Below the pieces are notes generated by a model. That model made no database searches, was not told the origin of the DNA, and saw only the letters and a list, made by a program, of their open reading frames with translations. A stretch of 64,000 bases of DNA from Planctomycetota bacterium. GTDB taxonomy: Bacteria; Planctomycetota; UBA1135; GCA-002686595. The translations under genes and the position numbers were made by a program. Of the stretch, positions 1-64,000 are shown in pieces. How positions within the stretch are numbered: position 1 is the stretch's first letter; the number at the start of each line of letters is the position of its first letter. The stretch lies in contig SIAI01000006.1 of assembly GCA_009691855.1 (NCBI GenBank), positions 1 to 64,000 on the forward strand. Direction: 5' to 3'.

Positions 1-24
1 TGGCTTCTCCAGATCGCCTGGAAT

Positions 25-119
25 CGCCGTAGCCGTGGGCTTTCTCGGGCCTTCGAAAGCGGAGCGTGGTTCCTCCACGCGAGCATTTCGAAGGTTCGAG
101 AAAGGCCGCGGATGCGGTG
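25..119. repeat. Imperfect palindrome at the left edge (element E0)
   Basis: The left arm reading tttctcgggccttcgaaa pairs with a right arm whose reverse complement reads tttctcgaaccttcgaaa. The centre is a GCGTGG-ttcct-CCACGC hairpin at 64-80. Similarity decays outward to about positions 25 and 119. The element lies downstream of the 3' end of the GAF gene and no gene is visible in 1-187, so it may act as a terminator or be one of the intergenic palindromic elements seen elsewhere in the window. Confidence 0.5.
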
Positions 120-187
120 AGTCCGGGCGAAGCGCAGCGCTCTGGGGAGTCAAGCGCTTGTTCTGGGACTAGGCGTCTCGCGCGCCG

Positions 188-658
188 CTACTCGGCCAGG
201 ATGCGTCCGGTGGCGAGCAGCAGCGCGACCTCGGGCTCGCTGAAGATGCGCTCGGCGCGATTGGCGATGCCCAGCGCGCCCACGACCTCCGCCGCCCGCA
301 ACATGGGCACCACGATCGAGCCCTGCAGGCCGGTCGCCTTGGCGCCGGGACGCACGTCGCCGCTCGTGTCCGTCTGTAGGTTGCAGGCCGTCACCGGCGC
401 CTTGCGCTCGACCGCGAGGCCGGCCATGCCCTTGCCGATCGGGATGCGGCGGATGATCTCCAGCACCGGCGGCGGCATGCCGGCCGAGTGTGCGCGGAGC
501 TCGAGCAGGCCGCCCGCCAGGCGGTGGAGCGTGCCGGATTCGGCGCGGAAATGGGCCAGCGTGAGTGCCAAGGCGGCATCGTCGCGCGCCGGCCCCGCCG
601 GCAGCGCGCGCAGGCGCTCCAGGAAGGCCGCGTCGGCGGGGGAGTGGGCCGTGCTCAT
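188..658 (-). CDS. GAF-domain protein
   Basis: A 156-residue soluble protein. Residues from about 25 to the end form one GAF-like small-molecule or signal-binding domain, with the pattern GKGMAGLAVERKAPVTACNL followed by GLQGSIVVPM and GALGIANR, typical of free-standing GAF proteins. The longer ORF is rejected because the ATG at 658 begins the conserved sequence and has a TACACT box 7 nt upstream (666-671 on the minus strand), so translation is probably from a leaderless transcript. No effector domain is attached and ligand and partner are unknown. The upstream neighbour on this strand is the SGNH hydrolase, separated by a long palindrome. Confidence 0.7.
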   Translation of the reverse strand: MSTAHSPADAAFLERLRALPAGPARDDAALALTLAHFRAESGTLHRLAGGLLELRAHSAGMPPPVLEIIRRIPIGKGMAGLAVERKAPVTACNLQTDTSGDVRPGAKATGLQGSIVVPMLRAAEVVGALGIANRAERIFSEPEVALLLATGRILAE

Positions 659-732
659 GGGCCCGAGTGTAGCGCCGGGTGCGAGGTGGGGAAGCGTGAC
701 GCGGAGCGGAGAAGATCGGACGTAGAGAGAAG

Positions 733-895
733 AGCAGAAAGTGAAGCGAGGCGCCGAGGGTGCAGAGGAAGAGGAGCAAGCAAGGCGAAGGCCTGCGGGG
801 CTTCGAGTTTTAGGCACTCGAAGCCCCGCAGGCCCCTTCCTCTCCCTCTCGCGCCTTCTGCGCCTCTCTTCCTTCTTCTTCTTTGCTTCGCCTGG
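733..895. repeat. Purine-rich long inverted repeat with a perfect inner hairpin (E1)
   Basis: A perfect 19-bp stem (ggcctgcggggcttcgagt, 790-808, with its complement at 816-834) closes a 7-nt loop. Outside it, a purine-rich left arm (gaggcgccgagggtgcagagg) is matched imperfectly by the complement of a pyrimidine-rich right arm (gcgccttctgcgcctctctt). It sits just past the 3' end of the SGNH gene and upstream of the GAF gene, both on the minus strand, so it could terminate or process the transcript. Similar purine-rich palindromes occur near 7955-8098 and 46114-46278. Confidence 0.65.
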
Positions 896-920
896 GAACG
901 CCCGAGACTTCCCGTGCCTC

Positions 921-2114
921 TCAATCCTGCGCGCGCATCCACTGCAGCAGCTCGTGCGCCACGACGGCGTTGCCGCTGTACGAGAGGTGCCCGCCGGAGT
1001 ACAGACTCTTGGCCGGCGGATCCTCGCCCATCTCGCTGGACTTGCCGGCCAGGGCCGAGACGAGGTCGAGGTAGGGGATCTCCTGGCGCTCGAGCTCGGC
1101 GTAGAGCGCGCTCCAGTAGGGCTTGCCGCGCAAGGCGTACTCGCGCAGGTCGTCCTTGGCCGGGAAGATCAGCACCGGCGCGAGCCGCGCGCCCAGGGCC
1201 AACGCCTCGCGGCGAAACTGCTGCACCAGCGCCAACGTCACGCGGAAGGGTTCTTCCTCGGGTTCCTGCCAGAGCAGGGCCGGCGTGCGCGCGCGATAGG
1301 CGAAGTAGCCGGCGCCCAGACGCAGCAGCGCGGAGAGTTTGCCGGTCGGGAGCGTGGGTCGGCCGAGCCAGTACTCGTGCTCGGCCACGCGCTCCAGCAC
1401 CGAGCCGTCCAGGATCGCCGCGTGCAGCTCCTCGCGCGTGGCGAAGGGTTGCGGCACGAGCTCCAGTCGCCCTTGCGCGTCGAGCACGAAGCGCGGCTTG
1501 GTGACGCACACGCCCGTGCGCGTGGCCCACAGCGGGCGATAGCGATTCACGTTGCGCCCGATGTTCTCCAGCATCAGCCCGAGGCACACGACCTCCGCGC
1601 CCAGGCCGGGGGCGACGCGCCGGAAGCGCAGCAGGGCCTGATCCGTGCCGTAGCCGCTGACGCCGAAGTTCAGCACCTCGAGCGCGGGCTCGAGCCGCTC
1701 CAGCTGCACCTGGAAGGTGGCCTCGGCCGGAACCTCGTCGCAGAAGGTGAAGGAGTCGCCGAAGGTCAGCACGCGCCGCGTGCCGCTGGCCGGCGCGCGC
1801 GCGTACTCGCGCGGACCGCGCGCGGCGAGCGCGTTGGTCGTGTACAGGCCGTCCTCGGAGGCGCTGGAGGGGCGCCAGGTCCAGCCCAGCTCGGCATCGA
1901 AGGTCCACGTGCCGACCGGCTCGGCCACCATCTTGTCCAGCGTTTCGACCTGCTTGGGATGCGTGATCGCGCCGAAGGGGGGCAGCGGCCGATCGAACAG
2001 CAGGCCATCGCGGATGAAGAAGGTCGAGAGGCCGAGGTCGGCCAGCGCGGTCGCCGCGGCGAGCACCAGCAGGATGCGCAGGGAGCGGGAGGACACGAGT
2101 GCGCAGGACACCAT
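921..2114 (-). CDS. SGNH/GDSL-family hydrolase, membrane-anchored
   Basis: A 397-residue protein. A hydrophobic segment at about residues 12-30 is probably a signal anchor. Block I of the SGNH fold is TFGDSFTFCDE (nucleophile Ser near 121), followed by NFGVSGYGTDQ (Gly block) and LGLMLENIGRN. The C-terminal GGHLSYSGN block carries the likely catalytic His. The family includes esterases and acyl-modifying enzymes of envelope polysaccharides; the substrate here is unknown. The ATG at 2114 is chosen; a GTG at 2120 adds two residues. The start is divergent from the ABC transporter genes, with an 88-bp intergenic region. Confidence 0.7.
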   Translation of the reverse strand: MVSCALVSSRSLRILLVLAAATALADLGLSTFFIRDGLLFDRPLPPFGAITHPKQVETLDKMVAEPVGTWTFDAELGWTWRPSSASEDGLYTTNALAARGPREYARAPASGTRRVLTFGDSFTFCDEVPAEATFQVQLERLEPALEVLNFGVSGYGTDQALLRFRRVAPGLGAEVVCLGLMLENIGRNVNRYRPLWATRTGVCVTKPRFVLDAQGRLELVPQPFATREELHAAILDGSVLERVAEHEYWLGRPTLPTGKLSALLRLGAGYFAYRARTPALLWQEPEEEPFRVTLALVQQFRREALALGARLAPVLIFPAKDDLREYALRGKPYWSALYAELERQEIPYLDLVSALAGKSSEMGEDPPAKSLYSGGHLSYSGNAVVAHELLQWMRAQD

Positions 2115-2187
2115 AGGCACCGGGTGCGGGCAAGGCGCTGCCGTGCAACTCGCGCGGCAGGAGGTGGGAGCGTGGCGAGCCCCCTGC

Positions 2188-2193
2188 TACGCT
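2188..2193 (+). promoter_or_regulatory. -10-like TACGCT box of the ABC operon
   Basis: TACGCT ends 9 nt before the ATG at 2203, and no Shine-Dalgarno-like sequence lies in between. It is one of several TANNNT boxes placed so that transcription would begin at or very near the start codon. No convincing -35 is visible. Confidence 0.35.
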
Positions 2194-2202
2194 CTCTGGC
2201 TC

Positions 2203-2988
2203 ATGTACAGCGCCGCGGATGCGCCTCCCCTTGTGGTCGAGGATCTCGGCCGCTCCTACGACCAGACGCGCGCGCTGACGGGGCTCTCGTTCGCCGTGCG
2301 CGCGGGCGAGATCGTCGGGCTGGTGGGGCTGAACGGCGCCGGCAAGACCACCGCGCTGCGCTCCATCGCCGGCATCCTGCCGATCCAGGAGGGCCGCGTG
2401 CTCGTGTGCGGCCACGACGTGACGCGCGACGAGGTCGCCGCCAAGCGCGGCCTCGCCTGGGTCCCGGACGATCCGCAGCCGTTCGATTCGCTCACCGTCG
2501 AGGAGCACCTCGAGTTCACCGCCGCGCTGTACGGTATGCGCGACTGGCGCGCGCGCGCCGAGGAGCTGCTGGTGCGCTTCGAGCTGGTGGAGAAGCGCAA
2601 GGCCCTGGGCGGCGAGCTGTCGCGCGGCATGCGTCAGAAGCTCGCCTGCGCCCAGGCCTGGCTGCCCAGCCCGCGCCTGATGCTGCTGGACGAGCCGCTC
2701 TCGGGCCTCGATCCGCGCGGCATCCGTTCCGCGCGCGAGGCGATCCGCACGCTGGCCGAGGGCGGGACGGCGGTGCTGCTCTCCTCGCACCAGCTGGAGC
2801 TGATCGAGGCTCTGGCCGAGCGCATCCTGATCCTCGACCGCGGCAAGCGCGTGTTCCTGGGCACGCTGGACGAGGCCCGCGCGACGCTCTCGCCGAGTTC
2901 GGCCGGCACCAGCCTGGAGCAGGTCTTCCTGGCTGCGACCGGCGCGCTGGAGCCCGAGGCGGGCGGTCCGCGCCCGTCGGAGCCTTAG
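2203..2988 (+). CDS. ABC transporter ATP-binding protein
   Basis: A 261-residue nucleotide-binding subunit. It shows Walker A GLNGAGKTT, a Q-loop region, the signature LSRGMRQKLACAQ, Walker B LMLLDEPLSGLD and the H-loop SSHQ. The methionine in the signature (LSRGMRQ) resembles ABC-2 type exporters such as the NatA/CcmA-like group. The start follows the first residues of the conserved beta strand; the longer ORF upstream is the antisense shadow of the SGNH gene. The permease gene follows after 179 bp that hold a long palindrome, so the two probably form one operon with an element between them. The exported substrate is unknown. Confidence 0.88.
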   Translation: MYSAADAPPLVVEDLGRSYDQTRALTGLSFAVRAGEIVGLVGLNGAGKTTALRSIAGILPIQEGRVLVCGHDVTRDEVAAKRGLAWVPDDPQPFDSLTVEEHLEFTAALYGMRDWRARAEELLVRFELVEKRKALGGELSRGMRQKLACAQAWLPSPRLMLLDEPLSGLDPRGIRSAREAIRTLAEGGTAVLLSSHQLELIEALAERILILDRGKRVFLGTLDEARATLSPSSAGTSLEQVFLAATGALEPEAGGPRPSEP

Positions 2989-3164
2989 CCCGACCTATTC
3001 ATGAGCTTTCGGCTGCAACGTCGCGACTGGCTGCATCTGCAGCGCTTTGCTCCCTGTGAGGTCTCGACGACCTGCCAGAGGTCGTCTGCGCTGCTCTCGG
3101 TCGCGAATCGCTGCATCTGCAGCCACTCGCGACGTTTCGCTCGAAACCTCACGAATAGGTCGGG
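2989..3164. repeat. 176-bp intergenic palindrome between ABC ATPase and permease (E2)
   Basis: The ends are perfect mirror images (cccgacctattc at 2989-3000 and gaataggtcggg at 3153-3164). The arms stay largely complementary for more than 50 nt, including aacgtcgcga and tggctgca blocks. The centre is a gacgacct-gccag-aggtcgtc hairpin (3066-3086). The element fills almost the whole gap between the ATPase stop and the permease GTG. As RNA it would form one long interrupted hairpin inside the presumed operon. The sequence differs from the purine-rich palindromes of this window. Confidence 0.8.
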
Positions 3165-3167
3165 CCA

Positions 3168-4877
3168 GTGAACCTCGGCTTCGGCTCGCCGGCGCTGGGC
3201 TTGTTGCTGGCGCTGAAGCTGCGCGGCGCGCTGCGGCGCCAGTGGCGGCGCATGCGCACGCCCAAGGGCTTCGTGCTGACGCTGATCGGCACCGCGGCGT
3301 TCGTGATCTGGATCGGCTATCTGAGCTTCTGGTCCCACGCGCGGGCGGAGCCGCCCCTGACGCCCATGGCCGCCGAGCTGCGCACGCGCGCCTTCGCCGG
3401 CATGCTGGTGGTGTTCTCGCTCTCGAACGCGCTCTCCAACCGCGGCCTGTTCCTGCCCAAGGCCGAGATCGAGCGTCTGTTCAGCGCGCCCGTGTCGCGC
3501 GCGGACCTGGTGCGCTACCGCCTGCTCTCGAATGGTCTGCGCAGTTTGCTGGGCGGCCTCGTGCTCGGCCTCTACGGCGCGCGCCGCATGCCTGGCCCGG
3601 TGTGGGCTTTCCTGGGCATCCTGCTGGCGATGCAGACGTTGCCGGTCGTGAACCAGTTCGTGGCCATCGTCCTGGCGGGTCTGGGGCCGAAGACGGCGCA
3701 GCGCCTGAAGCGCGCGGGGAGCTTTCTGCTCACGGCTTTCCTGCTGCTGCTCGCGGCCGTGGCCTACGCGCTCGTCAGTCGGCGGCCGATGGCCGAGCTC
3801 CCGCTGGTCGGCGCCTGGCTCGCGCCGTCCTTCGCGCCCGACGCCGACCCCTTCGCCCATCCGCTGCTCGAGCTCGTGACCTGGCCGCTGGCGCCCTGGG
3901 CACGCATGATCCGCGCCGAGACGTTGGGCGCCTTCCTGCCCTGGTTCCTCGGGTGCCTGGCGGTGCACGTTTTGTTGGTGGAGCTGTGCGCGCGCGTGCC
4001 GATCGACTTCCGTGAGCTCTCGCTGGCGACCTCGGTGCGCGCCGCGGCGCGCGTGGCGCGCCTGCGCCGCGGCGGAGGAGTCGCCGCGACGCGCGCCAGT
4101 ACCAGCGCGGCACTGTGGCGCATCCCCTGGTTCTTCGGGCGCGGCCCGCTGGGCGCGATCGCCTGGCGCAAGAGCGCGGGCATGGCGCGCAAGGCCAAGG
4201 GCGCGTTCTGGGTGGCGCTGGTGGCGCTCTTGTTCATCACCATCTTAGTCAGCGTGATGCTCGACGGCGCAGAGGAGGGGCCGGCGCTGCTCGCCCCGGC
4301 GCTGATCGGCGTGCTGGGTACGGTCTACCTGTGCTCGGGCCTGCGCTTCGACTTCCGCGAGGAGCTCGAACGCATGGACGTGATCCGCTCCTGGCCGCTC
4401 GCGCCAGCGCGCGTGTTCCTGGCCACGATCCTGCCCGAGGTCGTGCTGGTGGCCGTGCTCGTCGCCGGAACGGTGCTGCTCGCGGGCGCACTGTCGCAGG
4501 GCCTCACGACGCAGGTCGTGCTCGTCGCGTTGTGCGTGCCGTTCGCGGTGTTCACCTGGGTGGGGCTCGACAACCTCGTGTTCCTGGTGGCGCCGGTGCG
4601 CTTCGTGCCGGGGCAGGACGGCTTCGTGCAGAACGCCGGACGGCGCATGATCCAAATGGCGCTGCTCACGGCGCTGGCCGTCGTGTTCGGGAGCGCGGGC
4701 GGGGCCGGGTTCGTCGGCGCGGGCTGGGTGGCGGGGGCGCTGGGTGCGCCGGAGAGCGTCGCGCTCGTGGCCAGCTTCATCGGCCTGGCTCTGTTGCTGG
4801 GCGCCGGCGACGCGTTGCTGGTGCGCCTGGGCGGCTTCGCGCTGCGGCGCTTCGACGTGGCGCGCGACCGCGGGTAG
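3168..4877 (+). CDS. ABC exporter membrane subunit (ABC-2/ABC_export-like)
   Basis: A 569-residue polytopic membrane protein with about 12 hydrophobic segments in two halves around a basic loop near residues 290-340. The block FLPKAEIERLFSAPVSRADLVRYR is typical of putative ABC exporter permeases encoded beside CcmA/NatA-type ATPases. It begins at a GTG straight after palindrome E2. The partner ATPase is immediately upstream; the sulfite-oxidase-like gene starts 13 nt downstream. The substrate cannot be inferred. Confidence 0.75.
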   Translation: MNLGFGSPALGLLLALKLRGALRRQWRRMRTPKGFVLTLIGTAAFVIWIGYLSFWSHARAEPPLTPMAAELRTRAFAGMLVVFSLSNALSNRGLFLPKAEIERLFSAPVSRADLVRYRLLSNGLRSLLGGLVLGLYGARRMPGPVWAFLGILLAMQTLPVVNQFVAIVLAGLGPKTAQRLKRAGSFLLTAFLLLLAAVAYALVSRRPMAELPLVGAWLAPSFAPDADPFAHPLLELVTWPLAPWARMIRAETLGAFLPWFLGCLAVHVLLVELCARVPIDFRELSLATSVRAAARVARLRRGGGVAATRASTSAALWRIPWFFGRGPLGAIAWRKSAGMARKAKGAFWVALVALLFITILVSVMLDGAEEGPALLAPALIGVLGTVYLCSGLRFDFREELERMDVIRSWPLAPARVFLATILPEVVLVAVLVAGTVLLAGALSQGLTTQVVLVALCVPFAVFTWVGLDNLVFLVAPVRFVPGQDGFVQNAGRRMIQMALLTALAVVFGSAGGAGFVGAGWVAGALGAPESVALVASFIGLALLLGAGDALLVRLGGFALRRFDVARDRG

Positions 4878-4890
4878 GCTCTCGGCCCGC

Positions 4891-5448
4891 ATGACGAAGG
4901 AGCGCGTTCCGCCGGGTCAAGGCGTCACCAAGGGCTGGCCGCTCTTGCACGTGGGCGAGGTGCCGACGACGCCCGCGGCCGACTGGCGCATCCGCGTCGC
5001 CGGCGAGGTCGCAAGCTCGCTGGAGCTCTCCTGGAGCGAGTTCCTGGCGCTGCGGCAGACGCGGCTGCACGCCGACTTCCACTGCGTCACGGGCTGGAGC
5101 AAGCTCGACAACGACTGGCAGGGCGTGCGCCTCGACGAGCTCGCGCGCGCCGCTGGAGTGAAGGCCAGCGCGCGCTTCGTGCGCTTCGCGGACCCGCAGG
5201 GGTACGACACGACCGTGCCGCTGGCGCTGGCGCTCGACGAGGGCTTGCTCGCCCACCGTCACGGCGGCGCGGAGCTCGCGAGCGAGCACGGCGGGCCGCT
5301 GCGCGCCGTGGTGCCCTCGTTGTACGCCTGGAAATCGTGCAAGTGGGTCACGACGATCGAGTTTCTCGCCGCCGAGCAGCTCGGCTTCTGGGAGCAGCGC
5401 GGCTACCACAACGGCGCCGACCCGTGGCGCGAAGAACGCCTGGTGTAG
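4891..5448 (+). CDS. Molybdopterin-dependent sulfite oxidase-fold oxidoreductase
   Basis: A 185-residue protein covering the compact oxidoreductase molybdopterin-binding domain. The DFHCVTGWSKLDNDWQGV motif supplies the Mo-coordinating Cys. VPSLYAWKSCKWVTTIEFL and the C-terminal GYHNGADPWREERL are typical of short, stand-alone members related to YedY/MsrP and sulfite oxidase. There is no signal peptide or twin-arginine motif at the N-terminus, so a cytoplasmic location is likely unless the start is misplaced. A TAGGCT box ends 10 nt before the ATG. Substrate unknown. Confidence 0.8.
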   Translation: MTKERVPPGQGVTKGWPLLHVGEVPTTPAADWRIRVAGEVASSLELSWSEFLALRQTRLHADFHCVTGWSKLDNDWQGVRLDELARAAGVKASARFVRFADPQGYDTTVPLALALDEGLLAHRHGGAELASEHGGPLRAVVPSLYAWKSCKWVTTIEFLAAEQLGFWEQRGYHNGADPWREERLV

Positions 5449-5453
5449 CGGGG

Positions 5454-5472
5454 GGCGCGAGGGGCTCGCGCC
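5454..5472 (+). terminator. Hairpin after the oxidoreductase gene
   Basis: GGCGCGA-ggggc-TCGCGCC forms a perfect 7-bp stem five nt after the stop codon, between convergent genes. No T tract follows, so termination is only suggested by position. Confidence 0.3.
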
Positions 5473-5535
5473 GCGGTCATTCGCGCGCGAGCCGGAGTGT
5501 CCGCGCTCGAAACGCTGGCACTGCGCCACGCGCGC

Positions 5536-5835
5536 TCAGCGTTCGTACTCGGCCACGATCGTCGTCGCGTGCACGGACGTCTCGAAGAAGCGTGACTTGA
5601 TGCGCTTGTACTCCGGATCGGCGAAGAACGCGTCCTTCGCCGCGCGGTCGCGGAAGTGGATCGTGAACACGCGCGTGAGCGGGTGCGCGGCCTCGCTCCG
5701 CAGCGTGCGCGCGACCTCGAAGTCGTAGCGAAAGCCGCCGCCGGCAGCCTCCAGCAGCGGACGCATCGCCGCGCGGTATTGCTGGTAGACCTGCGCGTCG
5801 GCCACGTGCAGGGCGACCACCATCTCGAAGGTCAT
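5536..5835 (-). CDS. DUF1330-type ferredoxin-like fold protein
   Basis: A 99-residue protein of the dimeric alpha/beta-barrel type. It starts [20 protein letters not shown] and carries VFTIHFRDRAAKDAFFADPEYKRIKS, matching the usual DUF1330/YciI-like layout and length. Its ATG overlaps the stop of the upstream monophosphatase gene by four bases (ATGA), so the two are translationally coupled. Function not established for the family. Confidence 0.7.
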   Translation of the reverse strand: MTFEMVVALHVADAQVYQQYRAAMRPLLEAAGGGFRYDFEVARTLRSEAAHPLTRVFTIHFRDRAAKDAFFADPEYKRIKSRFFETSVHATTIVAEYER

Positions 5836-6869
5836 GGCAACGCTCCCGTTTCGGCTGCGGCCAGCGTGCGCAGCCAGTGCGGCTCCAGGCGTCGCTGCGT
5901 GGCGGCGTTGGCGTAGCCCGCCCAGCCCACCGGCGTCGTGGCGTCGATGGGGAAGTCGAGCGCGCCGCCCTCGGCCGCGGTGACGATCACGCCCGCCGCG
6001 CGCGCGCACACCACCGCGCCGGCGAGGTCGTAGGGCTTGCTGGTGACGCCGTGGAGGCGAAAGCGGCGGCGCACGAGCTCGCGCGGATCGACGAGCATGC
6101 GGTAGCGGCCGAGCGCCAGCAGCATCAGCTGGCCGGCGCTGGAGATGTACTGGTCGTCGTAGATCGCGCGCGCCTCCGCGCCCTCTTCGCGCACCAGGCG
6201 CGCGAAGAAATCGGCCTCCAGGCGCGCGATGAGCGGGCGCTGCGCGGGCTCGTAGCGGAAGAAGGGGAAGTAGCCGTGGTCGGGGCGGTCGTCGGCGTCC
6301 ACGCGCAGCGCCTGCGTGCGCAGCGCCGCGCCGCCCTCGAGCGCGTGCAGCGTCAGCGCACAGCGCTCGCCGTCCGACACGAAGCGCCGGTAGCGCGCGG
6401 CCAGCGTGCCCGGGATCTCGGACACGATCCCGCCGCTGCACTCCGCGAGGCGCGGCTGGGTCGAGCCGCTCGGCGCGAAGGCGACCACGCTCCAGGCCGA
6501 GCGCAGGTCGGCCATCAGGTTGCGTGTGCCGTCCACCGGATCGATGGCGATGCGCGGGCCGCCGTGGTCGAAGCCGTCGAGCGCGCGCGCGCCGCCGCGC
6601 CCGTCGGGGCCCAGGTGGCGCCAGCCCGCGTCCTCGGTCAGGACCGAGAGCGGCTCGCGCCGCGCCTGCTCGCGCTGCCACTCCTCGATGCGGGCCTCGC
6701 TGGGCAGGTCCAGGCCGAAGGTCACGTCGCCCTGGCCCATGCCGTGCGGGCGCGCCAGCTCCGCGCTCGTGCCCGCGGCCTCGGCTTCGAGCAGGGCGGC
6801 GCGCGTCACCGTGCGTAGCTCGTCGCACAGGGCGAGGAGCCGCTCCCGCCACAGCTCGAAGGTCGTCAT
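5832..6869 (-). CDS. Inositol monophosphatase-family phosphatase
   Basis: A 345-residue protein with the metal-site motifs of the Li-sensitive phosphatase fold: a Glu in VLTEDAG, then [10 protein letters not shown] (DPxDGT), and a C-terminal [16 protein letters not shown] in place of the WDxAAG motif. It is longer than canonical inositol monophosphatases (about 260-280), with extra sequence between the two metal motifs and the C-terminal block, so the substrate may differ (sugar or nucleotide phosphate). The start at 6869 is preferred over the ORF start because the conserved region begins there; a weaker TCTACT box lies 7 nt upstream. Confidence 0.75.
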
Positions 6870-6970
6870 CGGCGCGAGTAGAGCGGCCGCTCGGCGGCGC
6901 GGCAAGCGCGCTTCTACCGGGCCCATGCTCGCCCTACACTGCTCGCCCTCCAAAGCGAGAGCGATACCCC

Positions 6971-7906
6971 ATGAGCGAAGTGCGCGACGTCGTGATCATC
7001 GGTTCGGGCCCGGCCGGCTACACCGCCGCGCTGTACGCGGCGCGAGCCAACCTGAAGCCCGTGGTGGTCGAGGGCCTGCAGCCCGGCGGTCAGCTGACCA
7101 TCACCAGCGACGTCGAGAACTACCCCGGCTATCCGCAGGGCATCCTCGGCCCGAAGATGATGGACGACTTCCGTGCCCAGGCGCAGCGCTTCGGGGCCGA
7201 GATCCAGCTGGGTATGGTGACGGACCTGGATGTCACGCAGCGCCCGTTCGTGGTCACGACCGAGTTCGATACCCTGCGCGCGCGCGCGGTGATCATCAGC
7301 ACGGGCGCCAGTGCCAAGCTGCTCGGGCTGGAGAAGGAGCGCGTGCTCATGTCCACCGGCGGCGGCGTTTCGGCCTGTGCCACCTGCGACGGCGCCTTCT
7401 TCCCCGACAAGGAGCTGGTGATCGTCGGCGGCGGCGACACGGCCATGGAGGAGGCCAACTTCCTGACGCGCTACGCGCGCAAGGTGACCGTGTTCCACCG
7501 CCGCGACGTGTTCCGCGCCTCGAAAATCATGCTCGAGCGCGCGCAGCGCAACAAGAAGATCGAGTTCCGGGTCCCGGTCGAGATCGAGGACATCCTGGTG
7601 GGGGACAAGGGCAAGATCCGCGGCGTGCGCGCCAAGGACACGGCGACCGGCAAGAGCTTCGACTTCCCCTGCGACGGCCTGTTCGTGGCCATCGGCCACG
7701 AGCCGAACTCGAAGATCTTCCGCGGCAAGCTGGCCATGGACGAGAGCGGCTACATCCTGGTGCACGAGGGCACGCGCAGCTCGGTCGATGGCGTGTTCGT
7801 CGCCGGCGACGTGTGCGACAAGCGCTACCGCCAGGCCGTCACCGCCGCCGGCATGGGCTGCATGGCCGCGATCGACGCCGAGCGCTGGCTCGAAGCGCAG
7901 GACTGA
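6971..7906 (+). CDS. trxB: Thioredoxin-disulfide reductase
   Basis: A 311-residue low-molecular-weight NADPH-dependent flavoenzyme that reduces thioredoxin. It shows the FAD-binding [16 protein letters not shown] near residues 11-26, redox-active CATC at 136-139, NADPH-binding [11 protein letters not shown] near 152, and the C-terminal [24 protein letters not shown] motif. Length and motif order are normal. The ATG at 6971 is chosen from homology. A TACACT box at 6935-6940 lies 30 nt upstream, and the leader resembles that of the DksA-like gene. Convergent with the TMTC-like array. Confidence 0.95.
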
Positions 7907-7954
7907 GCTTCTGCTCGCGGAAGTCCTCGTCTGGCGCGAGCCTTTCAGCACCGG

Positions 7955-8098
7955 AAGAGCAAGGCGCACCGCGGAGGCGCGGAGGACGCGGAGAGGCGCG
8001 GAGGAGGAGGGAAGAAGGAAGGAGGGCCTCCCGGGCTTCACCCCGTTTTTCCTACGCCGCGTATCCCCGCGTCTCCGCGGTGCGCTTTTTCCTCTGCT
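7955..8098. repeat. Purine-rich long inverted repeat between convergent genes (E3)
   Basis: The left arm gcgcaccgcggaggcgcgg and the complement of the right arm (gcgcaccgcggagacgcgg) are almost identical. A purine-rich stretch in the left half faces a pyrimidine-rich right half. It lies between trxB and the last gene of the TMTC-like array, a position suited to bidirectional termination. The spurious ORFs here (for example 7788-8165) are by-products of this repeat. Confidence 0.7.
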
Positions 8099-8140
8099 TG
8101 GGTTGCGGGCAAGGCCCGCGCTGAGAATCCGGCGCGCGGT

Positions 8141-10105
8141 TCAGGGCTGCCGGCCTTGTGCCTGATAGAGCGCGCGCGCCTCGGCGTAGCACCTGCGCGC
8201 TTCCTCCATGCGCCCCTGGCGCTCCAGCGCGACGCCCAGGTTGTTGAGCGCGTCGGCGTAGTCCGCGTCGAGCTCCACCGCGCGCCGGAAGCAGCGTTCG
8301 GCTTCCACGGCGTCGCCCGCCTGCAGCGCCAGTGCTCCGAGGCCGTTCCAGGCGCCGGCGTGCTGCGCGTCCAGCGCCAGCGCGTGCTCGAAGCTCGCCC
8401 GCGCACTGGCCGCGTCATTCAGGTTGAAGCGCGCCTGCCCGAGGTTGAAGTGCGCGTCCACGAGCGACGGATCGAGCGCCAACGCGGCCTCGAACTCCTT
8501 CGCCGCGCGCGGCAGATCGTTCTGCTTCACGCGCAGCCGTCCGAGCTGGTAGCGCACCCACTTCGTGGCCACCAGGCGCTTGGCGAGCTCGAGCTCGCGC
8601 TCGGCGGCCTCCAGCTCGCCCGCGTCGATGTGCAGGCGCGCCAGCGAGGTCAGCGCGTTGGGGTCGAGCGCGCACAGCTCCAGCGCGGAACGCAGCTCAC
8701 GCTCGGCGCGCTCGCGATCGCCACGCTCGAGCCAGTAGGCGCCCAGGGCCGCGTGTGCGAGGTGGTTCTTCTCCGTCACCGTCAGCGCGTGCTCGAACAA
8801 CGTGGGCGTGTCCTGCCAGGTGGCGAGCTGCGTGCGCGTGGCGAACGTGAGCATGCCCAGCGCCGCCAGCGCGAGCGCGCCGAGGCCGAAGCGCGCGCGC
8901 GGCCAGGCGCGCCCGAGCTCGAGCCCGAGCCCGCCGACGATCCAGGCCACCCCGATCAGGGGCAGGTACGTGTAGCGATCCGCGTGCGCCTGCGTGCCGA
9001 CCTGCTTCAGGCCGATCACCGGCACGAGAGTGCCCAGGAACCACAGCCAGCCCACCAGGAACCAGGGCCAACGCGCGCGCGCGCGCCAGGCCGCGAGGCT
9101 GACGCCGACGAGCACCAGCGCGCCGAGCAGCGCGGGCACGAGCAGCACGCGCAGCGGGTCCGCCTCGACCATCGAGGCCAGCGGGTGGTAGACGGCGAGC
9201 CGCGCCGGCCAGAAGCTCTCGCGCAGGTACACGCCGTAGGAGGCCAGCGCGTTCAAGAGGCGCTGGCCGAGCGGCACCGCCCCGCTCCCGCTCGCCGCGC
9301 CGCCGACCTCCTGCGCGTACCAGGTGGCGAGCGCGCCCAGCGCGGCCAGCGCGACCAGCGGGAGTTTTTCCAGCAATAGGCCGTACCGAAAACTCGCCGG
9401 GGGTCCCTTCGCGCGCGTCTCCCCTGGGTGGGCGGGGGTTAGGGATGGGGCGAGCGCCGGCGGTTTCCGTACTCCTCCGCCAAACCTCTGCAACGGCCAG
9501 AGGTCGAGCAGCAGCAGCACGCACGGAAACGTCACCGCCATGGGCTTGGCCAGCAGCGACAGCGCGAACAAGAGCAGCACCCACGCATAGCGCCCGACGG
9601 ACGGCGCGCGGCCGTAGCGCAGGTACGCCAGCAGCGCTGCCAGGAAGAACGCCGCGCACAGGACGTCCTTGCGCTCGCTGGCCCAGGCGACCGACTCGAC
9701 GCGCAGTGGGTGCAGCGCGAACAGCGCCGCCGCCAGGGCCGCGGACCATGGGTTCACGAGCAGCGCCCGGCACAGAAAGAACACCAGCACCGCGTTGAGC
9801 GCGTGCAGCGCCGCATTCACGAGGTGGTGCGGCCCGGGCTCGAGCTCGAACAGCTCGACGTCGAGCATATGCGACACCCAGGTCAGCGGGTGGTAGTTGG
9901 CCGCATAGTGCTCGAAGCCGAAGGCCCAGCGGATCTCCTCCCAGTCGAGCCCCTTGGCGACGTGCGGGTTGTTGACCAGGTAGACCTCGTCGTCGTAGGA
10001 GACGAAGTCGTGCCCGCGCACCGGCCAGTAGAGCGCGAACACCGCCAGCGCCAGGCCGAGTGCGAGCGCGAACGTGCGCAGCCGAGAGGAACCCACGCGC
10101 TCCAC
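8141..10105 (-). CDS. TMTC-like membrane protein with TPRs, array copy 1
   Basis: A 654-residue protein. Residues 1-420 hold about 10-11 membrane segments with the array signature: YDDEVYLVNNP (first extracytoplasmic loop, residues 37-47), YHPLTWVSHMLDVELF, HHLVNAALHALNA, LHPLRVESVAWASERKDVL, LLAKPMAVTFPCVLLLLDLWPL and ADRYTYLPLIG. Six or more TPRs fill the rest. This architecture resembles eukaryotic TMTC O-mannosyltransferases and other GT-C-fold enzymes; the acidic pair in the first loop is the expected catalytic site. Activity here is inference. A GTG start directly abuts the TAA of copy 2. It carries an extra proline-rich loop (about residues 209-241) shared only with copy 2. Last gene of its operon. 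Confidence 0.8.
   Translation of the reverse strand: MERVGSSRLRTFALALGLALAVFALYWPVRGHDFVSYDDEVYLVNNPHVAKGLDWEEIRWAFGFEHYAANYHPLTWVSHMLDVELFELEPGPHHLVNAALHALNAVLVFFLCRALLVNPWSAALAAALFALHPLRVESVAWASERKDVLCAAFFLAALLAYLRYGRAPSVGRYAWVLLLFALSLLAKPMAVTFPCVLLLLDLWPLQRFGGGVRKPPALAPSLTPAHPGETRAKGPPASFRYGLLLEKLPLVALAALGALATWYAQEVGGAASGSGAVPLGQRLLNALASYGVYLRESFWPARLAVYHPLASMVEADPLRVLLVPALLGALVLVGVSLAAWRARARWPWFLVGWLWFLGTLVPVIGLKQVGTQAHADRYTYLPLIGVAWIVGGLGLELGRAWPRARFGLGALALAALGMLTFATRTQLATWQDTPTLFEHALTVTEKNHLAHAALGAYWLERGDRERAERELRSALELCALDPNALTSLARLHIDAGELEAAERELELAKRLVATKWVRYQLGRLRVKQNDLPRAAKEFEAALALDPSLVDAHFNLGQARFNLNDAASARASFEHALALDAQHAGAWNGLGALALQAGDAVEAERCFRRAVELDADYADALNNLGVALERQGRMEEARRCYAEARALYQAQGRQP
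9406..9452 (-). repeat. 47-bp in-frame insert block, copy 1
   Basis: This block (core cccctgggtgggcgggggttaggg on the plus strand) encodes the PSLTPAHPGETRAK loop and matches 11395-11441 in copy 2 at 45 of 47 positions, although flanking DNA of the two paralogs is clearly less similar. Other paralogs lack it: their conserved WPL and LEKLP motifs are only about 10-15 residues apart. Confidence 0.6.
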
Positions 10106-12094
10106 TTATCCTCCCGAGCCGGCCGCGTGAAGGGCCTGGCGCGCGGGCTCGAGCTCGGGGTCGAGCTCCAGCGCACGCGTGAAGCTGGCGCGCGCCCCGG
10201 CCGCGTCGCCCTGCGCGCGGCGCGCGATGCCCAGGTTGAAGTGCGCCACGGGGTCGGCGGGGGTCAGAGCGACCACGCGCTCGAAGGCGGCCAGGGCCTC
10301 CGCCACCCGCCGTGCGCCGAGGCGCACCTGGCCGAGGTTGCTCCAGGCCTCGGCGTACTCGGGGCGCAGCTCGAGGGCTCGCAGGTAGCGCTCCTCGGCA
10401 GCCGCCGCGTTCCCCTGGCCATGTTCCAGGTGCCCGAGGTCGAAGTGCAGCTCGGCGTCGCTGGGGCGCCGCTCCAGGCAGCGCGCGAACAGCGCACGCG
10501 CGGCGGCGAAGTTCTGCTGTTCGAGCTCGACCACACCGAGGTTGATCCAGGTGCCGTAGTCCTGTGGATCGATGCGCTGGGCACGCTCCAGCACGCGGCG
10601 CGCGGCGTCGTACTCGCCCAGCTGGATGTGGCACAGCGCCAGGTTGTTGAGCGCCTCCGGCGAGCCCGCATGGATCGCCAGCGAGCGCTCGAAGGCCGTG
10701 CGCGCACTCGGAATGTCGCCCTCGGCCAGCGCGACCTCGCCGAGCTTCATCTGCGCCAGATAGTTGCGCGGTTCGAGCTCCAGAGCGTGCGCGAAGAGCG
10801 CGCGCGTGTCCTGCCAGAAGCCGAGCTGTGTTCGCGTGAGTCCGGCGCACAGCAACGCGGCCACGAGTCCGAGGGCGAGCAGCGCACGCGCCGCGCGCGG
10901 CCCGAGCGCGAGGCCCGCACCGGCCAGCGCCGCGACCAGCCCGAGCGAGGGCAAGTAGGTGTAGCGGTCGGCATGCGCCTGGGTCCCGACCTGGATGATT
11001 CCGATGACAGGCGCGAGCAGCACCAGGAACCACACGAGCCCCAGGGCGAAGGCTGGCACCGAGCGTCGCAAGCGCCAGGCGAGCGCGAGCAGCGCGAGGA
11101 GGACCAGGCTCGCGACCGCGGCCGGCAGCGCGAGCTCGCGCGCGGGGGAACTCGTGAGGATCGCGGCGTGGGGATAGAAGACCGAGAGCCGCGCGGGCCA
11201 CACGCTTTGCCACAGGTACAGGCCCACCGCGCGCAGCGCGTTCAGCGCGCGCACGCCGAGGGCGAGCGTGTCCACCGTGCTGGTCGCGCCGCCGCGCGAC
11301 TGCACCAGGACCGTGGCCAGGGCCGACAGACCGGCCAGCGCGAAGAGCGGGAGTTTTTCGAGAAAAAGTCCGTACCGAAGTTGCGCGCGAGGCTCCTTCG
11401 CGCGCGTCTCCCCTGGGTGGGTGGGGGCTAGGGATGGGGCGGGCGCGAGCGGTTTCCACGCGCCTCTGGAAAACCTCCGCAACGGCCACAAGTCGAGCAA
11501 CCCCACCACGCAAGGAAACGTCACCGCCATCGGCTTGGCCAGCAGCGCGAGCACGAACAGCAACACCATCCCTGCATACCGCCCGAGCGACGGCGCGCGC
11601 CCGTAGCGCAGGTACGCCAGCGTCGCGGCCAGGAAGAACGTCGCGCACAGGACGTCCTTGCGCTCCGCCGCCCACGCCACCGACTCGACGCGCAGTGGGT
11701 GCAGCGCGAACAGCGTCGCGCCGATGCCCGCCGCCCAGGCGTTCCCGAGCAGGGCCAGCAGGACGTACAGCGCCAGCACCGCGTTCAGCGCGTGCAGCCC
11801 CACGCTCACCAGGTGATGCCCGGCCGGGCGAAACTCGAAGCACTCCACGTCGACGATGTGCGACAGCCACGTCAGCGGGTGGTAGTTCGCCGCGTAGCCG
11901 TCGAAGGAGAACGCCCAGCGCAGCGCCTCCGCGTCCAGTCCGCGCGCCACGTGCGGGTTCTCGAGCAGGTACACGTCGTCGTCGTAGCGCACCCAGTCGT
12001 GCCCGGCCACGGGCAGGTACACGAGCACCACGCCGAGCGCCAGGCACAGCGCGAGCACCAGCGCCGTGCGCCGCTGTCGCGCGCCGCTATCCAC
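10106..12094 (-). CDS. TMTC-like membrane protein with TPRs, array copy 2
   Basis: A 662-residue paralog of copy 1. Same layout: RYDDDVYLLENPHVARGL (DD at 38-39), NYHPLTWLSHIVDVECF, HHLVSVGLHALNA, LHPLRVESVAWAAERKDVL, LLAKPMAVTFPC, GTQAHADRYTYLPSLG, then about seven TPRs starting after FWQDTRALFAHALEL. Shares the inserted loop PSLAPTHPGETRAK with copy 1, so these two are probably the most recent duplicates. A GTG start at 12094 overlaps the copy 3 stop by eight bases, indicating translational coupling. Predicted extracytoplasmic glycosyltransferase or TPR scaffold; acceptor unknown. Confidence 0.8.
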   Translation of the reverse strand: MDSGARQRRTALVLALCLALGVVLVYLPVAGHDWVRYDDDVYLLENPHVARGLDAEALRWAFSFDGYAANYHPLTWLSHIVDVECFEFRPAGHHLVSVGLHALNAVLALYVLLALLGNAWAAGIGATLFALHPLRVESVAWAAERKDVLCATFFLAATLAYLRYGRAPSLGRYAGMVLLFVLALLAKPMAVTFPCVVGLLDLWPLRRFSRGAWKPLAPAPSLAPTHPGETRAKEPRAQLRYGLFLEKLPLFALAGLSALATVLVQSRGGATSTVDTLALGVRALNALRAVGLYLWQSVWPARLSVFYPHAAILTSSPARELALPAAVASLVLLALLALAWRLRRSVPAFALGLVWFLVLLAPVIGIIQVGTQAHADRYTYLPSLGLVAALAGAGLALGPRAARALLALGLVAALLCAGLTRTQLGFWQDTRALFAHALELEPRNYLAQMKLGEVALAEGDIPSARTAFERSLAIHAGSPEALNNLALCHIQLGEYDAARRVLERAQRIDPQDYGTWINLGVVELEQQNFAAARALFARCLERRPSDAELHFDLGHLEHGQGNAAAAEERYLRALELRPEYAEAWSNLGQVRLGARRVAEALAAFERVVALTPADPVAHFNLGIARRAQGDAAGARASFTRALELDPELEPARQALHAAGSGG
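11395..11441 (-). repeat. 47-bp in-frame insert block, copy 2
   Basis: Counterpart of 9406-9452, differing at two positions (cccctgggtgggtgggggctaggg core). It encodes PSLAPTHPGETRAK in the loop between membrane segments of array copy 2. Confidence 0.6.
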
Positions 12095-13691
12095 CGCCGA
12101 GTCCCTTCGCGAGCTCCTGCCCCAGGCGCCGCGCGGACTCGTCGTTCACCAGCCGCGGGTCGCACTCCAGGGCGCGCGTGAGCTGCGCGTCCGCCGCGGC
12201 GTGCTCGTCCGAGCGGAACAGTGCCCAGGCCAGACTCAGGTGTGCATCCGCGCTCGCGGGCCGCAGCGCGACCGCGCGCTCGAGCGCCGTCCGCGCTGCC
12301 GCCCAGTCGTCGCGCAGATAGAGCGCCTTGCCGAGGTTCAGCTGGGCCTCGAAGAAGCGCGGCGAGATCGCCGCCGCGGCCTCGAAGTGCTCCTCGGCCT
12401 CCTCGAAACGGCGCTCCTGCGCCAGGGCCAGGCCGAGGTTGTTGTGCGCGACGAAGTTGCGCTCGGTGTGCGCGAGGGCGTTCTGGAACAGCGCCTCGGA
12501 GCTCTGCCACACCGCGACCTGGCGCACGCTCTGCAGCGTTAGCGCGGCGAGCGCCAGCATGCCGAGGCCGAGGAGCGCGCCGCGCCAAGCGGGCCGCGCG
12601 TGCACCAGCTCTGCCGCGCTCCACACCAGCGCGAGTTCGAGCCCCAGCGCGGCGAGGTACGCGTAGCGGTCGGCGTGGGCCAGGGTGCCGGCTTGCACGA
12701 GGCCGATCATCGGCACGAGCAGGCCGAGGAACCAGCACCAACCGACGAGCAGCCACGGCATGCGTCGGCGCAGGCGCAGCGCGCCCCACGTCAGCCCCGC
12801 GAGCAAGGCGAGCGCCAGCAGCGCCGGCACGAGGCGCGACTCCTCCGGCGCGACCAGCGCCGGGTGCGGGTAGTACACGGCGAGCCCGACCGGCCACAGG
12901 TACTGTCCGAGGTAGGTCGCGTAGGCGGCGAGCGCGTTCGCGAGGCGCGCGCCGAGCGCGATGGGCGCGTCGAGCGCGCCACCGGCGCGCTGCGCTTCGA
13001 GCGTGAGCGCGATCGAGGCCGCCGCGAGCGCGGCCAGCGGGACCTTCTCCAGCACGAGCGCGCGCCAGCCCCAGCGGCGCTCGAGCGGCCAGACGTCGAG
13101 CACCAGCAGCAAGCACGGCACCGTCACCAGCGTGGGCTTCGCCATCAAGCCCGCTCCCAGCGCCAGCGCGACCCAGGAATAGTTCCGGCGCGACGGTGCC
13201 CGCGCATAGCGCGCGTAGGCCAGCAGCGTCAGCGCGAAGAACGTCCCCGCGAGCACGTCCTTGCGTTCCGCGATCCACGCCACCGACTCCACGCGCAGCG
13301 GGTGCAGCGCGAACAGCGCGGCGACGAAGGCGCTCGGCCACGCCCGGCCCGTGAGCGCGCGCAGCGCCAGGAACAGCAGCGCCGCGTTGAGCGCGTGCAG
13401 CAACGCGTTCACCAGGTGGTGCTTGCCCGCGTCGAACGCGAACAGCTCGACGTCGAGCGCGTGCGACAGCCATGTCAGCGGGTGCCAGTTGTACTGGTAG
13501 TCCGTGCTGGTGAAGGCCCAGCGCACGCTCGCGCCCGTGAGGCCGCTCTCGATGTGCGTGTTGCGCAGCACGTAGCCCGGATCGTCGTATTCGACGAAGG
13601 GGAAGCCCGCCGTGCAGAAGTAGAGCGCGAGCGCGACGCCGAACAGCGCCAGCGCGACGAGCAGCGGATTCGGATGCGACCTCTCCGCCAC
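12087..13691 (-). CDS. TMTC-like membrane protein with TPRs, array copy 3
   Basis: A 534-residue paralog, the shortest of the array. It contains VEYDDPGYVLRNTHIESGL (DD at 36-37), NWHPLTWLSHALDVELF, HHLVNALLHALNAALLF, LHPLRVESVAWIAERKDVL, GLMAKPTLVTVPC and LAHADRYAYLAALG. Only about three to four TPRs follow, so the C-terminal half is shortened relative to copies 1 and 2; there is no inserted proline-rich loop. A GTG start lies 10 bp downstream of the sulfatase-superfamily gene stop, so all are probably in one operon. Function inferred as for copy 1. Confidence 0.78.
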   Translation of the reverse strand: MAERSHPNPLLVALALFGVALALYFCTAGFPFVEYDDPGYVLRNTHIESGLTGASVRWAFTSTDYQYNWHPLTWLSHALDVELFAFDAGKHHLVNALLHALNAALLFLALRALTGRAWPSAFVAALFALHPLRVESVAWIAERKDVLAGTFFALTLLAYARYARAPSRRNYSWVALALGAGLMAKPTLVTVPCLLLVLDVWPLERRWGWRALVLEKVPLAALAAASIALTLEAQRAGGALDAPIALGARLANALAAYATYLGQYLWPVGLAVYYPHPALVAPEESRLVPALLALALLAGLTWGALRLRRRMPWLLVGWCWFLGLLVPMIGLVQAGTLAHADRYAYLAALGLELALVWSAAELVHARPAWRGALLGLGMLALAALTLQSVRQVAVWQSSEALFQNALAHTERNFVAHNNLGLALAQERRFEEAEEHFEAAAAISPRFFEAQLNLGKALYLRDDWAAARTALERAVALRPASADAHLSLAWALFRSDEHAAADAQLTRALECDPRLVNDESARRLGQELAKGLGGG

Positions 13692-13701
13692 GACGCGCGA
13701 G

Positions 13702-15219
13702 CTACTCGCCCTCCTTCTGCTCCTCTTTCTTGTCCTCTTTTTTCTTGGGCGGCGCGGCGGACGGCTGCGAGGAATCGTCGCCGGTGTAGCCGAGGCTGCG
13801 CAGCGCCTCCTTCTCGTCGTCCGAGAGCGGCTCCACGATGCCCACGTCGCCCGGCTTCGGCCACAGCTTGCGATAGCCCTCGAGCTCGTCGAGCATGTGC
13901 TTGGCGCGCTCAGGCTGCGCGCCGTAGAGGTTGGTGAGCTCGCCCGGATCTTTGGCGAGGTCGATCAGGTAGTGCGTGCCGTTCGAGCTCCAGCCGAACT
14001 TGTGCTGGTCCTCGAGCAGCACGCGCCAGTCGCCCCGGTTGCGCCAGTCCTTGGGGTTCTTCTCCGAGCCGACGCTCATCATCGGCAGCTTGTAGAGCTC
14101 GGCCACGACCGGGTGGTGCTGGCCGAAGGGCCGGCCCTGCACGTGCGGGGGGAGCTCGATGCCCAGGCGCTCGAGGATCGTCGGCAGCACGTCCACCTGC
14201 TGCACGAAGGTCGCGTCCTGGCCCTTGCGCGCGTTCGCGCCGGGCTCCTTCACGAAGAACGGGATGTGGATCTCGGGCTCGCTGAGCGAGTCGCCGTGGC
14301 CCCACAAGCCTTGATCGACCTCGGCCTTGGGATCGCCGAGCACCGGCTCGCCGATCAGCTCGCCGTGGTCGGCGAGCACGATGATCCAGGTGTTCTCGTA
14401 CAGCCCGCTCAGCTTGAGGTGGTCGAGCAGCTTGCCGATCTCCGCGTCCATGTGGCGGATCTCGGCGTCGTAGCAGATGTTGGCGAAGGTGCGATAGTCC
14501 ATCCGCGACGGATCGAAGCCCGGCGGCAGCACGGGGCGGACGTCCTGCAGCGGCTTCGGTGGCTCGGTGGGCTTGCCTTCGGCGTCGAGCTTCGGATCGG
14601 TGAACCACGGGCTGTGCGGGTCGTAGTAGTTCAGGAACAGGAAGAACCCGGCGTCGCGGTGCTCGTCCACGTACTCGATCGCCGCGCGCGTCACGTCCTC
14701 GGCCGGGCGACCGTTGAGCGCGGTCACGCCGTCGTCGTCGTAGTGCTCGAAGCCCTTGTTCAGGCGGAAGCGCTTCTTCATCCACGGCCCGGCGATGATC
14801 CCGGCCGTGGCGTAGCCGTTCTCGGAGAGGATCTGCGCCAGGGTGGTCTCGTCCTCGGCGATCGGCCGCGCGCGGTAGCCGCCGTACTGCGCGCCGATCT
14901 CCTCGCCCAGGATCAGCGGCCCTTGGGGGTCGTAGTTCGCGCCGTGCGCGCTCGGGAATTTTCCCGTGAAAATCGAGGCGTGCGTGGGCATGGTCCAGCT
15001 CGAGACCGCGTAGGCGTTCGTGTACACGAGCGAGTCCTGCGCCAGGCGGTCGAGGTTGGGCGAGGTCGGAATCTTGTGCCCGTACATCCCCAGGTGGTCG
15101 CGGCGCGTCGTGTCCAGCGTGATCAGCAGGATGTTCGGGCCGTCGACGCGCTTGCCGCAGCCCGGCGAAAGCGCGAGCAGGAGGGCGAGGGCGAGCGGCG
15201 GGGCGGAGATGAAGCGCAT
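13702..15219 (-). CDS. Sulfatase/alkaline-phosphatase superfamily lipoprotein
   Basis: A 505-residue protein. The N-terminal signal ends in a lipobox-like ALSPGC, so it is probably a lipoprotein. NILLITLDTTRRDHLGMYG supplies metal-binding Asp. The nucleophile region SSWTMPTHASIFTG aligns with C/S-x-P-x-R but has Thr and no Arg, so it is unlikely to carry formylglycine and is closer to phosphotransferase-type members. WIIVLADHGELIGE and LWGHGDSL give further metal ligands. The C-terminus ends in a Lys/Glu-rich tail after LRSLGYTGDD. Embedded in the TMTC-like array upstream of copy 3. It could remove or transfer a phospho- or sulfo-group on the same glycans or proteins (inference). Confidence 0.8.
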   Translation of the reverse strand: MRFISAPPLALALLLALSPGCGKRVDGPNILLITLDTTRRDHLGMYGHKIPTSPNLDRLAQDSLVYTNAYAVSSWTMPTHASIFTGKFPSAHGANYDPQGPLILGEEIGAQYGGYRARPIAEDETTLAQILSENGYATAGIIAGPWMKKRFRLNKGFEHYDDDGVTALNGRPAEDVTRAAIEYVDEHRDAGFFLFLNYYDPHSPWFTDPKLDAEGKPTEPPKPLQDVRPVLPPGFDPSRMDYRTFANICYDAEIRHMDAEIGKLLDHLKLSGLYENTWIIVLADHGELIGEPVLGDPKAEVDQGLWGHGDSLSEPEIHIPFFVKEPGANARKGQDATFVQQVDVLPTILERLGIELPPHVQGRPFGQHHPVVAELYKLPMMSVGSEKNPKDWRNRGDWRVLLEDQHKFGWSSNGTHYLIDLAKDPGELTNLYGAQPERAKHMLDELEGYRKLWPKPGDVGIVEPLSDDEKEALRSLGYTGDDSSQPSAAPPKKKEDKKEEQKEGE

Positions 15220-15331
15220 GCGGAGGCGGGGCGAGGGGCCGGCAGGATACCGAGACGCGGCGCGCGCTTCGCGTTCCCCGTGGCGCTCGTCGGGTGGGCG
15301 TGCCTACGGGCGGCGGCGCGTCCCGTTGGGC

Positions 15332-17155
15332 TCAGGGCGACTTCAGGTAGACCTCGCCGGAGCGGTAGAGGTCGAGGCGCCGGGCGAGCTCGGCGCGGTA
15401 CGCCGCCGGCACGCGCTCGAGCGCGCGCTGCTCGGCGGCGCTGGCTTCGGCGAAGCGTCCGAGGCGCGCCAGCGCGGCGGCCTGGGTCTCCAGGTAGGCG
15501 GCCTGCGCGCCGCTGCTCGCCGCCACGAGGGACTCGGCGAGGGCCAGGGCCTCCTGCGGGGCGGCGCTCGTGCGGCTCGTGGCGAGCACCCAAGCGAGAT
15601 TGTTGAGCTGGACCGGATCGGCGGGCGCGAGCTCGAGCGCGCGGCGTAGATGCGCCAGCGCCTCGGTATCGCGCCCCTGTGCCTGGAGCAGCCAGCCGAG
15701 GCTCGCGTGGGCCGCGCCGAGGGTCTCGTCGGCGGCCAGCGCGCGCGCGAGCTCGGCCTCGGCCTCCTGCGGGCGACCGCCGGCCTCCAGCACGCGCGCC
15801 AGGTTCACGCGCACGCCGGCCAGCGACGGGCGCAGCTCGAGCGCGCGGCGGTAGTGGCGCTCGGCGTCGGCCGGCACCTGCGCGACTTCGAGCGCCTGCC
15901 CGAGCTGCACGTGCGCGACCGGGTTCGCCTCCTCGACCGCCAGCGCGTGCGCGAACAGGCTCAGGTCGCTGCGCCAAACGCTGAGCTGGCGCGCACTCGT
16001 GAAGCCGAGCACGACGAGCCAGCCCGCGATCAGCGCGTTGCGCTGTGCCAGCGAGCGCGGCAGCGCGTCCAGGCCCCACACCAGCGCCAGCGCGAGTCCG
16101 ACCGAGGGCAGGTAGCTGTAGCGCTCGGCCCAGCCCTGCAGCCCGACCTGCAGCAGGCCGATCACGGGCACGAGCGTGCCCAGGAACCACAGCCAGCCGA
16201 CCAGCGCGTACGGCGCGCGCCGGCGCACGGCGACGACGAACACCGTCACGGCGATCAGGAAAGCCAGCGCTACGAACACGCCAGCGGTCCAAATCGACGG
16301 CGCGGGCTCGGCCAGCGCCGGATGCGGATGGTGCACCGCGAGCCCGCTCGGCCAGAAGGTCTTCCACACGTAGAGCGCGTAGGCGTGCACGGCGTTGGCG
16401 ACGCGCGCCGCCAATCCGATGCGTTCGTGCTCGCCGAAGGCGCCGCCCGCGCGCTGCACGACGACGGTGATCGCGCTCGAAGCCGCAGCCAGCGCGAGGA
16501 AGGGCAGCTTCTCGAGCCACACGCGCTTCGCGGCGAGGCGTTTCAGCGGCCACGCGTCCAGCAACAGCAACACGCAAGGAAGCGTGACCAGCATCGGCTT
16601 CGACAGGAGCCCGAGCGCGAACAGCCCGAGCGCGAGCGCGTAGTGCCGCGCGCCGCCGCGCCGCGCGTAGCCCGCGTAGGCCCACAGGCACGCGAAGGCG
16701 AAGCCAGCCGCCAGGAGGTCCTTGCGCTCGGCGATCCAGGCCACCGACTCGACGCGCAGTGGGTGCAGCGCGAACAGCGCCGCGACCAGCGCGCTCTTGT
16801 CCGGCGCCTGCGTCAGCGCGCGCAGCGCGAAGTACAGCAGCGCCGCGTTGAGCGCGTGCAGCACGGCGTTCACGCGATGATGCGCGCCCGCGTTGAGGTC
16901 GAAGAGCTGCACGTCGAGCTGGTGCGAGAGCCAGGTCAGCGGATGCCAGTTGGCGGCGTGGCCGGTGGTGAAGGCCCAGCGCACGCCCTCCCACGAGAGC
17001 CCGCCGAGCACGCCGTCGTTTTTCGTGACGTAGTCGGTGTCGTCGTAGTTCAGGAACGCGAACTCACCCGTGCGCCAGTACAGCGCCAGCACCAGCAAAG
17101 CGAGCCACGCGCCGCGGCCGGCCGGACGTGCGAGGAGGGCGCGCAGCCAGGCCAT
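15332..17155 (-). CDS. TMTC-like membrane protein with TPRs, array copy 4
   Basis: A 607-residue paralog from ATG 17155, two bases after the stop of copy 5; the longer ORF start would overlap copy 5. Motifs: LNYDDTDYVTKNDGVLGGL, NWHPLTWLSHQLDVQLF, HHRVNAVLHALNAALLYF, LHPLRVESVAWIAERKDLL, GLLSKPMLVTLPCVLLLLD and GWAERYSYLPSVG. About five TPRs follow, ending in the motif RRLDLYRSGEVY, which with similar C-termini in copies 6 and 7 marks a second subgroup. Last gene of the 21659-15332 unit; a 112-bp gap separates it from the sulfatase-like gene. Confidence 0.8.
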   Translation of the reverse strand: MAWLRALLARPAGRGAWLALLVLALYWRTGEFAFLNYDDTDYVTKNDGVLGGLSWEGVRWAFTTGHAANWHPLTWLSHQLDVQLFDLNAGAHHRVNAVLHALNAALLYFALRALTQAPDKSALVAALFALHPLRVESVAWIAERKDLLAAGFAFACLWAYAGYARRGGARHYALALGLFALGLLSKPMLVTLPCVLLLLDAWPLKRLAAKRVWLEKLPFLALAAASSAITVVVQRAGGAFGEHERIGLAARVANAVHAYALYVWKTFWPSGLAVHHPHPALAEPAPSIWTAGVFVALAFLIAVTVFVVAVRRRAPYALVGWLWFLGTLVPVIGLLQVGLQGWAERYSYLPSVGLALALVWGLDALPRSLAQRNALIAGWLVVLGFTSARQLSVWRSDLSLFAHALAVEEANPVAHVQLGQALEVAQVPADAERHYRRALELRPSLAGVRVNLARVLEAGGRPQEAEAELARALAADETLGAAHASLGWLLQAQGRDTEALAHLRRALELAPADPVQLNNLAWVLATSRTSAAPQEALALAESLVAASSGAQAAYLETQAAALARLGRFAEASAAEQRALERVPAAYRAELARRLDLYRSGEVYLKSP

Positions 17156-17157
17156 GC

Positions 17158-19212
17158 TCAGCGCTCCAGCGCGCGGCCGGCCTGGTAGCTCGCGAGCTCG
17201 GCCTTCAGTCGCTCCCATTGCGCGCGCGGCGCGGCGGCAAAGGCCTCGGCCTGGGCCGCGGCGGCCTGCTTGAACTGGCCCTGCGCCGCCAGCACCGCGG
17301 CCTGCACGCGCTGGTGCGTCCAGTGCGCGCCGTCGCGGGCCGCGCAGCGTTGCAGCAGCGCCGCCGCGCGCGCCGGGTCGCGCAGCTCGCCGGCGCGCGT
17401 CGCGCGCAGCCAGGCCTCGCCGTGCAGCGCGCGCGCGAGCTCGGGCGCGCGGCGCTGAGCCGCCGAGAAGTGCGCCAGCGCCGCGCGCGCGTCACCGAGT
17501 TCGTCGAGCGCGCTGCCGAGGTCGCATTCGGCCTCGGCCGAGCCAGGCTCGCGCTCCAGCGCGCGCTCGAAGGCCGTGCGCGCCTCGGCCAGGCGTCCGA
17601 GCGTGAGCAACACGCCGCCGCATTGCCTCCAGGCCTCGGCCGACTCGGGGTGCTCGCGCACGGCGCGCTGATAGTGCTCGAGCGCAGCGGCGAGGTCGCC
17701 CTCGCGCTCCAGCAAGAGGCCCCACGAGAGGCGCGCGTCGAGGAAGTCCGGTACCAGGCGCAGCGCCTCACGGAACTCGGCCACGGCCAGCTCGCGCTGT
17801 CCCTGCTGCGCGTACAGCGCGCCCAGGTTGCCGTGCGCGCTGTACAGGTCGGGCACGATCGCCAGCGCGGCCTGGTAGTGCTCGCGCGCACCCACCAGCT
17901 CGCCGCGGCCCTGCAGGTACATGCCGAGGTTCTGGTGCGCGACGTAATTGCGCTCGGTGACCTCCAGCGCGCGCGCATACAGCGTCGGGTCGTCCTTCCA
18001 GGTCCCGACCTGACGGTAGGTGAGCGTCGCGCAGGCCGCGCCGGCGACGAGGCCGAGCGCGAACAGCGCGCGCTGCAGGGCCACGGCCCGCACGAGTTCA
18101 CGCAGGCCGAAGACGAGCGCGATCGTCAGCCCGAGCAGCGGCAGGTACGCATAGCGATCGGCGTAGAACTGCGAGCCGACCTGCACCAGGCCGATCACGG
18201 GCGCCAGCATGAGCCCCATCCAGCTCCAGCCCACGAACAACGCCGGCGCCCGCGCGCGCAGGCGCCAGGCGCCATAGGTCAGCGCCACGAGCGCGACCGC
18301 GGCGAGCCACACGCGCGTGCCCAGCGGCGCGAACTCCTGCGGCGTGACGAAGGCCGGGTGCGGATAGAAGAAGGCCAGCTCCAGCGGCCAAAAGGCCTTG
18401 CCCACGTAGGCGAAGGTGCCCAGCACCGCGGTGGCGACGCGCGCGTCGAGGGGCAGCACCTCGATCGAGCGCACGGCGTTGCCCGCGCGCTGGGCGTAGA
18501 GCGTGACCAGTGCCGAGGCCAGCGCCAGCGCCAGGAAGGGCAGCTTCTCCAGCACGCGCGCGCGCAGCGGGCGCGGCGGCGTCTGCGCCAGCGGCCAGAG
18601 GTCGAGCAGCACGAGCACCAGTGGCAGCGTGACGAGCATGGGCTTCGCCAGGAGGCCGAGCGCGAAGCAGCCGAGCGCGAGCGCGTGACGTCCGCGCGAG
18701 GGCGCGCGCGCGTAGCGCAGGTAGGCCAGCAGCGTCAGGAAGAAGAACGTCGCGCACAGCACGTCCTTGCGCTCGGCGGCCCAAGCCACGGATTCGACGC
18801 GCTGCGGGTGCACCGCAAAGAGCAGCGCGACCAGCGCGCTCGCCCACAGACTGCCCGTCGCGCGGCGCAGGAACAGGAAGCACAGCACCGCGTTCAGCGC
18901 GTGCAGCGCGCCGCTCATCAGGTGATGGGGGCCAGCCGCCAGGGCGAACAGCTGCACGTCGAGCTGGTGCGAGAGCCAGGTCAGCGGATGCCAGTTGGCC
19001 GAGTGGAACTCGCTGAAGGCCCAGCGCGCGTTCTCCAGGCTCAGGCCGCTGTTCACGTGCGGGTTCTTGGCGATGTACGAGCCGTCGTCGAAGCTGACGA
19101 AGCCATGCTGTCTCGTCTGCACGTACAGCGCGCCGACCACCAGCACCAGAGCGACGGCGACGAGGAGCTCGATGCGCGCGCCGGCACCGCGTGCTCGCTC
19201 GGCCGTGCTCAT
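17158..19212 (-). CDS. TMTC-like membrane protein with TPRs, array copy 5
   Basis: A 684-residue protein. The ORF track gives 1426 residues, but the upstream part is an out-of-frame shadow of copy 6; the real ATG at 19212 overlaps the copy 6 stop (ATGA). Motifs: VSFDDGSYIAKNPHVNSGL, NWHPLTWLSHQLDVQLF, VHPQRVESVAWAAERKDVL, GLLAKPMLVTLPLVLVLLDLWPL and FYADRYAYLPLLG. Seven or so TPRs start after GTWKDDPTLYARALEV. The C-terminus (LKAELASYQAGRAL) is a weak version of the subgroup end motif. Predicted GT-C-like extracytoplasmic transferase or scaffold. Confidence 0.8.
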   Translation of the reverse strand: MSTAERARGAGARIELLVAVALVLVVGALYVQTRQHGFVSFDDGSYIAKNPHVNSGLSLENARWAFSEFHSANWHPLTWLSHQLDVQLFALAAGPHHLMSGALHALNAVLCFLFLRRATGSLWASALVALLFAVHPQRVESVAWAAERKDVLCATFFFLTLLAYLRYARAPSRGRHALALGCFALGLLAKPMLVTLPLVLVLLDLWPLAQTPPRPLRARVLEKLPFLALALASALVTLYAQRAGNAVRSIEVLPLDARVATAVLGTFAYVGKAFWPLELAFFYPHPAFVTPQEFAPLGTRVWLAAVALVALTYGAWRLRARAPALFVGWSWMGLMLAPVIGLVQVGSQFYADRYAYLPLLGLTIALVFGLRELVRAVALQRALFALGLVAGAACATLTYRQVGTWKDDPTLYARALEVTERNYVAHQNLGMYLQGRGELVGAREHYQAALAIVPDLYSAHGNLGALYAQQGQRELAVAEFREALRLVPDFLDARLSWGLLLEREGDLAAALEHYQRAVREHPESAEAWRQCGGVLLTLGRLAEARTAFERALEREPGSAEAECDLGSALDELGDARAALAHFSAAQRRAPELARALHGEAWLRATRAGELRDPARAAALLQRCAARDGAHWTHQRVQAAVLAAQGQFKQAAAAQAEAFAAAPRAQWERLKAELASYQAGRALER

Positions 19213-21659
19213 TTCTTGCGCGTGTAGGGTTTCTGCGCGCGGTAGAGCTCGAGGCGTTCGCTCTGCTCCTGCTTGTGCGCCGCGCTGCGCTCGACCTGCA
19301 CGGCCTGCTCCTGCACCTGCACGGCCTTGGCGAAGTCGCCCGCACGCGCCTGCGCGGCGGCCAGGACCTCCAGCGCGTTGGCGGCCTTGCGCTGCATGGC
19401 GTAGGTGGCGAGCTCGAGCGCGCGCGCGCCGTCCAGCAGCGCCTCGTCCGGGCCCGTGGCCAGGATCCAGGCCGCGGCGCAGGCCGCGTCGGGATCCGGC
19501 GTGCCGGCGGCGAAGGCCTTGTCGTAGCACTCCAGCGCCTTGGCCCACTGGCCGGTCTGCTCGTAGGCCGCGGCCAGGTTGCTCAGCGCCAGCGGGAAGT
19601 CGGGCAGGCGCTTCAGCGCGTCCTGCAGGAGCCGGATCGCTTCCTCCGGCTTCTTCTCGTCCATGGCGATCGCGGCCAGCGCGATCAGCGCCTGCGGATC
19701 GCCGGGGCGGATGTCGTTGACGGCCTGGAACTGGCTGCGCGCGGCTTCGCGCTCGCCGGCGCTGAGCAGCAGCGTGCCGAGGTCGTAGCGCGCGCGCGAG
19801 GAACTCGGGTCGAGCGCCACCGCGCGCTCCAGGGCCTTGCGCGCGGTCGGCACGTCGCCCTTCTGCAGCGCGAGGCGTCCGCGCAGCGCGCACAGCTCGG
19901 CGGTCTCGCCGCTCAGCGCCTGCGCGGACTGCAGGCGCTGGCTGGCCTCGGCCGCGTCGCCGCCACGCATGGCGATCTCGGCCAGCACCACCTGCGCGTC
20001 GGCCAGCGAGGCGTCGAGCTTGAGCGCGCTGGTGGCGAGGTTCGCCGCGCGCTCCAGATCGCCCTGCTCCAGCAGGAAACGCGCGAAGGCCGCCCACAGC
20101 CCGCCGTGAGCGGGGTTCTTTTCGAGCGCCTGCTCGAAGAACGTGCGCGCCTGCTCGACGTTGCCCTGCGCGCGCGCCAGCGCGGCCAGGCGCAGCAGCG
20201 TCTCGGGGTGTCCGGGGTGGACCTCCAGCGCGGACAGGTAGACCTGCACCGCCTGCCCGAACTCGCGCTCGGCTTCGAACGCCAGGCCGAGGTTGTAGCG
20301 CGCCTGCACGAAGCTCGGGCGCACGCGACTGGCCGCGGCGAAGTGCTCGCGCGCGGGCGCGGTCTCGCGCCGTGCCAGGTACACCAGGCCGAGGTTGTTG
20401 TGCGCCAGCCAGTTCTGGTCGTTGACCGACAGGGCGTGCTCGTACAACGAGCGATCGTCGCGCCAGTGCGGCAAGGTGCGCGCGCTCACGACGGCCAGGG
20501 CGCCGGCCATGGCGAGGCCGCCCAGCGTCAGGCCCACCAGCAGGTTCTCGTGCGCGCGCCAGGCCTCGGCGAGGCCGAAGGCCAGCGCCACGTACAGGCC
20601 GATCGTCGGCAGGTAGGCGTAGCGATCGGCCCAGGCCTGGTCGCCGACCTGCACCAGGCCCAGCACCGGCACGAGCATGCCCAGGAACCAGAACCAACCG
20701 CTGAAGAACGCCGGACAGCAGGCGCGCGAGCGCCAGGCGAGCGCCGATACGCCCAGCGCCAGCACGACTCCGGCGACGCCGGTCGCGAGCACGTTCTGCC
20801 CGATCAAGAGCGGGTGCGGATAGAAGAACGTCAGCTCCGCCGGCCACAGCGTGGCGCGCAGATAGGCGAGCAGACCCGAGCCCGCGCTCCACACGCGCTC
20901 CAGCAGCGACAGCTGGCTCAGGTCGCCGACCGCGCCGCCCGCGCGCTGCGCCAGCAGCGTCAGCACACACGAGCCCGCGGCCAGCGCGAGGTGTGGCAGC
21001 TTTTCGAGCACGAGGCCGCGCCAGGTGGCGCCGTTCTGCGTGCGCTTCAGCGGCCAGAGGTCGAGCAGCAACAGCACGAACGGCGCCGTGACCAGCGTGG
21101 GCTTGGCCATCAGGCCCAGCGCCAGCAGCGCGAGCGTGGCGAGGTACGCGCCGCGTCCGCGCGTGCGTGCGTAGCGTGCGTAGGCGAGCAGGAGGCCGAA
21201 GAAGCAGACGGCCGCGAGGAGCTCCTTGCGCTCGCTGACCCAGGCCACGCACTGCACGCGCAGCGGGTGCGCGGCGAACAGCGCGGCGACGACGAAGCTC
21301 GGCCAGAAGCGCGCGCACAGCGCCACGAGCGCGGCGAACAGGAGCGCCGCGCCGAGCGCGTGCAAGCCCGCGTTCTCGAGGTGCATGGCGCCGCTCGCGC
21401 CGTGGAAGCGGTCCGCGTCGGCCATCAGCGACACCCACGTCAGCGGGTGCCAGTTGGCGGCGTGGAAGCCGAAGGCCCAGCGCAGCCCCTCGGCCGAGAG
21501 TCCGCGCGCGATGACCGGGTTCGCGGTGACGTAGTCCGGGTCGTCGAAGTTCAGGAACTCGAAGCCGCCGACCGGCAGGTACAGCACGAATGTCAGTGCG
21601 GCCAGGAGCAAGGCAGCCCAGAGCACACGGCCCCGCGCGGGAGTCTCTTCGGCGATCAT
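19209..21659 (-). CDS. TMTC-like membrane protein with TPRs, array copy 6 (longest)
   Basis: An 816-residue paralog with the longest TPR tail, about eleven repeats after HWRDDRSLYEHALSV. Membrane half: LNFDDPDYVTANPVIARGL, NWHPLTWVSLMADADRF, AHPLRVQCVAWVSERKELL (Cys after VQ where the others have VES, so this conserved Glu is missing), GLMAKPTLVTAPFVLLLLDLWPL and AWADRYAYLPTIG. The loop normally reading HHLVN is MHLEN here. The C-terminus RLELYRAQKPY matches the subgroup of copies 4 and 7. First gene of its translationally coupled unit; 164 bp upstream contain a hairpin. Confidence 0.8.
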   Translation of the reverse strand: MIAEETPARGRVLWAALLLAALTFVLYLPVGGFEFLNFDDPDYVTANPVIARGLSAEGLRWAFGFHAANWHPLTWVSLMADADRFHGASGAMHLENAGLHALGAALLFAALVALCARFWPSFVVAALFAAHPLRVQCVAWVSERKELLAAVCFFGLLLAYARYARTRGRGAYLATLALLALGLMAKPTLVTAPFVLLLLDLWPLKRTQNGATWRGLVLEKLPHLALAAGSCVLTLLAQRAGGAVGDLSQLSLLERVWSAGSGLLAYLRATLWPAELTFFYPHPLLIGQNVLATGVAGVVLALGVSALAWRSRACCPAFFSGWFWFLGMLVPVLGLVQVGDQAWADRYAYLPTIGLYVALAFGLAEAWRAHENLLVGLTLGGLAMAGALAVVSARTLPHWRDDRSLYEHALSVNDQNWLAHNNLGLVYLARRETAPAREHFAAASRVRPSFVQARYNLGLAFEAEREFGQAVQVYLSALEVHPGHPETLLRLAALARAQGNVEQARTFFEQALEKNPAHGGLWAAFARFLLEQGDLERAANLATSALKLDASLADAQVVLAEIAMRGGDAAEASQRLQSAQALSGETAELCALRGRLALQKGDVPTARKALERAVALDPSSSRARYDLGTLLLSAGEREAARSQFQAVNDIRPGDPQALIALAAIAMDEKKPEEAIRLLQDALKRLPDFPLALSNLAAAYEQTGQWAKALECYDKAFAAGTPDPDAACAAAWILATGPDEALLDGARALELATYAMQRKAANALEVLAAAQARAGDFAKAVQVQEQAVQVERSAAHKQEQSERLELYRAQKPYTRKK

Positions 21660-21728
21660 GCGGGGGAAGGGGGCGGGGCCGGACCGATCAGCGTGGGCTC
21701 GCGGGGTACGTCAGGGGACCCGCAGCGT

Positions 21729-21749
21729 TGGAATCGGGCCGGGATTCCA
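21729..21749 (-). terminator. Hairpin between array copies 7 and 6
   Basis: TGGAATC and GATTCCA pair around a 7-nt loop in the 164-bp gap downstream of the copy 7 stop (21824) on the minus strand. No T tract is seen. It may separate the 25890-21824 transcription unit from the next one. Confidence 0.3.
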
Positions 21750-21823
21750 GCACACGCCGCGCGCGCCGTCCATCGGAAGAATGCGCCCTCGTCGCTCCCG
21801 CGCCGTTCGCGCCGCGCGCGGGC

Positions 21824-23869
21824 TCAATGAGCGTGGTGGTAGGGCGCGTCGCGCCGGTAGAGCTCGAGACGTTCGCGCGCCGCGCCCTGCTGGTTCGGCG
21901 GCAGGAGGCGCAGCGCTTCTTCCTGCACGGCGACGGCGCGCTCGAAGTCGCCGCCGGCGGCGAGCGCGGCGGCCAGCGCCTCGAGCGTCGGCGGATCGCG
22001 GCGCTGCGTGGCCTGCACCGCTCGGCGGGCGAGCTCCAGCGCGCGCTGCGGATCGCGTAGCTCGTCCTCGGCGGCCGAGGCGAGGATCCAGGCGGCGAGG
22101 CGCGCGGCGTTCGTGCGCGTCGGATCGGCGAGCGCGCGCTCCAGCGCCGCGAGCGCGGCCCGGTGCTCGCCCTGGGCCTCGCGCACCTCGCCGAGCTTCT
22201 CCCAGGCCGCGGCGGCGCCCGGGTTCGCGCGCACGGCGGCCTCGAGGTGCTCGGCGGCGGGCTCGTACTGGCGGTGCAGCAGCAGCAGCAGCGCGAGGTC
22301 GTAGTGCGCGTCGGGGTGCTCGGGGAAGAGCTCGAGCACGCGCTCGAAGGCCTGCGCGGCCTCGACCTCGTCGCCGCGCTCCGCGAGCAGCATGCCGAGG
22401 TTCAGTTGTGCTGCGGCGAGCCCCGGCAGCGCCTCGCTCGCGCGGCGGTAGAGCGCGAGCGCGCGCTCCGCGTCGCCGTGCTCCTGCTCGAGCAGGCCGA
22501 GGCCGTACAGCGCTGGCGCGTAGCTGGCGCGGATCGCCAGCGCTTCCTCGTAGGCCGTGCGCGCGCCCGCGACCTCGCCGCGCGCCGCGCGTTCGTTGGC
22601 CAGGCCGACCCAGGCCGGATAGTTCTGCTCGGTGACCGCCAGCGCGTGCGTGAACAGCGCTTCGGAGTCGTGCCACACGCGCGCCTGGCGCGCGCTGGCC
22701 ACGCCGCAGGCGACGAGCGCGAGCGCAGCGCCCGCGCCGAGCGGCAAGCGCACGCGCGTCTGGCGGCGCGCGAGCTCGCCCAGCGCGAACACCAGCACGA
22801 GCTGCACGCCCACCAGCGGCAGGTACGCGTAGCGATCGGCCAGGGCCTGCTCGCCGACCTGCACGATGCCGATCACCGGCACGAGCATGCCCAGGAACCA
22901 GAACCAGCCGCAGAAGAATGCGCCGCTGCGCCGGCGCACGGCCCAGGCGAGCGCGCTCAGCGTGAGCACGCCGCCGAGCGCGCTCAGTGCCCCCAGCGTC
23001 CACGGCGTGGCGCGGGCGGCCACCAGCGCGGGGTGCGGATAGAAGTAGGAGAGCTCGCTCGGCCAGACGAAGTGCGCGAGGTAGCGCAGCACCGCCACGG
23101 GTGCGTTGGCCAGGCGCGCGTCGAGTGGCAGTACTTCCAGCGTGTACAGCGAGCCGCCCGCGCGCTGGCTCCACACCGTGGCCGCGCAGGACAGCGCCGC
23201 CAGCGCGAGCAGCGGCAGCTTCTCGAGCCACACCTTGGCGTTCAGGCGTCCATCCGCCGCGCGCAGCCGCGCCAGCGGCCAGAAGTCGAGCAAGAGCAGC
23301 ACGCACGGCGCCGTGACCAGCATCGGCTTGGCCAGCAAGCCGAGCGCGAAGCACGCCAGCAGCAGCGCATAGCGGCCGGCGCTCGGCGCGCGCGCGTAGC
23401 GCGCGTAGGCCAGGAGCAGCGCGAAGAACGCCGAGCCCGAGAGCACGTCCTTGCGCTCGCTGACCCAGGCCACGGACTCGACGCGCAGCGGGTGCAGCGC
23501 GAACAGCGCCGCGACCGCCGCGCTCTCCCACGGCCGTGCGCTGAGCGCGCGCAGCGCGAGGAAGCACAGCACCGCGGCCAGCGCGTGCCAGGCGACGCTG
23601 ACCCCGTGGTGCCCGGCGGGAGCGAGCTGGAACAGCTCGACGTCCAGCATGTGCGCGAGCCACGTCAGCGGGTGCCAGTTCGAGGCGTGGGCCGCGCTGA
23701 AGGCCCAGCGCAGCCCGGCCAGGGAGAGGCCGCCGCGCACGGCCGGGTTCTCGAGCACGTAGTCGGGGTCGTCGTAGCGTACGAACTCGAAGCCCAGGAC
23801 CTGCGCGTACACGGCCGCCACCGCGCCCACCAGCGCCAGCACGACCCAGCCCGTGCGCGGCGCGCTCAT
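21824..23869 (-). CDS. TMTC-like membrane protein with TPRs, array copy 7
   Basis: A 681-residue paralog beginning at the ATG that overlaps the copy 8 stop (ATGA); the longer ORF is a shadow. Motifs: VRYDDPDYVLENPAVRGGL (DD at 33-34), NWHPLTWLAHMLDVELF, LHPLRVESVAWVSERKDVL, GLLAKPMLVTAPCVLLLLDFWPL and ALADRYAYLPLVG. About six to seven TPRs follow VWHDSEALFTHALAV, ending RLELYRRDAPY. All residues conserved among the intact copies are present. Predicted function as for copy 1. Confidence 0.8.
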   Translation of the reverse strand: MSAPRTGWVVLALVGAVAAVYAQVLGFEFVRYDDPDYVLENPAVRGGLSLAGLRWAFSAAHASNWHPLTWLAHMLDVELFQLAPAGHHGVSVAWHALAAVLCFLALRALSARPWESAAVAALFALHPLRVESVAWVSERKDVLSGSAFFALLLAYARYARAPSAGRYALLLACFALGLLAKPMLVTAPCVLLLLDFWPLARLRAADGRLNAKVWLEKLPLLALAALSCAATVWSQRAGGSLYTLEVLPLDARLANAPVAVLRYLAHFVWPSELSYFYPHPALVAARATPWTLGALSALGGVLTLSALAWAVRRRSGAFFCGWFWFLGMLVPVIGIVQVGEQALADRYAYLPLVGVQLVLVFALGELARRQTRVRLPLGAGAALALVACGVASARQARVWHDSEALFTHALAVTEQNYPAWVGLANERAARGEVAGARTAYEEALAIRASYAPALYGLGLLEQEHGDAERALALYRRASEALPGLAAAQLNLGMLLAERGDEVEAAQAFERVLELFPEHPDAHYDLALLLLLHRQYEPAAEHLEAAVRANPGAAAAWEKLGEVREAQGEHRAALAALERALADPTRTNAARLAAWILASAAEDELRDPQRALELARRAVQATQRRDPPTLEALAAALAAGGDFERAVAVQEEALRLLPPNQQGAARERLELYRRDAPYHHAH

Positions 23870-25890
23870 CGCTGCTGGCGTTGCTCGAGTTCCTCGAGCA
23901 GCGCGCGCGCCTCGGCCTGCTCGGAGTTGAAGCGCAGCACGGCCTCCAGGCGCGCGCGCGCCAGCTCGTCCTCGTCGCGCTGCATGTGCAGGCGCGCGCT
24001 GGCGTTGTGCGCGCGGAAGTGCGGCGTGGCGCGCGGCAGCTCGCACACGCGGTCGTAATAGCGCAAGGCTTCGTCCGCGCGCTGCGAACGATTGCACAGC
24101 TCGGCCAGGGCGAACAGCGCTTCGGCCGAGTCCGGGTTCACGCCGATGGCCCGGCGGTAGGCCGCCTCGGCCGCGGTCCGGTCGCCCTCGTCCTCCAGGA
24201 TCCGCCCGAGCGCCGAGCGCGCGTCGGGGTGGTCGGGCTCGAGGGCGAGCGCACGCTCGAAGCATTCTCGCGCCCGCACAGTGTCCTTGTCCTGGGCCAG
24301 GCCGAGGCCGCACCAGGCTTCCGCGGAGCGCGGATCGAGCTCGCTGGCGCGCGCGAAGGCCGCGCGCGCTCCGGCCGCGTCTCCCAGGTTGCGCCGACAC
24401 ATGCCGAGGCGCGTCCAGGCGAGGAGCTCGTCGGGTTCGTCGGCGAGCGCGCTCTCGAGCAGCGCGCGTGCCGCCACGTCGTCGTGCAGACGCTGGTGGA
24501 CCTCCGCCAGGCGCGCGCGCGCCCGTGGCAGCACCTCGGCGCGCTGCAGGAACGGCACGGCGGCCAGCAGGTGCGCCTCCTCGCCCGGGATCAGTCCGCG
24601 GCGCAGCTCGAGTTCGCCGCGGTGCAGCCAGGCCTGGGCGTCGTCGGCGCGCGCGGCCAGGGCAGCTTCGTAGGCGCGCTGCGCGGCGGAGAGTCGGCCG
24701 TGGGCCAGGTGCCACTGGCCCAGCGCGTCGTGCGCGCGCACGTCGGCGGGGTTCACGCCGAGCGCGCTCGCCTGCAGCGAGGGTTCGTCGCGCCAGTCGG
24801 CCAGACGCGCGTGCGTGCGCGCGGCGCAGGCCAGGAACGCCAGCGCACCCAGCGCGAGCCCCGCGCGGCGCAGGGGCGCGAGCGCGTCGAGCAGCGCCAG
24901 CACGAGCCCGAGGCTGGCGAGGAGTACGCTGGCCTCGGCGAAGACGCCATCACCGTTCGGGAACAGCACCGCGGCCGAGCCCACCAGTGCGAACAGCGCC
25001 GCGCCCAGCGCCGCCCAGGGGCGACGTCGTCCGAGCCGCCAACCGAGTGCGAGCATGCCGGCCAGGGCGAGCCAGCTCACACCCAGCAGCCACGCCGGCA
25101 CGGACTCGCTCAGCGCGCGCTGGGGCGTGAGCGCCGCGGGCCACAGCCATGAACCGAGCAGCGAGCCCAGCGCGAGCGGCAGGCGCGCGAGCCCGTCGAG
25201 CGCGGGGCGGCCGCCGCCGAGGCCCGCCGCCAACCCCGCCAGGCCGAGCGCCAGCAGGATCCCGTCCATCCAGCCGAGCCGGCGTGGCGCGCGGCCCGCG
25301 GCCCGTGCGTGTTGGCGCTCGAGCCCCAGCAACCACGGCAGCGCGCACACCAGCGGCGGCGCGGCCACGAGCGCGACGAAGAGCGCCGCGCTTGCGGTCG
25401 GGGAGCGCGTCGCGCGTCCGCGGTCCAGCGCCAGGCAGGCGCCGAGCAGGAACGCGAACGCGCCCAGCAGCGCGCCGCGCTGCGACAGCCAGGCCAGGCT
25501 CTCGACGCCCAACGGGTGGCAGGCGAACAGCAGCGCGCCCAGCGCCGCGAAGGTGCGCGCGAAGCCCAGGCGCAGGAAGAGCACGAGAACGAGCGCGCTC
25601 GCGCCGGCGTGCAGAGCCAGGGCGAACCCGCGCGCGAGGAGTGCCGAATCGTGCAGGCCCTCGATGTACAGGCTCGACCCGCCCAGGCCGGCGAGGCGCC
25701 AGGCCTGGCCCAGGCTGCGCGCGGCGGCCAGCGGCGCATCGCCGATCGAGAGCGCCTCCCAGCGCAGCGTGGGCCCGAAGAGCGCCAGCTCGGCCGCGGC
25801 TAGCCCCAGCAGCGGGCCGAGCATGCCGGCCGGTTGCGAGCTGCGCGGCGCGAGCGGGGAGGGGGCGGGGGACGACAAGGGCCGCAGCAT
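23866..25890 (-). CDS. Divergent TMTC-like paralog, array copy 8, motif-deficient
   Basis: A 674-residue protein with the same plan (polytopic N-terminal half, about eight TPRs from residue 375) but with the signatures eroded. The first loop reads LSIGDAPLAAARSL without the acidic pair, and there is no NWHPLTW, ADRY or KPM motif. CHPLGVESLAWLSQRGALL still shows common descent. If the acidic pair is catalytic in the others, this copy should be inactive, perhaps a partner subunit or TPR adaptor. It is first in the operon and translationally coupled to copy 7. The start is uncertain: ATG 25890 is used, ATG 25824 is an alternative. Confidence 0.7.
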   Translation of the reverse strand: MLRPLSSPAPSPLAPRSSQPAGMLGPLLGLAAAELALFGPTLRWEALSIGDAPLAAARSLGQAWRLAGLGGSSLYIEGLHDSALLARGFALALHAGASALVLVLFLRLGFARTFAALGALLFACHPLGVESLAWLSQRGALLGAFAFLLGACLALDRGRATRSPTASAALFVALVAAPPLVCALPWLLGLERQHARAAGRAPRRLGWMDGILLALGLAGLAAGLGGGRPALDGLARLPLALGSLLGSWLWPAALTPQRALSESVPAWLLGVSWLALAGMLALGWRLGRRRPWAALGAALFALVGSAAVLFPNGDGVFAEASVLLASLGLVLALLDALAPLRRAGLALGALAFLACAARTHARLADWRDEPSLQASALGVNPADVRAHDALGQWHLAHGRLSAAQRAYEAALAARADDAQAWLHRGELELRRGLIPGEEAHLLAAVPFLQRAEVLPRARARLAEVHQRLHDDVAARALLESALADEPDELLAWTRLGMCRRNLGDAAGARAAFARASELDPRSAEAWCGLGLAQDKDTVRARECFERALALEPDHPDARSALGRILEDEGDRTAAEAAYRRAIGVNPDSAEALFALAELCNRSQRADEALRYYDRVCELPRATPHFRAHNASARLHMQRDEDELARARLEAVLRFNSEQAEARALLEELEQRQQR

Positions 25891-26009
25891 CGTTCGGCCC
25901 TACGGGCGCGAAATCAACTTGGCAGCCTGGCGCGGAGGGTTTTCGGCGCGAAGGTCGGCACGAGACCTTGGCCCGGAACGGCGCGGATGCCGAAGAACGT
26001 TCGCTCTCC

Positions 26010-27947
26010 ATGTTTTTCCATCCGTCGTCTCCGCACCCGTCCCCGAAGCCGTCTCTGGACCCAGCCCAGGCACCGCGGCTGCGGCGCCTGGAGTGGCTGC
26101 TGCCGCTCGCGCTCGGCCTCGGCTTCGTGCTGACCGGCGTGCGCGCCACGCCCTTCGCGCACTCGCCGCTCGCGCTGGGCGGCATCGCCGTGCTGTACGG
26201 CGAGCTGGCGCTGCTGCTGTTCTTCGCGGCGCGCTTCGCCGTGCGCGCCGGGACCGTGCCGGGCGTCGCGGCCTGCTTGGGCTTGGCTCTGGCACCCGCG
26301 GCGCAGCTGCGCATGGACGCCGAGCTGCTGCAGCGTTGGCCCATGTTCGCGCTGTTCGTCGTGGCCCTGGCCGGCCTCGCCTTCGGCCTGCTGCGCCTGT
26401 GCGCGCCGCGCGCGCGCCAAGCCGCGCCGCGGCTCCTGTACCAGGCCTACGGCGCGCTGTTCGCGCTGCTGGCGAGCACGCTCGTCGGCGCGCACGCTAG
26501 CGCGGAGCTGCGCTGGCACCTCTTCGCGCACCACCGTCTGTTCGGCACGCCGCTGTACTGGTTCGACGCGCCGCCGCTGCTTTCCGCGCGCGACGGCCTG
26601 TGGACCCGTCAGGGACGCCTGGCGCAGCCGGCCGAGGAGGAAGCCGTGCGCTTCCAGGGCGCGCCGGTGCTGTTCGCGCGGCCGCCGCACATCGTGTTCT
26701 TGATGCTGGACACGCTGCGCGCCGACGCGCTGGCGCCCTACGGCGGCGCGGCCAACGTGATGCCGGCCATGAACGAGCTCGCGCAGCACTCGGTGGTGTT
26801 CGCCGACGTGCACTCGAACGCCAGCTGGACGCGCGCCTCGTGTGCCTCGATCTTCACCGGGCTCCTGCCCGAGGAGCACGGCGCGGCGCGCTTCCACGAG
26901 AAGCTCTCCGAGAGCTGGGTCACGCTGCCCGAGCAGCTCGCCGCCGCCGGCTACCAGACCGCGGCCTTCGTCGCCAACTGGGTGCAGGTCGGCTACGACA
27001 CCGGCTTCGCGCAGGGCTTCGCGCGCGAGGACTTCAACGAGCTGATGAGCGGCCAGCAGATCCTGGACCAGGCGGGCGAGGGCGCCGACGCCAACGAGGT
27101 ACGCGGCGCCTACGCGCGCGCGGCGAGCGTGAACAAGGCCGCGCTCGAGTGGCTGGGCAGCGAGGCGCGCGACCCGTACAAGCCGCTGTTCCTGTATCTG
27201 CACTACCTCGATCCGCACTCGCCCTACCTCGAGCCGCCCGAGCCGGGCACGCTGAGCGATCCCGAGGAGCGCAAGCGCGGGCTCTACCGCCAGCAGCTGC
27301 GCTACCTCGACCGCCAGCTGGCGCAGCTGTTCGCCGAGCTCGACGAGGCCCTGGCCGGCCCGAAGGTGATCGTGCTGACCTCGGACCACGGCGAGGAGTT
27401 CTTCGAGCACGACGATTGGGGCCACGGCCACTCGCTGTATAAGGAGCTCCTGCACGTGCCGCTGTTCGTGCACCTGCCGAGCGGGCGCGCGCAGCGCGTC
27501 GAGCACGCGCTCGAGTCGCGCGACCTGTACATGCTGGTGCAGGATCTGGCTGCCGATCCCGCGCTCGACTTCGAGGCCTGGGGCGCCGCGCACGCGCGTT
27601 CGGTGCGCTACTCCTCGCAGTACCTCGACCGCGTCGAGGACGCGCGGCCCGACAAGAAGTGGACCGGCCTGCGGCGCGTCGAGAAGGGTGGGTTGAGCCT
27701 GATCTGGTCCGCCTTCGGGCCGAGCTGGCAGCTCTACGACGAGCGCACCGATCCGGGGGAGCTCGACAATCGGATCGATCGCGATCCGGCGCGGGCCGCC
27801 GAGCTGCGCGCCGAGCTCGAGGCCGCGGTGCGCTTCTGGAGCGCGCCCAGCGAGGTCACGCGCACGCCCGAGGAGAACGAGTTCCTGCGTGCCCTCGGCT
27901 ACGTCGGCGGCGTCGACGAGAGCCCGCCGAAGAAGCGCGAGCCCTAG
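26010..27947 (+). CDS. Membrane-anchored sulfatase-superfamily hydrolase
   Basis: A 645-residue protein. The first 180 or so residues hold about five membrane segments, then an extracytoplasmic alkaline-phosphatase-superfamily domain. HIVFLMLDTLRADALAPYG gives metal Asp. NASWTRASCASIFTG is at the nucleophile site (Thr where sulfatases have Cys/Ser before x-P, and Ala in place of Pro). VIVLTSDHGEEFFEHDDWGHG gives further ligands. The layout recalls membrane-bound phosphoglycerol or phosphoethanolamine transferases rather than arylsulfatases. The C-terminus LRALGYVGGVDE resembles that of the sulfatase-like lipoprotein in the array. Divergent from copy 8 with a 119-bp shared upstream region. Confidence 0.8.
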   Translation: MFFHPSSPHPSPKPSLDPAQAPRLRRLEWLLPLALGLGFVLTGVRATPFAHSPLALGGIAVLYGELALLLFFAARFAVRAGTVPGVAACLGLALAPAAQLRMDAELLQRWPMFALFVVALAGLAFGLLRLCAPRARQAAPRLLYQAYGALFALLASTLVGAHASAELRWHLFAHHRLFGTPLYWFDAPPLLSARDGLWTRQGRLAQPAEEEAVRFQGAPVLFARPPHIVFLMLDTLRADALAPYGGAANVMPAMNELAQHSVVFADVHSNASWTRASCASIFTGLLPEEHGAARFHEKLSESWVTLPEQLAAAGYQTAAFVANWVQVGYDTGFAQGFAREDFNELMSGQQILDQAGEGADANEVRGAYARAASVNKAALEWLGSEARDPYKPLFLYLHYLDPHSPYLEPPEPGTLSDPEERKRGLYRQQLRYLDRQLAQLFAELDEALAGPKVIVLTSDHGEEFFEHDDWGHGHSLYKELLHVPLFVHLPSGRAQRVEHALESRDLYMLVQDLAADPALDFEAWGAAHARSVRYSSQYLDRVEDARPDKKWTGLRRVEKGGLSLIWSAFGPSWQLYDERTDPGELDNRIDRDPARAAELRAELEAAVRFWSAPSEVTRTPEENEFLRALGYVGGVDESPPKKREP

Positions 27948-27981
27948 CACTTCGCGCGCTGCCCACGGCTACCATGGCGCC

Positions 27982-28656
27982 GTGTTCGAGCGCTTTCCGA
28001 CTCCCGCGCGCGGGCAGCTCCTCGTGCTCGGCGTGTGCGCGCTGGCCGGTGCGCTGGGCGAGCTGAGCGGCGCGGGCGGCGCCGAGGATCCGCTGGCGCT
28101 GCTCGGCTGGCTCGCGTTCCTGGCCCCGGCCGGAGGCGCCCTGTGCGCTGGCGCGCGCATCGCGCTCTTCCCCTTCGGCTTGTGCGTGCCGGCGGCGTGG
28201 ATGTTCCTGCTGACGCTGAGCGTGGCGCGCGCGGCGCGCGGGCCGGAGACGCCGTTGTGGGCGGCCTGCGCGCTGGCCGGGCTGTTCGCCCTGGGCTGGG
28301 CGCTGGGCGCGCATTCGGCGGTGCCCGTGCGCGCGGCCGGCGTGCTGTTCCTCGTGGGCCTCCTGCTCGCGGGAGCCTCCACAGGTTTCGGGGTCTTGGC
28401 GGGTGGGGCCGAGCTCGCCCGGCGCCACCCGCACGCGGCCGCGCGCCTGTTCGAGCTCTCGCCGCTGGTGCTGGTGTTCGATTGCGCGGGGCTGGACTGG
28501 GGCCACGCGCAGCCCGAGATCTACGCGCGTTCGGGGGTGGAGTGGTTCCAGCGCCGGCCTTACCCCGGAAACCTTGCGGGGCCGACGGTGCTTGTGGTGG
28601 GATGCGCTCTCGCGTGGCTCGCATCGCGCCGCGGTGCGGCGGTTCCAGCGCGCTGA
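27982..28656 (+). CDS. Polytopic membrane protein of unknown function
   Basis: A 224-residue protein with about six to seven hydrophobic segments and no recognisable enzymatic motif. After the sixth segment comes a conserved-looking stretch, SPLVLVFDCAGLDWGHAQPEIY, then a last membrane segment. A GTG start is used because the ATG at 27974 is out of frame. It follows the membrane-anchored hydrolase by 34 bp on the same strand, so co-transcription is likely. A role in the same envelope process is possible but not shown. Confidence 0.55.
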   Translation: MFERFPTPARGQLLVLGVCALAGALGELSGAGGAEDPLALLGWLAFLAPAGGALCAGARIALFPFGLCVPAAWMFLLTLSVARAARGPETPLWAACALAGLFALGWALGAHSAVPVRAAGVLFLVGLLLAGASTGFGVLAGGAELARRHPHAAARLFELSPLVLVFDCAGLDWGHAQPEIYARSGVEWFQRRPYPGNLAGPTVLVVGCALAWLASRRGAAVPAR

Positions 28657-28675
28657 AGCCCACCTCCACCGAATC

Positions 28676-28924
28676 ATGGCCCTGCGCAAGTACTTCTGCA
28701 CGTTCCCCCAGGAGCTGATCAAGGAACCGATCATCAGCCACATCCTGAACGCGCAGTTCGGGGTCATCCCTAACATCCGCGCGGCCAGCATCACCGAGCA
28801 CGTGGCCCTGGTGGCGGTCGAGATCGAGGGCGCGCCGGAGAAGATCGATCAGTCGGTGACCTACCTGCGCGAGCGCGGCGTCACGGTCGAGCCGATCGGC
28901 GAGGACGACGCGCGCAACTCGTGA
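28676..28924 (+). CDS. Stand-alone NIL-domain protein
   Basis: An 82-residue ferredoxin-fold protein. KYFCTFPQELIKEPIISHILNAQFGVIPNIRAASITE matches the NIL domain found at the C-terminus of MetN methionine-import ATPases and in some ferredoxins, where it senses or binds a small ligand. There is no attached domain. Its stop overlaps the GTG of the gamma-glutamyltransferase gene (GTGA), so the two are co-translated; with GGT this hints at sulfur amino-acid use. Confidence 0.75.
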   Translation: MALRKYFCTFPQELIKEPIISHILNAQFGVIPNIRAASITEHVALVAVEIEGAPEKIDQSVTYLRERGVTVEPIGEDDARNS

Positions 28925-30684
28925 ACGGGCGGGCGCCCGTGTTCGCCCTGCTGCTGGCGGGCGCACTCGCGGCCTGCAGCGGGCCGCGCTTCGATGAGGG
29001 CGGGCTGTGGCCGCCGCCGCGTGCGGGCATGGTCGTGTGCGAGCAAGCGCTCGCGACCGAGGTGGGGGTCGAGATCTTGGAGCGCGGCGGCAATGCGGCC
29101 GACGCAGCCGTGGCCGTGGCCTTGGCGCTGGCCGTGGTCCATCCGCAGGCCGGCAACCTCGGCGGCGGTGGCTTCGCGCTGTGGGTCGCGCACGATCCGA
29201 CGGCCGAGCCGTTGTTCCTCGACTTCCGCGAGTGCGCGCCGGCCGCGCTGAAGGCCGAGCTGTTCCTGGACGAGCAGGGCCGAAGCGTGCCCGCGCGCTC
29301 GCTCGAGAGCGGGCTTGCGGTGGGCGTGCCCGGCAGTCCGCGCGGCCTCTACGAGTTCCACAAGAAGCTCGGGCGCCTGCCGTTCCGCGAGCTCGTCGCG
29401 CCGGCCATCGCGCTGGCGCGCGACGGCTTCGTGGTCGATCGCTGGCTGGCCGCGGACCTGGCCGAGGAGCGCGACAAGCTGGCCGCCCATCCCGGCACGA
29501 AGGCGCTGTTCTTCGCCGGCGAGGCGCCCCTGCCCACGGGCGCGCGGCTGGTGCAGCGTGAGCTCGCGCGCACGCTGGAACGCTACGCCGCCGACGGCGC
29601 GGACGGTTTCTACCTGGGCGAGGTGGCGCAGCGCGTGGTGGCCGAGATCGGTCACGAAGATGGCGTGACGACGCTGGCCGACTTCGCCGAGTACAAGGCG
29701 CAGTGGCGCACGCCGCTGCGCGGCTGGTTCCGGGGCCTCGAGGTCGTCACCGCGCCGCCGCCGTCCTCGGGCGGGATCGCGCTCCTGCAGATGCTCTCCA
29801 TGCTGCAAGGCTTTCCGCTGGACGAGGAACTCGTGCGTGAGCGCGCCGATGCTCCCGCCGATCCGGTGGGGCTCTCCAGCCGCGCGCTGCACTGGTGGGT
29901 GGAGGGCATGCGCCTGGCCTTCGCCGACCGCGCCGAATACCTGGGCGACCCGGACTTCTTCTCCGTGCCGGTCGAGGCCCTGCTCTCGCCGGCGCGCGTG
30001 AACCGCCTGCGCATGCGCATCGGCGAGCAAGCCAACCCGCGCATCACGCCCCTGCCGGTCGCTGCCGCTGCGGCGCGCGAGGGCGGGCAGACGACGCACC
30101 TCTCGGTGCTCGACGCCGAGGGCAACGCGGTGAGCCTGACGACCACGCTCAACACCACCTTCGGCTCGGGGATCCTCGCGCGCGGCGCCGGGGTCCTGCT
30201 CAACTGCGAGATCGACGACTTCGCCATCGTGGCCGGCGTGCCCAACGAGTACGGCCTGGTGGGTGGTGAAGCCAACGCCTTGCGCCCGCGCAAGCGTCCG
30301 CTGTCCTCGATGACGCCGGTGATCGTGCGCGACGGCGGCCAAGTGGTGAAGTACGTGCTCGGCAGCCCCGGCGGCCCGCGCATCATCACCACCGTGCTCG
30401 AGGTCCTGCTGCGCACGGTGGTCTACGGCCAGGACCTCGCCAGCGCCGTGGCCGCGCCGCGCCTGCACCAACAGTGGCGTCCGCGCAGCACGAAGGTCGA
30501 GCCGGGCTGGAGCGAGCTGCTCATGCAGGGGCTCAAGAACCGCGGGCACGAGCTCGAGCTCGAGGGTGCCTGGGGCAGCGTGCAGGCGATCGCGGTGGAG
30601 GTCGGCGGCGAACCGCAGGGCGTCAGCGACCCGCGCAGTGGCGGGTCGGCGCGGCGGGCCGAGCCGGCGAAGCGTCGCAAGTGA
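28921..30684 (+). CDS. ggt: Gamma-glutamyltransferase, lipoprotein
   Basis: A 587-residue N-terminal nucleophile hydrolase that cleaves gamma-glutamyl bonds of glutathione-like compounds in the periplasm. The N-terminus is a lipoprotein signal (LLLAGALAAC). The large-subunit part carries ILERGGNAADAAVAVALAL and GNLGGGGF. Autocleavage and catalytic Thr are in GGQTTHLSVLD, followed by TTTLNTTFGSG, RPLSSMTPVIV and LGSPGGPRIITTVL. Length is normal for the family. Whether it acts on glutathione or another gamma-glutamyl substrate cannot be told. Confidence 0.9.
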   Translation: MNGRAPVFALLLAGALAACSGPRFDEGGLWPPPRAGMVVCEQALATEVGVEILERGGNAADAAVAVALALAVVHPQAGNLGGGGFALWVAHDPTAEPLFLDFRECAPAALKAELFLDEQGRSVPARSLESGLAVGVPGSPRGLYEFHKKLGRLPFRELVAPAIALARDGFVVDRWLAADLAEERDKLAAHPGTKALFFAGEAPLPTGARLVQRELARTLERYAADGADGFYLGEVAQRVVAEIGHEDGVTTLADFAEYKAQWRTPLRGWFRGLEVVTAPPPSSGGIALLQMLSMLQGFPLDEELVRERADAPADPVGLSSRALHWWVEGMRLAFADRAEYLGDPDFFSVPVEALLSPARVNRLRMRIGEQANPRITPLPVAAAAAREGGQTTHLSVLDAEGNAVSLTTTLNTTFGSGILARGAGVLLNCEIDDFAIVAGVPNEYGLVGGEANALRPRKRPLSSMTPVIVRDGGQVVKYVLGSPGGPRIITTVLEVLLRTVVYGQDLASAVAAPRLHQQWRPRSTKVEPGWSELLMQGLKNRGHELELEGAWGSVQAIAVEVGGEPQGVSDPRSGGSARRAEPAKRRK

Positions 30685-30705
30685 GGCGGCGCGCGGCGCG
30701 CACGC

Positions 30706-31830
30706 TCACTCGCCCTGCTCGAGCGAGGACGACTTGCCCGTCGCGCCGACGCCGAAGGCCGCGCGTAGCCGCGCCGCTTCCGCGGCATCGAGTTCGTCCA
30801 GCCGCGCCAGCGTGATCCACGCCTCCACGTCCTGCGTGCAGCGCTGCCAGGCGCGCGTCCACTCCAGGAGCGCGAGCTTGCAGGCGTAATCGTCGGCGCC
30901 GTTGGCCGCGTGCGCCACGGGCCAGCCGAAGTCTGTGCCGTTCGACACGCGCTTCAGGAACGGCAGCGCAAGGTCGCCGGCGTGGCGCCCCTCCTCGCCG
31001 GCCAAGTTCTGCCGTTTGACGAAATTCAGCAGCGCCGGCACGGCCTTGCGGCCCTGCGTCTCGAGCTCCTTGCGCGCCAGTTCACCGGCCGGCCCGGCAT
31101 CGTGGTCGAGCCATTGTGCGACCCATTCCTCGAGCGCCAACCACTCCGCGGTCGAGGTGTCGGCAGACGGTTCGAGCGCGGGCAGCGCGCGCAGGTCGAT
31201 CGAGCGCGGATCGCCCTGCGCGGAGGCAGAGGCGGGCCCGTCGGCGCGCGCGCTCTGGAGCTCCTCACGCGCCGCGCCCGGCGGCGGGCGGACCAGCCCC
31301 GTCTTTGTCTTGGGCGTCGCGGCCGGCTCCGGCTTCCCGGCGGGCGCGTCCGAGTGCGGCGCGGGCTCTACCGCCGGGCCACCGAAGAGCTTCCCGCGCA
31401 ACAGGAACAGCACCAGCGCCAGCAGGCCGATTCCGAGCAGCGCGTAGAGTCCGAGCGGCGCGCGCGAGATCGGCGCCGGGGCCGGCGCGGGGCGCGGAGC
31501 CAGCGGCTCCTCGTCCGGGAGCAGGGGGGCGCGCTCCTCGCTCCGTACGGCGGGCCGCGGCGCGGGCGCTGCGCTCGCGCGCGCGGGCGCCGGACGCGGA
31601 GCGCTCTCGGCTTCCACGCTCGCCGCCGGGCGCGGCGGGCGCCCGGGAGCGGCCGGCGCGGGCCTGGCGGTTTCCTTGGCGGCCCCGCCGGCCGCGGCGC
31701 TCGCGCCCTTGTTCGGGGCGAGGTGCACGACGCCCTTGCACAGCTTGCAGCGCGCGACGTTGTGCGCGAACGAGGCGGGCACCTGGTACTCGGCTCCGCA
31801 CTGGGAGCACTTGCCGATCCGGTATTCCAT
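30706..31830 (-). CDS. Zinc-ribbon membrane protein with C-terminal helical domain
   Basis: A 374-residue protein. Residues 5-37 form a zinc ribbon (CSQCGAEYQ then CKLCKGVV). Residues 45-125 are a Pro/Ala-rich linker, and one membrane segment lies at about 126-145. The remaining 220 residues are predicted soluble and extracytoplasmic, with TAEWLALEEWVAQWLDH and LEWTRAWQRCTQDVEAW blocks but no known motif. Zinc ribbons followed by low-complexity linkers and a membrane segment are common in myxobacterial and planctomycetal proteins of unknown role. It follows the small zinc-ribbon gene by 16 bp. Confidence 0.6.
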   Translation of the reverse strand: MEYRIGKCSQCGAEYQVPASFAHNVARCKLCKGVVHLAPNKGASAAAGGAAKETARPAPAAPGRPPRPAASVEAESAPRPAPARASAAPAPRPAVRSEERAPLLPDEEPLAPRPAPAPAPISRAPLGLYALLGIGLLALVLFLLRGKLFGGPAVEPAPHSDAPAGKPEPAATPKTKTGLVRPPPGAAREELQSARADGPASASAQGDPRSIDLRALPALEPSADTSTAEWLALEEWVAQWLDHDAGPAGELARKELETQGRKAVPALLNFVKRQNLAGEEGRHAGDLALPFLKRVSNGTDFGWPVAHAANGADDYACKLALLEWTRAWQRCTQDVEAWITLARLDELDAAEAARLRAAFGVGATGKSSSLEQGE

Positions 31831-31846
31831 GGGACAGCGGGGACGA

Positions 31847-32074
31847 TCAGGGGTGACGGCCTTGGCAGGCGCTCGAATCGATGAAGAACAGGAGCAGCAG
31901 CAGGGCCACGACGAACAGGAACCCGCCGATCAGCACGCGCCGCTCGCGCGCACCGCGCCAGCGGCTGGCGCGCGCGAGGTACACGCGCCCGCACTCGGCG
32001 CAACGGACCTTGGTGCCGTCCTGGTCGCCGGCGAGCGTGGCGCGCGCGTGGCAGCTCGGGCACTGGGTCAGCAT
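31847..32074 (-). CDS. Small zinc-ribbon membrane protein
   Basis: A 75-residue protein: a zinc ribbon (CPSCHARATLAGDQDG then CAECGRVY), a basic stretch, and a single C-terminal membrane segment (VLIGGFLFVVALLLLLFFI). ATG 32074 starts the ribbon; the longer ORF upstream has no support. Probably co-transcribed with the larger zinc-ribbon gene and divergent from uvrB. Function unknown. Confidence 0.6.
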   Translation of the reverse strand: MLTQCPSCHARATLAGDQDGTKVRCAECGRVYLARASRWRGARERRVLIGGFLFVVALLLLLFFIDSSACQGRHP

Positions 32075-32215
32075 GCGGTGGCGGCGAGATCGGAGACTGC
32101 ACGGGCCGGGACTCCTCGACACCTCGACGAAAGCGGCCGCGCGAAGCGCAGCAGGGTACGCGCTCGGGCCGGCGTCGCGCAACGGCGCGCGGGCCCTCCC
32201 GCGCCGCCCATCGGG

Positions 32216-32221
32216 TAGTCT
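32216..32221 (+). promoter_or_regulatory. -10-like TAGTCT box of uvrB
   Basis: TAGTCT ends 9 nt before the uvrB ATG and no Shine-Dalgarno sequence intervenes, consistent with a leaderless or nearly leaderless transcript. There is no clear -35 element. Confidence 0.35.
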
Positions 32222-32230
32222 GCCGGGCGG

Positions 32231-34246
32231 ATGAGCTCGACCTTCGAACTGGCCGCGCCCTTCGAGCCCATGGGCGACCAGCCCAGCGCGATCCGCGCCC
32301 TGGCGGAGTGGCTGCGCGGCGGCGCGCCGGCCGCGACCCTGCTGGGCATCACCGGCTCGGGCAAGACCTTCACCGTGGCCAAGGTCGTGGCCGAGCTGGG
32401 CCGGCCGACGCTGGTGCTGTCGCCCAACAAGACCCTGGCGGCGCAGCTGTACTCCGAGTTCAAGGCGCTGTTCCCCAAGAACGCGGTCGAGTACTTCGTC
32501 AGCTACTACGACTACTACCAGCCCGAGGCCTACGTGGCTTCGAGCGACACGTACATCGAGAAGGACGCCAGCCGCAACGAGAACCTCGAGCGTCTGCGCA
32601 ACAGCGCCACGCGCTCCTTGCTCGAGCGCCGCGACGTGTTGATCGTGGCCTCGGTCTCGTGCATCTACGGTCTGGGCTCGCCGCAGAGCTACGCCGAGAT
32701 GGCCCTGCCGCTGGTCAAGGGTGAGACGCTCGAGCGCGACGCGCTGCTGCGGCGCCTGACGAAGATGCAGTACTCGCGCAACAACCTCGACTTCCGCCGC
32801 GGCACGTTCCGCGCGCGCGGCGACGTGATCGAGGTGTTCCCCGCCTACGAGGAGGACCGCGTGATCCGCCTCGAGCTGTTCGGCGACGAGCTGGAGACCA
32901 TCCTGGAGGTCGACCCGCTACGCGGCGAGGTCCTCGGTGAGCTAGAGCGCACCACGATCTATCCCTCGGGGCACTACGTCACGCCGCAGGAACGCCTGCA
33001 GCGCGCGATCCAGGGCATCGAGGACGAGCTCGAGCAGCGCCTGGCCGAGCTCGTGCGCGACAACAAGCTGGTCGAGAAGCAACGCCTGGAGCAGCGCACG
33101 CGCTACGACCTCGAGCTCCTGCGCGCTACCGGCGTGTGCCCGGGCATCGAGAACTACTCGCGCTGGATGGACGGGCGCGCGGCCGGCGAGTCGCCCTTCA
33201 CGCTGCTCAACTACTTCCCCGAGGACTTCTTGGTGGTGGTCGACGAGAGCCACGTCTCCATGCCGCAGGTGGGCGGGATGTGGAAGGGCGACCGCTCGCG
33301 CAAGTCGACGCTGGTGGACTTCGGCTTCCGCCTGCCGAGCGCGCTCGACAATCGGCCGTTGCGCTTCGACGAGTGGGAGCAGCTCACGCGCCAGGTGCTG
33401 TACGTCTCGGCCACGCCCGCGGCCTACGAGATGGCGCGCTCGACCACGCGCGTGGCCGAGCAGATCGTGCGCCCCACGGGCCTGCTGGATCCGAAGATCG
33501 AGCTGCGTCCGGCGCGCACGCAGGTCGACGACCTGCTGCACGAGATCAAGGCCACCACGGCCGCCGGCTGGCGCACGCTGGTGACCACCCTGACCAAGCG
33601 CTCGGCCGAGGAACTGACGCACTATCTCACCGAGCTCGGTATTCGCGTGCGCTACCTGCACTCCGAGGTCGACGCCATCGAGCGCGCGCAGATCCTGCGC
33701 GACCTGCGCCTGGGGCTGTTCGACGTGCTGGTGGGCATCAACCTCTTGCGCGAGGGCCTGGACCTGCCGGAGGTCGCGCTGGTGGCCGTGCTGGACGCCG
33801 ACAAGGAGGGCTTCCTGCGCTCGGCCACCTCGCTGATCCAGACCTGCGGCCGCGCCGCGCGCAACGCCGCGGGCCGCGTGATCTTCTACGCCGAGACGCG
33901 CACGGCCTCGATCGAGGCCACGCTGGCGACCGTCGAGCGCCGGCGCGAGAAGCAGACGCTCTACAACCAGGAACGCGGCATCGTGCCGCGCACGATCCTC
34001 AAGCCCGTGCGCGACTCGATCGAGGCGCTGTACGAGATGGACTACAGCGGTCCCGAGCTGGACGACGAGGAGCGCGATGAGGCCGAGGTGCAGCCCGAGT
34101 CCGGCTGGGACGCGGACACGCTGCGCGCCGAACTGGCGCGCCTGCGCGACGACATGCAGCGCGCCGCCAGCGAGCTGCGCTTCGAGGAGGCCGCGCGCAC
34201 GCGCGACCGCATCAAGCGCCTGGAGAAGCTCGAGCTGGCGCGCTGA
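32231..34246 (+). CDS. uvrB: UvrABC excinuclease subunit B
   Basis: A 671-residue damage-verifying helicase-like subunit of nucleotide excision repair. Walker A is [14 protein letters not shown], and the beta-hairpin region is [34 protein letters not shown] is the Walker B region, [16 protein letters not shown] is motif VI, and the UVR domain [19 protein letters not shown] lies at the C-terminus. The start has the usual [14 protein letters not shown]. uvrC lies 5.7 kb downstream with two secreted-protein genes in between. Confidence 0.96.
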
Positions 34247-34252
34247 GCTCGA

Positions 34253-34306
34253 GCGCGTGAACGAGAACTCCGCGCCGACACGGCGCAGTTCATCCCGTTC
34301 ACGCGC
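34253..34306. terminator. Long hairpin between convergent uvrB and vWA gene
   Basis: An 11-bp perfect outer stem (gcgcgtgaacg with cgttcacgcgc) encloses a second stem (gaactccgcgcc with ggcgcagttc, two bulged bases). It occupies nearly the entire 75-bp gap between convergent genes, a good place for a bidirectional terminator. No T tract follows on either strand. Confidence 0.5.
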
Positions 34307-34321
34307 GCAGCGCCCGGGTGG

Positions 34322-36916
34322 CTACCTGCAGAACACCAGCTCGTCCATCGCGCCCAGGCCGGTCATGTGCACGACGACGCGCACCACGTTGGCCTGCTGG
34401 AAGCCGGGGTCCTCGCTGGCGGTGGCCAGGCGCGCTCCGGCGCCGGGCTGCGCGGCGAGGGTGCTGAGGTCGAGGATGCGGAATCCGCTCACCCCATAGG
34501 TCCCGGTCCAGCCCGGCGGCACGCTGTACACGCGCCGGCGGCCGGCGCCGTCGGTCAGGGTCACGCTGGCGCCCGCGTTCGGCGGCGGATCGAGGTCGGT
34601 CAGGAGCACGCTGCGCGGATCGATCGGCGGGGCGAAGTCGAAGGCGAGGTCGCCGCCCTGCGGGTCGTCCACGGGCGTGGCGAAGGTGCCGGGCCCGCTC
34701 AGCGAGGCGTGCGCGTCGTCCTGCAGCAGCAGCAGGTTGCCGTGCCCGATCAAGAGGTCCGTATCCAGACCGGGGTCGTTCGGTCCGCCGACCTGCGAGT
34801 CGAACAGGGCCGCGCCCGCGTTCGCGCCCGTGGAAGAGATCGTCACGCCCTGGCCGGCGAAGTCGGCGGGGCTCACCCCGTGGCCGTTGGCGAGGCCATC
34901 GAAGGTCAGCGTGGAGCAGCCGATGTCCACGTGGACGCGCTGGGTGCCGAGCAGCACGCGGTCCGCGATCACGCGCACACCGCAGTCGATCGAGGTCACG
35001 TCCCCCGGCAGATCGAGGGGCACGGTGATCGTCTCCTCGACCTCGATCCGCGCGCCGAAGGTCACGTCGATCGGGCCCACGACGGGCGGGTCGAAGGTGA
35101 TTTGCAGGGCGCAGTTGCCAGGGTCGAAGCTCACCTGTTCGACGACCGTGTCGGCGATGCCCTGCAGCAGGATCGCGGCCAAGTCCGTCCCCGGTGGCAG
35201 GATCCCGGACGGGCTGGCCTGCACGAGCTGGCCGCCGGTGCTCTCCGTCCATTGCGTCCAGGCGCAGGTCTGGGCGTCGCTGAAGATCGTGAACAGGCGC
35301 GTGTCGCGCGCCACCAGGGGCGCGAGCGCGTCGTCCTGGAAGTCGATGTCGTCCGCGTTCAGGACGTGCTCGTCGCGGCCGGGGTCCCAGCCGGTCGTGC
35401 CGATGATGCAGCCGCCCGGGAGGCCGGCGCCGACCTGGCAGTCGTGCGGGATGTTGTCGCAGGCGTTGAGCACGACCCGGCGCGCCCCGGGGCGAAAGCC
35501 AATGCCTGAATCGGGCTGGTTGAACTCCCACAGCACGCGCGAGTAGGACTCCGGCCCGTCGAAGCCGTCGTGCGTGAACACCGAGTTGATCGCGGCGATC
35601 ACCTCGGCGTCGCTCGCGCCCACGGGCGCTTCCACGCGGAAGGCGTAGTCGATCCCGCCGCCATAACTCTGGCTGTAGCCGCACGAACTGTAGAAGTGCG
35701 GATAGTCGGCATAGCTCACCAGACCGAAGCGGATGTCGCTGTCGGGCGCGAGCTCGCGCACGCGCCGCGCGAAGAACCGGAAGTTCTCCTGCATCTGGTT
35801 GATCTCGCCACCCATGCTGCCGGTCACGTCGATGGCCATCACGAAGTCGACCTTGGGCGGCGAGCGCGGGATGCAGACGTGCTTGGTCAGGGTCACGGAT
35901 TCGCCGCGCCGCAGCGCGAAGGTCACCTCTTGCGGCTCGAGCAGGGTCGTGTCGCACACGTCGCCCACGCCGTCCGAGTCGCAGTCCGCCTGGTCGGGGT
36001 TGGCCGTGTTGGGGCAGTTGTCGAGCCCGTCGGGGATGCCGTCGCCGTCCGAGTCGATGCCCAGCGGGCAGGAGTCGCACGCGTCGCCGATGCCGTCGCC
36101 GTCGGCGTCGCCCTGCAGCGGATCGTAGCTGAGCGGGCAGTCGTCGATGTCCGCGCCGAGTCCGTCGCCATCCAGGTCATTCTGCGCATCGGCGGGGAAG
36201 GGATCGCACGCGTCGCCCAGGCCGTCGCCGTCGAGCTGCAGGCTGTCGCGCCGGCCGGGGCACAGGTCGACGAAGTCGAGTACGCCGTCGTTGTCGCGAT
36301 CGCGCAGGTCGGTCTCGAACCACAGCTCGTCGAGGCTGAAGGCTCCGTGCGGCGGATTCGTGAAGGCCAGGCGTACCTCGTCGAAGGGTAGCGAGCTCTC
36401 CAGGCCGACGACCCGGAACCCGGCTTCGAGATCGAAGAAGCACGCGCCGACGCGCCGGCCCGCGTGCAGCGCCGAGAGGACGAGGTTTGCGTGCTCGTCA
36501 CGCACCGTGCGCAGCTCGAAGGCGATGCGCGTCACCGGCAGCGCGAAGGCGAGGCGCAGCAGGCCTGCGTCGTCGGCGCCGCGCGGCGCGAGCTGGAAGT
36601 GACCCCCCGTGCCGGAGCGGAAGTTGTTCAGCGCGTGGCCCGAGGGCGCGCTGGCCGTGCGCGGCATGCCGTCGAGCCAGATCTCACCCGGCGCGCCGCC
36701 GGCGAACTCGAAGCCCACGCCCAGCGCCGCCGTGGCCGGGCCGACGAGCGTGCCGACGGGCAGGCTCTCGAAGTCTGCGCGCAGCGCGTGCGCGCCGAAG
36801 TCGGCGAAGTCCACGACCGGCTCGACGCGCGCGGGGATCACGCGGCTGGAACTCTGGGTCGCCGCGGGTGTCGAGAGGACGAGACCCAGGAAGAGCGAAG
36901 AAACCAGAACCTTCAA
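34322..36916 (-). CDS. Secreted thrombospondin-3 repeat / vWA protein A
   Basis: An 864-residue secreted protein. The start is a TTG at 36916 placed 5 nt after a strong AAGGAGG, giving the signal peptide MKVLVSSLFLGLVLSTPAAT; the longer ORF start lacks support. Order: N-terminal beta domain (about 25-200), Ca-binding thrombospondin type 3 repeats (about 205-322, repeated DxDGDGIGDxCD with CP motifs), vWA domain from about 355 with MIDAS-like DVTGSMGG (Thr for the first Ser), then beta-rich C-terminal domains ending MTGLGAMDELVFCR. Homologous along its length to the next gene. Probably a Ca-dependent surface or extracellular adhesin-like protein; ligand unknown. Confidence 0.8.
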   Translation of the reverse strand: MKVLVSSLFLGLVLSTPAATQSSSRVIPARVEPVVDFADFGAHALRADFESLPVGTLVGPATAALGVGFEFAGGAPGEIWLDGMPRTASAPSGHALNNFRSGTGGHFQLAPRGADDAGLLRLAFALPVTRIAFELRTVRDEHANLVLSALHAGRRVGACFFDLEAGFRVVGLESSLPFDEVRLAFTNPPHGAFSLDELWFETDLRDRDNDGVLDFVDLCPGRRDSLQLDGDGLGDACDPFPADAQNDLDGDGLGADIDDCPLSYDPLQGDADGDGIGDACDSCPLGIDSDGDGIPDGLDNCPNTANPDQADCDSDGVGDVCDTTLLEPQEVTFALRRGESVTLTKHVCIPRSPPKVDFVMAIDVTGSMGGEINQMQENFRFFARRVRELAPDSDIRFGLVSYADYPHFYSSCGYSQSYGGGIDYAFRVEAPVGASDAEVIAAINSVFTHDGFDGPESYSRVLWEFNQPDSGIGFRPGARRVVLNACDNIPHDCQVGAGLPGGCIIGTTGWDPGRDEHVLNADDIDFQDDALAPLVARDTRLFTIFSDAQTCAWTQWTESTGGQLVQASPSGILPPGTDLAAILLQGIADTVVEQVSFDPGNCALQITFDPPVVGPIDVTFGARIEVEETITVPLDLPGDVTSIDCGVRVIADRVLLGTQRVHVDIGCSTLTFDGLANGHGVSPADFAGQGVTISSTGANAGAALFDSQVGGPNDPGLDTDLLIGHGNLLLLQDDAHASLSGPGTFATPVDDPQGGDLAFDFAPPIDPRSVLLTDLDPPPNAGASVTLTDGAGRRRVYSVPPGWTGTYGVSGFRILDLSTLAAQPGAGARLATASEDPGFQQANVVRVVVHMTGLGAMDELVFCR

Positions 36917-36917
36917 G

Positions 36918-36927
36918 CAAGCCTCCT
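36918..36927 (-). promoter_or_regulatory. Strong Shine-Dalgarno deciding the TTG start
   Basis: On the minus strand the sequence reads aaggaggc just before ttgcTTG. This is one of the few near-perfect ribosome binding sites in the window and sets the start of the first vWA gene. Confidence 0.55.
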
Positions 36928-37081
36928 TAGAAAACGAATCGCCGGCGCGGCATGCGTCGGCTGCGCCGAGGCTACGCCCACCCGCGCCAATCGACAGGGT
37001 GGCCCGAGGCGTCATCCCCGACGAACAGAGCCGCCCCGTCGCTCGGGCATCACCAGCACGGTAGGCGGCTGGGCCACCCGC

Positions 37082-39766
37082 TCAGCGGCAGAACACGAGC
37101 TCGTCCAGCGCCCCGTAGCCGGTCATGTGCACGACGATGCGCACGACGTCGGTCTGCGCGAAGCCCTCGTCCTCGGAGGCCGTGGCGAAGCGCGGCGTGC
37201 CGTTGCCCGGTTGGGCGGCGAGCGTGGTCAGGTCGAGGCGGTGCGGTCCGGCGTTGCCGTAGGTGCCGGTCCAGCCGGGCTGGACCGAATACACGCGGCG
37301 GCGGTCGGAGCCGTCGATCAGGGTCACGCTGGCGCCCAGGTTCGGCGGGGGATTGATGTCGGCCAGCAGCAGGCTCTTCGGATCCACCGGCGCGGTGAAG
37401 TCGAAGATCATGTCGCCGCCGTCCGGATCGTCCGTGACGCTGTCGAAGAAGCCCGGCACCGTCTGGCGCCCCAGGCGGTTGTCCTGCAGCAAGAGCAGGT
37501 TGCCGTGGCCGATGAGCATGTCCGAGTTGATGCTCGGGTCGTTCGGTCCGCCGGGCGTGGAATCGAAGGTCGCGCAGCCGAGGTTGCTGCCCGCGCTGGA
37601 GATGCGCACCAGGCGCCCGAACTCGGGCGGGGTCGTGACCGTCTGCCCGTTGCCGAGCGGCCGGACGAAATCGTCCTCGGTCTCGAAGTCCAGCGTGTAC
37701 AGCGAACAGCCGACGTCGACGTGGATGGACTGCACGCCCAGCAGCACGTCGTCGGCGAAGATGCGCACCTCGCAGTCGAGCGGCCCGGCCGGCAGGCCGG
37801 CGGGCACGCAGATCGTCTCCACGAAGCTCACCTGGGCCCCGAAGGAGACGTCGATCGGGCCCAGGATCACCGGCGGTTCGAAGCTCACGTCCAGCCCGCA
37901 GGGGTTTTCGGCGCGGATCGACACCTGGTTGACGATGGGCGTGCGGATGAGGTCGACCAGCTCTTGCACCAGGTCGGTGCCCGGCGGGAGCACGCCCGAG
38001 GGGCTGCCGACGATGGTCTTGCCGCCCGTCACCTGGGTCCAGCGCTGCCAGGCGCAGAACCCGGTCAGGCCGGTGAACAGCATCAAGACGCGCGTGTGCG
38101 AGCTCACCAGCCCGCGCAGCGCGTCGTCCTGGAAGTCCACGTCGTCGGGCGTGAACAGCAGGCCGTCGCGACCGGGATCGCGGCCCAGCGAGGCCTGCGG
38201 CAGGCACCCGGCCAGACCGGCGCCGACGTTGCAGTCGTGCGGCGGAGCGTCGCCCACCAGGATCGCGAAGCGCGCCGAGCCGGGCCGGAAGTTCACGCCC
38301 GAATCGGGTTGCGACAGCTCCCACAGGGCGCGGGCATAGGCCTCGGGCTGGTCCTGGCCGCCCTGCGCCGCGAGCGAGTTCACGGCCTGCACGAGCTGCT
38401 GGTCCGTGCCCCCGATCGGCGTCACGACGGTGAAGGGCGCGTCGGTCGGCAGCGAGTACTGCCCGTTGTAGCCGCACGAGTTGTAGCGCGCCGGGTAGTC
38501 CTTGAAATCCACCAGCGCGAAGCGGATGTCGGACAGCGGCAGCGTCTGGCGCACGCCGTTGACGAAGGACACCAGGTTGTTGCGCAGGGCCGTGATCTCG
38601 CCGCCCATGCTGCCCGTCGTGTCGAACACGATGGCCACGTCGACCACCGGCGGCGCCGGCGGCAGGCACACGCTCTTGGTCACGGTAACGCACTGGCCGG
38701 GGACGAGACTGAAACTCACCGCGGCCGGATCGATCAGGGTCGGATCGCACACGTCGCCGACGCCGTCCAGGTCGCAGTCGGCCTGCTCGGGGTTGAAGGT
38801 CGTCGGGCAGTTGTCGAGGCTGTCCTGGATGCTGTCGCCGTCGAGGTCGCTGCCCAAGAGATCGTCGCAGACGTCGCCCAGGCCGTCGCCGTCGCTGTCG
38901 TGCTGGTCGGGGTTGTAGAGCAGCGGGCAATTGTCGTTGCGCTTGCCCAGGCCGTCGTGGTCGAGGTCGTTGTCCTCGTCGAGCGGGAACGGGTCGCACT
39001 CGTCGCCCAGGCCGTCGCCGTCGCTGTCGATGCCGCTCGCGCCGGGGACATCGGGACAGAAGTCCGCGAAGTCGGGCACGCCGTCGTGGTCGCGGTCGCG
39101 CTGGTCGAGCTCGTGGCGCAGGTTGTCGATGCTGAACAGCGCCAGCGAGGGGTTGGTGAGGTCGATGCGCAGCTCGTCGAACGGCTCGGTGCTCTGCACG
39201 CCGACCAGGCGGAAGTCCGCGCTCACGTCGAAGAACTCTCGCCCGAGTTCGAGGCCGCCGCGCAGGCAGTGCACGACCACGTTGAGCTCGTCGCCGTCCG
39301 TGCGGCGCATCTCCCAGGCCGCGCGGTTCACCGGCACGGCGAAGGTCGCCACCAGGGCGCACTCCTCGTCCGGGTTCTTCACGATCGCGCGCGGGTCGCT
39401 GACGATGTCCTGTGTGTTGTGGTTGGAGAGCGCGGCGCGCCCGAGCGGGGGGAAGTTGCGCGGCCTGAAGTCGCGCCACATCCCAGGCGTGCCGCCCTGG
39501 CCGAGGCGCAGGCGCAGGCCATACAGCCCGATCATCTCATTCAGGCTCTTGTCCCCCTGGGCGTCGAAGCCCTCGAAGTTGACGTTGACCGAGTGGCGCG
39601 AGAACTCGTTGAGCTGTCGCAGCGGCCAGACGCGCACCTGCTTGCCGGGGGTGGGCGGCAGATCGGGCACGGCAGGGCCCGAGCGCGAGGTCTGGGCCGC
39701 GAGGGGTGCCGAGAAAACCAGCAGGGCGAGAGTGAGCAGGAACAAGGGGCGAGGGGACTGAGACAT
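37082..39766 (-). CDS. Secreted thrombospondin-3 repeat / vWA protein B
   Basis: An 894-residue paralog of the preceding entry. Signal peptide LFLLTLALLVFSAPLAAQ; N-terminal beta domain to about 220; thrombospondin type 3 repeats at about 224-341 (SDGDGLGDVCD, DLDGDSIQDSLDNCP); vWA domain from about 373 with FDTTGSMGGE; C-terminal region ending MTGYGALDELVFCR. C-terminal parts of the two proteins are nearly colinear (ATASEDEGF, HGNLLLLQD, GWTGTYG), so they arose by tandem duplication, with N-terminal domains diverging most. The two genes are separated by 165 bp on the same strand. Confidence 0.8.
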   Translation of the reverse strand: MSQSPRPLFLLTLALLVFSAPLAAQTSRSGPAVPDLPPTPGKQVRVWPLRQLNEFSRHSVNVNFEGFDAQGDKSLNEMIGLYGLRLRLGQGGTPGMWRDFRPRNFPPLGRAALSNHNTQDIVSDPRAIVKNPDEECALVATFAVPVNRAAWEMRRTDGDELNVVVHCLRGGLELGREFFDVSADFRLVGVQSTEPFDELRIDLTNPSLALFSIDNLRHELDQRDRDHDGVPDFADFCPDVPGASGIDSDGDGLGDECDPFPLDEDNDLDHDGLGKRNDNCPLLYNPDQHDSDGDGLGDVCDDLLGSDLDGDSIQDSLDNCPTTFNPEQADCDLDGVGDVCDPTLIDPAAVSFSLVPGQCVTVTKSVCLPPAPPVVDVAIVFDTTGSMGGEITALRNNLVSFVNGVRQTLPLSDIRFALVDFKDYPARYNSCGYNGQYSLPTDAPFTVVTPIGGTDQQLVQAVNSLAAQGGQDQPEAYARALWELSQPDSGVNFRPGSARFAILVGDAPPHDCNVGAGLAGCLPQASLGRDPGRDGLLFTPDDVDFQDDALRGLVSSHTRVLMLFTGLTGFCAWQRWTQVTGGKTIVGSPSGVLPPGTDLVQELVDLIRTPIVNQVSIRAENPCGLDVSFEPPVILGPIDVSFGAQVSFVETICVPAGLPAGPLDCEVRIFADDVLLGVQSIHVDVGCSLYTLDFETEDDFVRPLGNGQTVTTPPEFGRLVRISSAGSNLGCATFDSTPGGPNDPSINSDMLIGHGNLLLLQDNRLGRQTVPGFFDSVTDDPDGGDMIFDFTAPVDPKSLLLADINPPPNLGASVTLIDGSDRRRVYSVQPGWTGTYGNAGPHRLDLTTLAAQPGNGTPRFATASEDEGFAQTDVVRIVVHMTGYGALDELVFCR

Positions 39767-39990
39767 GCCTAAACCACGCCGGACCGATGGCAGCCGGTCC
39801 GCACGGCAATGGAGGACTCGATGGAAGGCAACCGAGAATACGTTTCCGCTTCGATTTTGGGGCCCGGATCTTGAAAACCTTGCGCTCCCCTGGCGCCTTC
39901 CCCTGGGGCTGTTCGTCGCCCGGGACTCCAGACCTGGGGCCCCGGCCGCGACGGGAGCCCAGTCGGGCGGATAGCGTCTGATCTCTGCCC

Positions 39991-41838
39991 ATGAGCCTGT
40001 TCGACTGGAACACGACCGACCTCGGCGAGGTGCCCGAGCGCCCCGGGGTCTACGTCTTCCGCGACCGCGCCGGCCAGGTGCTCTACGTGGGCAAGGCGCG
40101 CGTCCTGCGCCAGCGCCTGGCCACCTATCGCGCCGGCGGGGACGGGCGCATCAACCTGCGCTTCCTGGAGCGCGACGCGGCCACGGTCGAGACGGTGGTG
40201 ACGCGTACCGAGCAGGAGGCGCTGCTGCTCGAGGACGAGCTGATCAAGCGCCACCAGCCGCTGCACAACGTGCGCCTGAAGGACGACAAGTCGTTCCTGA
40301 TGATCCGCGTGGACCTGGACGAGCGCTTCCCGCGCCTGAAGTTCGTGCGCGCGCACCGCCCCAAGGAGGGCAAGTCCCCCGGACGCTCGCGCCTGTTCGG
40401 GCCCTACGCCTCGGCCCGCGCGGTGCGGCGCGCGATCGCCGACCTGCACCATGTGGTGCCGCTGCGCGACTGCGCCGACCAGGTCATGAACCACCGCTCG
40501 CGGCCGTGCCTCAAGCACCAGCTGGGGCTGTGCGCCGCGCCCTGCGTGGGCTTGATCGACGAGCCGAACTACGCCGCCAACGTCGCGCGCGCGCTGCGCA
40601 TCCTGGCCGGCGACATCGAGGAGCTGGAGCACGATCTCGACGCGCGCATGCAGCTAGCGTCCGCGCGCCAGGAGTTCGAACTGGCGGGCATCTTCCGTGA
40701 TCGCCTGGCCGCCCTGCGGCGCACGGTCGAGCGCCAGGGCGTGCTCTCCGCCGCCGGCACCGAGCGCGACGTCCTGGCCCTGGCGCGCTCCGGCGATCGC
40801 GTGCTGGTGCACCGCCTGTGCATCCGTCGCGGCAAGCTGGCCGAGAGCCGCGCCTACGCCTTCCGCTCCGAGCTGCCCGACGCGGAGTGCCTGCACGGCG
40901 TCCTGACCACGCTGTACGCCGGGGACCAGGAGCGACCGCGTGAGATCGTGCTGCCGGTCCTGCCGGTCGAGGATGCGCTGCTGAGCGCGCTGCTGGGCGG
41001 CGTCGAGCTCTGCGTCCCGCGCGGCGGCGAGCGCGCCCGTCAGCTCGCCCTGGCGTGCGAGAACGCGGTCCTCGAGCTGGCGCGCGCCGAGGCCGCGCGC
41101 GAGAACGCGGACGAGGCCGAGGACGCCCTGGCGCGCCTGTGCGGCCTGGAGCGCGGCGAGGCGCCGCTGGTGATCGATTGCTTCGACATCTCGAACTTCC
41201 AGGGCGCGCACGTGGTCGCGAGCCGCGTGCGCTTCCGCGGCGGACACCCGGACCGCTCCGGCTACCGACGTTTCCGCGTGCGCGGCGTGCAAAACCAGAA
41301 TGACTTCCAGTCCATGCACGAGGTCGTGGGCCGCAGCCTGCGGCGCGGGGTGGACGAGGGCGAGCTGCCCGACCTGGTGGTGATCGACGGCGGCGCGCAG
41401 CAGCTCGCCAGCGCGCTCTCCGCGCGCGAGGACGCCGGCGCCTGGGAGGTGCGCATCGTCTCCCTGGCCAAGGCGCGCTCCGAGCGCCGTGTGCGCGGCG
41501 TGACCAAGGCCGCCAGCGAAGAGCGCCTGTACCTCACGCCGGACTCCGCAGCGTTGGTGCTCGAGCGCCACACCGCGCTGCGCCACCTGCTGCAGCGCAT
41601 TCGCGACGAGGCGCACCGCTTCGCCATCACCTACCACCGCAAGGAGCGCGGCAAGCTGCGCTCGCGCCTGGATTCGATCGCCGGCCTGGGGCCGGTCAAG
41701 CGCAAGGCGCTGCTGGCGCGCTTCGGCAGCGTGCAGGGCATCCAGGCCGTCAGCGTGGAGCAGCTGGCGACCGTCCCGGGCATCTCGGCCGCGCTGGCGC
41801 GCGCGATCCTGGACGAGCTGCAACGCGCGCCCGGTTAG
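39991..41838 (+). CDS. uvrC: UvrABC excinuclease subunit C
   Basis: A 615-residue dual-incision endonuclease subunit. N-terminal GIY-YIG domain: PGVYVFRDRAGQVLYVGKA, with catalytic Tyr/Arg/Glu context up to EQEALLLEDELIKRHQP. A Cys cluster is present (CLKHQLGLCAAPC). UVR domain is LASARQEFELAGIFRDRLAALR. RNase H-like domain: IDCFDISNFQGAHVVAS, DLVVIDGGAQQL. Two C-terminal helix-hairpin-helix motifs (IAGLGPVKRKALLARFGS, VPGISAALARAIL). Length and order are canonical. A TAGCGT box lies 13 nt before the ATG. Confidence 0.96.
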   Translation: MSLFDWNTTDLGEVPERPGVYVFRDRAGQVLYVGKARVLRQRLATYRAGGDGRINLRFLERDAATVETVVTRTEQEALLLEDELIKRHQPLHNVRLKDDKSFLMIRVDLDERFPRLKFVRAHRPKEGKSPGRSRLFGPYASARAVRRAIADLHHVVPLRDCADQVMNHRSRPCLKHQLGLCAAPCVGLIDEPNYAANVARALRILAGDIEELEHDLDARMQLASARQEFELAGIFRDRLAALRRTVERQGVLSAAGTERDVLALARSGDRVLVHRLCIRRGKLAESRAYAFRSELPDAECLHGVLTTLYAGDQERPREIVLPVLPVEDALLSALLGGVELCVPRGGERARQLALACENAVLELARAEAARENADEAEDALARLCGLERGEAPLVIDCFDISNFQGAHVVASRVRFRGGHPDRSGYRRFRVRGVQNQNDFQSMHEVVGRSLRRGVDEGELPDLVVIDGGAQQLASALSAREDAGAWEVRIVSLAKARSERRVRGVTKAASEERLYLTPDSAALVLERHTALRHLLQRIRDEAHRFAITYHRKERGKLRSRLDSIAGLGPVKRKALLARFGSVQGIQAVSVEQLATVPGISAALARAILDELQRAPG

Positions 41839-42022
41839 AAGACAGATAGCTGCACGGAAGCGCTTTCACGGCCGGCGCCGAAGGCCTTTCGGAGTGTGTG
41901 CGGGGCGCGCGAATCCCGCGAAAGAGCTGAGTTTGGGAGCGAGCGGTTCCGAAATGGGTGGCGACTCGTCCGGCGGAGGGAACCGGCCGCGACGAGGTTC
42001 CTGGGGAAGCGCCAAACCGGAC

Positions 42023-44110
42023 ATGGTTTTCATGGGGAAGCTCCGCTCGTCGTTCGCTCTCGTCTCCACCTTGCTCGCCCTCGCGCCGACGCCCGCTTCG
42101 GCGGGCGAGCTCGAGGTGCCGTCGCTGACGCGCGCGCCGGTCGTGTTCGCGGTCAACGCGGGCCAGTGCTCGAGCGAGGTGCGTTTCCAGGCGCGCTCGG
42201 CCGGCCTGGTGGTCAGCGTGCTGGCCGACGGCTTGCACCTCGAACTGGGCGGGGCTGCGCTGCAGCTGCGCTTCCACGGCGCGAGCACGACGCGCGCCGA
42301 GGGCCTCGAGCCGCGCGCCGCGCGCGCACACTTTCTGGGCGGCGCGCGCGCCACGCACGACGTGGCCACCTTCGGCCGCGTGCGCCTGGTGGGCCTGTAT
42401 CGCGGCGTCGATCTCGAGCTGTACGAGCGCGACGGGCGCCTGGAGTATGACCTCCTGCTGGCCCCGGGCGCCGAGCTCGAGGCCGTGGCGCTGGAGGTCG
42501 AGGGCGCGGACGCGCTCGCGCTGGACGAGTCGGGCAGCCTGGTCGCCACGCTTTCCGGGCGCAGCTTCCGGCAGCGCGCGCCGGTTGCCTGGCAGACCTT
42601 GCCCGACGGCACGCGCCGCGCGCTGGCCTGCGCCTGGCAGCGCCGCGCCGACGGCTGCTTCGGCTTCGCCCTCGAGCGCGCCGCGCCGGGCGCGGCGGTG
42701 ATGATCGACCCCGTGCTCGAGTACGAGAGCTTCGTGGGCGGCTCGAACGCCGACGAGGCGCGCGACGTGTTCGTGGACGAGCAGGGCAGCGTGTACATCA
42801 CCGGCTGGGCGCGCTCGGTGGACTTCCCCGGCGCACAGACGCCCCCGGCCACGCGCGGCAAGGAGTGCGTCGTGTTCAAGCTCGCGCCGAATGGCAAGGA
42901 GCTGGTCTACGCCACCTACCTCGGCGGGCGTGGCGACGACATCGGCACGGCGATCCAGGTGAACCGCGCGGGCCAGGTCTTCGTGGCCGGCACCACGCAG
43001 AGCGCCGACTTCCCGACCAGCTCGAACGCCTACGATGCGCGCCTCGGGGGTGGCACGGACGGCTTCCTGCTCGCGCTGACGGCCGACGGGGCGACGCTCA
43101 CCTTCGCCACGCTGCTGGGGGGCTCGCTCGACGATACCGTCACCGGCCTGGAGCTGGCCTCGGGCGGCGAGCCCACGCTGGCCGGCACCACGCGCTCGCG
43201 CGACTTCCCGGTCAGCGCGGGCAGCTACGGAACCGAGGCGCGCGGGGGGCGCGATGCCTTCGTCGCGCGCTTCGATCCGCACGGCGAGCGCCTGGTGTTC
43301 TCGACGCGCGTCGGCGGCAGCGCCGACGACGAGGCCAACGCCCTGGCGCTGGACGCGGAGGGCTGCGTCTACTTGACCGGCAGCACCCAGTCGAGCGACT
43401 TCCCGACCACCCTGGCGGCGCTCGATCGCGAGCACTGCGGCGTGGACGGCTTCGTCACCAAGCTCTCCGCTGGCGGCCGTTCGCTCTTGTACTCGACCTT
43501 CCTGGGCGGGACCGGTCAGGACGCCTGCGCCGACCTGGCCGTGGACGCCGAGGGACGCGCGGTCGTCGTGGGCTGGACGCAGTCGCTGGACTTCCCCTTC
43601 GACGCGGGGCGCAAGGCTCCGGGGCGCAAGGATGGTTTCGCCGTGCGCCTGTCGAGCACGGGCAACGCGCTGTCCTACGCCACGCCGCTGGGCGGCGGCA
43701 GCGCCGACGAGGCGCGCGGCGTGTGCCTCGACGCGCTGGGCGCCGCCTGGATCGTCGGCTGCACGCGCTCGGAGGACCTGCCGCTCAGCGCCGACGCGCG
43801 TAACCGGCGCATGGCGGGGGCCGCGGACGCGTTTCTGGTCGAGCTCTCGGCCGAGAGCGGCGCCGCGCTCTACGCGACCTTCCTGGGCGGCGAGGGCGAA
43901 GACGAGCTGTGCCGCGTGCACATGGATCGCTCCGGCTCGGCGCTTTCCCTGTGTGGCTTCGCCACCGGCATCCCGCTGCGCCAGCGCGGCGCCCTGACCG
44001 GCAAGCGCTGCGGGCCGGCCGACGCCTTCGTGCTGTGCTTCGATCCGCGCGGCACGCACCCGCTCACGCCAGCCGACGGGCTCGAGGCCGGGCTGGGGCT
44101 CGGGTTCTGA
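42023..44110 (+). CDS. Secreted SBBP-repeat beta-propeller protein
   Basis: A 695-residue secreted protein. Start set at ATG 42023 (ATG 42032 also possible), giving the signal peptide ending TPASA-G. About 230 residues of beta-rich N-terminal domain (FLGGARATHDVATFGRVRL, YRGVDLELYERDGRLEYDL) are followed by seven SBBP repeats of about 55-60 residues with the consensus GGsxDDxxxxxxxDxxGxxyxxGxTxSxDFP, closing as a seven-bladed propeller. This architecture is common in secreted proteins of Planctomycetota and Acidobacteriota; function is unknown. Convergent with the recombinase gene with three bases between stops. Confidence 0.8.
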   Translation: MVFMGKLRSSFALVSTLLALAPTPASAGELEVPSLTRAPVVFAVNAGQCSSEVRFQARSAGLVVSVLADGLHLELGGAALQLRFHGASTTRAEGLEPRAARAHFLGGARATHDVATFGRVRLVGLYRGVDLELYERDGRLEYDLLLAPGAELEAVALEVEGADALALDESGSLVATLSGRSFRQRAPVAWQTLPDGTRRALACAWQRRADGCFGFALERAAPGAAVMIDPVLEYESFVGGSNADEARDVFVDEQGSVYITGWARSVDFPGAQTPPATRGKECVVFKLAPNGKELVYATYLGGRGDDIGTAIQVNRAGQVFVAGTTQSADFPTSSNAYDARLGGGTDGFLLALTADGATLTFATLLGGSLDDTVTGLELASGGEPTLAGTTRSRDFPVSAGSYGTEARGGRDAFVARFDPHGERLVFSTRVGGSADDEANALALDAEGCVYLTGSTQSSDFPTTLAALDREHCGVDGFVTKLSAGGRSLLYSTFLGGTGQDACADLAVDAEGRAVVVGWTQSLDFPFDAGRKAPGRKDGFAVRLSSTGNALSYATPLGGGSADEARGVCLDALGAAWIVGCTRSEDLPLSADARNRRMAGAADAFLVELSAESGAALYATFLGGEGEDELCRVHMDRSGSALSLCGFATGIPLRQRGALTGKRCGPADAFVLCFDPRGTHPLTPADGLEAGLGLGF

Positions 44111-44113
44111 TCG

Positions 44114-45055
44114 TCAGCCGCGCGGGTGATACAGACGGTGCAGGCTGAGCACGTGCTCGGCGTCGAGGTGCGTGTAGATCTCGGTCGTGGCGATCGAGGC
44201 GTGGCCGAGCATCTCCTGCACCGCGCGCAGATCGGCTCCGCCCTCGAGCAGGTGCGAGGCGAAGGAGTGCCGCAGCCAGTGCGGCGAGACGTCTCCCGAG
44301 AGCTCGGCGCGCGCGGCCGCGGCCTTGACCACGCGCCAACCGCTGCCGCGGTCGAAGGGCCGCCCGCTGCGCGACAGGAACACGGCCTCGCTCTTGCGTC
44401 CGCGCAGCACCGCGGGCCGGCCCTCGCGCAGCCATTGCTCGAGCGCCGTCCGCGCCCGCGCGCCGAGCGGTACGACGCGCGTCTTGCCACCCTTGCCACG
44501 CAGCACCAGCACGCGCAGCGAGGGCTCGATGGCGGTGGTGGCCAGGTTCACGGCCTCGCTGATGCGTGCGCCGCAGGCGTAGAGCACCTCCAGCAGCGCC
44601 CGGTCGCGCAACGCGCGCCAGGAGCTGCCCGGCACGGCCAGCAGCCGTTCCACTTCTAGGCGGTCGAGCACGTGCGGCAGGCTGCGCCGCAGGCGCGGGC
44701 CCGCCAGGCGCGCCAGGGGGTCGGCCGCGAGCTGGTTCTCCTGCAGCAGGTGGCGCATGCACATGCGCAGCGCGGACAGCGCGCGCGCCACGCTGGCCTC
44801 GGCCGCGCCGCGCGCGCGCAGCTCTTCCAGGTGCGCGACGACGAGTTCCGTGTCCACCTGCCGCCAGCGCCGCACGCCGGCGTCCCGGGCGCTGCGCAGG
44901 AAGCGCGACACGTCCCCGCGGTAGGCGCTGAGGGTGTTCTTGGCGAGGCCGGATTCGACCCGCAGGGCCTCCAGGAAGTCGTCCAGCCCGCGCGCCAGCT
45001 CGGGCGGCAGCGCTTCCTCCGCGGTCTCTTTCGTGCTCGCCCGCGCTCGACCCAT
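44114..45055 (-). CDS. Tyrosine recombinase, XerC/XerD type
   Basis: A 313-residue integrase-fold recombinase. N-terminal SAM-like core-binding domain (LDDFLEALRVESGLAKNTLSAYRGDV) and C-terminal catalytic domain with Arg in ACGARISEA, Lys in GKGGKTRVVPLG, HWLRHSFASHLL (His and second Arg), GHASIATTEIYTHL (third His and nucleophile Tyr). Length and the ending TEIYTHLDAEHVLSLHRLYHPRG match chromosomal-dimer-resolving XerC/XerD rather than phage integrases. ATG 45055 is used instead of the longer ORF. No mobile-element genes adjoin it. Confidence 0.88.
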   Translation of the reverse strand: MGRARASTKETAEEALPPELARGLDDFLEALRVESGLAKNTLSAYRGDVSRFLRSARDAGVRRWRQVDTELVVAHLEELRARGAAEASVARALSALRMCMRHLLQENQLAADPLARLAGPRLRRSLPHVLDRLEVERLLAVPGSSWRALRDRALLEVLYACGARISEAVNLATTAIEPSLRVLVLRGKGGKTRVVPLGARARTALEQWLREGRPAVLRGRKSEAVFLSRSGRPFDRGSGWRVVKAAAARAELSGDVSPHWLRHSFASHLLEGGADLRAVQEMLGHASIATTEIYTHLDAEHVLSLHRLYHPRG

Positions 45056-45102
45056 GCTCCTACCCTCGCTCGGATCGGCCCCGAGAGACAAGCAGCATCT
45101 GC

Positions 45103-45131
45103 TTGAGAGCCTGCGCACCCGTACCTATACT
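45103..45131 (+). promoter_or_regulatory. Sigma70-type promoter of the DksA-like gene
   Basis: TTGAGA (45103-45108), a 17-nt spacer, and TATACT (45126-45131) make the best promoter match in the window. Transcription would start about 40 nt before the ATG at 45181. The downstream leader (cgcccctccaaaaccgag) resembles the trxB leader (cgccctccaaagcgag) after its TACACT box. Confidence 0.55.
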
Positions 45132-45180
45132 CCCGCCCCTCCAAAACCGAGCCGACCACCGAGCCAGCCACCCTCGACGC

Positions 45181-45549
45181 ATGTCCAAGAAGCTCAACGC
45201 CCGGGATCTGGAGACCTACCGCGGGCTCCTGACGCAGCTGCGCCGCGAGCTGTCGGGCGACATCACCTCGCTCGAAGCCGACGCCTTCTCGACCGACGGC
45301 GACCGCCTTTCGGTCGACAACCCCGCCGACATCGGCTCGGAGAGCTTCGCCCAGGAGTTCAGCCTCGAGCTGTTGCAGCGCGACGAGGCGACCCTGACGG
45401 AGATCGACGAAGCCCTCGGGCGCGTGGTGGCCGGCACCTACGGCCTGTGCGAGGGCTGCGCGGAGCCGATCCCCAAGGTGCGCCTCAACGCGGTGCCGCA
45501 CGCGCGCTTCTGCGTGGAGTGCCAGCGCAAGACCGAGCGTCGCCGCTAG
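45181..45549 (+). CDS. DksA/TraR-family zinc-finger protein
   Basis: A 122-residue protein with an N-terminal coiled-coil (ETYRGLLTQLRRELSGDITSLE) and a C-terminal C4 zinc finger (CEGCAEPIPKVRLNAVPHARFCVEC). Members bind the secondary channel of RNA polymerase and mediate stringent or stress responses; the short planctomycetal forms are often annotated TraR/DksA. The acidic tip residues of the coiled coil cannot be judged with certainty, so a true DksA role is not claimed. The ATG follows a good promoter; lspA starts 10 nt after its stop, suggesting an operon. Confidence 0.82.
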   Translation: MSKKLNARDLETYRGLLTQLRRELSGDITSLEADAFSTDGDRLSVDNPADIGSESFAQEFSLELLQRDEATLTEIDEALGRVVAGTYGLCEGCAEPIPKVRLNAVPHARFCVECQRKTERRR

Positions 45550-45559
45550 CGCACCCAGG

Positions 45560-46108
45560 ATGGCGCTGTGGCAGGGCTCGCCGCTGGTGCGCTTCGGCGC
45601 GGTGGCGTCGCTGGTCGTGTTCGACCTGTGGTCGAAGGCGGTGGTGTTCGAGTGGCCGCCCGTGCGCCGGCCGCTCTTCGGTACGAGCTGGCTCAGCTTC
45701 TGGAGCTCGTGCAACGGCGGCGCCGCCTTCGGGCAGTTCAGTCAGTTCCCGCACGTGCTGGTGATCGGGCGCGCGCTGGCGGTCGCGTTCCTGAGCTGGC
45801 TGCTGTTGCGCGCCGACTCGCGCCCGCGCCTGGTGTTGACGGCCATGACGCTGGTGCTGGCGGGCGCCTTCGGCAACCTGATCGACAACCTCGGCGCCGG
45901 CTGCGCGGTGCCGGACCATCCGTTCCTCGGCGTGCGCGACTTCATCGACATCGATTTCCAGCCGCTGATCGGCTGGGCGGAGCACTTCCCGGCCTTCAAC
46001 GTGGCCGACTCGTGCATCACGGTCGGCGCCTGCGCCTGGATTCTGGCTGGCTTCCTGCACAAGGCGGCGCCGCCCGCGGCTAGCGAAGCGGGGCCTGCGC
46101 CCCGCTGA
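45560..46108 (+). CDS. lspA: Prolipoprotein signal peptidase (signal peptidase II)
   Basis: A 182-residue inner-membrane aspartyl protease that removes signal peptides from diacylated prolipoproteins such as the lipoproteins encoded in this window. Four hydrophobic segments. Conserved CNGGAAFGQF, catalytic Asp in GAFGNLIDNL, and FPAFNVADSCITVG carrying the second Asp. A Cys/Pro-containing stretch between the two Asp motifs (GAGCAVPDHPFLGVRDFIDIDFQP) is slightly longer than usual. Confidence 0.93.
   Translation: MALWQGSPLVRFGAVASLVVFDLWSKAVVFEWPPVRRPLFGTSWLSFWSSCNGGAAFGQFSQFPHVLVIGRALAVAFLSWLLLRADSRPRLVLTAMTLVLAGAFGNLIDNLGAGCAVPDHPFLGVRDFIDIDFQPLIGWAEHFPAFNVADSCITVGACAWILAGFLHKAAPPAASEAGPAPR
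46087..46106 (+). terminator. Hairpin at the lspA stop codon
   Basis: AGCGGGGC-ctgc-GCCCCGCT is a perfect 8-bp stem with a 4-nt loop that overlaps the first base of the lspA stop. Followed closely by palindrome E4, with no T run. Confidence 0.4.
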
Positions 46109-46113
46109 GGACT

Positions 46114-46278
46114 GGAGTAGCGCGGAGGAGGCGGAGGGAAGACGCGGAGGGCGCGGAGCGGAACGGGAGGGAGCTGATCGAGGGCGCACGGCTCGCGTTC
46201 GTGCTCATTCCGGTCCATCCGTCCTCCTTCATCCTCCGCAGCCCCCGCGTCTTCCCCCCGTGTCCTCCGCGCTACTCT
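46114..46278. repeat. Purine-rich long inverted repeat upstream of pyrD (E4)
   Basis: The left arm gagtagcgcggagg followed by cggagggaagacgcgg is matched by the complement of the right arm (gagtagcgcggagg then cggggggaagacgcgg), so about 60 nt are paired with few mismatches. Like E1 and E3, one arm is almost purely GA-rich. It sits between lspA and pyrD, ending 32 nt before the pyrD start. Confidence 0.75.
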
Positions 46279-46310
46279 CTTCCACGCGCGGACACTAGGC
46301 TTGTCGCCCC

Positions 46311-47261
46311 GTGGCGTCCTGCGATCTCTCGCTGCGTATCGGCCCGCTCGAGCTGCGCAACCCGCTGCTCTCGGCTTCCGGTACCTACGGGCACGGCCTG
46401 GAGATGGAGTTCTTCACCGCGCCCACCGAGCTCGGCGGCTGGGTCAGCAAGACGGTCACGCTGCGCCCGCGCGGCGGCAACGCCTCGCCGCGCATCTGCG
46501 AGACCGAGGCGGGGCTGCTGAACTCGATCGGCCTGGAGAACCGCGGACTCGAGCACTACCTCGCGCACACCCTGCCGGTGATGGCGCGCGCCGATACCGT
46601 GGTGGTCACGAACATCGGCGGCGAGAGCGTCGAGGACTTCGTCGAGATGGCGCGGCGCCTGGATGGCGAGAGCGCGACCGACGCCTTCGAGGTCAACCTC
46701 TCCTGTCCCAACGTGCAGGGCGGCAAGCTGCCCTTCGCCACCAGTCCCGCGCTCGCCGCCGAGGTGATCCGCGCGGTGCGCGCGGTCACGCACAAGCCGC
46801 TGTTCGCCAAGCTCTCGCCCAACACCGCGCAGCTCGGCGAGATCGCGCGTGCGGTCGAGGGCGCGGGCGCGGACGCGATCACGGCCGTCAACACGCTGCT
46901 GGGGCTCGCGCTCGACTGGCGCACGCGCCGCCCGGGGCTGGCCACGGTGCAGGGCGGCTACTCGGGCCCCGGCATCAAGCCGGTGGCGCTGCGCTGCGCC
47001 TGGGAGTGCGCGCGCTCGGTGGCGATCCCGGTCATCGGCTGCGGCGGCATCCAGAGCGCGAGCGACGCGCTCGAGTACTTGGTGGCCGGCTGCGCCGCGG
47101 TGCAGATCGGCACGGCGTCGTTCTCCGATCCGGCCGTGCCCGGGCGCATCGCGCGCGAGATGGGCGCGTTGCTGTCCGCCGCCGGTATCGCGCGCGTGGG
47201 CGACATCGTCGGCACGCTCCACGACGGGCGCGAGACCCTGCAGGGCGCTCGCTCGCGCTGA
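46311..47261 (+). CDS. pyrD: Dihydroorotate dehydrogenase, class 1B catalytic subunit
   Basis: A 316-residue FMN enzyme of de novo pyrimidine synthesis. NPLLSASGTYGHG and WVSKTVTLRPRGGN are family N-terminal signatures. EVNLSCPNVQGG holds the catalytic Cys of class 1. FAKLSPN and VIGCGGIQSASDALEYLVAGCAAVQIGT form the FMN phosphate site. A GTG start is used. No pyrK electron-transfer subunit gene is adjacent, although class 1B enzymes normally need one; it may lie elsewhere. Confidence 0.93.
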   Translation: MASCDLSLRIGPLELRNPLLSASGTYGHGLEMEFFTAPTELGGWVSKTVTLRPRGGNASPRICETEAGLLNSIGLENRGLEHYLAHTLPVMARADTVVVTNIGGESVEDFVEMARRLDGESATDAFEVNLSCPNVQGGKLPFATSPALAAEVIRAVRAVTHKPLFAKLSPNTAQLGEIARAVEGAGADAITAVNTLLGLALDWRTRRPGLATVQGGYSGPGIKPVALRCAWECARSVAIPVIGCGGIQSASDALEYLVAGCAAVQIGTASFSDPAVPGRIAREMGALLSAAGIARVGDIVGTLHDGRETLQGARSR

Positions 47262-47276
47262 GCTGAGAAGGAGTCC

Positions 47277-48122
47277 ATGCGCCTCGAACACCTGACCCCG
47301 GCCCATGTGCGACGCGCGCTGGACATCTATCTGGCCGCGGCCTGGCCGCGCGGCACGGGCGCGACGCCCGCGCTGTCGCTGGACGAGCTGCGCGGGCAGT
47401 CGGAGCTCGAGGGCCTGTTTGCGCGCTTCGAGAAGGTCGAGGGCGGCGGCGGGGGCCTGAAGCGTTACGCGCTGCGCTTGGGCAACGACCGCTACCCGTT
47501 CATGAAGTTCGTGGTGCAGGAGCACCTCGTGAACGGCGAGTACTTCTTCTCGGTCGACACCCACGACCAGCTCGACATCCGCCCGGACAACCCCGAGTAC
47601 GCCGAGTGGACCCGGCTCAAGACCTTCAACCGACGCCTGAAGCTCGACATCGAGGAGCAGTGGGATCGCGCCGGCCTGCCGACCCACGCCGACCTGCGCG
47701 TCCTGATGGAGGAGCTGGCGCGCTTCGAGCGCGAGGAGAAGAAGCGCAAGAGCATCCTGCTGGTGGACGACGAGGCCGACGTGGCCCAGGGGCTGGCGGC
47801 GCTCTTGCGCGCGCGCGGCTACGAGGTCGAGCTGGCGCGTGACGGTCTGGAGGCGTTGGCGCGCCTCGAACAGGATCCGCTTCCGGATCTGGTGCTGCTC
47901 GACTACGAGATGCCGCAACTCGACGGCGAGGAGGTCCTGGCGCGCTTGCGGCGCGACCCGCGCACGCTGAACCTGCTGGTGCTGCTGGCGACCGCCTCGA
48001 CCATCGACCTCTCGCGCCTGCGCAAGGTCTCGGGCCTCCTGCGCAAGCCCTACCCGCGCCACGTCCTGTTCGCCATGATCGCGCGCCTGCTCGAGGCGCC
48101 ACGCGCCGAAGCGCTGCCGTGA
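47277..48122 (+). CDS. Response regulator with N-terminal novel domain and C-terminal receiver
   Basis: A 281-residue protein. Residues 1-135 form an unrecognised domain with RYALRLGNDRYPFMKFVVQE and EYFFSVDTHDQLDI. Residues 157-275 are a receiver domain with DD at 164-165, phospho-acceptor Asp in LVLLDYEMP (about 209) and a Lys in LRKPYPRH. The receiver is C-terminal, opposite to most response regulators. AAGGAG lies 4 nt before the ATG, and the gene follows pyrD by 15 bp. No histidine kinase adjoins it. Confidence 0.75.
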   Translation: MRLEHLTPAHVRRALDIYLAAAWPRGTGATPALSLDELRGQSELEGLFARFEKVEGGGGGLKRYALRLGNDRYPFMKFVVQEHLVNGEYFFSVDTHDQLDIRPDNPEYAEWTRLKTFNRRLKLDIEEQWDRAGLPTHADLRVLMEELARFEREEKKRKSILLVDDEADVAQGLAALLRARGYEVELARDGLEALARLEQDPLPDLVLLDYEMPQLDGEEVLARLRRDPRTLNLLVLLATASTIDLSRLRKVSGLLRKPYPRHVLFAMIARLLEAPRAEALP

Positions 48123-48308
48123 GCGCCACGCGCCCGGCCTCCGCCCCGAGCCGCCGGACCCCGCGGGCGGCCCGCCGTGGCCGGAATCGTGCGCGCGAGC
48201 GGCAGCGGAAGGGGTAGCCCCTTTCTCCCCGGGGCGTGCGGCCGTCTAATGTCGCGCTCGTCCGCGCGGCGAACCGCGCGCGGAACGGCCCTTCAGAAGC
48301 ACAGCGAC

Positions 48309-51212
<2,904 letters not shown>

Positions 51213-51230
51213 GCCCCCGCGCGCGGCAGC

Positions 51231-51247
51231 CGCGCCGGAACGGCGCG
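51231..51247 (+). terminator. Hairpin after secA
   Basis: CGCGCCG-gaa-CGGCGCG gives a 7-bp all-GC stem with a tight loop 18 nt after the secA stop. No T tract. Confidence 0.35.
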
Positions 51248-51391
51248 CCGCCGTGCAAGGGCGCCAAGGTTCCAGGGCGCGAATCCCGCGCGCCCCGCAC
51301 GCGCGGCTCGGCCGCAGGCTTCTGGTGAGCACGCCCTCGGCCACGCGCGCGCTTTACTTCGCCTCGGCGCGGGGCAACGATCGCGTCACGC

Positions 51392-52792
51392 ATGACTCGC
51401 GCCACGTCCACGGCCGGCAATCCGAGCGCGGCCACGCCGCGGCGCTTCCCGCCGGCGATCCGCCACGATCCGGATCCGGGCCTGCTGCGCACGCTGTTGC
51501 ACGCGCTGTACGACGCGGCCTGGGTTGCGGCGGCGCTGCTGGGCTCGCCCTGGCTGCTGTGGATGAGCGTGCGCCGCGAGGGCTTCGCGCGCATGGTGCG
51601 CGAGCGCCTCGGGCGCGGCCTCGCCCGCGTGCCGCGCCCGACGCGCCCACGCATCCTGGTGCACGGTGTCTCGGTGGGCGAGGTCAAGGCCGCGCGCTCG
51701 CTGGTGACGCTGCTCGCCGAGCGCCACCCGGAGTTCGAGGTCGTGCTCTCGTCTACCACCAACACCGGCCTGGAGGTGGCGCAGAAGCTGTACCCGCAGC
51801 ACCTGTGCGTGCGTTTCCCCTTCGATCTGCGCCCGATCGTGGGGCACTTCCTGCGCCGCGTGGATCCGCGTCTGGTGATCCTGGTCGAGCTCGAGGTCTG
51901 GCCCAACTTCCTGCGCGTGTGCAACCGCCAGGGCCGCGCGGTGACGGTGGTGAACGGGCGCATCACGCGCGAGAGCCACGGGCGCTACGTGTACTTCAAG
52001 CGCTGGCTGCCGGAGTTCAACCGCATCTCGCTGTTCTGCGTGCAGAGCGCCGAGTACGCGCGGCGCTTCGGCGTGCTGGGCATCGATCCGGCGCGCGTGT
52101 GCGTGACCGGCAACGTGAAGTTCGACGGCCTGCGCACGGGGCCGGTGGAGACCAGCGAGGAGCTGGCGCGCTTCGTGGCTCCGCGCGCCGGGCAGAGCGT
52201 GCTGGTGGCGGGCTCGACGCACGCGCCCGAGGAGGCGCAGGTCGCGCGCGCGGCGCGGCACGCGGTGCCGCAGGCGCGCTTGGTGCTCGTGCCCCGGCAC
52301 CCCAACCGCGCGGGCGAGATCGTCGAGCAGCTGGCGGCCGCGGGCTGCTCCGTGCAGAGGTTGACGGAGCTGCGTGCGGGAAGACGGGTCGACGAGCAGC
52401 TGCCGTTGCTCGTGGACACGATCGGCGAGCTGGAGCGCATCTACGCCCTGGCCGACCTGGTCTTCGTGGGCGGCAGCCTGGTGCCGCACGGCGGGCAGAA
52501 CATGCTCGAGCCGGCGGCCCAGGGCAAGGCCGTCCTGTTCGGGCCGCACGTCGAGAACTTCGACCAGGAGGCCACGCTGCTGCTGGCCGCCGGTGCGTGC
52601 CGTAAGGTGGCCGACGAGCGCGAGCTCGAAGCGCAGTTCGCGCGCCTCTTGGCCGATCCCCTCGAGCGCGAGCGCATGGGCTGCGCAGGCATCGCGGCCG
52701 TGGCCGCCCAACGCGGGGCCACGCAGCTCACGCTGGATGCCTTGCGTGACCTGGGGCTCGAAGCGCTGGCGGCTCGCGACAGCTCGGGATAG
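51392..52792 (+). CDS. waaA: 3-deoxy-D-manno-octulosonic acid (Kdo) transferase
   Basis: A 466-residue inner-membrane glycosyltransferase that adds Kdo to lipid A precursors. It has one N-terminal membrane segment (about 33-55), [61 protein letters not shown] and the acceptor/donor block [18 protein letters not shown]. Length is slightly above typical (about 420-430) owing to the N-terminus. Its presence indicates lipopolysaccharide with Kdo and hence an outer membrane. Confidence 0.92.
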
Positions 52793-52842
52793 CCTCTGCG
52801 ACTCCCCTTCCCTCCCGCGACACCGCCCCGGCTGCCCCGCGC

Positions 52843-54036
52843 ATGTCCCGACACCTCTTCACGTCCGAGTCCGTCTCCATGGGTCACCCCGACAAGGTGG
52901 CCGACCAGATCTCCGACTCCGTCCTGGATGCCTGCCTGGCGCAGGATCCGGAGTCGCGCGTGGCCTGTGAGGTGCTGGTCACCACCGGGCTGTGCGTGGT
53001 CGCCGGGGAGATCACGACGAGCGCGCACGTGGACTACGCGCAGGTCGCGCGCGAGACGATCCAGCGCATCGGCTACACGAACGACGACTGGGGCATCAAC
53101 GGCAAGACCTGCGCGGTGATGGTCGCGCTCGACCGCCAGTCGCCCGACATCTCCCAGGGCGTCACGCGCACGGAGAAGGAGAAGGATGAGCAGGGTGCCG
53201 GCGACCAGGGCCTGATGTTCGGCTTCGCCTGCGACGAGACGCCGGTGCTCATGCCCGCGCCGATCTACTATTCGCACAAGCTGGTCGAGCGCCAGGCCGA
53301 GCTGCGCGTGGCCAAGACGATCCCCTGGTTGCGCCCCGACGCCAAGTCGCAGGTCACGATCGAGTACGAGGGCGACAAGGTCGTGCGCGTGCACACCGTG
53401 GTGCTCTCGACCCAGCACGACCCCGACGTGGACCAGGCCACGATCCGGCGCGAGGTGATCGAGAAGATCATCAAGCCCGTGTTCCCGAGCCACCTGCTCG
53501 ACGCGCAGACGATCTACCACGTCAACCCGACCGGGCGCTTCGTGGTCGGCGGCCCGCACGGCGACTGCGGCCTGACCGGGCGCAAGATCATCGTCGACAC
53601 CTACGGCGGCATGGGCCGCCACGGCGGCGGCGCCTTCAGCGGCAAGGACCCCTCCAAGGTCGACCGCTCGGCGGCCTACGCCGCGCGCTGGGTGGCCAAG
53701 AACGTGGTCGCCGCCAAGCTGGCGCGGCGCTGCGAGGTGCAGGTGGCCTACGCCATCGGCGTGGCCAAGCCGCTCTCGGTGAGCGTCGACACCTTCGGCA
53801 CCGGCTCGGCCACGAACGAGATCCTGGTCGAGGCCATCGGCCAGGTCTTCGACCTGCGCCCGGCGCGCATCATCCGCGACCTCGACCTCAAGCGCCCGAT
53901 CTACGCCAAGACCGCCTTCCACGGGCACTTCGGCCGCGACGGCGTCTCCTGGGAGGACACGGGCAAGAAGGACGCCCTGCGCGCGGCCGTGGCCAAGCTC
54001 GGCAGCGGGCAAGCTGTGACCGGCACCGCGCGCTGA
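52843..54036 (+). CDS. metK: S-adenosylmethionine synthetase
   Basis: A 397-residue enzyme joining methionine and ATP to make S-adenosylmethionine. The N-terminal [20 protein letters not shown], central [16 protein letters not shown], and [26 protein letters not shown] with [19 protein letters not shown] are all intact. Length is normal. The pseudopilin gene starts 38 bp downstream. Confidence 0.96.
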
Positions 54037-54074
54037 GGTAGGGAGTTCCAGTTCCCCGAGGAGTCGCCCCGCCC

Positions 54075-54725
54075 ATGAAGAAGTCCTCCCTTGCCCGTAT
54101 CGCTCGCCGCGGCTTCACGCTGATCGAGCTCCTGGCGGTGATCCTGATCATCTCCATCCTCGTGGCCACGCTGACGCCGATGGTCAACGACGCCATCGAG
54201 AGCGCCAAGGTCACCGGCTGCCAGGCGAACCTGCGCGAGATCTACAAGGGCCTGGTGCTCTACAACACGAAGTACGGCGGCATCCCCAACGAGAGCGGGG
54301 TCAAGTTCTTCGCCTCCTTGATCTCCAAGGGCGCGATCGACAACACCAAGACCAATGCCGAGCGCCTGACCTGCAAGGCGGTCGACAAGTCCTCGCTGGC
54401 CATCGGCACGATGGAATGGCAGGAATGGTGGAACGACCTCTCGCGCGTGGACGGCACGTACTCCGCCTACGCCGGGCGCGACCTGAAGGGCTTCCCGCTG
54501 CGCCAGGGCCTGTCCTCCTCGGGCCGTGAACCGCTGGTGTGCGACGACAACGATCCCACGCTCAACCACCGCACGACCACCAACGTGCTGTACGTCGATG
54601 GCAGCGTGCAGACCTTCGAGTTCAAGGCCCTGAAGGAAGAGGGCAAGCTCACCAAGGACGAGACGGTGCTGCGCGTCGGGCCGGACTCGCCGATCGAGGA
54701 CCTGACCAAGTTCTCGCTCGACTGA
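54075..54725 (+). CDS. Type II secretion/pilin-like protein with H-X9-DG motif
   Basis: A 216-residue protein with a class III signal: basic N-terminus, then [20 protein letters not shown] (prepilin cleavage before Phe14 and Glu at mature position 5). The C-terminal part contains H165[10 protein letters not shown]175-G176, the H-X9-DG pattern typical of planctomycete DUF1559-like pseudopilins. Probably anchored in the inner membrane or assembled into a pseudopilus; no secretion genes adjoin it. GAGGAG lies 11 nt before the ATG. Confidence 0.85.
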
Positions 54726-54856
54726 TCCGCGCGTCGCGCGAGTCCGCGCGCGACCCGGCCTGTGCTCCTGCAACCGGTTCGCCGCCGGATTCCAGTCCGC
54801 ACGCCTGAGCTCCAGCGGTCGGCCCTCCCATGGGTCGGGCGCGGCCCCGCTCGCGC

Positions 54857-55021
54857 TGGTGTCCCTTCCCCGAAGTAGCGCCAACAATCCGCCGCACTGA
54901 ATCGCCGCTGGCGGCGTTGCGCCTCCTCCGAGGATTGCAGCGAATACGCGTCGTCGGCGCGCCTTGCCAGCGACGATCCATCACGGCGCCTTGTCGGCGC
55001 TACTGCGGGGAAGGAACACTG
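54857..55021. repeat. 165-bp imperfect palindrome (E5)
   Basis: The left arm (ccttccccgaagtagcgccaaca) equals the complement of the right arm (ccttccccgcagtagcgccgaca) with two mismatches. An inner block atcgccgctggc pairs with a copy reading atcgtcgctggc. The two arms encode similar peptides on opposite strands (CWRYFGEGT versus CRRYCGEGT), a hallmark of an inverted repeat. Different in sequence from E2 and from the purine-rich class. Confidence 0.7.
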
Positions 55022-55241
55022 GCCAGCTCGTGCTCCAGGCGGAACAGCAGCTGTGGCGCCAGACCCTTCACGGTCGTGACCTGGCGTGGTCGAGTTCGAG
55101 AGGCGCGTCTGGGGCAGCGTGCGCTCGCGGTTGACCTTGCGGCGCAAGGCCTTCGAGGGCGAAGCCCTTGCGCGCGCGCCACAGTCCGCGAAGGAAGTGA
55201 CCGATACTCGCGTGCTCGTTCTGCCGTGAGGGCCCGCTTCC

Positions 55242-55247
55242 TATACT
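55242..55247 (+). promoter_or_regulatory. -10 box TATACT of the glycosyltransferase pair
   Basis: TATACT ends 10 nt before the ATG at 55258, without a Shine-Dalgarno sequence. The predicted start of transcription is within a few bases of the start codon. No clear -35 is seen. Confidence 0.45.
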
Positions 55248-55257
55248 GCTGCGCTCG

Positions 55258-57651
55258 ATGAGGATCTGCCTGGTCGTGCACGGGTTCCCGCCGGTCGAAC
55301 GCACCGGGGTGGAGCAGTACACCCTGGGGCTGTGCCGGGCCCTGGCCCGCGCCGGCCACCGCGTCGAGGTCTTCGTACCGCGCAAGGACCCGCAGCTGGC
55401 GGACCTGGCCCTGCGGCGCGAGGAGCACGGCGGCTACGCGATCAACTGGATCACCAACAACCAGGATCCGACCAGCCCGCGCGAGGCGTTGCTCGTGCCC
55501 CAGCTGCGCAACGCCTTCGCCGCCTTCCTGGAGCGCGAGCGGCCGGAGGTGGTGCATTTCCACCACCTGATCAAGCTCGGTCTCGAGCTGGTGGAGGTGG
55601 CGCGCGAGCGCGGCCTGCCCACGGTCTACACGGCCCACGACTACTACCCCGTGTGCCACCGCTACACGCTGCTGCGCCCGGACCTCTCGCGCTGCGACGT
55701 GCGCGGCGACTCGCGCGCCTGCGCGCGCTGCGACCTGGCGCTGTCGCACCTGAACGCGCAGCCGGCGCTGGGCGACTACCACTCCGGCGCGCTGCGCGCG
55801 CAGCTCTCGGCGGAGGCCTGGAGCGGCCTGCAGGCGATCCTGGCGGACCGCGCGAGCGAGGCCGGTTTCACGCCCGAGGCCGTGCAGGAGGCGAGCGAGC
55901 AGCGCGCCGACCTCGACCGCCTGCGCGCCGCCGCCTACCGCGGCTTCGACCTGGTGCTGGCGCCCTCGCGATTCCTGATCGACGAGCTAGTGCGCGGCGG
56001 CTTCGCGCGCGAGCGCATCGAGTACGCACCGTATGGCTTCGACAACGCCGACCTCGCCGCCCTTCCGCCGCCGCGCCGCGAGCCCGGACGTGCACCGCGC
56101 TTCGCGTTCCTGGGCGGCGTGGCCAAGCACAAGGGCGTGCACGTGCTGCTGGACGCGTGCGCGCAGCTCGCCGGGCGCGCGGAGGTGTCCGTGTGGGGCG
56201 GCTCGTCGGACAAGCGCTACGTGGAACTCGTGCGCCAGCGCTGCGGCGAGGTCGGCGCCCAGTGGCGCGGCCCCTACGAGCGCGCCGAGCTGCCCGAGAT
56301 CCTGGCCACGGTCGATGCGCTGGTCGTGCCCTCGATCTGGGTCGAGAACTACCCGCTGGTCATCCACGAGGCCCTCGCCGCCGGCCGGCCCGTGCTGGCC
56401 AGTCGCGTGGGGGCTCTGCCCGAGAGCGTGCAGGACGGCGTGAACGGCCTGTTGTTCGCGCCCGGCGACGCCGACGACCTGGCGCGCGCGCTGCGCCGCT
56501 GCTGCGACGAGCCCGAGCTGCTGGAGCAGCTGGCGCGCGGCATCACGCCGGGGCGCACGATGGAACTGGAGGCGCACGAGCTTGCCGCGCGCTATGCCGC
56601 CCTGCGCGCGCGCCGCGCCGCGCCGCCCGCGGCCACGACGCTGCCGCCCTCGCTGGTGTCGATCCTGGCTCGCTACGAGGAGTTTTCCGCGCTCCCGGCG
56701 CGCGAGCTGTTCGTGCGCGTGCTCTCGGGCCTCGACGACCTGCGCGAGGAGTGGGCCGGCGAGCTCGGCCCGGTGGAGGCCGTCGATCTCCTGGCCATCG
56801 GCCTAGGCGAGGGCTCCGAGGCCCAGGACCGGCTGCGCGAGGCGCGCAACGAGATCGCCTGGCTGCGCACCAAGAAGGAAGAGCTCGACGAGGGTCGCGA
56901 AGAGCTGATGACCCTGTTCGAGGACCTGGACAAGCTGCTGAACGACACGCGCACGGGCTCGAAGCGCCAGGCCGAACACCTGGAGTCGGCCGGGACCTAC
57001 GTGCGCCAGAAGGAGGGCGAGGTCAGCGAGGCCCACGCGCGCCTGCGCGAGCTCGAGGCGGTGATCGCCGACAAGAACCGCCACATCGGCCAGGTCGAGG
57101 GCCATCTGCAGGACGCGGGGCGCTACATCCGCCACAAGGAGCAGGAGTACCGCGACGTCGAGAGCGAGCTGCACAAGGCGGCCGAGTTCGCACGCACCAA
57201 GGAAGAGGAGCTGCGCGCCGTGCGCGCGGCCGGCGAGGCGGGCCAGCAGAAGGAGCGCTCGCTCGAGCTCAGCGCGCGCAGCGCGTCGCAGGTCGGACTG
57301 CTGGCCGTGCAGGCCCAGGAGCGCCTGCTCAACGAGTCGCTACGGCCCATCCTGAGCAGCCTGCACCGCATCTTCGCGCCGCAGACCGAGCTCTTGCTAC
57401 CCAAGCAGGGCACGCCCTTCGTCGACCTCCTGGGCGCCCTGGCGCAAGTGCGCAACGCGCTGGAAGTGCTCGAGAAAGAGGTCTCCTGGCGCCGGCAGCT
57501 GGCAGACGAGCTCAACTGGCGCCGAGGGCGCATGGAGAAGATGCGCATGCTGGTGAACTTCTGGCTGTGGCGTCTGCCGCTGGCGCTCTCGCCGCTCGGG
57601 CGCGAGGTGAAGAAGTGGGACGCGCCGCCGAACCGGGAGCCGCAGCCGTGA
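55258..57651 (+). CDS. GT4 glycosyltransferase fused to a long coiled coil
   Basis: A 797-residue protein. Residues 1-425 are a GT-B fold family 4 glycosyltransferase: HGFPPVERTGVEQYTLGLCRAL, VYTAHDYYPVCHRY with a cluster of Cys (RCDVRGDSRACARC), FLGGVAKHKGVHVLLDA, and the donor-site SIWVENYPLVIHEALAAGRPV. From about 520 to 690 follows charged heptad-like sequence with repeated AGTYVRQKEGE / AGRYIRHKEQE units. The tail after 690 ends LWRLPLALSPLGREVKKW. Its stop overlaps the next gene (GTGA). Likely makes or decorates a surface polysaccharide or glycoprotein; the coiled coil may link it to a partner or polymer-length control (inference). Confidence 0.85.
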   Translation: MRICLVVHGFPPVERTGVEQYTLGLCRALARAGHRVEVFVPRKDPQLADLALRREEHGGYAINWITNNQDPTSPREALLVPQLRNAFAAFLERERPEVVHFHHLIKLGLELVEVARERGLPTVYTAHDYYPVCHRYTLLRPDLSRCDVRGDSRACARCDLALSHLNAQPALGDYHSGALRAQLSAEAWSGLQAILADRASEAGFTPEAVQEASEQRADLDRLRAAAYRGFDLVLAPSRFLIDELVRGGFARERIEYAPYGFDNADLAALPPPRREPGRAPRFAFLGGVAKHKGVHVLLDACAQLAGRAEVSVWGGSSDKRYVELVRQRCGEVGAQWRGPYERAELPEILATVDALVVPSIWVENYPLVIHEALAAGRPVLASRVGALPESVQDGVNGLLFAPGDADDLARALRRCCDEPELLEQLARGITPGRTMELEAHELAARYAALRARRAAPPAATTLPPSLVSILARYEEFSALPARELFVRVLSGLDDLREEWAGELGPVEAVDLLAIGLGEGSEAQDRLREARNEIAWLRTKKEELDEGREELMTLFEDLDKLLNDTRTGSKRQAEHLESAGTYVRQKEGEVSEAHARLRELEAVIADKNRHIGQVEGHLQDAGRYIRHKEQEYRDVESELHKAAEFARTKEEELRAVRAAGEAGQQKERSLELSARSASQVGLLAVQAQERLLNESLRPILSSLHRIFAPQTELLLPKQGTPFVDLLGALAQVRNALEVLEKEVSWRRQLADELNWRRGRMEKMRMLVNFWLWRLPLALSPLGREVKKWDAPPNREPQP

Positions 57652-58598
57652 GCCGTCCCGTCTCGGTGGTCATGCCCTCGCTCGAAGACCTGGATCTCTT
57701 CGAGCGCCACATGCCCGCGCTGCTGGCGGAGCTGGAGCGCCGCGACGCCAAGGACGAGGTCGTGGTGGTGGACGACACCGGCCGCGACGTGCTGGCCGGC
57801 CCGCTGGGCGCGCGCTGGCCGGGCGTGCGCGTGGTCGCGAACAAGGAGAACGTAGGCTTCGCGCGCGCCATGACGGCCGGCATCCAGGCCGCGCGCCACG
57901 AGCTCGTGTTCGCCATGAATCCCGACGTGCTGGTGCGCCGCGGCTTCCTGGATCCGCTGGTCGCGTGCCTGGCGGAGCCCGACGTGTGGGCCGTGGTGCC
58001 GCGCATCCTGCTGGGCGGCAAGGAGGACAAGATCGAGTCGTGGGCCTTCCTGCGCGAGCGCAACGGCCTGCTCGAGCTCGACCAGCCGGCACTCTCCGGC
58101 GCGGCCAACCCCGGGGCCTTGCGGCTCTCGCCGGTCGCCTTCGCGGTGGGCGGCGCGTGCCTGTACCGCCGTGCGGACTTCCTGGCGCAGGGCTTCGATC
58201 CGCTGTACGAGCCCTTCTACTGGGAAGACATCGACTGGAGCTGGGTCGGCTGGCGCGCGGGCAAGCGCGTCTTGTACCAGCCGGCCAGCGTGGTCGAGCA
58301 CCAGCACCGCGGCACGATCGGCCGGCGCGTGCCGCCGGGCTTCGTGCGCGCGATGGTGGAGCGCAACCGGTTGCTGTTCGCCTGGAAGCACTTGGACGAG
58401 CCCGAGCTGCAACGCCGACACCTGGCGGCGCTGTACCGCTGGGCGCTCGACACGTACCTCGAGGACCGGCGCGAGGATCTGGTGTGGCTGGCCTTCGCGC
58501 TCGACCGCGTGCGCGCGGCGCTGGACTCGCGCAAGACCCTGCCGCCGGCGTTGCTCTCGGTCAGCGAGATCCTGCGCCGCTCGCGGCCGGAGGAATAG
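57648..58598 (+). CDS. GT2-family glycosyltransferase
   Basis: A 316-residue GT-A fold enzyme. GTG start, MSRPVSVVMPSLEDLDLFERH; nucleotide-binding VVVVDDTGRD; NKENVGFARAMTAGI; FAMNPDVLV as the DxD-like metal site; and YEPFYWEDIDWSWVGWRAGK as the acceptor/base region, all as in rhamnosyl- and related transferases. Translationally coupled to the GT4-coiled-coil gene, so they probably act in the same pathway. The start within the longer ORF is fixed by the GTGA overlap. Confidence 0.88.
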   Translation: MSRPVSVVMPSLEDLDLFERHMPALLAELERRDAKDEVVVVDDTGRDVLAGPLGARWPGVRVVANKENVGFARAMTAGIQAARHELVFAMNPDVLVRRGFLDPLVACLAEPDVWAVVPRILLGGKEDKIESWAFLRERNGLLELDQPALSGAANPGALRLSPVAFAVGGACLYRRADFLAQGFDPLYEPFYWEDIDWSWVGWRAGKRVLYQPASVVEHQHRGTIGRRVPPGFVRAMVERNRLLFAWKHLDEPELQRRHLAALYRWALDTYLEDRREDLVWLAFALDRVRAALDSRKTLPPALLSVSEILRRSRPEE

Positions 58599-58652
58599 GG
58601 GCCCGGGGCCCAGCGTGGAATGGACCGACCGGCTCGTCGAGCGCCGCGCGCG

Positions 58653-60164
58653 CTACGAACCGATGGTCATCAGGAACTCGCCGTTGATCTTGGTGCGCTT
58701 CATCTTCTGGATGAGCATTTCCATGGCTTCGACCGGGTCGAGCTCGTTGAGCACCTTGCGCAACATCCAGATGCGCTTGATCTCTTCCTCGGTGAACAGG
58801 AGCTCTTCCTTGCGCGTGCCCGAGCGGTTGATGTCGATGGCCGGGAAGATGCGCCGATCGGAGAGGCGCCGGTCGAGCACGAGCTCCATGTTGCCAGTGC
58901 CCTTGAACTCCTCGAAGATCACCTCGTCCATGCGCGAGCCGGTCTCGATCAGGGCCGTGCCGAGGATGGTCAGCGAGCCGCCCTCCTCGATGTTGCGCGC
59001 CGAGCCAAAGAAGCGCTTGGGGAACTGCAGCGCGGTGGCCTCGATGCCGCCCGAGAGCAGCTTGCCGTTCGAGGGCGCCTCGTTGTTGGAGGAGCGCGCC
59101 AGACGCGTGATCGAGTCCAGCAGGATGGCCACGTCCTTCTTGGCCTCGACCAAGCTGCGCGCCTTCTCGATCACCATGTGCGCGACCTTGACGTGGCGCG
59201 ACGAGGACTCGTCGAAGGTCGAGCTGATGACCTCGCACGAGCCCTTGGGCAGCGAGCGCTCGAAGTCGGTGACCTCCTCGGGACGCTCGTCGACCAGCAG
59301 GATGATCAGGTGCACGTCGGGCGCGTTCTCCACGATCGAGCGCGCGATCTGGTGCAACAGCACGGTCTTGCCCGTGCGCGGCGGAGCCACGATCAGGCCG
59401 CGCTGGCCGCGCCCGATGGGCGTGATCAGGTCGGAGATGCGCATCTCCATCGGGTTCTCGCCGGCGCCCTCGAGCATCAGGCGCTTGGTGGGGTAGAGCG
59501 GCGTCAGCTCCTTGAACGGCGTGCGGTTCAGGACCTCGTCCGGATCGTCGCCGTCCACGGTCGCGATCGACTTCAGCGCGAAGTACTTCTCGCCCTCGCG
59601 CGGCAGGCGCAGCTCGCCGGCCACGGTCATGCCCGTGCGCAGGCCGTAGCGCTGCACCATGGAGGGCGGCAGGAACACGTCCTCGTCGGTCGCCAGGTAG
59701 GAGTTCTGGCCCTCGCGCAGGAAGGCGTGGTTGTCGCGGGTGAGCTCGAACAGGCCGGTGACCTGCACGGGCACGTGCTTCTGCAGGCGCGCCAGCGTGA
59801 TGTGCCACACGAAATCGCGCCGGCGGCGCAGGGGCTCGGCCGTCTCGACCTTCTCCTTCTCGGCCGTCTCGGCCAGGTCGGTCAGGTTCGAGCGCATCAG
59901 CTCGCCGTAGTCGACGGGCTTGATCTTGGTCTTCTTGGCCGGCGCGGGCAGGGCCGCCACGAGCGCCTCGATCTCGCTCTCCGAGAGGTCCGCGGGCAGC
60001 GCGGCAGAATCCACGCGCAGCTCCTCGAGCACGGCCGTGGCCGGGCTCCCGCCGCCTCCGCCGTGGCCTCCGCCTCCGCCTCCGCCAAAGCCTCCACCGC
60101 CTCCGCCGCCGCTACCAAAGGGACGGAACTTCTTCCTCTTCTGCCAATTGCGCTTCTTCGACAT
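58653..60164 (-). CDS. rho: Transcription termination factor Rho
   Basis: A 503-residue hexameric RNA helicase. After a basic start, residues 18-40 are almost pure glycine. A Rho_N-like stretch ([15 protein letters not shown], about 92-130) and the cold-shock-like RNA-binding domain follow. The ATPase core contains [16 protein letters not shown] (P-loop about 257-270), [15 protein letters not shown], and [25 protein letters not shown]. The Gly-rich extension is not part of canonical Rho. coaE ends 10 bp upstream, so they may be co-transcribed. Confidence 0.96.
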
Positions 60165-60173
60165 GGCTTCGAT

Positions 60174-60851
60174 CTAGGGGGCCTGATTGTGTTCGCTGTG
60201 GTCGCGGACCGTGAGCTTGGCGAGCAACTCGGCGACGGAGCGCTCGAGTTCGCCTGGGCCGCGATGGTTGGGGAGGACGTGGTGCGCGCGTTTTTTCTTG
60301 TCGGCCAGCGAGAGCTGCGCGGCTTCGCGGCGTGCGACCTCGCCGGGAGGCCAGCCGCGCTCGCGTTGCGCCCGTCGTTCGCGCTCCTCCGCGGGGGCGT
60401 CCACGAAGACGAGCACAGCGCACAGCTGCGCCAGTCCGTGCTGAGCGTCGTTCTCGAGCAGCAGCGGAACGTCCAGGACCACGCGCGGGGTCCCAGCGGC
60501 TCGCGCCTGGCTCAAGCGTTCCCTGATCCTGTCACGAACGAGCGGGTGGGTCCAGCTTTCCAGTTCAGCGCGCAGCCCGGCGCCGTGCTGCGGATCGAAC
60601 ACCGCCCGCGCCAGGAGCGCGCGATCCGCGCGTCCGTCGGGGCCGATCGAGCTCGGCCCGAAGCGCGCGCGCACCCGCTCCAGCACGGCCGGCGCGTCCA
60701 GAGCCTCGCGCGCCAGCTCGTCGGCCGAGAGCACCAGGCCGTCGGGCCCGGCCAGGAGGCGCGCTGCGGCCGACTTTCCGGAGGCGATCCCGCCCAGGAT
60801 CCCCAGGATCAGCGGCCCGCGCGCGGTGGCGTCTTCGCTCGACACGGCCAT
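60174..60851 (-). CDS. coaE: Dephospho-CoA kinase
   Basis: A 225-residue P-loop kinase for the last step of coenzyme A synthesis. ILGILGGIASGKSAAARLL is the P-loop, LSADELAREAL provides the acceptor Asp, THPLVRDRIRERL and VVLDVPLLLEND are conserved, and VFVDAPAEERERRAQRERGW is the LID region. Length is normal with a short C-terminal tail. Upstream is a 278-bp divergent spacer to the BRCT-like coiled-coil gene, in which I see no clear element. Confidence 0.93.
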   Translation of the reverse strand: MAVSSEDATARGPLILGILGGIASGKSAAARLLAGPDGLVLSADELAREALDAPAVLERVRARFGPSSIGPDGRADRALLARAVFDPQHGAGLRAELESWTHPLVRDRIRERLSQARAAGTPRVVLDVPLLLENDAQHGLAQLCAVLVFVDAPAEERERRAQRERGWPPGEVARREAAQLSLADKKKRAHHVLPNHRGPGELERSVAELLAKLTVRDHSEHNQAP

Positions 60852-61129
60852 TCCTGAAAGGGGGGCGAAACCGGCTGCGGAAGGGGGGGTAGAGGGCGCG
60901 AACCCAGACTCGAAACCTCGAGCCCTGGGGGCGACGACATGGCGAGCGTACGGCTCGGTGCGGCGTGGTCAAGGGCGCGAAATCCCATGCGGACCTTGCG
61001 GAAACTGCGCGCGCCGGGGTATCACGTCGCGCTCTCCATCCCCTGCAGAGAGGCCCCGCTGCGCAGGAGAGTCGATCCGGGGCCGCATCTTCAATCCGCC
61101 TCACCCTTCTTCCTCCCTCGGAAGCTCGT

Positions 61130-62398
61130 ATGGTGCGCAGTATCGCCGGGAAGGCCCGCGTCAGCGTCGTCTGGATGGTCACGGTCGGGGTTCTATTCCT
61201 GATCGCCCTCTTCCTCGCGTTCGTGACCCAAGGTCACGTCAAAGAGAAGGACACCGAGGTTGCCAACGCCAAGACCGAGCTGGAGGCGGCCAAGGCCAGC
61301 GTGCGTCAGCTCGAAGACGCGCGCACGAACCTCTCCAGGGTGCTCGGTTGGTACAACCGCGAGACCAACGACTACCAGTCCAGCCCCGAGGCGGCCAAGG
61401 CCGCGCTCGAGGAGCTCAAGAACACCTTCCCTGACCTCGGCGTCTCCGAGCCGGACGTCGAGACGTCCCTGCCGAAGATCCTGGCGGCCTTCAACGTCAA
61501 GACGAGCAAGATCGCCGAGCTCGAGACGCACATCAAGGGCCTCGAGAGCGAGGTCGGCGCGGCGCAGAGCGCGACCAGCACCGTCACGGCCGAGAAGGAC
61601 TCGACCATCGCCGGCCTGCGGCAGCAGATCGCCGACGAGACCAAGAACGCCGAAGGTCGCGTGGCCGAGCTCGAGAGCAGTCTGGAGCAGACACGCACCC
61701 AGCTGTCCGAACGCGATGGCGAGCTGCGTAAGACGCGCGACGACTCGGTCAGCGAGCGCCGCAAGCACGAGGGCCAGAAGGCCATCGACGACGCGCGCAT
61801 CAACCAGCTGGCGCGCGACACGACCTTCGCCCGCGACCCGCACTGGACCAAGCCTGACGGCAGCATCCTCGAGGTCTCCGATCGCCTCGGTACCGGGTGG
61901 ATCGACATCGGCGCGAACCAACGCGTGGTGCGCGGGATCGTGTTCGAGGTCCGCTCCGGACGCCCGGGCGACAACGCGGTCAAGGCCCTGGCCGAAGTCA
62001 CCAGCGTCAAGGGCGGCTCGGCCGAGGTGCTGTTCAGCGCCATCGCCGACCGCTTCAGCCCGCCGGTCGCCGGCGACGTGATCTCCAACCGTCTGTTCGA
62101 CCCGGCCGGCGGTCGCAACGCCGTGCTGGTGGGGCGCTTCTCGGGCGGCTACAACAACGCCGACCTGAAGATCCTGCTCGAGAAGATGGGCATCCACGTG
62201 CAGCCGAAGGTCGACAAGACCACGCACTTCCTGATCGTGGGCTCCGAGCTGTGGAATGACCCCTCGACCGGCGAGCCGCTGGCCGAGCCCATGCAGGTCT
62301 CGGATCTGGCCGAGTACAAGCAGGCCGAGTCGCTGGGCGTGCAGGTCATCCCGCTGCAGGATCTGCGCGAGTTCTTCCGCCTCGGCGTGGGGCAGTAG
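61130..62398 (+). CDS. Membrane-anchored coiled-coil protein with BRCT-like C-terminus
   Basis: A 422-residue protein. One membrane segment at about 11-33, a coiled coil at about 37-235 rich in Glu/Lys/Ala heptads, a beta-rich middle domain (TGWIDIGANQRVVRGIVFEV), and a C-terminal 90 residues that match a BRCT fold: NAVLVGRFSGGYNNADLKIL, then KVDKTTHFLIVGSE, then EYKQAESLGVQVIPLQDLREF. Start at ATG 61130; the 55-residue ORF extension upstream has no support. BRCT domains in bacteria are usually found in NAD-dependent DNA ligase. Function unknown. Confidence 0.7.
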   Translation: MVRSIAGKARVSVVWMVTVGVLFLIALFLAFVTQGHVKEKDTEVANAKTELEAAKASVRQLEDARTNLSRVLGWYNRETNDYQSSPEAAKAALEELKNTFPDLGVSEPDVETSLPKILAAFNVKTSKIAELETHIKGLESEVGAAQSATSTVTAEKDSTIAGLRQQIADETKNAEGRVAELESSLEQTRTQLSERDGELRKTRDDSVSERRKHEGQKAIDDARINQLARDTTFARDPHWTKPDGSILEVSDRLGTGWIDIGANQRVVRGIVFEVRSGRPGDNAVKALAEVTSVKGGSAEVLFSAIADRFSPPVAGDVISNRLFDPAGGRNAVLVGRFSGGYNNADLKILLEKMGIHVQPKVDKTTHFLIVGSELWNDPSTGEPLAEPMQVSDLAEYKQAESLGVQVIPLQDLREFFRLGVGQ

Positions 62399-62421
62399 CC
62401 CTTCCCCAGACGACAACCGCT

Positions 62422-62455
62422 CGAGCCGGCCTCCGCTGCGGCGGACGCCGGCTCG
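62422..62455 (+). terminator. Strong hairpin between the BRCT-like gene and tatC
   Basis: CGAGCCGGC pairs perfectly with GCCGGCTCG, and an inner TCCGC-tgcg-GCGGA stem continues the helix, giving about 14 bp with one internal mismatch. It is followed by cttcgttctc, a weak T-containing stretch. The next gene has its own TAAGAT box, supporting separate transcription. Confidence 0.6.
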
Positions 62456-62481
62456 CTTCGTTCTCGGCGGATCCCTTCGCA

Positions 62482-62487
62482 TAAGAT
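62482..62487 (+). promoter_or_regulatory. -10-like TAAGAT box of tatC
   Basis: TAAGAT ends 6 nt before the tatC ATG, leaving no room for a leader with a ribosome binding site, so a leaderless transcript is likely. Confidence 0.4.
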
Positions 62488-62493
62488 CCCCGG

Positions 62494-63372
62494 ATGTCCG
62501 CCCTTGCCGGTGCCCAGTCCGACGACCCGTTCGCGCACACGCGCATGTCGCTGGGCGAGCACCTGAACGAGCTGCGCAAGCGGCTCTTCCGCGGGGTCCT
62601 GGGCCTGGCCGTGTCACTCGGCGTGTGTCTGTACTTCAACGAGCAGATCGTGGCCGTGGTGCTGCAGCCGTACCACCAGATGGTCGCGCGGCTGAACGAC
62701 TTCTATCGCACGAAGTACGAGGAGCGCGTCCAGCAGCATCCCGAGCAGCGCGAGAAGTTCTTCGCGCCCGACGGCAGCTTCCGCTTCGAGATCGACGAGC
62801 GCCTGGTGGCTCTGGCGCCGACCGAGTCGATGTGGTTCGTGCTCAAAGTCGCCGGCTACGCCTCGCTGGTGCTCGGCGGGCCGTTCTTGTTGTGGCAGCT
62901 GTGGCAGTTCGTGGCCGCCGGGCTGTACTCGCGCGAGCGCCGCTGGGTGGTGTACTTCTTCCCCCCAGCCCTGTTCCTGTTCGCGGTCGGCGTGCTGTTC
63001 AGCTACTACGTGATCGTGCCCTACGGGATGTTCTACTCCCTGCAGAGCGTGGATCTCGAGTTCGTCAAGCCCACCCTGGGCCTCGACTTCTACTTCGACT
63101 TCCTGTTCACGCTGTGCCTCAGCATGGGGCTCGTGTTCCAGCTGCCGATCCTGATGACCTTCGTCGGTCTGGTCGGCCTCGTCCCGGCCGAGGGCTTTGC
63201 CAAGGTGCGCCCGTACTTCGCGGTCGCGGCCTTCGCCATCGCGGCCTTCCTCACGCCGGGCCCCGACGTCTTCTCGCAGGTCGCGATGGCCGCGCCGATG
63301 GTGCTGCTGTACGAGATCGGCATCCTGGGCGCGCGCTTCGCCGGTCGTCGGCGCAGCGCGGTGGCGCGATGA
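62494..63372 (+). CDS. tatC: Twin-arginine translocase subunit TatC
   Basis: A 292-residue membrane protein recognising twin-arginine signal peptides. MSLGEHLNELRKRLFRGVLGLAVS is the N-terminal signature, ALFLFAVGVLFSYYVIVPYGMFYSL the central one, and MGLVFQLPILMTFVGLVGLV with AAFLTPGPDVFSQVAMAAPMVLLYEIGI follow. The first periplasmic loop is enlarged by about 40 charged residues (RTKYEERVQQHPEQREKFF) relative to E. coli TatC. Its stop overlaps the next gene (ATGA). No tatA or tatB adjoins it. Confidence 0.93.
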   Translation: MSALAGAQSDDPFAHTRMSLGEHLNELRKRLFRGVLGLAVSLGVCLYFNEQIVAVVLQPYHQMVARLNDFYRTKYEERVQQHPEQREKFFAPDGSFRFEIDERLVALAPTESMWFVLKVAGYASLVLGGPFLLWQLWQFVAAGLYSRERRWVVYFFPPALFLFAVGVLFSYYVIVPYGMFYSLQSVDLEFVKPTLGLDFYFDFLFTLCLSMGLVFQLPILMTFVGLVGLVPAEGFAKVRPYFAVAAFAIAAFLTPGPDVFSQVAMAAPMVLLYEIGILGARFAGRRRSAVAR

Positions 63373-64000
63373 GCGCGTCCGTGCGCGCCGCGCTGATCGC
63401 GGTGGGGGACGAGCTGCTCTCGGGCTCGCAGAGCGACACGAACTCGAGCTACCTCGCGCGCGAGCTGGAAGCGCTGGGCATCGCCGTGCTCTCGATCGAG
63501 ATCGTCGGCGACGACGAGCCCGATATCGCCGCCGCCGTGCTGCGCGCCAGCGCGCGCGCCGAGCTGGTGCTGGTCGGCGGGGGCCTGGGGCCGACGCTGG
63601 ACGACGTCACGCGCCACGGCATCGCCGCCGCCTTCGGACGCGAGCTGCACGAGGACGCGCAGGCCCTGGCCGCGCTGCGCGCGTGGTTCGAGCTGCGGCG
63701 CGTGCCGATGAGCGACACGAACCGCCGCCAGGCGCTGTTTCCGGTCGGCGCGCGCATCCTGCCCAACCGCGCCGGCACCGCGCCGGCCTTCCTGCTCGAG
63801 CACGAGGGCCGCGCGGTCGCCGCACTGCCCGGTCCGCCGCGCGAACTGAGGGTGGTGTGGGCCGAGGAGCTCGTGCCCTGGTTGCGTGCGCGTGGCTGGC
63901 TCGGCGCCCCGATCGACGAGCGCCGCTTCTTCCTGTTCGGGATCCCGGAGAGCACCTTCGCCGAACGCGCGGGCGCGTGGATGGCGCGCGAGGCCGAGCC
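63369..64000 (+). CDS. CinA-like protein, molybdopterin-binding-fold domain (3' truncated by window)
   Basis: The first 210 residues are visible, running off the window. RAALIAVGDELLSGSQSDTNSSYLARELEALGI and LVLVGGGLGPTLDDVTRHGIAAAFG match the MoCF-biosynthesis-fold N-terminal domain of CinA. NRAGTAPAFLLEHEGRAVAALPGPPRELR is the next conserved block. The domain hydrolyses ADP-ribose-type substrates in some members, while a C-terminal domain, if present, would be a nicotinamide-nucleotide amidase. Coupled to tatC by an ATGA overlap. Confidence 0.88.
   Translation, partial: MSASVRAALIAVGDELLSGSQSDTNSSYLARELEALGIAVLSIEIVGDDEPDIAAAVLRASARAELVLVGGGLGPTLDDVTRHGIAAAFGRELHEDAQALAALRAWFELRRVPMSDTNRRQALFPVGARILPNRAGTAPAFLLEHEGRAVAALPGPPRELRVVWAEELVPWLRARGWLGAPIDERRFFLFGIPESTFAERAGAWMAREAE

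Follow-up and report, generated by a model that had tools for sequence, protein, structure and literature searches.

Background

The BRCT domain (PF00533) is a textbook intracellular module of DNA-damage response and replication. FlgT is a periplasmic protein of the flagellar ring, and scaffolds of the MreC type consist of a short cytoplasmic N-terminal tail, one transmembrane (TM) helix, a coiled coil and a periplasmic beta domain. The envelope of planctomycetes is unusual, and most known planctomycetes divide without FtsZ. According to a review, the BRCT proteins of most bacteria number just one or two, namely a ligase and a subunit of DNA polymerase III (PMC10386641). In Planctopirus limnophila, 108 essential genes that are phylum-specific and have no known function have been reported (PMC10632474), and a separate mreC gene, Plim_2621, is present in the same species (PMC12283558).

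The planctomycete protein described here shares with the BRCT domain of LigA (and that of RFC1) the fold, the strand order, the glycine of strand 1, the strand 3 motif T-T-x-(Y/F)-L-(I/V)-V-G and the helix 2 motif A-x-x-x-G-V; the sequence homology is significant. It differs from LigA in the loss of the pocket Thr/Ser and of the GSK Lys and in a hairpin insertion after strand 3. In LigA and RFC1 the domain is part of a ligase and of a clamp loader, respectively, whereas in the planctomycete protein it is carried on a membrane-anchored stalk and is probably extracytoplasmic. None of the adenylation, OB, zinc and helix-hairpin-helix domains of LigA is found in the protein, the remainder of which consists of a TM helix, a coiled coil and a barrel. 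The general layout is that of MreC, but a Pfam MreC match is lacking and a BRCT domain is present. The predicted barrel fold of residues 238-324 resembles the C-terminal domain of the flagellar H/T-ring protein FlgT (PF16538); FlgT is, however, a soluble periplasmic protein with other domains, whereas the planctomycete protein is TM-anchored, has a coiled coil and, unlike FlgT, is without flagellar neighbors in the contexts examined. We regard the domain as a true BRCT in a new architecture, and probably in a new compartment as well.

Gene and protein features

The window (i.e., the whole stretch of 64,000 nucleotides that was analyzed) contains the gene at positions 61130..62398 of the + strand. 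The open reading frame, which has orthologs in relatives, starts with an ATG at 61130 and its stop codon ends at 62398, yielding a membrane-anchored coiled-coil protein of 422 amino acids with FlgT_C-like and BRCT domains. A longer frame is possible from a GTG at 60965; the start at 61130 is supported because the conserved family-wide motif M-x-R-S-x-R-G-A-A-R-V-S begins there.

The basic N-terminal tail (MVRSIAGKARVSV; 61130..61168, + strand) is conserved in the alignment and predicted to be cytoplasmic, with a net charge of +3 versus -2 after the TM helix. The TM helix (residues 14-32; 61169..61225, + strand) has a hydropathy of 2.77 over 19 residues. It is the sole TM-grade segment of the window protein, with no other hydropathy window above 1.04, which confirms the one N-terminal membrane anchor proposed in the preliminary description of this DNA. 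A pilin-like or TadE-like N-terminus, suggested by the RGA motif, was dropped, since the Pfam matches of eight N-termini included no pilin-type family and no class III signal peptide (type IV pilin or pseudopilin) family.

The first long helix of the predicted coiled coil (residues 33-72; 61226..61345, + strand) belongs to an AlphaFold helix of residues 13-72 that includes the TM part. The second (residues 110-235; 61457..61834, + strand) was modeled as a helix with a pLDDT of about 90, and coiled-coil families were the top sequence matches. The long coiled coil that had been proposed earlier thus agrees with the model. Sequence matches to Sos7, AAA_13, SMC and Filament were discarded as coiled-coil cross-hits.

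The coiled coil is followed by a FlgT_C-like beta-barrel (residues 238-324; 61841..62101, + strand), which precedes the BRCT domain and is absent from the preliminary description. Foldseek related it to FlgT (3w1e and 8z5n, probability 1.00), and the Pfam family FlgT_C yielded weak matches in nine of 52 members (best E=0.002). No other FlgT domains were found in the Pfam scans of the family, and the neighboring genes are rho, coaE, tatC and polA, not flagellar ones. The AlphaFold model of the whole protein, computed with 30 homologs, reached a pLDDT of 79.8, that of residues 238-422, computed with 52 phylum-wide homologs, a pLDDT of 92.5.

BRCT domain

The C-terminal BRCT domain (residues 328-418; 62111..62383, + strand) was detected by Pfam, a family profile, AlphaFold and Foldseek, and has the predicted order beta-alpha-beta-beta-alpha-beta-alpha. 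The window protein alone matched PF00533 with E=0.0049 at full length (17.5 bits; cut-off 21.3), and its C-terminal half alone with E=0.0014, also under the Pfam cut-off. Among 52 members, 41 matched PF00533 at E<=1 (best 4e-8), and a more distant member (L154) reached E=5.5e-10 and 39.8 bits versus the same cut-off of 21.3. The NCBIfam LigA model TIGR00575 was matched through its BRCT part only (E=1e-9 in L154).

A family profile built from 46 C-terminal domains of relatives was run against the sequences of the PDB. The first 13 matches were all BRCT proteins, including LigA (6e-9 for 1l7b, and 1.8e-7), RFC1 (1e-6) and XRCC1 (0.012); the profile search, the absence of a match in which had been named beforehand as grounds for giving up the assignment, therefore speaks for it. 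A pattern scan of GTDB contigs from the window protein alone gave no match, a narrower alignment being needed; with the family motif the scan also picked up the BRCT domain of a bacterial LigA (L126).

In the AlphaFold model the C-terminal part shows the strand and helix order of a BRCT domain together with the hairpin insertion after strand 3, and Foldseek matched it to the BRCT domain of RFC1 (2ebu), to LigA (9a6z) and to RFC (7u19, rmsd 2.5 A), each with a probability of 1.00. Foldseek also matched F1-ATPase and ferredoxin reductases; these matches were discarded, because they extended over the barrel-plus-alpha/beta composite with an rmsd >12 A, versus 2.5-3.9 A for BRCT domains. By sequence profile and predicted structure, residues 328-418 form a genuine BRCT domain, in accordance with what had first been read from the sequence of the window.

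For a comparison of the phosphate pocket, 52 members were aligned to LigA BRCT domains from sister genomes. The core of the fold is kept, with the glycine of strand 1 in 50, the Thr of the TT motif in 49 and the Ala in 51 of the 52 members. At the positions equivalent to the pocket of LigA, Thr/Ser occurs in four members and Lys in none, although 32 of the 52 members have a Lys/Arg two positions ahead of the conserved Ala, which leaves some doubt about the loss. Judged from this alignment, and with that doubt, the phosphate pocket is lost while the fold core is kept. The BRCT domain of XRCC1 binds DNA through another face (PMC6334254), so that losing the pocket makes DNA binding less likely, though not impossible.

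DxDGDG-type loops are typical of calcium sites common in extracytoplasmic proteins. The first sample contained six members of the most distant group, of which five have a loop of this type between strand 1 and helix 1, and others were found later; the calcium-like loop is inserted after BRCT strand 1 in L071-L074, L164, L169, L170 and L172. It is absent from the class to which the window belongs.

Distribution

Orthologs were found in all 61 genomes searched from the order and in 110 of 110 genomes of the class. A search of the phylum with the class profile gave matches in 335 of 392 genomes, and one with a phylum-wide profile in 393 of 394; about 338 of these matches were strong (counted at E<=1e-20). 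The others, which were weak, number about 55 and lie mostly in the families f45, f76, f67, f75 and f78; they may represent only the coiled coil or a paralog. The protein is near-universal in the Planctomycetota and mostly single-copy, and one member is found in strain Pla86 (complete genome, CP036296). No clear members were found outside the Planctomycetota in the collections searched; two metagenome-assembled genomes (MAGs) labeled Actinomycetes (L123, L125) contain full-length members, and these labels are probably wrong.

The family is not covered by any Pfam or NCBIfam model, and a literature search for BRCT domains together with Planctomycetes or the periplasm, in a library with few subscription journals, retrieved no relevant paper. 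The earlier statement that no described family has this arrangement holds within these sources. The idea that the lineage had lost LigA and uses the BRCT domain of the family in its place was dropped, as 83 of 88 class genomes have LigA; its apparent lack in the MAG from which the window derives (G000) is most likely a matter of assembly incompleteness.

Membrane topology

The preliminary description had argued that, with its N-terminus in the cytoplasm, the protein could serve as a membrane tether for DNA, for a replisome component or for a phosphoprotein. This contradicts itself: since the protein crosses the membrane once, at its N-terminal end, the coiled coil and the BRCT domain would then be extracytoplasmic. 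In 45 of 52 members, with six ties, the N-terminal tail carries more positive charge than the 20-residue stretch that follows the TM helix, and the mean net charges are +2.1 and -0.8, respectively. Further members showed the same in 16 of 20 cases, which brings the total to 61 of 72. By the positive-inside rule this bias corresponds to an N-in/C-out pattern; it is strong in the class of the window and weak in Planctomycetia-type members, the N-terminal tails of which carry charges of 0 to +1. The FlgT-like barrel also favors the extracytoplasmic side, because FlgT is periplasmic. A cysteine content of 0.26% is compatible with this location, a weak sign since the neighboring cytoplasmic proteins are cysteine-poor, too. 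Counting against an outward BRCT domain, those with a known role that were found described all act on DNA or intracellular proteins. From charge bias and domain analogy taken together, the N-terminus is quite likely cytoplasmic and the BRCT domain extracytoplasmic.

Gene neighborhood

Downstream of the gene, after a gap of 95 bases, follows tatC (62494..63372, + strand; Pfam TatC, E=3e-60), and then a gene which by eye we take to be cinA-like (63369-64000, + strand), beginning inside the end of tatC and running off the window. On the other side the divergent neighbors are coaE (60174..60851, - strand; Pfam CoaE, E=3e-33) and rho (58653..60164, - strand; Pfam Rho_RNA_bind, E=8e-20). The order coaE-rho / family gene / tatC is kept in nearly all loci sampled from the class. 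Among 33 phylum-wide loci, coaE was nearby in 19, rho nearby in 16, tatC adjacent in 16 and polA nearby in six; polA is arranged divergently to the family gene in the loci of f30, f62 and f21. From the arrangement in f62 and f30, the ortholog in P. limnophila is expected to be Plim_3010 or Plim_3012, one of the two genes flanking polA (Plim_3011). The linkage to tatC is not obligatory, because it has been lost in many lineages that retain the protein (L070-L075, L173-L181). The neighbors coaE-rho and polA are cytoplasmic in function and were counted against an outward BRCT domain, but their divergent orientation implies that no operon is shared.

Proposed role

We propose that the window gene is one copy of a gene for a Planctomycetota-wide core protein of the inner membrane, held there by a signal anchor, with the coiled-coil stalk, the FlgT_C-like barrel and the BRCT domain all on the extracytoplasmic side. 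The stalk, which may be oligomeric, would keep the barrel-plus-BRCT head at a fixed distance from the inner membrane; the second helix alone, with its 126 residues at 1.5 A per residue, would measure about 19 nm, roughly the width of the periplasm. The head would then dock a protein partner in the envelope in a phosphate-independent manner. As a whole, the reading of the protein as an anchored periplasmic stalk with a docking head of barrel and BRCT domain seems to us about evenly balanced between right and wrong. The docking or scaffolding function, taken by itself and given the topology, is put forward as a hypothesis with about an even chance.

With comparable, middling confidence we suggest that the Planctomycetota ancestrally recruited a BRCT domain of the LigA type and moved it outside on an anchored stalk, that its phosphate site was replaced, a DxDGDG calcium-type loop taking over this place in some lineages, and that it became a near-universal component of the envelope; it would be the first BRCT domain known to function anywhere other than in the cytoplasm or nucleus. 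If the topology is true, this would be a new setting for the domain, with the fold repurposed for envelope work. The family is a specific, near-universal candidate for a part in planctomycete envelope architecture, and is open to testing in a planctomycete amenable to genetics.

Three other roles were considered. The protein might be an extracytoplasmic sensor, the head binding a small molecule, a glycan or an ion, which in the DxDGDG lineages would be calcium, and the coiled coil signaling to the cytoplasmic N-terminal tail. The strong conservation of the tail within the class would suit contact with a cytoplasmic partner, and several lineages have the loop; a sensor is nevertheless unlikely, as a cytoplasmic output domain is lacking, the calcium-type loop is missing from the class of the window and no conserved signaling gene adjoins in the contexts examined.

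A doubtful alternative is the tether proposed earlier, which would require the opposite orientation (N-out/C-in) with a cytoplasmic BRCT domain attaching DNA, a part of the replisome or a phosphoprotein to the membrane. Both the bias of charge in 61 of 72 members and the location of FlgT-like barrels elsewhere, in the periplasm, contradict this orientation, and the pocket Thr/Ser and Lys are not conserved, an argument whose weight is limited by the case of XRCC1. Although LigA provides the closest homolog, the gene has polA, rho and coaE as divergent neighbors and BRCT domains are normally intracellular modules of DNA repair and replication (PMC10386641), the proposal is not supported in view of the charge bias and the lost pocket.

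Improbable, too, is a Tat-linked or general factor of envelope biogenesis, coupled to TatC via a shared operon and serving exported proteins as a chaperone or quality-control stalk. In its favor, tatC directly follows the family gene in the window and is adjacent in nearly all sampled class loci and in 16 of 33 phylum-wide; against it, this order is not kept in the lineages named above. That there is no true BRCT domain, only a chance resemblance in a coiled-coil protein, finds a point in its favor in the window protein's own score under the Pfam cut-off, but is extremely improbable in the face of the widely cleared cut-off in the independent member L154, a profile search with BRCT proteins only at the top, and the concurrence of AlphaFold topology and Foldseek.

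Variants and paralogs

Most class genomes also contain a paralog of about 285 amino acids (L078, the copy in the window's own genome at G000:C14:49874-50410, and L079-L089). It shares with the family the N-terminal anchor, the coiled coil and a barrel-like domain, but ends after the barrel without a BRCT domain and has another N-terminal motif (MSPIGRIFIVLNL). Two tandem copies of the family gene were seen in L067 (1006-2205 and 2325-3671) and L068 (5969-7345 and 7403-8719). The C-termini of L071, L072, L160, L161 and L169 extend beyond the BRCT domain as a tail with repeated [ST]SGxVSxxF-like motifs.
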